Virus record (IMG/VR): IMGVR_UViG_3300047564_000728
Span: 1 to 21,084 of that record
DNA from: a virus
Reading direction: 5' to 3' (one strand)
Length of the DNA: 21,084 nucleotides
Below, one piece after another: positions 1 to 21,084 of this stretch (its first letter is position 1; each line of letters begins with the position of its first letter). The position numbers and the translations under genes were made by a program. Below the pieces are notes generated by a model. That model was not told the origin of the DNA and searched no databases. It saw only the letters and a list, made by a program, of their open reading frames with translations.

Positions 1-167
1 TTTACCACAGGATTGCGGGGATTATGAGTTACCCACCACCACTTGCGTTGAATGTATGCCTTCGCTAACCTAACGACATAATAAAAAGCAGCAGCAATAC
101 TATCATCAGTCACGATGAAGTATGCCGCCGCAACAAATATGATTAACCAAATGTAATAAAATTCCAT
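1..167 (-). CDS. Small membrane-associated phage protein, 3' end cut by window
   Basis: This reading frame starts at the ATG at 165-167 and is still open at the left edge, giving 55 visible residues. It begins MEFYYIWLIIFVAAAYFIV, a clear N-terminal transmembrane helix, followed by a polar stretch and a Trp/Arg-rich segment (RKWWWVTHNPRNP). A single-pass inner-membrane protein with a basic cytoplasmic side is the simplest reading. Its ATG overlaps the TAA of the upstream 58-residue gene (TAATG), so the two are probably translationally coupled, and a GAGGAG run in the end of that gene can serve as ribosome binding site. It is the last visible member of the four-gene operon driven from the promoter at 765-793. 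I recall similar short proteins from cyanophages but know no function. Confidence 0.75.
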   Translation of the reverse strand, partial: MEFYYIWLIIFVAAAYFIVTDDSIAAAFYYVVRLAKAYIQRKWWWVTHNPRNPVV

Positions 168-343
168 TAACTAAACTCCTCACCTCTACGGGAGTTTAGA
201 TACTCTAGTACTTCTTGTCTCCATTCAAGTAGCTCGTTGTAACACTTTTGATTGTGAGCACACTGTCGCAACTCATGGTCTGGTTTCAATACACTTTCAA
301 TGAAGAGTCCAAGAGCATCTTTGCGTTTCTGTTCTTTGTCCAT
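167..343 (-). CDS. Small hypothetical protein, 58 aa
   Basis: The frame begins at the ATG at 341-343 (MDKEQKRKDALG...) and ends at the TAA at 167-169, which shares one base with the start of the next gene. The product is highly charged, predicted helical, and has two cysteines (near residues 28 and 34) in a segment QCAHNQKCYNELLEW. No signal peptide or membrane segment is visible. It lies 27 bp after the 76-residue gene and shares its direction, so it belongs to the same small-gene operon. I do not recognise a family; support comes from the overlap with its neighbour, the lack of any other gene here, and a composition like a normal soluble protein. Confidence 0.65.
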   Translation of the reverse strand: MDKEQKRKDALGLFIESVLKPDHELRQCAHNQKCYNELLEWRQEVLEYLNSRRGEEFS

Positions 344-370
344 GAGTTGATTACAGTTGTATTATTTAAA

Positions 371-601
371 CTACTTCTTTTTGGACTTTTTGATTTCCTT
401 AAGAATGTAGCTCTTTGCCGAAGTGTAGTTCCGTGCCTCATGAACTACAGAACCATTGTTGATGATGGCAAATGCCTTACATCCAATCATGGGCACTGCT
501 GCCCACATACCATCTTTGGTCACATAACCTTGTGGATCTCCTGGTATTGGATCAAGAATACCAGGACGATCAATGAAAGGTTTCTGAAACTTTTCACTCA
601 T
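371..601 (-). CDS. Small hypothetical protein, 76 aa
   Basis: It starts at the ATG at 599-601, which overlaps the TGA of the upstream 46-residue gene (TGATG), a typical translational-coupling arrangement. The sequence has a Pro/Gly-rich N-terminal half (RPGILDPIPGDPQGYV), a short hydrophobic beta-like core (AAVPMIGCKAFAIINNG) and a very basic tail ending KEIKKSKKK. The tail could bind nucleic acid or an acidic partner, but this is only inference. No known catalytic motif or membrane segment is seen. It is the second gene of the operon under the promoter at 765-793, so early expression is likely. Confidence 0.7.
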   Translation of the reverse strand: MSEKFQKPFIDRPGILDPIPGDPQGYVTKDGMWAAVPMIGCKAFAIINNGSVVHEARNYTSAKSYILKEIKKSKKK

Positions 602-741
602 CAGAATACAGCAGTCACACCCATAACTTTAGCAGTAGGATTTCGTGCCAGAGCAGTACGTTTTGCGTCTTGATAGTCTTTTGCTTCGACGATCTCATCA
701 AAGACCTTGCCAGCAACATAGAGTTGAACTTTACAGCGCAT
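601..741 (-). CDS. Small hypothetical protein, 46 aa, first gene of early operon
   Basis: The frame MRCKVQLYVAGKVFDEIVEA...TAVF runs from the ATG at 739-741 to the TGA at 601-603. A strong Shine-Dalgarno (AAGGAG) sits 8-9 bases before the ATG, and a near-consensus sigma-70 promoter (765-793) lies just upstream, so this is a convincing gene despite its length. The pattern suggests an alpha/beta miniprotein: a beta strand, a helix with the word EAKDYQDAKRTALARNP, and a closing strand. The word DYxDAxxxALxRNPxAKVxxV resembles small proteins I recall from marine T4-like phages, with no known function. The stop overlaps the ATG of the next gene. Confidence 0.8.
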   Translation of the reverse strand: MRCKVQLYVAGKVFDEIVEAKDYQDAKRTALARNPTAKVMGVTAVF

Positions 742-764
742 GGGATTTCTCCTTGTGTGTTGGT

Positions 765-793
765 ATTATAGGGTAGAGTGGTGGCAGAGTCAA
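765..793 (-). promoter_or_regulatory. Sigma-70 type (early) promoter
   Basis: On the minus strand TTGACT (788-793) is separated by exactly 17 bases from TATAAT (765-770). Initiation would fall near 758, giving a leader of about 17 bases before the AAGGAG ribosome site of the 46-residue gene. The match (5/6 and 6/6, ideal spacing) and its position make this the clear start of the left-hand small-gene operon. The -35 lies 19 bases after the stop of the homing endonuclease gene. Confidence 0.88.
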
Positions 794-811
794 GGGCAGA
801 GTGTGACAGTT

Positions 812-1285
812 TTAAGATTGTCTCTTCTTTCTCCACTCTCTCATATAAAGGGCGTGGGCGCTTACCTGTGCCTCTGGAAGGCGTTTTCCCTTGTTCCAAG
901 CAGTTCTACCCTTTAAAGCATCTTTCATCGCTTGTAAGGTCTCTGGGGTGTGTTTGCGACCATAAAAACCGTTATTCTCTCCAGTTCTTCGGCATTTTTC
1001 CCTAAAATCATCACTCATTATAGCGCCAGATGTCCCATCCCCACCATTAGTTCTGTTCCAGAGAATACCACTTTTATTATCTTTTCTTCCAAATACGGCA
1101 ATCATATAAACTTCGTGCTTAAATGCATCTTCTTCAGTTAGGTTATTTTTGAGAATAAGTATTTTTTCTTTTGGTGGAACAGTATGAAATCCGTGCTTAA
1201 CATACGCACGATTTCCTTTCCCCTTACCAACATAGTAGGGCGTTCCATCTTCACGCAAATATGCGTAGGTGTAGTATTCTTTCAT
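812..1285 (-). CDS. GIY-YIG homing endonuclease with NUMOD3 DNA-binding motifs
   Basis: This 157-residue protein is a free-standing phage homing endonuclease. The N-terminal catalytic domain carries the GIY-equivalent YTYAYL (residues 5-10), the YIG-equivalent YYVGKG (17-22), Arg26, the metal-binding Glu58 in HE, and the Asn in WNRTNGGDG (76-84). The C-terminal part has a NUMOD3-like word, GENNGFYGRKHTPE (102-115), a second one in GRTAWNKGK (126-134), and a basic tail, as used for DNA recognition by Seg-type enzymes. It would cut an unoccupied allele in a competing phage and so spread itself. It sits between a helicase gene and an unrelated early operon. No Shine-Dalgarno precedes the ATG; instead one arm of a perfect inverted repeat abuts it and a late promoter lies in the loop (see 1286-1366). 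Confidence 0.93.
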   Translation of the reverse strand: MKEYYTYAYLREDGTPYYVGKGKGNRAYVKHGFHTVPPKEKILILKNNLTEEDAFKHEVYMIAVFGRKDNKSGILWNRTNGGDGTSGAIMSDDFREKCRRTGENNGFYGRKHTPETLQAMKDALKGRTAWNKGKRLPEAQVSAHALYMREWRKKRQS

Positions 1286-1366
1286 TGTAGGTCTTGGCGA
1301 GACTATATCTATTTATTATAACATAAAGGTGGGACTTACGCAACTACATTTCCGCCAAGACCTACA
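1286..1366 (-). promoter_or_regulatory. 14-bp inverted repeat abutting endonuclease start
   Basis: The arms TGTAGGTCTTGGCG (1286-1299) and CGCCAAGACCTACA (1353-1366) are perfect inverted copies separated by 53 bases. In RNA made from the upstream helicase gene they would form a 14-bp stem ending one base before the endonuclease ATG at 1285, hiding the initiation region. RNA started at the promoter in the loop would lack the upstream arm and be free to be translated. The arms and position are seen directly; the regulatory role is inferred from the same design known for T4 homing endonucleases such as I-TevI. Confidence 0.75.
1310..1320 (-). promoter_or_regulatory. Late promoter (AATAAATA) overlapping a TATAAT -10
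   Basis: The minus strand reads TATAATAAATA here: the T4-type late box AATAAATA (1310-1317) overlaps a sigma-70 -10 hexamer TATAAT (1315-1320). A weak -35, TTGCGT (1338-1343), lies 17 bases upstream of that hexamer. The late box is the same word found before the structural genes of this window. Both elements fall inside the loop of the 1286-1366 inverted repeat. Confidence 0.65.
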
Positions 1367-1384
1367 GTTGCTGCCCACATATAT

Positions 1385-2566
1385 CTATCGCTTGACTACA
1401 CTATCAAGCATCTCACCACGACCGAAGACAGTATCAACAACATTCTGAAGTCGCTTTTCGGTGGAAATACCAACTTGAGAGTAAATAGGCACAACACACA
1501 AACCAAAGGTCTTACAATCACTACCCTTACGAAGCACTCGTCCAATAGTTTGGGTCATCTCAATCACATCCATATTACGAAGGAAAACTACAGTTTCCAA
1601 CTCACTAACATTAATACCTTCGCTTAAAATAGAGCGATGGAGACAAACAAACTTCTTGGAGGAGTCTTTTCCCCAAGCATTAAGAGTATCAAAGAAAACC
1701 TCACGGTTGACTTTCTGACCGTCAATCACAGCACCAGTCTTACTTGTGATATAAAGATAAGAATATTCCATATCATTAAGTTGAGTAGCAAAATCAGTTT
1801 GCGACATCAAGTTGATGAGTTGTTTAGCACTCTTAACGCAAACAAGAACCTTACTGGTGCTGTTTTCTTGTAGAGTTTCTATAATATTGTTACAGTCACG
1901 GTCGGCAGAAATCTCATTTGCTTTAAGCACCTCAAACTTCTTTGCTTTAATAACTGGAGGAAGGATATAACCTTCATTTACCAGTTTAGGAGCAGGAACA
2001 CGGTAAATTACATCCCCATAAACCTCAGAGTCATTCATCCCAGGCTTGGAAATAGTCGCAGAAGTCCGACGAGTAGCAGTGAAGAAATAGCAGCGGTCAG
2101 CAGCAGAAGAGAAGTGCTCCGTAGCAGAGAAAAAGTTACGTTGGACGGAATTGTGCGCTTCATCAAAGTAAATACAATCAACGTTGATGTCTGCCTCTTG
2201 GAGACGGGGCAGAGAATGATAAGTGGTGAAGATCAGTTGCTTGCGGTATGCTTGCTTGCTCCAGTTGCGAATAATAGCAGGGCGAGTGCTGCTGAAGTGA
2301 TGAGTCTCACCGCTGTGAACATGCATCACAGCAACATCAGTATGAAACTCAAGAAACTCGGCAGACAACTGACCTGCCAGCAAGATGCGCGGTGCCACCA
2401 CGACGATGATGCCACGATCGCAGGCATCAAGATATTCAAGAGAATCCTTGATCATACACATCGTTTTTCCACCACCAGTCGGAATAACAATAGTGCCTTT
2501 CTTATGCTCCAGCATGGCATCCAGAGCATCTTGCTGGTGGGGTCGGAGCAACATCACAGATCTCAT
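1385..2566 (-). CDS. SF2 DNA/RNA helicase (DEAH box)
   Basis: This 393-residue protein has a full set of superfamily 2 helicase motifs: a Q-motif-like LRPHQQDA (7-14), Walker A PTGGGKT (29-35), DEAH (135-138), TATR (163-166), motif V LSEGINVSEL (314-323) and motif VI QTIGRVLRKG (339-348). It resembles the helicase cores of type III restriction and UvsW/RAD25-like proteins, with no obvious extra nuclease or DNA-binding domain, so it is a compact ATP-dependent translocase. It may act with the methyltransferase operon upstream or in repair and recombination. A terminator hairpin (2593-2612) and an extended -10 (2580-2588) separate it from that operon. The ATG at 2566 leaves only a very short leader from that -10; Met5 (2554) is an alternative start. 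It is not securely uvsW, so no symbol is given. Confidence 0.9.
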   Translation of the reverse strand: MRSVMLLRPHQQDALDAMLEHKKGTIVIPTGGGKTMCMIKDSLEYLDACDRGIIVVVAPRILLAGQLSAEFLEFHTDVAVMHVHSGETHHFSSTRPAIIRNWSKQAYRKQLIFTTYHSLPRLQEADINVDCIYFDEAHNSVQRNFFSATEHFSSAADRCYFFTATRRTSATISKPGMNDSEVYGDVIYRVPAPKLVNEGYILPPVIKAKKFEVLKANEISADRDCNNIIETLQENSTSKVLVCVKSAKQLINLMSQTDFATQLNDMEYSYLYITSKTGAVIDGQKVNREVFFDTLNAWGKDSSKKFVCLHRSILSEGINVSELETVVFLRNMDVIEMTQTIGRVLRKGSDCKTFGLCVVPIYSQVGISTEKRLQNVVDTVFGRGEMLDSVVKR

Positions 2567-2579
2567 CGCGTATGGAACT

Positions 2580-2588
2580 ATTATAGCA
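2580..2588 (-). promoter_or_regulatory. Extended -10 promoter candidate for helicase
   Basis: TGCTATAAT on the minus strand is an extended -10 (TGnTATAAT) directly after the terminator at 2593-2612. No good -35 exists at 17 bases, because the hairpin occupies that place. The same terminator-then-TGCTATAATA module recurs at 6917-6949. Initiation would give a leader of about 7 bases to the ATG at 2566, or about 19 to Met5. Confidence 0.55.
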
Positions 2589-2592
2589 GAAA

Positions 2593-2612
2593 GGGGTTCC
2601 CGAAGGAACCCC
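2593..2612 (-). terminator. Rho-independent terminator with UUCG loop
   Basis: On the minus strand GGGGTTCC-TTCG-GGAACCCC forms a perfect 8-bp GC-rich stem closed by a C(UUCG)G tetraloop, then TTTC. It lies 8 bases after the TAG of the 133-residue methyltransferase-like gene and ends the four-gene island operon. The T run is short, so some read-through is likely. Confidence 0.8.
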
Positions 2613-2620
2613 CTGTGCCA

Positions 2621-3022
2621 CTAGAAGAACTGTTCCACCCCCACTGGTTCCCCAAAGGAGTAATCATATGTGAGAGCATCATGGCGCACATAATGTGGAT
2701 GATCAAGAGGAACACCAATTCTTTCACACATTTCTTTATGATTATCTTCCATCAGTTCGACAGCATAAACCATATTATCAATCACATACTGCCGATCATG
2801 ATACTCAGAAAGTTTATCGATAAGAGCGACAATAAAATTACCACATCCAGCAGAGTTATCGATGAATGTCGAAGATGGATCTTTCAATAAATCTTCTTCA
2901 ATTTCAGAAACCATTTCTTCACAAAGTTCTGCTGGAGTGAATACCTCCTGTGTTTCTGCAATACGTTCATCAGATCTTTCAATAGTAGACCCAACATTCT
3001 GATTGTGTTTATTCTTGCTCAT
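2621..3022 (-). CDS. N6-adenine methyltransferase-like protein, SAM-binding part only
   Basis: This 133-residue protein contains the first half of a gamma-class adenine methyltransferase. VFTPAELCEEMV (27-38) matches the motif X region of HsdM/Eco57I-type enzymes (xTPxxlxxxMv), and IDNSAGCGNF (54-63) is a good motif I (DPxxGxGnF), the SAM-binding loop. A further acidic strand (YAVELMEDN, about 87-95) fits motif II. The catalytic (N/D)PPY motif IV is absent; the protein stops before it. It overlaps the end of the 260-residue methyltransferase by 14 bp, has a good AGAGGA ribosome site, and is the last gene of the operon. It could be a truncated remnant or a subunit supplying SAM binding to the NPPF/NPPY proteins; both readings are inference. 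Confidence 0.8.
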   Translation of the reverse strand: MSKNKHNQNVGSTIERSDERIAETQEVFTPAELCEEMVSEIEEDLLKDPSSTFIDNSAGCGNFIVALIDKLSEYHDRQYVIDNMVYAVELMEDNHKEMCERIGVPLDHPHYVRHDALTYDYSFGEPVGVEQFF

Positions 3023-3791
3023 TTTTTTCCTCTAAACACTTAATATACGTTGAGATAAGATCATTCTTACCAAAATGATATCTCCCATTACATTGATTTG
3101 CAACTTCCCGAAATCTATCGGCAAATTCTAGAAAATTTTCAATCACTTGCGGATCACGAACTTTGATAAAATGATGCCCCTTTGCATAGTGAGTGAAGTT
3201 TTCAGTTTTTACCCGCCCACTAGGACCACATCCGTATTCACCAATGAAAACATCGGCATCAAACCTCCTTTCATAAGAAAGGAATTCAAAATCGGGATGA
3301 GATGTATGCATAAAAATCTTCTCACGCTTTTCCTCTTTAACAACCCAGTGCTGCTTTACAGCACTAATACCGCCAGGAAAAGTAGAAGAATTTAGATCCT
3401 CATCAACAACACAGTGTAGATTTGGAGAGATTTTATTCAGAGAAGATGGTTTACGGACAGAAGTTGGCAGCACAAATCTAATATCATCAGTAAGTTGTGA
3501 TGTTTTATTCAAAAATTTGATTGCAAGATTTCCACCAACACCATATGGAGGATTGCCGATTGCCATTGTAAAACGCATCTTCTGTTGGATTAATAGATCT
3601 AGATCTTTTACTATGTTTATTTTAGCATGTTGTTGTCGAATTGCATAGATGTGTGCCTCATTATCTTCCCAAACCCAAATATTTTCTGGTTTAAATCCTA
3701 TCTTAAGCAATCTAAGAGTATGTGAACCGACAGGATCACCAACTATTAGAACTTTACTTGTAATAGGTTGGAATGAACTCGTTGATCGCAT
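3009..3791 (-). CDS. N6-adenine DNA methyltransferase (NPPY type), paralogue B
   Basis: The 260-residue product has the catalytic motif IV as GNPPYG (79-84) and a motif-I-like GDPVGSHTL (18-26), where a canonical DPxxGxG is degenerate. VWEDNEAHIYAI (40-51) fits the acidic motif II strand. The C-terminal part, with YAKGHHFIKV and GRYHFGKNDL words, is probably target recognition. It is a clear paralogue of the next upstream gene: both share GDPxGxHxLR, the VWExxxxHxYAI word and the NPP motif in the same order, so tandem duplication is likely. The ATG at 3791 overlaps that gene by 38 bp; a shorter start cannot be excluded. It would methylate adenine N6, either to protect phage DNA or as the modification arm of the island. 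Confidence 0.85.
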   Translation of the reverse strand: MRSTSSFQPITSKVLIVGDPVGSHTLRLLKIGFKPENIWVWEDNEAHIYAIRQQHAKINIVKDLDLLIQQKMRFTMAIGNPPYGVGGNLAIKFLNKTSQLTDDIRFVLPTSVRKPSSLNKISPNLHCVVDEDLNSSTFPGGISAVKQHWVVKEEKREKIFMHTSHPDFEFLSYERRFDADVFIGEYGCGPSGRVKTENFTHYAKGHHFIKVRDPQVIENFLEFADRFREVANQCNGRYHFGKNDLISTYIKCLEEKNEQE

Positions 3792-4758
3792 CCTTTTGCT
3801 GCTGGTTCAAACCATAATACTCCATAATTTCCTCTTCAGTCCATTTTTGGTCCAGTGGTGGAAGTGGCACATTCTCAATGTAACGAGAAACGTTATTGCG
3901 ATTGGTTGCTTTATTCAAAGCAAGAGCAAATCTTGCATACTTTGTCTTCAAATAAGAAACCAGATTGTCTCGTTCTTCCTCAGAGTTTAAAGAGTAAAAC
4001 TTTCCCTCATTATTGTCGGAATTATAAATGTTGCTGTTACGATAGAAAAAGGTGTAAAAATCATCGCAGAACAATTTCTTTTCCGAATTGATAGTGGCGT
4101 GGCCACAAATAGTAGGAAGATTTAAAGGAACCGAATTAATATTTGATGTACGAAGTGATAAGAGGTTGGATTTTGCTGCTTCAGCAGTAATAAGATCTCT
4201 AAGTTCATAATTTACATCAGTTGGTTCCCAGTATCCAGTTGGAAAGTCATTAAGGGAATCAATGTAATAAGTATTTCCTGTTGTTTTATACTCAACTTCA
4301 ATAGGTCCGAAGTGTTCTTCTTTTGCTTTTGTGATTACAAGAGGTGCCTGAAACTGAGCCCCAGCAAAAACTGGTGTTCCATTAAAAATTGTGAGTTTGT
4401 GTACTCTATTTTTGAGAGCTTTTCTTACATCTTTTTCAATTTGTTTCTCACTACGAGTTAACCATCCAGATGGATGAATTATGTTAACATTTTTAGATGT
4501 TTCTAATGCCTTTAGCAAAAATTCTAGATGCAATTGCCCCTTGAATGGGGGATTACCCATTGTTAAATAAAAATTCATATCTATACTCTGATAATCCTCC
4601 AATATATTAATTTTATCATTAATTTGCTTAATTGCATACACATGGGTAGAATCATTTTCCCAAACAGATATATTTTCTGCTTTATAACCTTTTTGAATGG
4701 ATCTAAGGGAATGAATTCCATTCGGATCTCCAAGAATACAGAGAGCAGGATTATTCAT
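3754..4758 (-). CDS. N6-adenine DNA methyltransferase (NPPF type), paralogue A
   Basis: This 334-residue protein carries motif IV as GNPPFKG (68-74) and a motif-I-like GDPNGIHSL (10-18). Residues about 100-330 form the C-terminal region typical of Eco57I/type ISP-like adenine methyltransferases, with a VPLPPLD word followed by EEIMEYYGLNQQQKDAI, the short helical end often seen in these families. It is longer than its paralogue B and may hold a complete target-recognition domain. Its ATG (4756-4758) overlaps the TGA of the helicase upstream (TGATG), which indicates translational coupling and suggests that modification and helicase act together. Substrate sequence cannot be predicted. Confidence 0.87.
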   Translation of the reverse strand: MNNPALCILGDPNGIHSLRSIQKGYKAENISVWENDSTHVYAIKQINDKINILEDYQSIDMNFYLTMGNPPFKGQLHLEFLLKALETSKNVNIIHPSGWLTRSEKQIEKDVRKALKNRVHKLTIFNGTPVFAGAQFQAPLVITKAKEEHFGPIEVEYKTTGNTYYIDSLNDFPTGYWEPTDVNYELRDLITAEAAKSNLLSLRTSNINSVPLNLPTICGHATINSEKKLFCDDFYTFFYRNSNIYNSDNNEGKFYSLNSEEERDNLVSYLKTKYARFALALNKATNRNNVSRYIENVPLPPLDQKWTEEEIMEYYGLNQQQKDAINEFIPTYYK

Positions 4759-6884
4759 CAGAAGAGATCACCAAATAAATCATCGATCAATTCTACAGGC
4801 ATCGACTGCTGACTCTGCCGTGAGCAGGACAGTTTCTCAAGTGTCTTGCACTCATCAATGCTAATAGAGTTCTGAATGTCTATGACTGCTTGATTGATTC
4901 GATAAGAGAACGATTTTACATCAATAACTTCATCAAAAATCAATGTCTCAATGATCTTTTCCGCATCAAGAGTGTTATAAACGTAGTGATCAGTATTAAT
5001 CAAACTGTGAACACTATTGGGGATGATTCCACTCTTAATACAGTGGTAAATCGTAAGAGGAACTCTCTCCAGAATTGCAAGAATCGTCTCTTTTTTAGTG
5101 AGAACAAGTGAATTATCTTGCTTTTCGGAGGATTCACCATCGCGTTGAATGTTTCCTTTACCATTAGCACCATTGTCATTCACCTCTCGCTTACTACCAT
5201 TGTTCTTTTCCTTAGAAAGGAGAGACAAATTGAATTGACAATTTGCAAGTTTGTCCATATCCATGCTGTTCACGATGTTAGAAATCAGAGAGATAGTGTT
5301 AGTGACATCGGAAGCAAGAATTGAAGCGACCTGTTCTTGAGTCATAATCACAAAACCATTCGACCACTCAATGATAGGAATGAAATCGAGCATAATGTAT
5401 TCTGCAATCATTGGATTGTTTTCACACGCAGCAATAAAAATCTCACGAAGGGTTTTAAGGCATCGCTGAGGGCAAAAATCAATTACATCCCAATCACGAT
5501 CAGATGATCCACCACGGAAAGCAAATTGAGTCCAAAAGTTGATGGATTCACCTTCACTAGCATTGATAACAGTATCAATTTCGGGAATAGTAACACCAAG
5601 AACATTAGCAGAAACAGTCAGAATAATGGTGTATTCGTTTTCTGCAACGTGCTTTCTAATTGTGTCAGAATCTTCTTTCGTATCTCCAGTTACAACCAGA
5701 GGGGCAAACTTAGTCTTCTCCAAATACTTAACAGAAGCATGACATGCTGCCACTGAGGGAAGTGTCATAAAGATATGAAACTTACCATTCAAAAGTCGAT
5801 CCTTTGGTTTTAGATGCTTTTGGTCTCCAAAGGTCTCGGAATAGAAATCTTGTACCAAGGATGGTTGAACAAAATCAGTCTCTCCCTTTTCAATGGAGAA
5901 AAGATTCTTCATTGCATCAGGATCGTCTCCGTACAACTTCTTATATTCTTCCGTCTCATATTTTTTAAGAATAACTCTCATCGAAGGGGCATTGTTCAGA
6001 CCCAGTTTTTTATCCAGTTGCTCCTCAAAATAAGAGTAAGTATAAGAATTAGACTCGGAGAAGTCCCAAACCATAGAAAAAGCAGTGCCAGTTACATACA
6101 GAACCTGACAATCAAACTTCTTACGGAGTTTCTTAAATTGAGTTGAATTGTAACCCTGGTGTGCCTCATCATAGACGATCAGATCTACATCACATGGAAT
6201 CTTGTTCCAGCGATTGTTACCCTGAATTGTGGTCCACAAAACCAGTTGTTTGTCAGTATTATACCAATAATCAATCTGCTCCAGATAGTCTTTATCTGCG
6301 AGATTGATGAATACAATATTGTTGAAAGTTGAAAAGTTTTTGCTATCTTCCTTCCAAGATTGGATAGGAGAGGTATAACGAGAAACGATCAAACTTACTT
6401 TGACACCTTTACGTGCAATTGCTGATAGAACCATGATGGACTTACCAGCACGGCATTTAGCAAACAATAGAAACTCTTTCCACTCTTCCCAAGAAGAAAG
6501 GACTTTATTCAGAAATTTTTGTTGATGCTTCTTAAGCGTCAGATCTTTCTTAGACTTGGGAGTCTCAGGAAAAAATTCTTTTTCAATACGATTAGCAAGA
6601 ATATAAAGATCTACCTTATGAGAAAACCATTCAGCAAACTTTTGAATTGTAGGTTGTTTCTTCAACCAATCATGAACCCAAGTATCTAAAACAGAAACAC
6701 CTTCCCACCAACCAATTACAATCAGTTTTTCTCCCCTTGCTTTCAAATAATTATGAAACTTTGCCCAGTCACCATCTTTATGGCGTTCTTCAAGAGGACG
6801 TTCGGTCATACCAAAACAGAAGACCTTGAGATCCTCTGAAGCAAGCATATAAAGATTTTTCTTGATCTTAAAACCAGTCGTCAT
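4758..6884 (-). CDS. SF2 helicase with N-terminal GIY-YIG/T5orf172-like domain (restriction-subunit-like)
   Basis: The 708-residue protein combines two parts. Residues 1-100 resemble a GIY-YIG superfamily (T5orf172) domain: LYML (11-14), VFCFGMTERPLEER (21-34) in the YIG-plus-Arg position, His71 in TWVHDWL and Glu85 in EWF. Residues about 112-500 are an SF2 helicase: KKHQQKFL (118-125), Walker A AKCRAGKS (142-149), DEAH (239-242), VTGTA (264-268) and a motif VI-like QFAFRGGSSDRDW (453-465). The C-terminal 200 residues are unassigned and charged. The architecture fits a restriction endonuclease motor subunit, and three methyltransferase-like genes follow by overlap. In the YIG position Phe replaces Tyr, so nuclease activity is uncertain. 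An extended -10 lies 33 bases upstream of the ATG. Confidence 0.85.
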   Translation of the reverse strand: MTTGFKIKKNLYMLASEDLKVFCFGMTERPLEERHKDGDWAKFHNYLKARGEKLIVIGWWEGVSVLDTWVHDWLKKQPTIQKFAEWFSHKVDLYILANRIEKEFFPETPKSKKDLTLKKHQQKFLNKVLSSWEEWKEFLLFAKCRAGKSIMVLSAIARKGVKVSLIVSRYTSPIQSWKEDSKNFSTFNNIVFINLADKDYLEQIDYWYNTDKQLVLWTTIQGNNRWNKIPCDVDLIVYDEAHQGYNSTQFKKLRKKFDCQVLYVTGTAFSMVWDFSESNSYTYSYFEEQLDKKLGLNNAPSMRVILKKYETEEYKKLYGDDPDAMKNLFSIEKGETDFVQPSLVQDFYSETFGDQKHLKPKDRLLNGKFHIFMTLPSVAACHASVKYLEKTKFAPLVVTGDTKEDSDTIRKHVAENEYTIILTVSANVLGVTIPEIDTVINASEGESINFWTQFAFRGGSSDRDWDVIDFCPQRCLKTLREIFIAACENNPMIAEYIMLDFIPIIEWSNGFVIMTQEQVASILASDVTNTISLISNIVNSMDMDKLANCQFNLSLLSKEKNNGSKREVNDNGANGKGNIQRDGESSEKQDNSLVLTKKETILAILERVPLTIYHCIKSGIIPNSVHSLINTDHYVYNTLDAEKIIETLIFDEVIDVKSFSYRINQAVIDIQNSISIDECKTLEKLSCSRQSQQSMPVELIDDLFGDLF

Positions 6885-6916
6885 GGGGAGTCTTCTAGGA
6901 ACTCTGAATAAGGGTT

Positions 6917-6925
6917 ATTATAGCA
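6917..6925 (-). promoter_or_regulatory. Extended -10 promoter candidate for the island operon
   Basis: TGCTATAAT on the minus strand directly follows a terminator hairpin, exactly as at 2580-2588. No recognisable -35 sits at the proper distance. Initiation would leave a leader of about 26 bases before the helicase ATG at 6884. Confidence 0.55.
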
Positions 6926-6926
6926 G

Positions 6927-6994
6927 AAAAGGAACCCTTGTGAGGTTCCCTGTCCACTTTATAAACTGTCATAGCCGTTGTCTTTAACGACCAC
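6927..6994 (-). ncRNA. Candidate short RNA between promoter and terminator
   Basis: The stretch runs from the start point predicted for the 7001-7029 promoter to the T run of the terminator, about 68 bases. No credible gene lies in it; the best frame, after a TAG, is the short peptide NTFVVVKDNGYDSL ending in TAA at about 6960, which might instead be a gene remnant or leader peptide. Existence of the RNA is inferred only from the flanking signals. Confidence 0.35.
6931..6949 (-). terminator. Rho-independent terminator
   Basis: On the minus strand GGAACC-TCACAAG-GGTTCC is followed at once by TTTT (6927-6930). The 6-bp core can be lengthened by a G-U and an A-U pair. It could end the fibre gene transcript and any RNA from the promoter at 7001-7029. 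Confidence 0.7.
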
Positions 6995-7000
6995 AAAGGT

Positions 7001-7029
7001 ATTCTAGTGGGATTTTATGGGTTTGTCAA
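7001..7029 (-). promoter_or_regulatory. Sigma-70 type promoter with no gene directly after it
   Basis: TTGACA (7024-7029) and TAGAAT (7001-7006) are separated by exactly 17 bases on the minus strand. It begins 6 bases after the end of the 516-residue fibre gene. Transcripts would meet the terminator at 6931-6949 after about 45-60 bases, or read on into the island operon. Confidence 0.7.
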
Positions 7030-7034
7030 GTCAA

Positions 7035-8585
7035 TTAAACGATAGCAATAGTAGCAGTACCAATACCAAGAACAGTAATTTCTAAGTTACTTCCAACAAC
7101 AGCAAAGGAGAACGTTTGGAATCCTTGAGATATTCCTCCAGGAGCAGTTACAGTTCCTGTAGCACTAACTTGAAAACCAGATCCAGTTTTAAAATTTGAT
7201 GCTGTGATAATTCCAGAGCTATAAACATCTCCACAACTTGCAATACCAATACCGTTAGCAACTGCTGGATTTCTTCCAACTTGTAGATCGTATGCAGGAC
7301 TTGAAGTTGAAACTCCAAGAGTCCCATTTACAACAGCATCACCTCTAATGTTAATATCATTTTGTCCAAAATCGGTGGATCCAGCAATGGTAAGATTTCC
7401 ACCAATAAAAGAATTTCCAGTAACTGTAGAAGTTCCTACAACATGTAAGGTTTCGTCTGGATTTGTTTTACCAATGCCTAATTTTCCATCCCAACTGAGA
7501 GACATTCTCTCCGTAAGAGATTGTCCATAAATCCACCCCCATCTTCCAGTATTAATACCAGAGTTACCCAAATGTAAGTAAGTATTGACACTTCCAGTAT
7601 CAAAGTTTGCAATGTCAAGAGACTTTGAATTGCTACCAGGATATGATCCATCAACATTACCAAACTGAACATAACCATAACTAGATGCTGCACCAGTTAT
7701 AGATTTTCCAAGAATAAGTCTTGCTTCTTGAGTTGTACTAATAACCTGAACTGATGATATACCAGTGCTTCTAACTTCAATATCTGCTTGTGGGTCTTGG
7801 TCACCGACAACAAGTTTCGCTCCATCAACAACTCTTAGCGTATTGTATACAGTAGAGATACCAGCAGTTGAATATCCAACGTTAGAAGCAACAATGCTTA
7901 TATTTGCTGTTGGTAATAGATCACTAGCAGTGTTAGCATTTCCAGTTAAAGGTCCTACAAAACTCGAAGCAGTAATAATACCAGTTGGTTTATTGATATT
8001 CGAAGGAAGTCTGTCATTAGCAATAGTTCCTGTTGCTATCGCATCTCCAGCATTTAATCCTGTTACACCAATACCATATCCATAAATTTGAGTAGCTGTA
8101 AGGATACCAGCAATTCTTGTATCTCCTACAGAACTTATACCAACACCACGAGAGAAACTTCCAACATTGTTATTTCCACCAACTTGGAAAGTAAATCTTG
8201 GGTCTACTGTACCGACTCCAACATTTCCAGCGGCGTATATACTTGTATATCCTAATCCTACATCAATATCAACCCATTGAGATGTTGGCATTCCCTGCAA
8301 ATATCTTGCATCACCATAGTATGTTACAATACCAGTTTTAGCAGTAATAATACCAGAAATAAAAGATGTAATACCAACTTCTAGTTTATTTTGTACAGTC
8401 GCAACACCAATAAAAGCGTCCTGAATAGTAGCAACGCCAACAACCTTAAGTGAACCTCTTACATCAAGAAATTCAGTGGGAACGGATGTTCCGATTCCCA
8501 CCAGTCCAGAAGAGTTTACTATAAAGTTATCTTCATCTACTTGAACGCCATTGCGAAAGTTAAACGACTTCCTAAAATTTGCCAT
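7035..8585 (-). CDS. Tail fibre-like structural protein with GIGT repeats
   Basis: This 516-residue protein is probably a fibre or fibre-associated virion protein. It is poor in Cys and rich in Gly, Thr, Val, Ile and Ser, and it repeats a beta-structured word of the form VGIGTxxPxxxLxVxG (residues about 28-43, again near LGIGKTNPDETLHVVGT and LGVSTSSPAYDLQVGR). Such repeats are common in large fibre proteins of marine T4-like phages and in bacterial cell-surface proteins. The N-terminus (MANFRKSFNFRNGVQVDEDNF) is likely the virion attachment part. No catalytic motif or collar domain is visible. It follows the 1818-residue tail gene by 20 bp with its own late promoter (8603-8610), so it is made late. 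A role in receptor binding is inferred. Confidence 0.85.
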   Translation of the reverse strand: MANFRKSFNFRNGVQVDEDNFIVNSSGLVGIGTSVPTEFLDVRGSLKVVGVATIQDAFIGVATVQNKLEVGITSFISGIITAKTGIVTYYGDARYLQGMPTSQWVDIDVGLGYTSIYAAGNVGVGTVDPRFTFQVGGNNNVGSFSRGVGISSVGDTRIAGILTATQIYGYGIGVTGLNAGDAIATGTIANDRLPSNINKPTGIITASSFVGPLTGNANTASDLLPTANISIVASNVGYSTAGISTVYNTLRVVDGAKLVVGDQDPQADIEVRSTGISSVQVISTTQEARLILGKSITGAASSYGYVQFGNVDGSYPGSNSKSLDIANFDTGSVNTYLHLGNSGINTGRWGWIYGQSLTERMSLSWDGKLGIGKTNPDETLHVVGTSTVTGNSFIGGNLTIAGSTDFGQNDINIRGDAVVNGTLGVSTSSPAYDLQVGRNPAVANGIGIASCGDVYSSGIITASNFKTGSGFQVSATGTVTAPGGISQGFQTFSFAVVGSNLEITVLGIGTATIAIV

Positions 8586-8602
8586 CTTATATGGTTTTTA
8601 GT

Positions 8603-8610
8603 TATTTATG
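8603..8610 (-). promoter_or_regulatory. T4-type late promoter CATAAATA
   Basis: CATAAATA on the minus strand lies 18 bases before the ATG at 8585 and contains the TAA stop (8606-8608) of the 1818-residue gene. It matches the NATAAATA form of T4-type late promoters. Confidence 0.7.
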
Positions 8611-11600
8611 ATGTTCTCATGATATAGCACAGAGCATAATAAGGAGGTCTATTTTCGTGTGCGGATCCACTACCAGCATTGGCAATGCTAATACCGGTTG
8701 TAGCACTTGAAGTGCTACCAGCAAATTGGAATGAATATGTTTTGTTGTCTGCACCAATTCTAGGATCACTACCATAATCTCCATTACCAACAAGGAAATT
8801 ATTTCTTACTGTCGATCCATGACTATGTCCACTATCAGTAACAGTATGACTGTGAGCTGGCATTTCCGAAGTTGTCAAGGTAACACTGGTAGCACCACCA
8901 GTATCACCAACAGAATATCCACCACCACTAACTGTACTATTATCACCACCAGCACCAACAACGAATCTTTCTCTTAGATCTGGAGTTGTATATGCACCTA
9001 CAGTTTGACCATTACACAGTGACCATCCAACAGGAATAGCTGCAACAGATCCATACCATAGAATAATTGCGCCTATTGGGAAAAGACCAGTTCCTTCAAC
9101 AACAATGTTACCTTTAACATGAAGATTACCTGTGATTGATGTTGCTCCACCAACCGTTAGATTTTCGGCAATACCAGTTCCACCGTCAACTTGAAGAGTT
9201 CCAGTATCAACGTTACCAAGTGTATTGCCAGTAGTACCTTGCAGTTTTACTAAACTACGAGTTGTTGTAACACCAACAATCTCAGCATTGCCAGCAACAT
9301 ACAGATCTTTACTAATTGATGTTCCAGAACCAACATAAAGATTTTTTTCAATACCAACGCCACCATCAACAATCAGTGCCCCAGTATCCTTGGAAGATGA
9401 ATCTGTTGTATTTGTAACTTCAACATGACCAGAAACTCTTAGATTGTTATTTAAATTAAGAACATCATTAAATTTAGTTTCTTTATTAAAAGTGACTGGT
9501 CCATCAAATTGAGAAAGAACAGTTCCAGAGTTTCCACCCTCAACCTTCAATCTCTCTTTAATAATAACTTCATCAAATACGGCACTCAGAATACTTGTCT
9601 CTTGACCAGTTGTTGTTGGAATAGGAGCATCAAAGGTTCTTTCCTGTCCAGTTGCAGAGCTAACTCTCTTATTACCAATATAGAATTCCCCATCATTGTT
9701 CATACCAGTATAAACAATGACACCACCCGATTTCTCTTGAGATTGAGCTAAGAATACTTCTCTTTCATTTAGAGATTTAACTTGAACTTGAGGTAAACCT
9801 GTTGAATAGTTACCAGGTCCAAATCCAAGATATTCAAACGTATGTCCAGAAGCACGTGCAATAGCAGGTCTTCTGACTTCTGTTGGAATTGGTTTGATTT
9901 TCTTAATTAATGACCCAGCACTGTGATCACTTATAACAGTTCCAAGAGCACCGCGAATAACAGAAATTTCATTACCACCAGAACCACTTAGTGTGCTACT
10001 AGTAATTCTCATAATCTCGGCACCAACTTGAATGAATGATCCAAGTGGGAATCTTGCAACAGTTCCAATTCCAGATGCCGGTAGAGAAACCGGAATAGAA
10101 CTATGTGCGGCAGAAATATCACCAGATAATGTCAGATAATCATTTCCATAGAGAGGAATACTTCTAATTGCAAGATTTTCATTAGAGGAATCTGAAATTG
10201 CATCATTAGCAGAAATACCATGTCTTAAAATATAATCTGGTGATCCAACTGATGCAGAAGTGTGGATGGTGAATGTATTAACACCAACTCTTTCTTTAAC
10301 AAGATAGTCTCCAAGTTTGTTTCTATTTGAATCAATGAATCTAAATCTGTTTCCAGAGAATAGCCCATGAGCACCAGAACATGTAACAGTTGCTAGTCCT
10401 GTTACAGAGTCATATGTTGTTATAGAAGAAACTTTAACCGATGGACCAAGTGGTAATGCATAAGAACCAACAACAACTAAAGGATCTCCACCAGTGTGAG
10501 CGATTGCAATTTGATTTTTAGCAGGAACTGATGAAATTCTATAATATCCATCGGAAGTTGTTCCAATACCGGTTATCTGAACTACATCACCAATATTGGT
10601 TGAAATACCTGATGTAGTAATTGTTAGACCAGCACCAGCACCAACTCCAATAGTAGATGTATCAAAGTCAAGTTGCTCATTATTAGTATATCCAGAACCA
10701 CCAGAGGTAATATCAACTGCCTGAATAGTTCCACTGGAGATTACAACCTTAGCAGTTGCTCCATCCCAAGTAGAAGTGCCGTCATTGAACAACTTAACAT
10801 TATAAAATGTTCCGTCATTATAACCATTACCACCAGCAAAACTACTGTAGGTTACAATACCAGAGAAACCATGTTCCCTATCAAATGTAATAGTGGAAAT
10901 GCCAGAAGAGGTTGTAATGCCAGTAACTTCTAGTCCTGCACCAAAAGATTTGAGAGAAATGTCTATACTTTCTCTAGTGATGCTTCTCTTAAGATCATTT
11001 GTAACAACTTCTCCTACTGGCGATCTCTTAGCAAAAGAAACCGCAGATGAAGGACTATCATTGTAATTATCTTTATCTAATTGAGGATAAAGGTCTTCAA
11101 TTTGTTGACTATACTTATAGTTGGTAAACTCTGTTGTAATTGAATTATTGGAATTAGTAACATATAGATGATAAATTCCATCCTGAACGCCATAAATGTA
11201 TGGTGTGATAAGTTCTCTTCTGTAAATATAGAGATTTTTCCTGAGATCATTTCTTTCAAATCTCGGCAAATCTGTCGATCTTACATGAGTATTATTTGTG
11301 AATGTACCAAGATTATGAGTAACTCCATCTACATCTGTTGAATCATATGAGAATGTATTTGCATTTGGAATAGCAGTAACTTCAAATGTTCCATTAAAAC
11401 CAATATTATTTGTACCAGATGTATTAGTTGTACTAGTTACATTTTTGATATTTACATGATCGCCAATATTAAGATGATGTGGGATATCCGCAATAACTGT
11501 AACTGTAGATGATACAACAGTACAGGTCGATATAAATCTTGGATTTCTGTTATAATCATAATCAGAAGACGTAATCGAAGTTAAAGTAAAATCAGAATTA

Positions 11601-14062
11601 CTTCTTGCACCAGTTGTACTTGTTTCCTGAAGAATATATCCTTCTAATGGTTCTTTTGCACTGGGAACATCTTTTGGAACAACATAACGAATTTTAAATA
11701 TTTTTTCATCTAAACTTCTCTCATCATCAGTTCTAACAACATATGCATCATTTGTTCTTACCCCAATTCCAGCAACACCCTGAGATTTTAGAACTCTATA
11801 AACTTCATTGTTCTGATCGGAAACAATGAACCAATTAGAATATGAAGTATCCCATTGCATTGGATGTCCAATGTCTCCAGGAACTTTGTCAGAAACTCTA
11901 CTCTCTACTCTAAGTTGATCTCCACCATAAATTGTAATCGGTAGATTATTTTCAGCATTAGCTTTGGTTGAAGATACTTTAATTTCTGAACTAGAAACTT
12001 TAATAGCGTAGTAAATCGTATTAGTTGTTAGATTTTCTGGAAGATCTCCAGAATCACTTAAAATTCTAATAGTCTCTCCAGTTTGGATGTTATGATTTCC
12101 AATCGTAAGTATATTTGAACTTGGACCACCCGAAACCTTATAGGATTTTTCGGAGGTTACAGTCCCATATGCAATTGTTGAACCAGATCCAACGACATTA
12201 TTAGTCATTCTGATTGGTGCTAAGCTAGTTCCAGCTCCAGCAACAACATGTAGTTGGTCATCCAGTTTCGAACCTATTCTATATCCTTGAGTAATAGCTG
12301 GTGGTGGAACATCAGCATTGTCATAACCAAACAGATATAAATGACTTGAAATACCTATTTGTGTAGTAAGACCTACATCAATGGAAATCCAATCAATTTG
12401 TTCCTCAGATGATGTAATTGCTCTTGGTGAGATAATATTTGTTATGTATCCATAAGTATCTTTGTTGAATGCTTCTTTTCTAAATCCTTCGGAATGCAGT
12501 GAATGTTGTCCAAAGTTAGAGTTTGAGTTGGTAATGGAAGCATCACCACCGGTTCTAACATCAAAATGGAAAGTAAATCCAATTGCAAATACAGAAACAA
12601 TCTGCACAAAGGCATCATTTGACATCTTAATGTGACTGATTTCCCAACCACTTCTGTAGATGGCATTGGGATCTAAGTGATAAACTGTATTTGGATTTGT
12701 GGATGATGATTGTGTTGACAGGGCAGAACCAGTTTGCTTTGTAATAGCAATTGAATCATATGCCCTTGAAGACTGATTGTATTTTACAAATGCTCTGTCA
12801 TCTTTCTGCAGAGAAACGGCTGTGAATTGGGCAACAACCATTGAACGGAAACCAGATGCCTTGCTTCCATCAGCGTGCATACCCTGCATACCATAAACAG
12901 ATCTCAGAGAGATATTAAAGATATATGGAGAAGCACCAGAAACAGTATCAGTTTCAATAGTAACTGTTGCTGAAGATACGCTAGGAGAAGCAGGTAGATT
13001 TGCTCTTACAAAAGGAATAGCATAGGTAAACTGAGTCGCACTCAGTACTGCCTGCACCTTTCCAGAGACATTATAATCTGCCTCAGAAACTCCCTTGATC
13101 TTAATAGGAGTATCTGCTGTTAGACCATGCTCAGTTGTCGTTGTAACTGTAATAACCGAACTTGGAGTAAATCCATCACCAGAAATGATAGAAGAAATTG
13201 AAATTGGATCTGCTGCAAATGCACCAACAATTTCCCATTCTGGTCTTTGTGGATAGAATCCTAGTGGTTGATCTGGATATTTTTGATCTACATCTCTACC
13301 AGATGCCAAGTTAAAGGCATTTGATAGTTTACTATAGTACATCTGGAGATCAGTTAGATCATATCCAGAAGGAATGTTTACACCATCGGCATACTCAAAG
13401 CATGTCAGTTTGTGGTGTGAGAATGTTGGTTTAGATTGATTGTTTGCAGAGAAATCTACAGGGTCTGTATAAACAACGCCATCTTCTCTGCCATCGAAAA
13501 TAGAGAATTGCCAAAAATAGCAAGCACCAGTGACTCGGAAAATCGCGGATTGTGCTACATCAGAGTCTGTCGGGTTTGGAACATACTTAGGACGAATTTT
13601 AGTTTTTCTTAGATCAAGTCCGACAAGTGAAGTTCCTCTAGGTACAACAACACCACCATTAATACTATTGAACTTGTAAAGAATATTATCGCTTTGAGTT
13701 AGGTCAAATATAGATTCGAGTGTTAATGAAAGAGTATCCTGTGCTGCTGTTTCTGAACCAGAAGGAGAAACTGCTTTTGCTGCTCCAGAAACAGTCTTAA
13801 TTGCAAAACCTGGACGGTTATCGACCACGTGCTCTCCAGGCATGAGAAGAATTGTGGTCTTCTCAGTAATATCATTATTACTGCCTCTCAGATAAGAAAA
13901 TCTTGCCGATTCAATCAGTGCTCTTTGAATCGTTTTGAAAGGTTTTGTAAGTGAATTCCCCTGATTAGTTACATCATCACTGGAGTTGATGTCATTGGGG
14001 TTTACATAGAGTATTCTTCCTTCAGTACTCTTAATAAAATTCTCTAGCTTATTGAGAGGCAT
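8606..14062 (-). CDS. Giant tail/fibre structural protein with collar domain
   Basis: The 1818-residue product starts MPLNKLENFIKSTEGRILYV, followed by a segment with pectate-lyase-like beta-helix character (PFKTIQRALIESARF, about 41-55, and MPGEHVVDN), as in large cyanophage virion proteins. The middle is a long array of beta-rich modules with words such as GxGYTNNEQL and TxxHGL. Near residues 1550-1650 are fibre repeats (GALIVDGGVGIEKNLYV, GTLQVDGGTGIAENLTV). Residues about 1660-1710 are a phage tail collar domain (FPIGAIILWYG, PVGWSLCNGQ, TPDLRERFVVGAG), then HSH (1737-1739) and HSH (1746-1748), which recall the iron-binding HxH motifs of T4 fibre tips, and a NRPPYYALCYIM end. It therefore probably reaches the distal tip and contacts the host surface. 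Function is by resemblance. Confidence 0.9.
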   Translation of the reverse strand: MPLNKLENFIKSTEGRILYVNPNDINSSDDVTNQGNSLTKPFKTIQRALIESARFSYLRGSNNDITEKTTILLMPGEHVVDNRPGFAIKTVSGAAKAVSPSGSETAAQDTLSLTLESIFDLTQSDNILYKFNSINGGVVVPRGTSLVGLDLRKTKIRPKYVPNPTDSDVAQSAIFRVTGACYFWQFSIFDGREDGVVYTDPVDFSANNQSKPTFSHHKLTCFEYADGVNIPSGYDLTDLQMYYSKLSNAFNLASGRDVDQKYPDQPLGFYPQRPEWEIVGAFAADPISISSIISGDGFTPSSVITVTTTTEHGLTADTPIKIKGVSEADYNVSGKVQAVLSATQFTYAIPFVRANLPASPSVSSATVTIETDTVSGASPYIFNISLRSVYGMQGMHADGSKASGFRSMVVAQFTAVSLQKDDRAFVKYNQSSRAYDSIAITKQTGSALSTQSSSTNPNTVYHLDPNAIYRSGWEISHIKMSNDAFVQIVSVFAIGFTFHFDVRTGGDASITNSNSNFGQHSLHSEGFRKEAFNKDTYGYITNIISPRAITSSEEQIDWISIDVGLTTQIGISSHLYLFGYDNADVPPPAITQGYRIGSKLDDQLHVVAGAGTSLAPIRMTNNVVGSGSTIAYGTVTSEKSYKVSGGPSSNILTIGNHNIQTGETIRILSDSGDLPENLTTNTIYYAIKVSSSEIKVSSTKANAENNLPITIYGGDQLRVESRVSDKVPGDIGHPMQWDTSYSNWFIVSDQNNEVYRVLKSQGVAGIGVRTNDAYVVRTDDERSLDEKIFKIRYVVPKDVPSAKEPLEGYILQETSTTGARSNSDFTLTSITSSDYDYNRNPRFISTCTVVSSTVTVIADIPHHLNIGDHVNIKNVTSTTNTSGTNNIGFNGTFEVTAIPNANTFSYDSTDVDGVTHNLGTFTNNTHVRSTDLPRFERNDLRKNLYIYRRELITPYIYGVQDGIYHLYVTNSNNSITTEFTNYKYSQQIEDLYPQLDKDNYNDSPSSAVSFAKRSPVGEVVTNDLKRSITRESIDISLKSFGAGLEVTGITTSSGISTITFDREHGFSGIVTYSSFAGGNGYNDGTFYNVKLFNDGTSTWDGATAKVVISSGTIQAVDITSGGSGYTNNEQLDFDTSTIGVGAGAGLTITTSGISTNIGDVVQITGIGTTSDGYYRISSVPAKNQIAIAHTGGDPLVVVGSYALPLGPSVKVSSITTYDSVTGLATVTCSGAHGLFSGNRFRFIDSNRNKLGDYLVKERVGVNTFTIHTSASVGSPDYILRHGISANDAISDSSNENLAIRSIPLYGNDYLTLSGDISAAHSSIPVSLPASGIGTVARFPLGSFIQVGAEIMRITSSTLSGSGGNEISVIRGALGTVISDHSAGSLIKKIKPIPTEVRRPAIARASGHTFEYLGFGPGNYSTGLPQVQVKSLNEREVFLAQSQEKSGGVIVYTGMNNDGEFYIGNKRVSSATGQERTFDAPIPTTTGQETSILSAVFDEVIIKERLKVEGGNSGTVLSQFDGPVTFNKETKFNDVLNLNNNLRVSGHVEVTNTTDSSSKDTGALIVDGGVGIEKNLYVGSGTSISKDLYVAGNAEIVGVTTTRSLVKLQGTTGNTLGNVDTGTLQVDGGTGIAENLTVGGATSITGNLHVKGNIVVEGTGLFPIGAIILWYGSVAAIPVGWSLCNGQTVGAYTTPDLRERFVVGAGGDNSTVSGGGYSVGDTGGATSVTLTTSEMPAHSHTVTDSGHSHGSTVRNNFLVGNGDYGSDPRIGADNKTYSFQFAGSTSSATTGISIANAGSGSAHENRPPYYALCYIMRTS

Positions 14063-14094
14063 CGGATTATAATCGCCAAAATATTTCTATGTTT

Positions 14095-14102
14095 TATTTA
14101 TT
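14095..14102 (-). promoter_or_regulatory. T4-type late promoter AATAAATA
   Basis: AATAAATA on the minus strand lies 32 bases before the ATG of the 1818-residue gene and overlaps the TAA stop (14101-14103) of the 102-residue gene. Confidence 0.75.
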
Positions 14103-14409
14103 AACCCATCAAATCCTCTTCATTGTAATCAAATTCCATATCTGGCATGTCCTCTGGGTTTTCCAATTCTACTGGAAAGAAGCAAGGATGGACTTCTTCA
14201 TCTATCAGATAGAATGAGTTTCTGTATAAGTCTTCTGGTTCAAATATACGGTTCTTATCTGCTTCTCTACACAAATCTTGATCATATAAGTGCCCATCAG
14301 GCAACTCATCAAAAGTAAATGGCAATTCATTTATAAAATACATCTTCACTATCATGCTTCCGTCCAGATACCAACAGAAAGCGGAGGTGATTTTGTATTT
14401 CTGAGACAT
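14101..14409 (-). CDS. Acidic hypothetical protein, 102 aa
   Basis: The frame begins at the ATG at 14407-14409 and ends in TAA at 14101-14103. The product is soluble and very acidic towards its end (ENPEDMPDMEFDYNEEDLMG), with a central PDGHLYDQDLCREADKNRIFEPEDLYRN segment predicted to mix helix and loop. No membrane segment or known motif is seen. A late box (14429-14436) lies 19 bases upstream, so it is probably expressed late with the tail genes. It might be a small accessory or assembly protein, but I do not recognise a family. Confidence 0.75.
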   Translation of the reverse strand: MSQKYKITSAFCWYLDGSMIVKMYFINELPFTFDELPDGHLYDQDLCREADKNRIFEPEDLYRNSFYLIDEEVHPCFFPVELENPEDMPDMEFDYNEEDLMG

Positions 14410-14428
14410 AAACTTGTCCGTTTAGTCT

Positions 14429-14436
14429 TATTTATT
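14429..14436 (-). promoter_or_regulatory. T4-type late promoter AATAAATA
   Basis: AATAAATA on the minus strand lies between the 3' end of tRNA-Leu and the 102-residue gene, 19 bases before its ATG. It returns transcription to late mode after the early-type tRNA segment. Confidence 0.75.
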
Positions 14437-14440
14437 TTTA

Positions 14441-14524
14441 TAGGACGAGGGGGACTTGAACCCCCACGGGATTGCTCCCAACAGATTTTAAGTCTGGTGT
14501 GTCTACCACTTCCACCACCGTCCC
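14441..14524 (-). tRNA. tRNA-Leu (anticodon UAA)
   Basis: The minus strand folds as a class II tRNA: acceptor GGGACGG with TCGTCCT (two G-U pairs), discriminator A, D stem GTG/CAC with a TGGTAGA loop, anticodon loop CTTAAAA giving UAA, a long variable arm GGGAGCAATCCC, and T arm GGGGG-TTCAAGT-CCCCC. It would read UUA, a common codon in AT-rich phage genes. CCA is not encoded. One C-U mismatch closes the anticodon stem. Confidence 0.93.
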
Positions 14525-14532
14525 GTGTATGG

Positions 14533-14563
14533 GACCATAATAACTCAAAGAGTCTTTATGGTC
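14533..14563 (-). promoter_or_regulatory. Hairpin between tRNA genes overlapping a promoter
   Basis: GACCATAA (14533-14540) and TTATGGTC (14556-14563) are perfect inverted repeats, and inside them ACTC-AAA-GAGT (14543-14553) forms a second stem. The arms cover the -10 and -35 of the promoter at 14537-14565. It could be an RNA processing signal or an operator. Confidence 0.5.
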
Positions 14564-14565
14564 AA
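14537..14565 (-). promoter_or_regulatory. Sigma-70 type promoter for tRNA-Leu
   Basis: TTGACC (14560-14565) is spaced 17 bases from TATTAT (14537-14542) on the minus strand. The start point would fall about 5-7 bases before the tRNA-Leu 5' end at 14524. It lies immediately after the tRNA-Met gene. Confidence 0.55.
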
Positions 14566-14566
14566 G

Positions 14567-14639
14567 TGCTCCTTGCGTGGATCGAACACGCCTCAGGCGA
14601 ATTATGAGTTCGCTGCATTCACCAGATTGCTAAAGGAGC
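14567..14639 (-). tRNA. tRNA with CAU anticodon (Met, or Ile2 if lysidine-modified)
   Basis: A regular 73-base cloverleaf on the minus strand: acceptor GCTCCTT/AAGGAGC, discriminator A, D stem GCA/TGC, anticodon stem GCGAA/TTCGC with loop CTCATAA, 5-base variable loop, and T arm GCGTG-TTCGATC-CACGC. Elongator Met and Ile2 both use CAU and cannot be told apart safely by eye; initiator is unlikely because the anticodon stem lacks three consecutive G-C pairs. Confidence 0.92.
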
Positions 14640-14642
14640 AAA

Positions 14643-14730
14643 TAGAAGTGGGTGGATTCGAACCACCTCAAAGGCGCTAATCTGGCGCAAATCGTTTATA
14701 AGACGACTCTGACTACCAAGTCTCACTTCC
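14643..14730 (-). tRNA. Unusual class II tRNA-like gene, anticodon apparently UAU
   Basis: The minus strand has acceptor GGAAGTG/CACTTCT, discriminator A, T arm GGTGG-TTCGAAT-CCACC and a strong variable-arm hairpin GCGC-CAGATTA-GCGC, as in Leu, Ser or Tyr tRNAs. The anticodon arm GTCGT-CTTATAA-ACGAT puts UAU in the anticodon position, which would mean Ile(AUA), but Ile tRNAs have a short variable loop. No normal D stem is compatible with this anticodon stem: ACT/AGT would overlap it and GAC/GTC leaves extra bases. It may be a decayed tRNA, a mis-assigned isotype or a noncanonical one. Confidence 0.7.
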
Positions 14731-14740
14731 AGATGATGAA

Positions 14741-14914
14741 TTACGATGCTTCGTTGTTATTCTCTGTGTATATTCGCATAAGGTCCTCATCATAAGGCAT
14801 CATAACTGCGGATCTTCCCTCATCATCTATGATGCCTATTGTTTCTCCCTTTTCAACTCTTTCGAGAAGAGTATCAAAGTTTTCTTCCCACTCTTTGACG
14901 GTATAAACCTCCAT
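14741..14914 (-). CDS. Phd/YefM-like antitoxin, 57 aa
   Basis: The frame starts at the ATG at 14912-14914, overlapping the TGA of the upstream gene (TGATG), and ends in TAA at 14741-14743, eleven bases before a tRNA. It reads MEVYTVKEWEENFDTLLERVEKGETIGII, then GRSAVMMP, which matches the Phd/YefM N-terminal fold: a start strand, a helix with FxxLLxRVExGETI, and a strand ending in the AVMMP word. The C-terminal toxin-binding extension is short and acidic. Known members are DNA-binding antitoxins that repress their own operon. No toxin gene is next to it, so it may neutralise a host toxin or act only as a regulator. Expression is from the early promoter at 15145-15173. Confidence 0.75.
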   Translation of the reverse strand: MEVYTVKEWEENFDTLLERVEKGETIGIIDDEGRSAVMMPYDEDLMRIYTENNNEAS

Positions 14915-15120
14915 CAATACTCCTCACCTTGAATAGCAAGATCAGCATATTCGATCTGATCTTCGGAAAGATTGGCAGTTACAACTTCCAGAACGTTCAT
15001 AAACTCTTGAACGGTTTCACACTCAACCATCTTCTCATTACCTTGATCGCTGAGAAGGAGAAAAGAGCGAGTACAGACATCAATCACAATACCTTGGACG
15101 GTTTCTTGTATGGTGCTCAT
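14914..15120 (-). CDS. Small acidic hypothetical protein, 68 aa
   Basis: The start chosen is the ATG at 15118-15120 (MSTIQETVQG...). A frame open further upstream to 15168 is not credible because the consensus promoter -10 (15145-15150) lies inside that extension and transcripts would begin after it. The protein is acidic, with a beta-like start (VQGIVIDVCTRSFLLLSDQG) and a helical end (EFMNVLEVVTANLSEDQIEYADLAIQ). No known motif is visible. It is the first gene of a short early operon with the Phd-like gene and the tRNAs, and its TGA overlaps the ATG of the Phd-like gene. It has no similarity I can see to Doc or YoeB toxins. Confidence 0.75.
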   Translation of the reverse strand: MSTIQETVQGIVIDVCTRSFLLLSDQGNEKMVECETVQEFMNVLEVVTANLSEDQIEYADLAIQGEEY

Positions 15121-15144
15121 GGGTGTTCCGTTGATTACCTGAGT

Positions 15145-15173
15145 ATTATAGGGCATCCGTGGCAGCATGTCAA
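15145..15173 (-). promoter_or_regulatory. Consensus sigma-70 (early) promoter
   Basis: TTGACA (15168-15173) and TATAAT (15145-15150) are both perfect hexamers at 17-base spacing on the minus strand. The -35 contains the TGA stop (15170-15172) of the preceding structural gene, so the promoter is embedded in the gene end. It drives the 68-residue gene, the Phd-like gene and probably the tRNAs. Confidence 0.92.
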
Positions 15174-16147
15174 GAGGTCAGGTTGGTCACTGCCGAAAGA
15201 GTGCCGCTGTTCTTGGTTTTCCTGTTGGTGACCTGCTGCCTTGTATTCTTGGCACCCCAATTTTGTAGTTCTTTCTCCTTTTTCACACCTTTTACTGAAT
15301 TTAGATCACTTCTACTTACGGCAGCATCTCTCTGTGATCTGAGAGCTGTTATTTGTGACTCTAAACTAGCAATAGAAGATGCGATTGAAACACATACACT
15401 TTGTCCAGCGGCGCCAGTGATGTTAGTGAGAGTGGCATCAGGAGCAACGCCAACACCAGCATAGGCACGAAAAGCAGCAACGTTTCTTGGACCACTGTGA
15501 TCGCCTGATGTGGAAGAAACAGTTCTTGCCGTTCCTACACTCGATCCACCATCATTAGCAACTACGTTTTCATAACCATAACCAGAGTTTGATGATGTTA
15601 ATTCAACCGTACTGTCTGGATCAAATGGGTTTGTTGCTCCGTAATTTACACTTGGACCCCACATTGTTGGGAAGATCTTAATGTTATCAATATCTTGCTT
15701 CAGAGCAAAATCACCACCAAAGTTTTCTGTTAGTGAGTTAATTCCAGTGTTTCTAGTTGTTCCACCAGATGTTGTTGTACTGTAGGCAATACCTGGCCAA
15801 CAGTTTCTATTGATTGCCTCGGTTGATAGATTAACAATCTGAGTCTTTAGAGCATTGATCTGAGCATCAAATGAAAGAATTTCGTTATCATATTCTCCAC
15901 AGAACTGTTGAAGAACAATTAAATCCTTTTCATATTGTGCTTCAATCTCATCACCAGCACTTTCAGAATATAGTTGAGCAAATTCTTCTGTATTTTCTTC
16001 CCACTGTCCAGCCTCGTTCTGAGTTACTGTTTTCTTTGTTAGAGATGTAGGAACTCCTACTGTGCTCTGATTTTCATACACACCATCAAGTTGATCCTGT
16101 TCTTTCTCCAGGATTTCAATAACTTGATTTTTTAAGACAATATCCAT
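15170..16147 (-). CDS. Coiled-coil virion structural protein
   Basis: A protein of about 325 residues starting at the ATG at 16145-16147 (MDIVLKNQVIEILEKEQDQL); a TTG two codons earlier (16153) has better spacing to the AAAGGA ribosome site and cannot be excluded. N-terminal residues to about 115 are helical and acidic, with heptad-like spacing (EIEAQYEKDLIVLQQF...LSFDAQINALKTQIVNL). The middle is Gly/Ser/Thr/Asn-rich and beta-like, with a conserved-looking WGPSVNYGATNPFDPDS word. A second coiled coil (IASLESQITALRSQRDAAV) lies near 255-275, then a basic tail. This fits a structural or fibre-attachment protein. It has its own late promoter (16169-16176) and follows the S74 fibre gene. No named family is recognised. 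Confidence 0.8.
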   Translation of the reverse strand: MDIVLKNQVIEILEKEQDQLDGVYENQSTVGVPTSLTKKTVTQNEAGQWEENTEEFAQLYSESAGDEIEAQYEKDLIVLQQFCGEYDNEILSFDAQINALKTQIVNLSTEAINRNCWPGIAYSTTTSGGTTRNTGINSLTENFGGDFALKQDIDNIKIFPTMWGPSVNYGATNPFDPDSTVELTSSNSGYGYENVVANDGGSSVGTARTVSSTSGDHSGPRNVAAFRAYAGVGVAPDATLTNITGAAGQSVCVSIASSIASLESQITALRSQRDAAVSRSDLNSVKGVKKEKELQNWGAKNTRQQVTNRKTKNSGTLSAVTNLTS

Positions 16148-16167
16148 ACTCAAGAATAATATTTCCT

Positions 16168-16962
16168 TTATTTATTGCCCTCTAGGGTCGCCACTCTTTC
16201 TTTTAGTTCTTCTATCTGTTGCTGCTGCTCTTTGATTGCCTCAACTAGAACACCAACAAGATTTCCATATTCAACTGTTTTTAGTTCTTCATTTTCAATT
16301 TTTTCTGTTACAACAACTTCTGGTATTACCTGTTCAACTTCCTGAGCAATCAGACCAACAGAAGATGCCTGTGCCTTTGCCTTTGCTGGAACAACATCTG
16401 GGTTCCAGTTGAAAGAAACACCTCTGAGACTTAATACTTTATCTAAAGATCCTTCGAGATTAACTACGTTTGTCTTTGCTCTTTGATCTGATGGGCAAGG
16501 AGCACAAATATTTGATCCATTATATAAGAATAAACCGTTCAAAGCTCCAGCAGGACTATTAAATGCCATCGTAAAGGCATTCTCGGTTAGAGTTGGTGCC
16601 GTAGCAGACCAACTTGGAACAACAGCACTCTTAAGTAGATTTAATTCTGAATTTACACCGCTATAAGAAACATCAAGTGCTCCAAACTTAATATCAGAAC
16701 CAATCTTAATATCGGCACCAAATACGTTTCTTACACCAGTTAGGACTTCGAGTCCAATCGTATTAATTGAAAGGGGTGAAGTTACCGATGGTCCTACGTT
16801 CAGAGCAGCAAGAAATGGAGCAACCGTTGATCCCTGCCCAAAATGCCCTTTATGTACAGATAGCACTCCTGGTTCCCAAAATCCCTTAGGAAACTGTAGA
16901 GCACCACCAGCAATAGGTGATAGGATATCTAAAGAATATGAGGATAAATGATCGAATGCCAT
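16168..16962 (-). CDS. Fibre protein with S74 intramolecular chaperone domain
   Basis: The 264-residue product ends in a peptidase S74 (endosialidase-type) chaperone. PSDQRAKTNV (157-166) holds the Ser-Asp pair (S158, D159) at which such proteins cleave themselves, GVSFNWNPD (181-189) and GLIAQEVEQVIPEVV (203-217) are the further hallmarks, and residues about 240-262 form a trimeric coiled coil (EAIKEQQQQIEELKERVATLE). The domain assists trimer folding and is then released. Residues 1-150 are a short beta-rich mature part, unusually small for a tail spike, beginning MAFDHLSSYSLDILSPIAGG. It follows the needle-like gene by 2 bp and shares its late transcript. Such a short mature part may be a baseplate-attached tip or adaptor. 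Confidence 0.9.
   Translation of the reverse strand: MAFDHLSSYSLDILSPIAGGALQFPKGFWEPGVLSVHKGHFGQGSTVAPFLAALNVGPSVTSPLSINTIGLEVLTGVRNVFGADIKIGSDIKFGALDVSYSGVNSELNLLKSAVVPSWSATAPTLTENAFTMAFNSPAGALNGLFLYNGSNICAPCPSDQRAKTNVVNLEGSLDKVLSLRGVSFNWNPDVVPAKAKAQASSVGLIAQEVEQVIPEVVVTEKIENEELKTVEYGNLVGVLVEAIKEQQQQIEELKERVATLEGNK
16169..16176 (-). promoter_or_regulatory. T4-type late promoter AATAAATA
   Basis: AATAAATA on the minus strand overlaps the TAA stop (16168-16170) of the S74 gene and is followed by AAAGGA, the ribosome site of the coiled-coil structural gene. Confidence 0.75.
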
Positions 16963-16964
16963 AT

Positions 16965-17546
16965 TTACTTACAAGATTGAGTAACACCAGTGATTAATTC
17001 TTTGATTGGACCAGGTAAAAGAGCTTCAATAATAGGATTAAGAGGAGAAACTTTGTTTATATCAGAAGCACTAATGTTAAAAAGTCCCGGACAATTTATA
17101 TTGACGGAGTCGCCACTTGTTATACAAACTTTTGCCCCACCAATATTGATCTGCTCTCCAGCAACAAGACCAATGTGATCGTTTGCGCTTACTAGGAAGT
17201 TACCATTGCTGTCATCTCCAGTTGCTTCAATATAAATGTTTTTTGCTATGATTTTTAAATTGCCTTGTTGGCAATTGATGATCATATCTCCATTTTCACA
17301 GATAATTGCCTTGGCAATGTTTTCATTCTCACCATCTTTTCTTTCTTCGGTAAAATCTCTACCGCAGTATTCTTCAGATTTCTTTGGAGTTATACTTGTT
17401 TTATTTCCATTACTATTATAATGGTCGTGATGCCCCTTTGTTGTTGCGACATTCAATACAGAACCATCGTTCTCGGTTCCTACTGGTCCAAAGATAATGG
17501 CACCGTGTGGATTATTAGTAACTGTATGCTCTGGTATTTGTGCCAT
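16965..17546 (-). CDS. Baseplate spike/needle-like beta protein
   Basis: This 193-residue protein is probably a spike component. It begins MAQIPEHTVTNNPHGAIIFG, and residues about 84-155 are short regular beta strands (MIINCQQGNLKIIAKNIYIEATG, then HIGLVAGEQINIGGAKVCITSGDSVNINCPG) like the triple-stranded beta-helix in the C-terminal part of T4 gp5 and of VgrG proteins. A His-rich GHHDHYN (38-44) might bind metal. Residues 165-193 are different and end in a Cys. It lies 2-3 bp from both neighbours, downstream of the gp5-like OB-fold gene and a large structural gene. Since the gp5-like protein in this window lacks a needle domain, this may supply it as a separate chain; that is inference. Confidence 0.7.
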   Translation of the reverse strand: MAQIPEHTVTNNPHGAIIFGPVGTENDGSVLNVATTKGHHDHYNSNGNKTSITPKKSEEYCGRDFTEERKDGENENIAKAIICENGDMIINCQQGNLKIIAKNIYIEATGDDSNGNFLVSANDHIGLVAGEQINIGGAKVCITSGDSVNINCPGLFNISASDINKVSPLNPIIEALLPGPIKELITGVTQSCK

Positions 17547-17549
17547 ATC

Positions 17550-19622
17550 TTATGAAACGCAATCAATAACACGAACTAAATCTCTTGGTTCTGGAGCACC
17601 TGCCAAACGATCAAAGTCTTCTATTCTTGTGAATGTAAGGATTGGTCTTACTTGAAGTCCACCGCCAGTGAGACTATTTATTGTGATCTCTGGAATGGTG
17701 GTTAAGTTACATGCTTCTTCCAACACATCGATCGCTATAATTTGACCTGCCTCGGTCATCTTAACTCTTGCTTTAAGATTAGAAATATCTGGAGTAATTG
17801 TAATCTCATCAGTTGGTAAGTATCCAATACCAGTAGAAATAACCTCGATTTCCTTCAGACAAACAACATAATCAGTAACTTTTTCCTCTACTGGAGGTCG
17901 AATAGTAACATCTGCTGGATCATCATCAAACTCAGTGGTTCCATCAACAACATTCAAATATCCAGATCCGTTATTGACCATCACAACTTCAATTACCTGA
18001 CCGTTATCATCAATTTTTGTGTATCCACTCGCATAGTTTCCTCTTCCACAAGAGTCCATGAACGTTACAAATGGTGGTCTGGTGTAACTTGATCCACCAT
18101 ATACTAGATCAACACCCAATATCTTGCCAGTGGTGTCAACAACTGCTGCTCCAACTGCTCCAATGCCGCCTCCACCAAAGAACTCAACAGTTGGTGGACC
18201 ACACTTAAATGGTGCCGTACTACAATCAGTAACACTGCCAGGAGATGCCGTGATTTGTTCTCCATTAACTCCTTTGTCAAGAAATCCTAAACCAAGTGTT
18301 CCATTAAGAGTATCATTAATAAATGTAGTTGTCTCTCCAGCATCAAGATCTGGTGATGCTAAGAATTTTTCAAAAGCATTTGGATTTGTTGGTGATGGAC
18401 CACCCCAAGGTCCAGCAGCATATTCATTAATCTCTGGACAATTTGGTTTCGCACATAAGAATGCCTCGAATCCAATAATATAATCAAGAGCCTCGAAAAT
18501 TTGTCCAGCAAATTTAGTTGCTCCACCGAGAATATCACCGATTTCATCTAAAACTGGACCAATTGCCTTGTCTATACTTGATGCTAGATTATTCACTAAA
18601 GCATTGGTAAACTGTTCTGCCACACAGAATGGAGCATTTGCCACTTTACCAATCAGTTCAAACAAGAAATCGATCACGAGATCTTTCAGTCCTTTGATAA
18701 TGTCTTTGAACTTACAAAGAATAGTATCAATTATCTTTTGAAATACAGTATTCTTTATGTTTGCTGCCAAATTTGGAAACAATTTATCAAGAACGTCTAT
18801 AATACCTCTTCTTATCTTGTACAGAACATAGTTTCTAAATCTTTGAACTAGACCCTTTAGAACTGAAGCAATAATTGTAGATGTACTTCTTACAAGACTT
18901 ATAAGATTACTAGTCTTATTGAGCACACCATTTAGATATAAGTTGCCATATTTTTTAATTCCTTTAAGTGTAATAAAGAACTTCTGAAGTTCGGTATTGA
19001 TCTTTGCCATTTCAGAAGTTCCGCAAGGATTTGGCAAAGAATATTTTTTCTGAGCGAGTGCTGCCAGATTATTTCCCAGAACAGACTTTGAAAACTGTTC
19101 ACACTCTGGAGTATCAGCAAATGTATATGAATTATCACTTTCTTTCTTAACACAATTTGGATTTCTCTTCGCAGCTTCTTGTAATAAGATTTGCCTATTG
19201 TAAAGAACTGCTTCGTATACACGCTTTTGTTCTTCAGAAGTGAATGATCCAGTTGTACTAAATCCATCATTAAGTAAGTCAAGAGCGGTTTGATTTTCTT
19301 TAAGTAAATCGGAAAGTTCATCATCATCAAAAGTACTAACATCCACCAAAATACCTGAGATTGCTACAGGATCAGAAACTTCTGCTACTGGTTGTTCTGA
19401 TTGCTCTGATGCTGTTTCTATTGGTTTTGTTTCTTGAGATAAAACTTCTGTTCGTGGTCTAGCACTATATGAACGATCTAGAAGTGCTGGAGTTGGTGAG
19501 TCACGATTTTCTGATAATGATCTTAATGTGCCGTTATCATCCCATTTCCATACACCATCAACTTTGACATAAGTTGATGTTCCTCTAGCCGTAGTAAAAT
19601 TTACTGTAGGTCTATCCGCCAT
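17550..19622 (-). CDS. Large virion structural protein with amphipathic core
   Basis: The 690-residue protein has three zones. Residues 1-200 are polar and Pro/Glu-rich, with a start MADRPTVNFTTARGTSTYVKV and an acidic helical part. Residues about 240-390 are strongly amphipathic to hydrophobic helices (LKDLVIDFLFELIGKVANAP, SSIDKAIGPVLDEIGDILGG). Residues about 480-670 are beta modules with recurring GxGY words (GGSSYTRPPFVTF at 509-521, NGSGYLNV at 551-558, STGIGYLPTDEITI at 596-609), similar in style to modules in the 1818-residue tail protein. It has about a dozen Cys. A late promoter (19648-19655) precedes it and it lies next to the hub genes, so a baseplate or hub-associated role is likely. 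No T4 homologue is recognised. Confidence 0.82.
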   Translation of the reverse strand: MADRPTVNFTTARGTSTYVKVDGVWKWDDNGTLRSLSENRDSPTPALLDRSYSARPRTEVLSQETKPIETASEQSEQPVAEVSDPVAISGILVDVSTFDDDELSDLLKENQTALDLLNDGFSTTGSFTSEEQKRVYEAVLYNRQILLQEAAKRNPNCVKKESDNSYTFADTPECEQFSKSVLGNNLAALAQKKYSLPNPCGTSEMAKINTELQKFFITLKGIKKYGNLYLNGVLNKTSNLISLVRSTSTIIASVLKGLVQRFRNYVLYKIRRGIIDVLDKLFPNLAANIKNTVFQKIIDTILCKFKDIIKGLKDLVIDFLFELIGKVANAPFCVAEQFTNALVNNLASSIDKAIGPVLDEIGDILGGATKFAGQIFEALDYIIGFEAFLCAKPNCPEINEYAAGPWGGPSPTNPNAFEKFLASPDLDAGETTTFINDTLNGTLGLGFLDKGVNGEQITASPGSVTDCSTAPFKCGPPTVEFFGGGGIGAVGAAVVDTTGKILGVDLVYGGSSYTRPPFVTFMDSCGRGNYASGYTKIDDNGQVIEVVMVNNGSGYLNVVDGTTEFDDDPADVTIRPPVEEKVTDYVVCLKEIEVISTGIGYLPTDEITITPDISNLKARVKMTEAGQIIAIDVLEEACNLTTIPEITINSLTGGGLQVRPILTFTRIEDFDRLAGAPEPRDLVRVIDCVS

Positions 19623-19647
19623 TTATACACTCACCACCTTATCCTGA

Positions 19648-19655
19648 TATTTATT
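19648..19655 (-). promoter_or_regulatory. T4-type late promoter AATAAATA
   Basis: AATAAATA on the minus strand overlaps the TAA stop (19654-19656) of the gp5-like gene and lies 25 bases before the ATG at 19622. An AAGGTGG ribosome site follows. Confidence 0.78.
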
Positions 19656-20346
19656 AGACGCCACGAACACCAACACCATTAATACGATTGATAATAGCAT
19701 CAATCTGTTCTCTTGGAACTGGACCAAGTTCACCTCTTTGAATAGCTCTAAGGAGTAATTTATCCTCTGCCTTATCTTTCGCAGTATAATCTCCTCTCGC
19801 AATCTTATCTGAAAGAGTAGTTTCCAATTTACTTATATCAAACTTAGGTTCTGTTTTAGCATCATCTTTAATATCGCTTCCGATCGGCAGAGTTCTTGGA
19901 TCTGATCTCTTAGAACTTCCACCTGTTAATTGATGATTACCTGCCTGAAGACCGCCATTATAAGAACTTACATTTTCGAAGTTTGTTGTTCCATTGATAG
20001 AGTTTACAAGTTTAGAGTCTATAGCACCTCTTCCCAGAACTTGAGTGATTACTGGTATTTGACATCCCTCATCCAAATAAAATCCAATTACCCATTCACC
20101 ACCCCAAACTCCAGATGATGTGCGATTAATATTACCAGAAGAAGTTGGTTTAGCAACTATCGCCCAAGGCAAGTTATCATCAGTTACTTCTGCTGTTTTG
20201 GGATGTTGTCCAGGTATTCTTACTTTAACTCTATCACCATGAGCATCATCCCAAGATGAATTTTTAACGTGCTGATTTTGTCCAGGTGGAACTTGTCCAA
20301 CAAACCATTTATAACTATTTCCAACAAATCCTATATTACTAATCAT
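19654..20346 (-). CDS. 5: Baseplate hub gp5-like OB-fold protein without lysozyme domain
   Basis: The N-terminal part of this 230-residue protein matches the OB-fold of T4 gp5: SYKWFVGQVPPG (11-22), DRVKVRIPGQHP (38-49), DNLPWAIVAKPTSSG (57-71), then VIGFYLDEGCQIPVITQVLGRG (86-107). In T4 this domain joins the gp27 trimer to the needle. T4 gp5 is about 575 residues with a lysozyme domain and a beta-helix; here neither is present. Instead residues about 140-230 are a charged helical tail (LSDKIARGDYTAKDKAEDKLLLRAIQ). Its ATG overlaps the TGA of the gp27-like gene by 4 bp (ATGA), as expected for partners made together. Symbol 5 is by OB-fold resemblance. Confidence 0.85.
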   Translation of the reverse strand: MISNIGFVGNSYKWFVGQVPPGQNQHVKNSSWDDAHGDRVKVRIPGQHPKTAEVTDDNLPWAIVAKPTSSGNINRTSSGVWGGEWVIGFYLDEGCQIPVITQVLGRGAIDSKLVNSINGTTNFENVSSYNGGLQAGNHQLTGGSSKRSDPRTLPIGSDIKDDAKTEPKFDISKLETTLSDKIARGDYTAKDKAEDKLLLRAIQRGELGPVPREQIDAIINRINGVGVRGV

Positions 20347-21084
20347 GATTTGTTTTTATTAGTATATAGACCATACGAGTCACGGACAATTCTCATTGAA
20401 GTAAAAGATCTTTTTGGATCAAAATGATGACACAAATCAATAATTAAATATTTTCCGCTTTGAACTGGATCTGGAATACCCTGTTCTTTTTTGCCCTGCG
20501 TAACAATCTCAAAGTCACAATTGATAGTATCACCTGCTTTTAAATTAGGATTACATGGAACCTGAACATCCAAAACCTGAGTGAACAGGATATTATATCT
20601 CATTGTAGATTTTGCTTGCCACTCTTTGGGGTCATTGTTCACATTTCCAGCTGGTGTTGGTTCTAAAGTTCCAACATCTTTGATGTGATAATGAGTTCTT
20701 GTAAAATTCTTAGCATTTATTAAACTCGCATTTTTCCCCAAGGACTTCTTAATTCCGTTACTACTTAGTTGGTAGATAATTTCTTCGTATTTAAAAGTTT
20801 TTGGATCAAAAAATAAATTACGGCTATAGTATACACCACTTTTTAGAGCATTAATAACATCCTGATTTTTACTCACGGTCATTGAAGAAATTTTAAAGTC
20901 ATTAACACTATCACTGACACCAGATCTAAGAGCATCTGTTCTAAAATATCTATTTGGTTCCGAAGAATTTTGTGTTATTAAAGTATCGATTGACTTATAG
21001 TTCAACCCTTCTCTAGTTTCATAAAAGAAAAATCCAGGATTACCACCTCCTCCAGGAACTGATTTTGGTCCCAATGAGCAAATA
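20343..21084 (-). CDS. Baseplate hub protein, gp27-like, 5' end cut by window
   Basis: The frame is open at the right edge; about 247 residues are visible and the true start is outside. The words GNPGFFFYETREGLNYKSIDTLI and the later TxxHYHIKDVG, KAGDTINCDFE and GKYLIIDLCHHFDP...SMRIVRDSYGLY resemble the second half of gp27-type hub proteins, which form the trimeric torus between tail tube and spike. The C-terminal tube-like domain with a YLIxxLxHxF word is typical of such hubs. It is followed by the gp5-like gene with a 4-bp ATGA overlap, which supports the hub assignment. I give no symbol because the homology to gp27 is judged by eye only. Confidence 0.78.
   Translation of the reverse strand, partial: ICSLGPKSVPGGGGNPGFFFYETREGLNYKSIDTLITQNSSEPNRYFRTDALRSGVSDSVNDFKISSMTVSKNQDVINALKSGVYYSRNLFFDPKTFKYEEIIYQLSSNGIKKSLGKNASLINAKNFTRTHYHIKDVGTLEPTPAGNVNNDPKEWQAKSTMRYNILFTQVLDVQVPCNPNLKAGDTINCDFEIVTQGKKEQGIPDPVQSGKYLIIDLCHHFDPKRSFTSMRIVRDSYGLYTNKNKS

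What the first reader, a model, noticed from the sequence alone, without database searches (positions are those of the whole stretch)
2621..6884. Compact restriction-modification-like operon in a T4-like phage: helicase, two methyltransferases, split third
Four overlapping genes encode an SF2 helicase with a nuclease-like N-terminus, two NPPF/NPPY adenine methyltransferases and a motif-I-only fragment. The order and coupling look like a restriction or phage-exclusion system, not a lone protective methylase. No classical type I specificity subunit and no type III Res/Mod arrangement is seen, so it may be a new combination serving anti-competitor defence, self-modification or host DNA attack. 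Motifs are seen directly; system-level function is inference.
Basis: partly seen in the sequence, partly recalled or inferred. Interest (0 to 1): 0.75.

Follow-up and report, generated by a model that had tools for sequence, protein, structure and literature searches.

The report
Phage-borne mix-and-match DNA restriction-modification cassette
A T4-like cyanophage carries a four-gene set (DNA-cutting motor, two target-recognising DNA methylases and a small shared cofactor-binding subunit) that looks like a home-grown restriction-modification system whose cutting and recognition parts are swapped like cassettes between related phages, probably to mark the phage's own DNA and attack unmarked host or rival DNA.

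Summary
All four genes are real, at the stated coordinates (minus strand, overlapping) and under purifying selection (dN/dS 0.07-0.11 against the nearest relative). The 133-aa gene is not a fragment of a third methylase. It is a conserved full-length subunit carrying motifs X-I-II-III. All 99 testable copies lie in a methylase cassette, and in Aeromonas phages it is fused to the NPPY half. P1 is a T5orf172/GIY-YIG-type nuclease domain on an SF2 motor. In 38 of 38 testable relatives P1 overlaps, abuts or is fused to an NPPY-type methylase, and in 37 of 38 the small subunit is adjacent. In near-identical cyanophage isolates the whole cassette is swapped for a PD-(D/E)XK nuclease + UvsW-like helicase + methylase, with one breakpoint at the start of the small-subunit gene. 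The N-terminal half of each methylase adjoining or fused to a motor co-varies one-to-one with the motor type (53/53). Best reading: a modular, ATP-dependent restriction-modification system, found almost only in phages; the small subunit supplies AdoMet binding in trans. It works like Type ISP or CglI but is neither; Types I and III also fail. Whether it attacks host or rival-phage DNA is inferred. No activity has been measured and no prior description was found.

The parts
4758..6884 (-). P1: restriction-type subunit, 708 aa; GIY-YIG/T5orf172-like nuclease domain + SF2 (ResIII) motor + C-terminal region
   Evidence: Pfam ResIII 8.6e-8; phrog_22930 1.8e-238; Walker A (KCRAGKS) and DEAH-type box conserved in relatives; dN/dS 0.11 for the part after the N-terminal domain
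6549..6884 (-). P1 nuclease-like domain (aa 1-112; conserved Y12, G25-x-T27, D67, E85)
   Evidence: AlphaFold pLDDT 82; Foldseek viral library: the named top hits are mostly T5orf172/MUG113/GIY-YIG, prob 1.00; PDB hits weak, with Slx1/HIGLE recurring; homologous domain of L119 hits T5orf172 above cut-off
3754..4758 (-). P2: methyltransferase/recognition subunit 1, 334 aa, NPPF
   Evidence: family profile matches M.TaqI from motif IV on; phrog_11371 1.4e-24; aa 63-334 are 73% identical to S-CAM7 SB42_055
4573..4758 (-). P2 N-terminal degenerate Rossmann-like half (GDPNG), motor-type-specific adaptor
   Evidence: GDPxG type found with P1-type motors 38/38, other types with other motors
4543..4554 (-). 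P2 catalytic motif IV NPPF
   Evidence: invariant N-P-P in alignment
3009..3791 (-). P3: methyltransferase/recognition subunit 2, 260 aa, NPPY, different C-terminal region
   Evidence: phrog_5172 1.1e-68; Eco57I and PADLOC MTase_II hits; C-half 72% identical to P-SSM2_036; dN/dS 0.067
3543..3554 (-). P3 catalytic motif IV NPPY
   Evidence: invariant in alignment
2621..3022 (-). P4: constant AdoMet-binding-type subunit, 133 aa, motifs X-I-II-III, no motif IV
   Evidence: phrog_4376 1e-73; TIGR02987 2.8e-6 over aa 28-84; P-SSM2 orthologue hits N6_Mtase 21-86/311 above cut-off; profile aligns with CamA 28-83; with an MTase cassette in 99/99 loci
2834..2866 (-). P4 motif I FIDNSAGCGNF
   Evidence: invariant A-G-x-G-N in 23 sequences
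6922..6958 (-). intrinsic-terminator-like hairpin separating the upstream tail gene from the cassette
   Evidence: -18.8 kcal/mol, z = -4.5; T-rich 3' side TTTTCT
6917..6925 (-). extended -10 promoter-like TGCTATAAT, 32 nt before the P1 start codon
   Evidence: perfect TGnTATAAT within 220 bp upstream of P1 in 11 of 26 relatives

Best explanation
The four genes encode one modular, ATP-dependent restriction-modification-type system found almost only in phages. P4 binds S-adenosylmethionine (motifs X, I-III) and completes the methyltransferase fold in trans. P2 and P3 are two catalytic/recognition chains (NPPF and NPPY plus different C-terminal target-recognition regions), so the phage probably marks two different adenine motifs. 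Their N-terminal degenerate Rossmann-like halves act as adaptors to the motor. P1 is the restriction subunit: on unmethylated target DNA its SF2 motor hydrolyses ATP and moves, and its GIY-YIG/T5orf172-like domain cuts. A promoter-like site of the host sigma-70 type, behind a terminator, suggests expression early in infection. Phage DNA is methylated and spared; unmethylated host or rival-phage DNA is attacked. Shown by sequence: genes, domains, motifs, conservation, coupling, cassette exchange. Inferred: AdoMet binding in trans, adaptor role, cleavage, timing, biological target.
For: Coupling: 38/38 P1 homologues with downstream sequence have an MTase overlapping, abutting or fused (15 fused as 1,015-1,101-aa chains); P4 adjacent in 37/38. 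P4 with an MTase cassette in 99/99 loci, MTase directly upstream in 87 (the printout counts the window twice). Split MTase: the P4 profile aligns to CamA 28-83 (motifs X/I) and the P2 profile to M.TaqI from motif IV. In P-SSM2 a 193-aa NPPY half overlaps the P4 gene. Aeh1p090 fuses a P2-type and a P4-type half in one chain whose model matches TaqI/CamA, and Type ISP LlaGI weakly. Nuclease. In near-identical isolates P1 is replaced by a separate PD-(D/E)XK-like protein (invariant E, D-G-[IV]-D-G, QxK) plus a UvsW-paralogue helicase. Modularity: cassette replaced between 99.5% identical flanks with one breakpoint at the P4 start. P1 nuclease domain 26% vs motor 92% identical between window and L012. 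N-half type matches motor type 53/53. Own promoter-like site behind a terminator hairpin.
Against: No methylation or cleavage has been measured. The window's own nuclease domain is not recognised by Pfam; PDB fold hits are weak and direct profile comparison with the T5orf172 set was weak. D67 stands where GIY-YIG enzymes usually have Glu. P2 and P3 carry their own Rossmann-like half, so P4 might be a docking or regulatory subunit rather than the AdoMet site. L107 lacks P4 in the sequence held. The model of the fused protein is only moderately confident (pLDDT 70) and TM-scores are low. The recognition regions are assigned by position only.
Confidence: 0.68

Rival explanations
1. Protective modification only: P2, P3 and P4 methylate phage DNA against host restriction, and P1 is a DNA-remodelling helicase that helps the methylases travel along replicating DNA but does not cut.
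For: Many relatives carry only the split methylase with no motor or nuclease (19 short NPPY-half loci). The nuclease domain of P1 is divergent with Asp at the usual Glu position.
Against: Nuclease-type domains recur with the motors: T5orf172/GIY-YIG in P1, PD-(D/E)XK in the alternative cassette; and a LEM-3-type GIY-YIG is fused to the methylase in Klebsiella phages. Different nuclease folds filling the same slot argue for cutting.
Confidence: 0.15
2. The cassette degrades the host chromosome for nucleotides early in infection (like Chlorella-virus R-M enzymes, from general knowledge) rather than excluding rival phages.
For: A sigma-70-type promoter-like site, insulated from the upstream tail gene, suggests early expression; unmethylated host DNA would be a substrate.
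Against: Swapping of recognition and restriction modules among near-identical phages is what an arms race between phages would give; a host-degrading enzyme needs no such diversity. No cleavage data.
Confidence: 0.35
3. A homing or mobile element: the GIY-YIG-type domain makes breaks that spread the cassette between phage genomes, and methylation merely protects the recipient site.
For: The GIY-YIG superfamily includes homing enzymes; a GIY-YIG-like + NUMOD3 gene lies 1.3 kb beyond P4 at 812-1285; cassettes are exchanged with sharp borders.
Against: In the alternative cassette the nuclease is PD-(D/E)XK-like with a UvsW paralogue; ATP motors plus methylases are not homing hardware; cassettes replace each other rather than inserting into empty sites.
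Confidence: 0.08
4. P4 is a regulator or docking factor and P2/P3 use their own GDPxG half to bind AdoMet.
For: P2 and P3 have a conserved half before motif IV, placed like motifs I-III.
Against: That half lacks the glycine-rich GxG and changes type with the motor; it is absent in P-SSM2-type chains, which keep P4; P4 has canonical, invariant motifs X and I.
Confidence: 0.25

Closest known systems
Type ISP restriction-modification enzymes (LlaGI, LlaBIII)
   Same: Nuclease + SF2 ATPase + gamma-type adenine methyltransferase + recognition domain; in MA01, L059, L111 and others nuclease-like domain, motor and methylase are one chain of 1,015-1,101 aa. The fused MTase model also hits LlaGI weakly.
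   Different: Nuclease is GIY-YIG/T5orf172-type, not Mrr; window genes are separate; a separate 133-aa motif X/I subunit accompanies nearly all; two recognition chains. Type ISP composition is quoted from the abstract of PMC4666363.
CglI / NgoAVII three-gene ATP-dependent R-M systems
   Same: Separate nuclease, DEAD-family helicase/ATPase and methyltransferase genes (PMC4267653), as in the alternative cassette of ACG-2014f C90 and S-CAM7 SB42.
   Different: Different nuclease fold and methyltransferase class (from knowledge: PLD-type nuclease and C5 methylase), bacterial, no split AdoMet subunit.
Type III R-M (Res/Mod, e.g. EcoP1I of phage P1)
   Same: ResIII-type SF2 motor beside an adenine methylase; a phage-borne example exists (PMC2962900).
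   Different: Mod family N6_N4_Mtase (PF01555) not found; methylases are gamma-type with motif X-I on another chain; no C-terminal endonuclease domain recognised in P1.
Type I R-M (HsdR/HsdM/HsdS)
   Same: ATP motor + adenine methylase with exchangeable recognition parts; P4 resembles the first part of N6_Mtase.
   Different: No HsdS; catalytic NPPY and AdoMet motif I are on different proteins.
Type IIG / BcgI-like nuclease-methylase fusions
   Same: The S-SKS1 and Klebsiella PKO111 versions are nuclease-methylase fusions without a motor.
   Different: They still keep a separate motif X/I protein; the window version has a motor.
Circularly permuted and orphan DNA adenine methylases of jumbo phages (PMC7824862)
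   Same: M.EcoKI-like methylases and a circularly permuted form are reported in jumbo phages.
   Different: The passages read do not describe a split methylase with a motor-nuclease subunit.

Membership tests
Type ISP R-M | single polypeptide with nuclease, SF2 motor, methylase and recognition domain | tested here: not met
   four separate ORFs in the window, though fused forms exist in relatives
Type ISP R-M | Mrr-type nuclease | tested here: not met
   N-terminus resembles T5orf172/GIY-YIG
Type ISP R-M | SF2 helicase-like ATPase | tested here: met
   ResIII 8.6e-8; conserved helicase motifs
Type ISP R-M | gamma-type N6-adenine methyltransferase | tested here: met
   P2 profile to M.TaqI, P4 profile to CamA (weak E-values 0.008-0.01 but complementary); motifs split over two proteins
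Type III R-M | Mod of the N6_N4_Mtase family | tested here: not met
   no PF01555 match in the window record; Eco57I-like weak hit instead
Type III R-M | Res with C-terminal PD-(D/E)XK nuclease | tested here: inconclusive
   only ResIII and Helicase_C recognised; C-terminus not modelled
Type I R-M | HsdS specificity subunit | tested here: not met
   no such Pfam, NCBIfam or PADLOC match among the four proteins
Type I R-M | single-chain HsdM with motif I and NPPY | tested here: not met
   canonical motif I on P4, motif IV on P2/P3
CglI/NgoAVII R-M | separate R nuclease and DEAD-family helicase/ATPase | tested here: not met
   nuclease-like domain and motor are one chain in the window; separate only in the alternative cassette
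CglI/NgoAVII R-M | cytosine-C5 methyltransferase | tested here: not met
   adenine-type NPPF/NPPY; no DNA_methylase family hit
GIY-YIG superfamily nuclease (P1 N-terminus) | fold and core motif Y...GxT...R...D/E | tested here: met
   fold hits; invariant Y12, G25, D67 and nearly invariant T27; Asp at the usual catalytic Glu position
Restriction-modification system (function) | methylation-sensitive DNA cleavage | not testable with these tools
   needs biochemistry or long-read sequencing of virion DNA
Phage orphan DNA methylase | methylase without linked restriction gene | tested here: not met
   P1 overlaps P2 by 1 nt and the linkage is conserved

The most novel reading that the evidence does not exclude
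Cyanophages and other T4-like phages carry a phage-native restriction-modification platform of a new design. One constant AdoMet-binding subunit serves interchangeable catalytic/recognition chains, and a degenerate N-terminal Rossmann half is the plug that fits one of at least four SF2 motors bearing GIY-YIG-type or PD-(D/E)XK nucleases. Phages trade these cassettes to attack rival phages and host DNA.
Probability: 0.45. Interest if true: 0.85.

Novelty: new variant of a known kind. Interest (0 to 1): 0.74.

Why it matters
Complete restriction systems in lytic phages are rarely recognised; here a whole family goes mostly as 'hypothetical protein' (phrog_22930, 11371, 5172 and 4376 are all 'unknown function') and the motor escapes PADLOC. 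If active, it would be a weapon by which marine viruses mark their own DNA and destroy that of hosts or rivals, in a design (AdoMet subunit in trans, adaptor half matched to the motor) that shows how R-M systems can be assembled from phage parts, including a paralogue of the phage recombination helicase UvsW. Sequenced isolates that differ at this locus between near-identical flanks (S-CAM7 0910CC49 vs 0910SB42; ACG-2014f C24 vs C90) make it directly testable.

Tried and rejected
(1) P4 as a decayed methylase: rejected, conserved full length in all architectures. (2) Type III Mod: no PF01555. (3) Type I: no specificity subunit, split motifs. (4) Capture from bacteria: no P1 relative found in 84,980 prokaryote genomes; P4 found once, on a 20-kb MAG contig with a UvsW relative, probably phage. 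The scans are pattern-based, so distant relatives may be missed. (5) PDB sequence search with the motor profile: nothing at E<=0.01. (6) PDB search with the T5orf172-type domain profile: only lipocalin noise. (7) hhalign of the window-type N-terminus against the T5orf172-type set: weak, E 0.007, probability 5%; settled instead by fold comparison. (8) T4-type late promoter TATAAATA: none in the window. (9) Literature: ten searches of open-access papers found no description of this cassette; subscription papers were not searchable. (10) Structure models of P1 as a whole, of P2/P3 with P4 as a complex, and of the GDPxG half could not be made (two folding jobs, no multimers).
Full report
OBSERVATION. 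The window is a 21,084-base IMG/VR virus record whose baseplate hub/lysozyme protein matches marine Synechococcus and Prochlorococcus phages. Upstream is a gene that looks tail-fibre-like, downstream a UvsW-like helicase (1385-2566) and a GIY-YIG-like + NUMOD3 gene (812-1285). A terminator-like hairpin (-18.8 kcal/mol, z = -4.5) and an extended -10 TGCTATAAT, 32 nt before the P1 ATG, set the cassette off from the upstream gene. A perfect TGnTATAAT occurs within 220 bp upstream of P1 in 11 of 26 loci. That suggests, but does not prove, early expression.

WHAT EACH GENE IS. P1: Pfam ResIII 8.6e-8, phrog_22930 at 1.8e-238, function unknown. Walker A, DEAH-type box and later helicase motifs are conserved among relatives. 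Its first 116 residues were modelled (pLDDT 82). In the viral structure library the named top hits are mostly T5orf172, MUG113 and GIY-YIG proteins at probability 1.00; PDB hits are weak but GIY-YIG enzymes Slx1 and HIGLE recur. The homologous domain in L119 passes the T5orf172 cut-off, and the Klebsiella phage PKO111 protein has a LEM-3-type GIY-YIG domain at 2.7e-15. P2 and P3 have invariant N-P-P-[FY] preceded by a D-P-x-G half without the canonical GxG. The P2-family profile aligns to M.TaqI from motif IV onward. P4 has motif X and motif I with invariant F-T and A-G-x-G-N; its profile aligns to CamA residues 28-83, and its P-SSM2 orthologue passes the N6_Mtase cut-off at model positions 21-86. 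So P4 carries the part of a gamma-class adenine methylase that the NPPY chains lack.

P4 IS A PARTNER, NOT A RELIC. P-SSM2 has a 193-aa NPPY half overlapping the P4 gene. Aeromonas phage Aeh1 has both halves in one 415-aa chain, in the order NPPY half then P4 half; phrog_11371 shows the same fusion. The model of that fused protein best matches TaqI and CamA, weakly also Type ISP LlaGI. Of 99 P4 genes with at least 1.2 kb upstream, all 99 have a methylase within 4.2 kb on the same strand and 87 have it directly upstream (the printout says 100/88 because the window was entered twice). S-CAM7 CC49 and SB42 and contig L045 hold two P4 copies, each with its own methylase.

COUPLING. Among 38 P1 loci with downstream sequence, the methylase overlaps, abuts or is fused in 38 (23 adjacent, 15 fused) and P4 is adjacent in 37; L107 is the exception. 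Synechococcus phages MA01, MA10, ME01 and MC09, S-CAM7 CC49 and two ACG-2014f isolates carry P1.

MODULARITY. ACG-2014f C24 and C90 are about 96% identical on both sides of a cassette that is P1 + methylase in one and PD-(D/E)XK-like nuclease + methylase + helicase in the other. S-CAM7 CC49 and SB42 are 99.5% identical on both sides of it, and one breakpoint falls at the start of P4. The alternative nuclease shows invariant E, D-x-G-[IV]-D-G and QxK in eight sequences, though Pfam sees at most a weak Mrr_cat hit. Its helicase is a UvsW paralogue (255-320 bits both ways). Within P1, the nuclease domain is 26% and the motor 92% identical between window and L012, while window and L011 share 93% in the nuclease domain, at dS 0.09. 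P2 residues 63-334 are 73% identical to SB42_055, which sits with the PD-(D/E)XK module, but residues 1-62 only 27%. Across loci the N-terminal half of the methylase next to or fused with a motor matches the motor type one-to-one: GDPxG with P1 (38/38), FDA with the UvsW-like motor (7/7), AKEP with a third motor (4/4), ALSG with a fourth (4/4). Most chains without that half have no restriction module nearby (22 of 23). L026 has the window's gene order but the third motor, and both its methylases carry the AKEP half. I read that half as the adaptor to the motor. The loci are related, so these counts are not independent trials.

MECHANISM. The best-supported model is one ATP-dependent restriction-modification machine: P4 supplies AdoMet, P2 and P3 recognise and methylate two adenine motifs, and P1 moves along unmethylated DNA and cuts. 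Selection keeps all four intact (dN/dS 0.067-0.108 against L012). Steps that are inference: AdoMet in trans, adaptor role, cutting, early timing and the target. Frequent exchange of specificity modules between near-identical phages favours conflict between phages; host-DNA attack is not excluded.

COMPARISON. It works like Type ISP enzymes (abstract of PMC4666363) and, in the alternative cassette, like the three-gene CglI/NgoAVII systems (PMC4267653), but fails defining features of both and of Types I and III. PADLOC has no model for P1. Pattern scans of 84,980 prokaryote genomes found no P1 relative and a single P4 relative on a phage-like MAG contig. Iyer et al. (PMC7824862) list permuted adenine methylases in jumbo phages; the passages read do not mention this cassette. 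Ten literature searches found no description.

VERDICT. New variant of a known kind; function untested.

Noticed in passing
window 812-1285: GIY-YIG-like gene with a NUMOD3 motif (1.9e-10) downstream of uvsW: a likely homing endonuclease, separate from the cassette.
   Followed up: no
L005 6106-7494 (PSSM2_038), L025 1780-2802, L029, L030, L033, L040: A gene that looks ParB-like by eye sits between P4 and UvsW in several relatives but not in the window; it may be an accessory of the methylase locus.
   Followed up: no
L099 2491-4426 (Klebsiella phage PKO111): GIY-YIG nuclease fused to an NPPF methylase, overlapping a P4-like gene annotated 'DNA methyltransferase': a distant version without a motor; the fusion is 95% or more identical in several Klebsiella phages and about 50% in Shigella phage PSD9.
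   Followed up: partly
L008 3662-5399, L036-L042, L065-L069: About 450-aa proteins that look like a GIY-YIG-type domain plus NPPY methylase, upstream of P4, common in marine contigs: a motor-free IIG-like form.
   Followed up: partly
L006 7497-8948, L004 11116-12561, L009 701-2098: The helicase of the PD-(D/E)XK cassette is a clear UvsW paralogue (255-320 bits), suggesting a restriction motor recruited from the phage's own recombination helicase.
   Followed up: partly
L078, L082, L084, L092: 1,020-1,177-aa single chains (nuclease-like N-terminus + SF2 + Eco57I-type methylase) upstream of P4, with a fourth motor family; Type ISP-like layout.
   Followed up: partly
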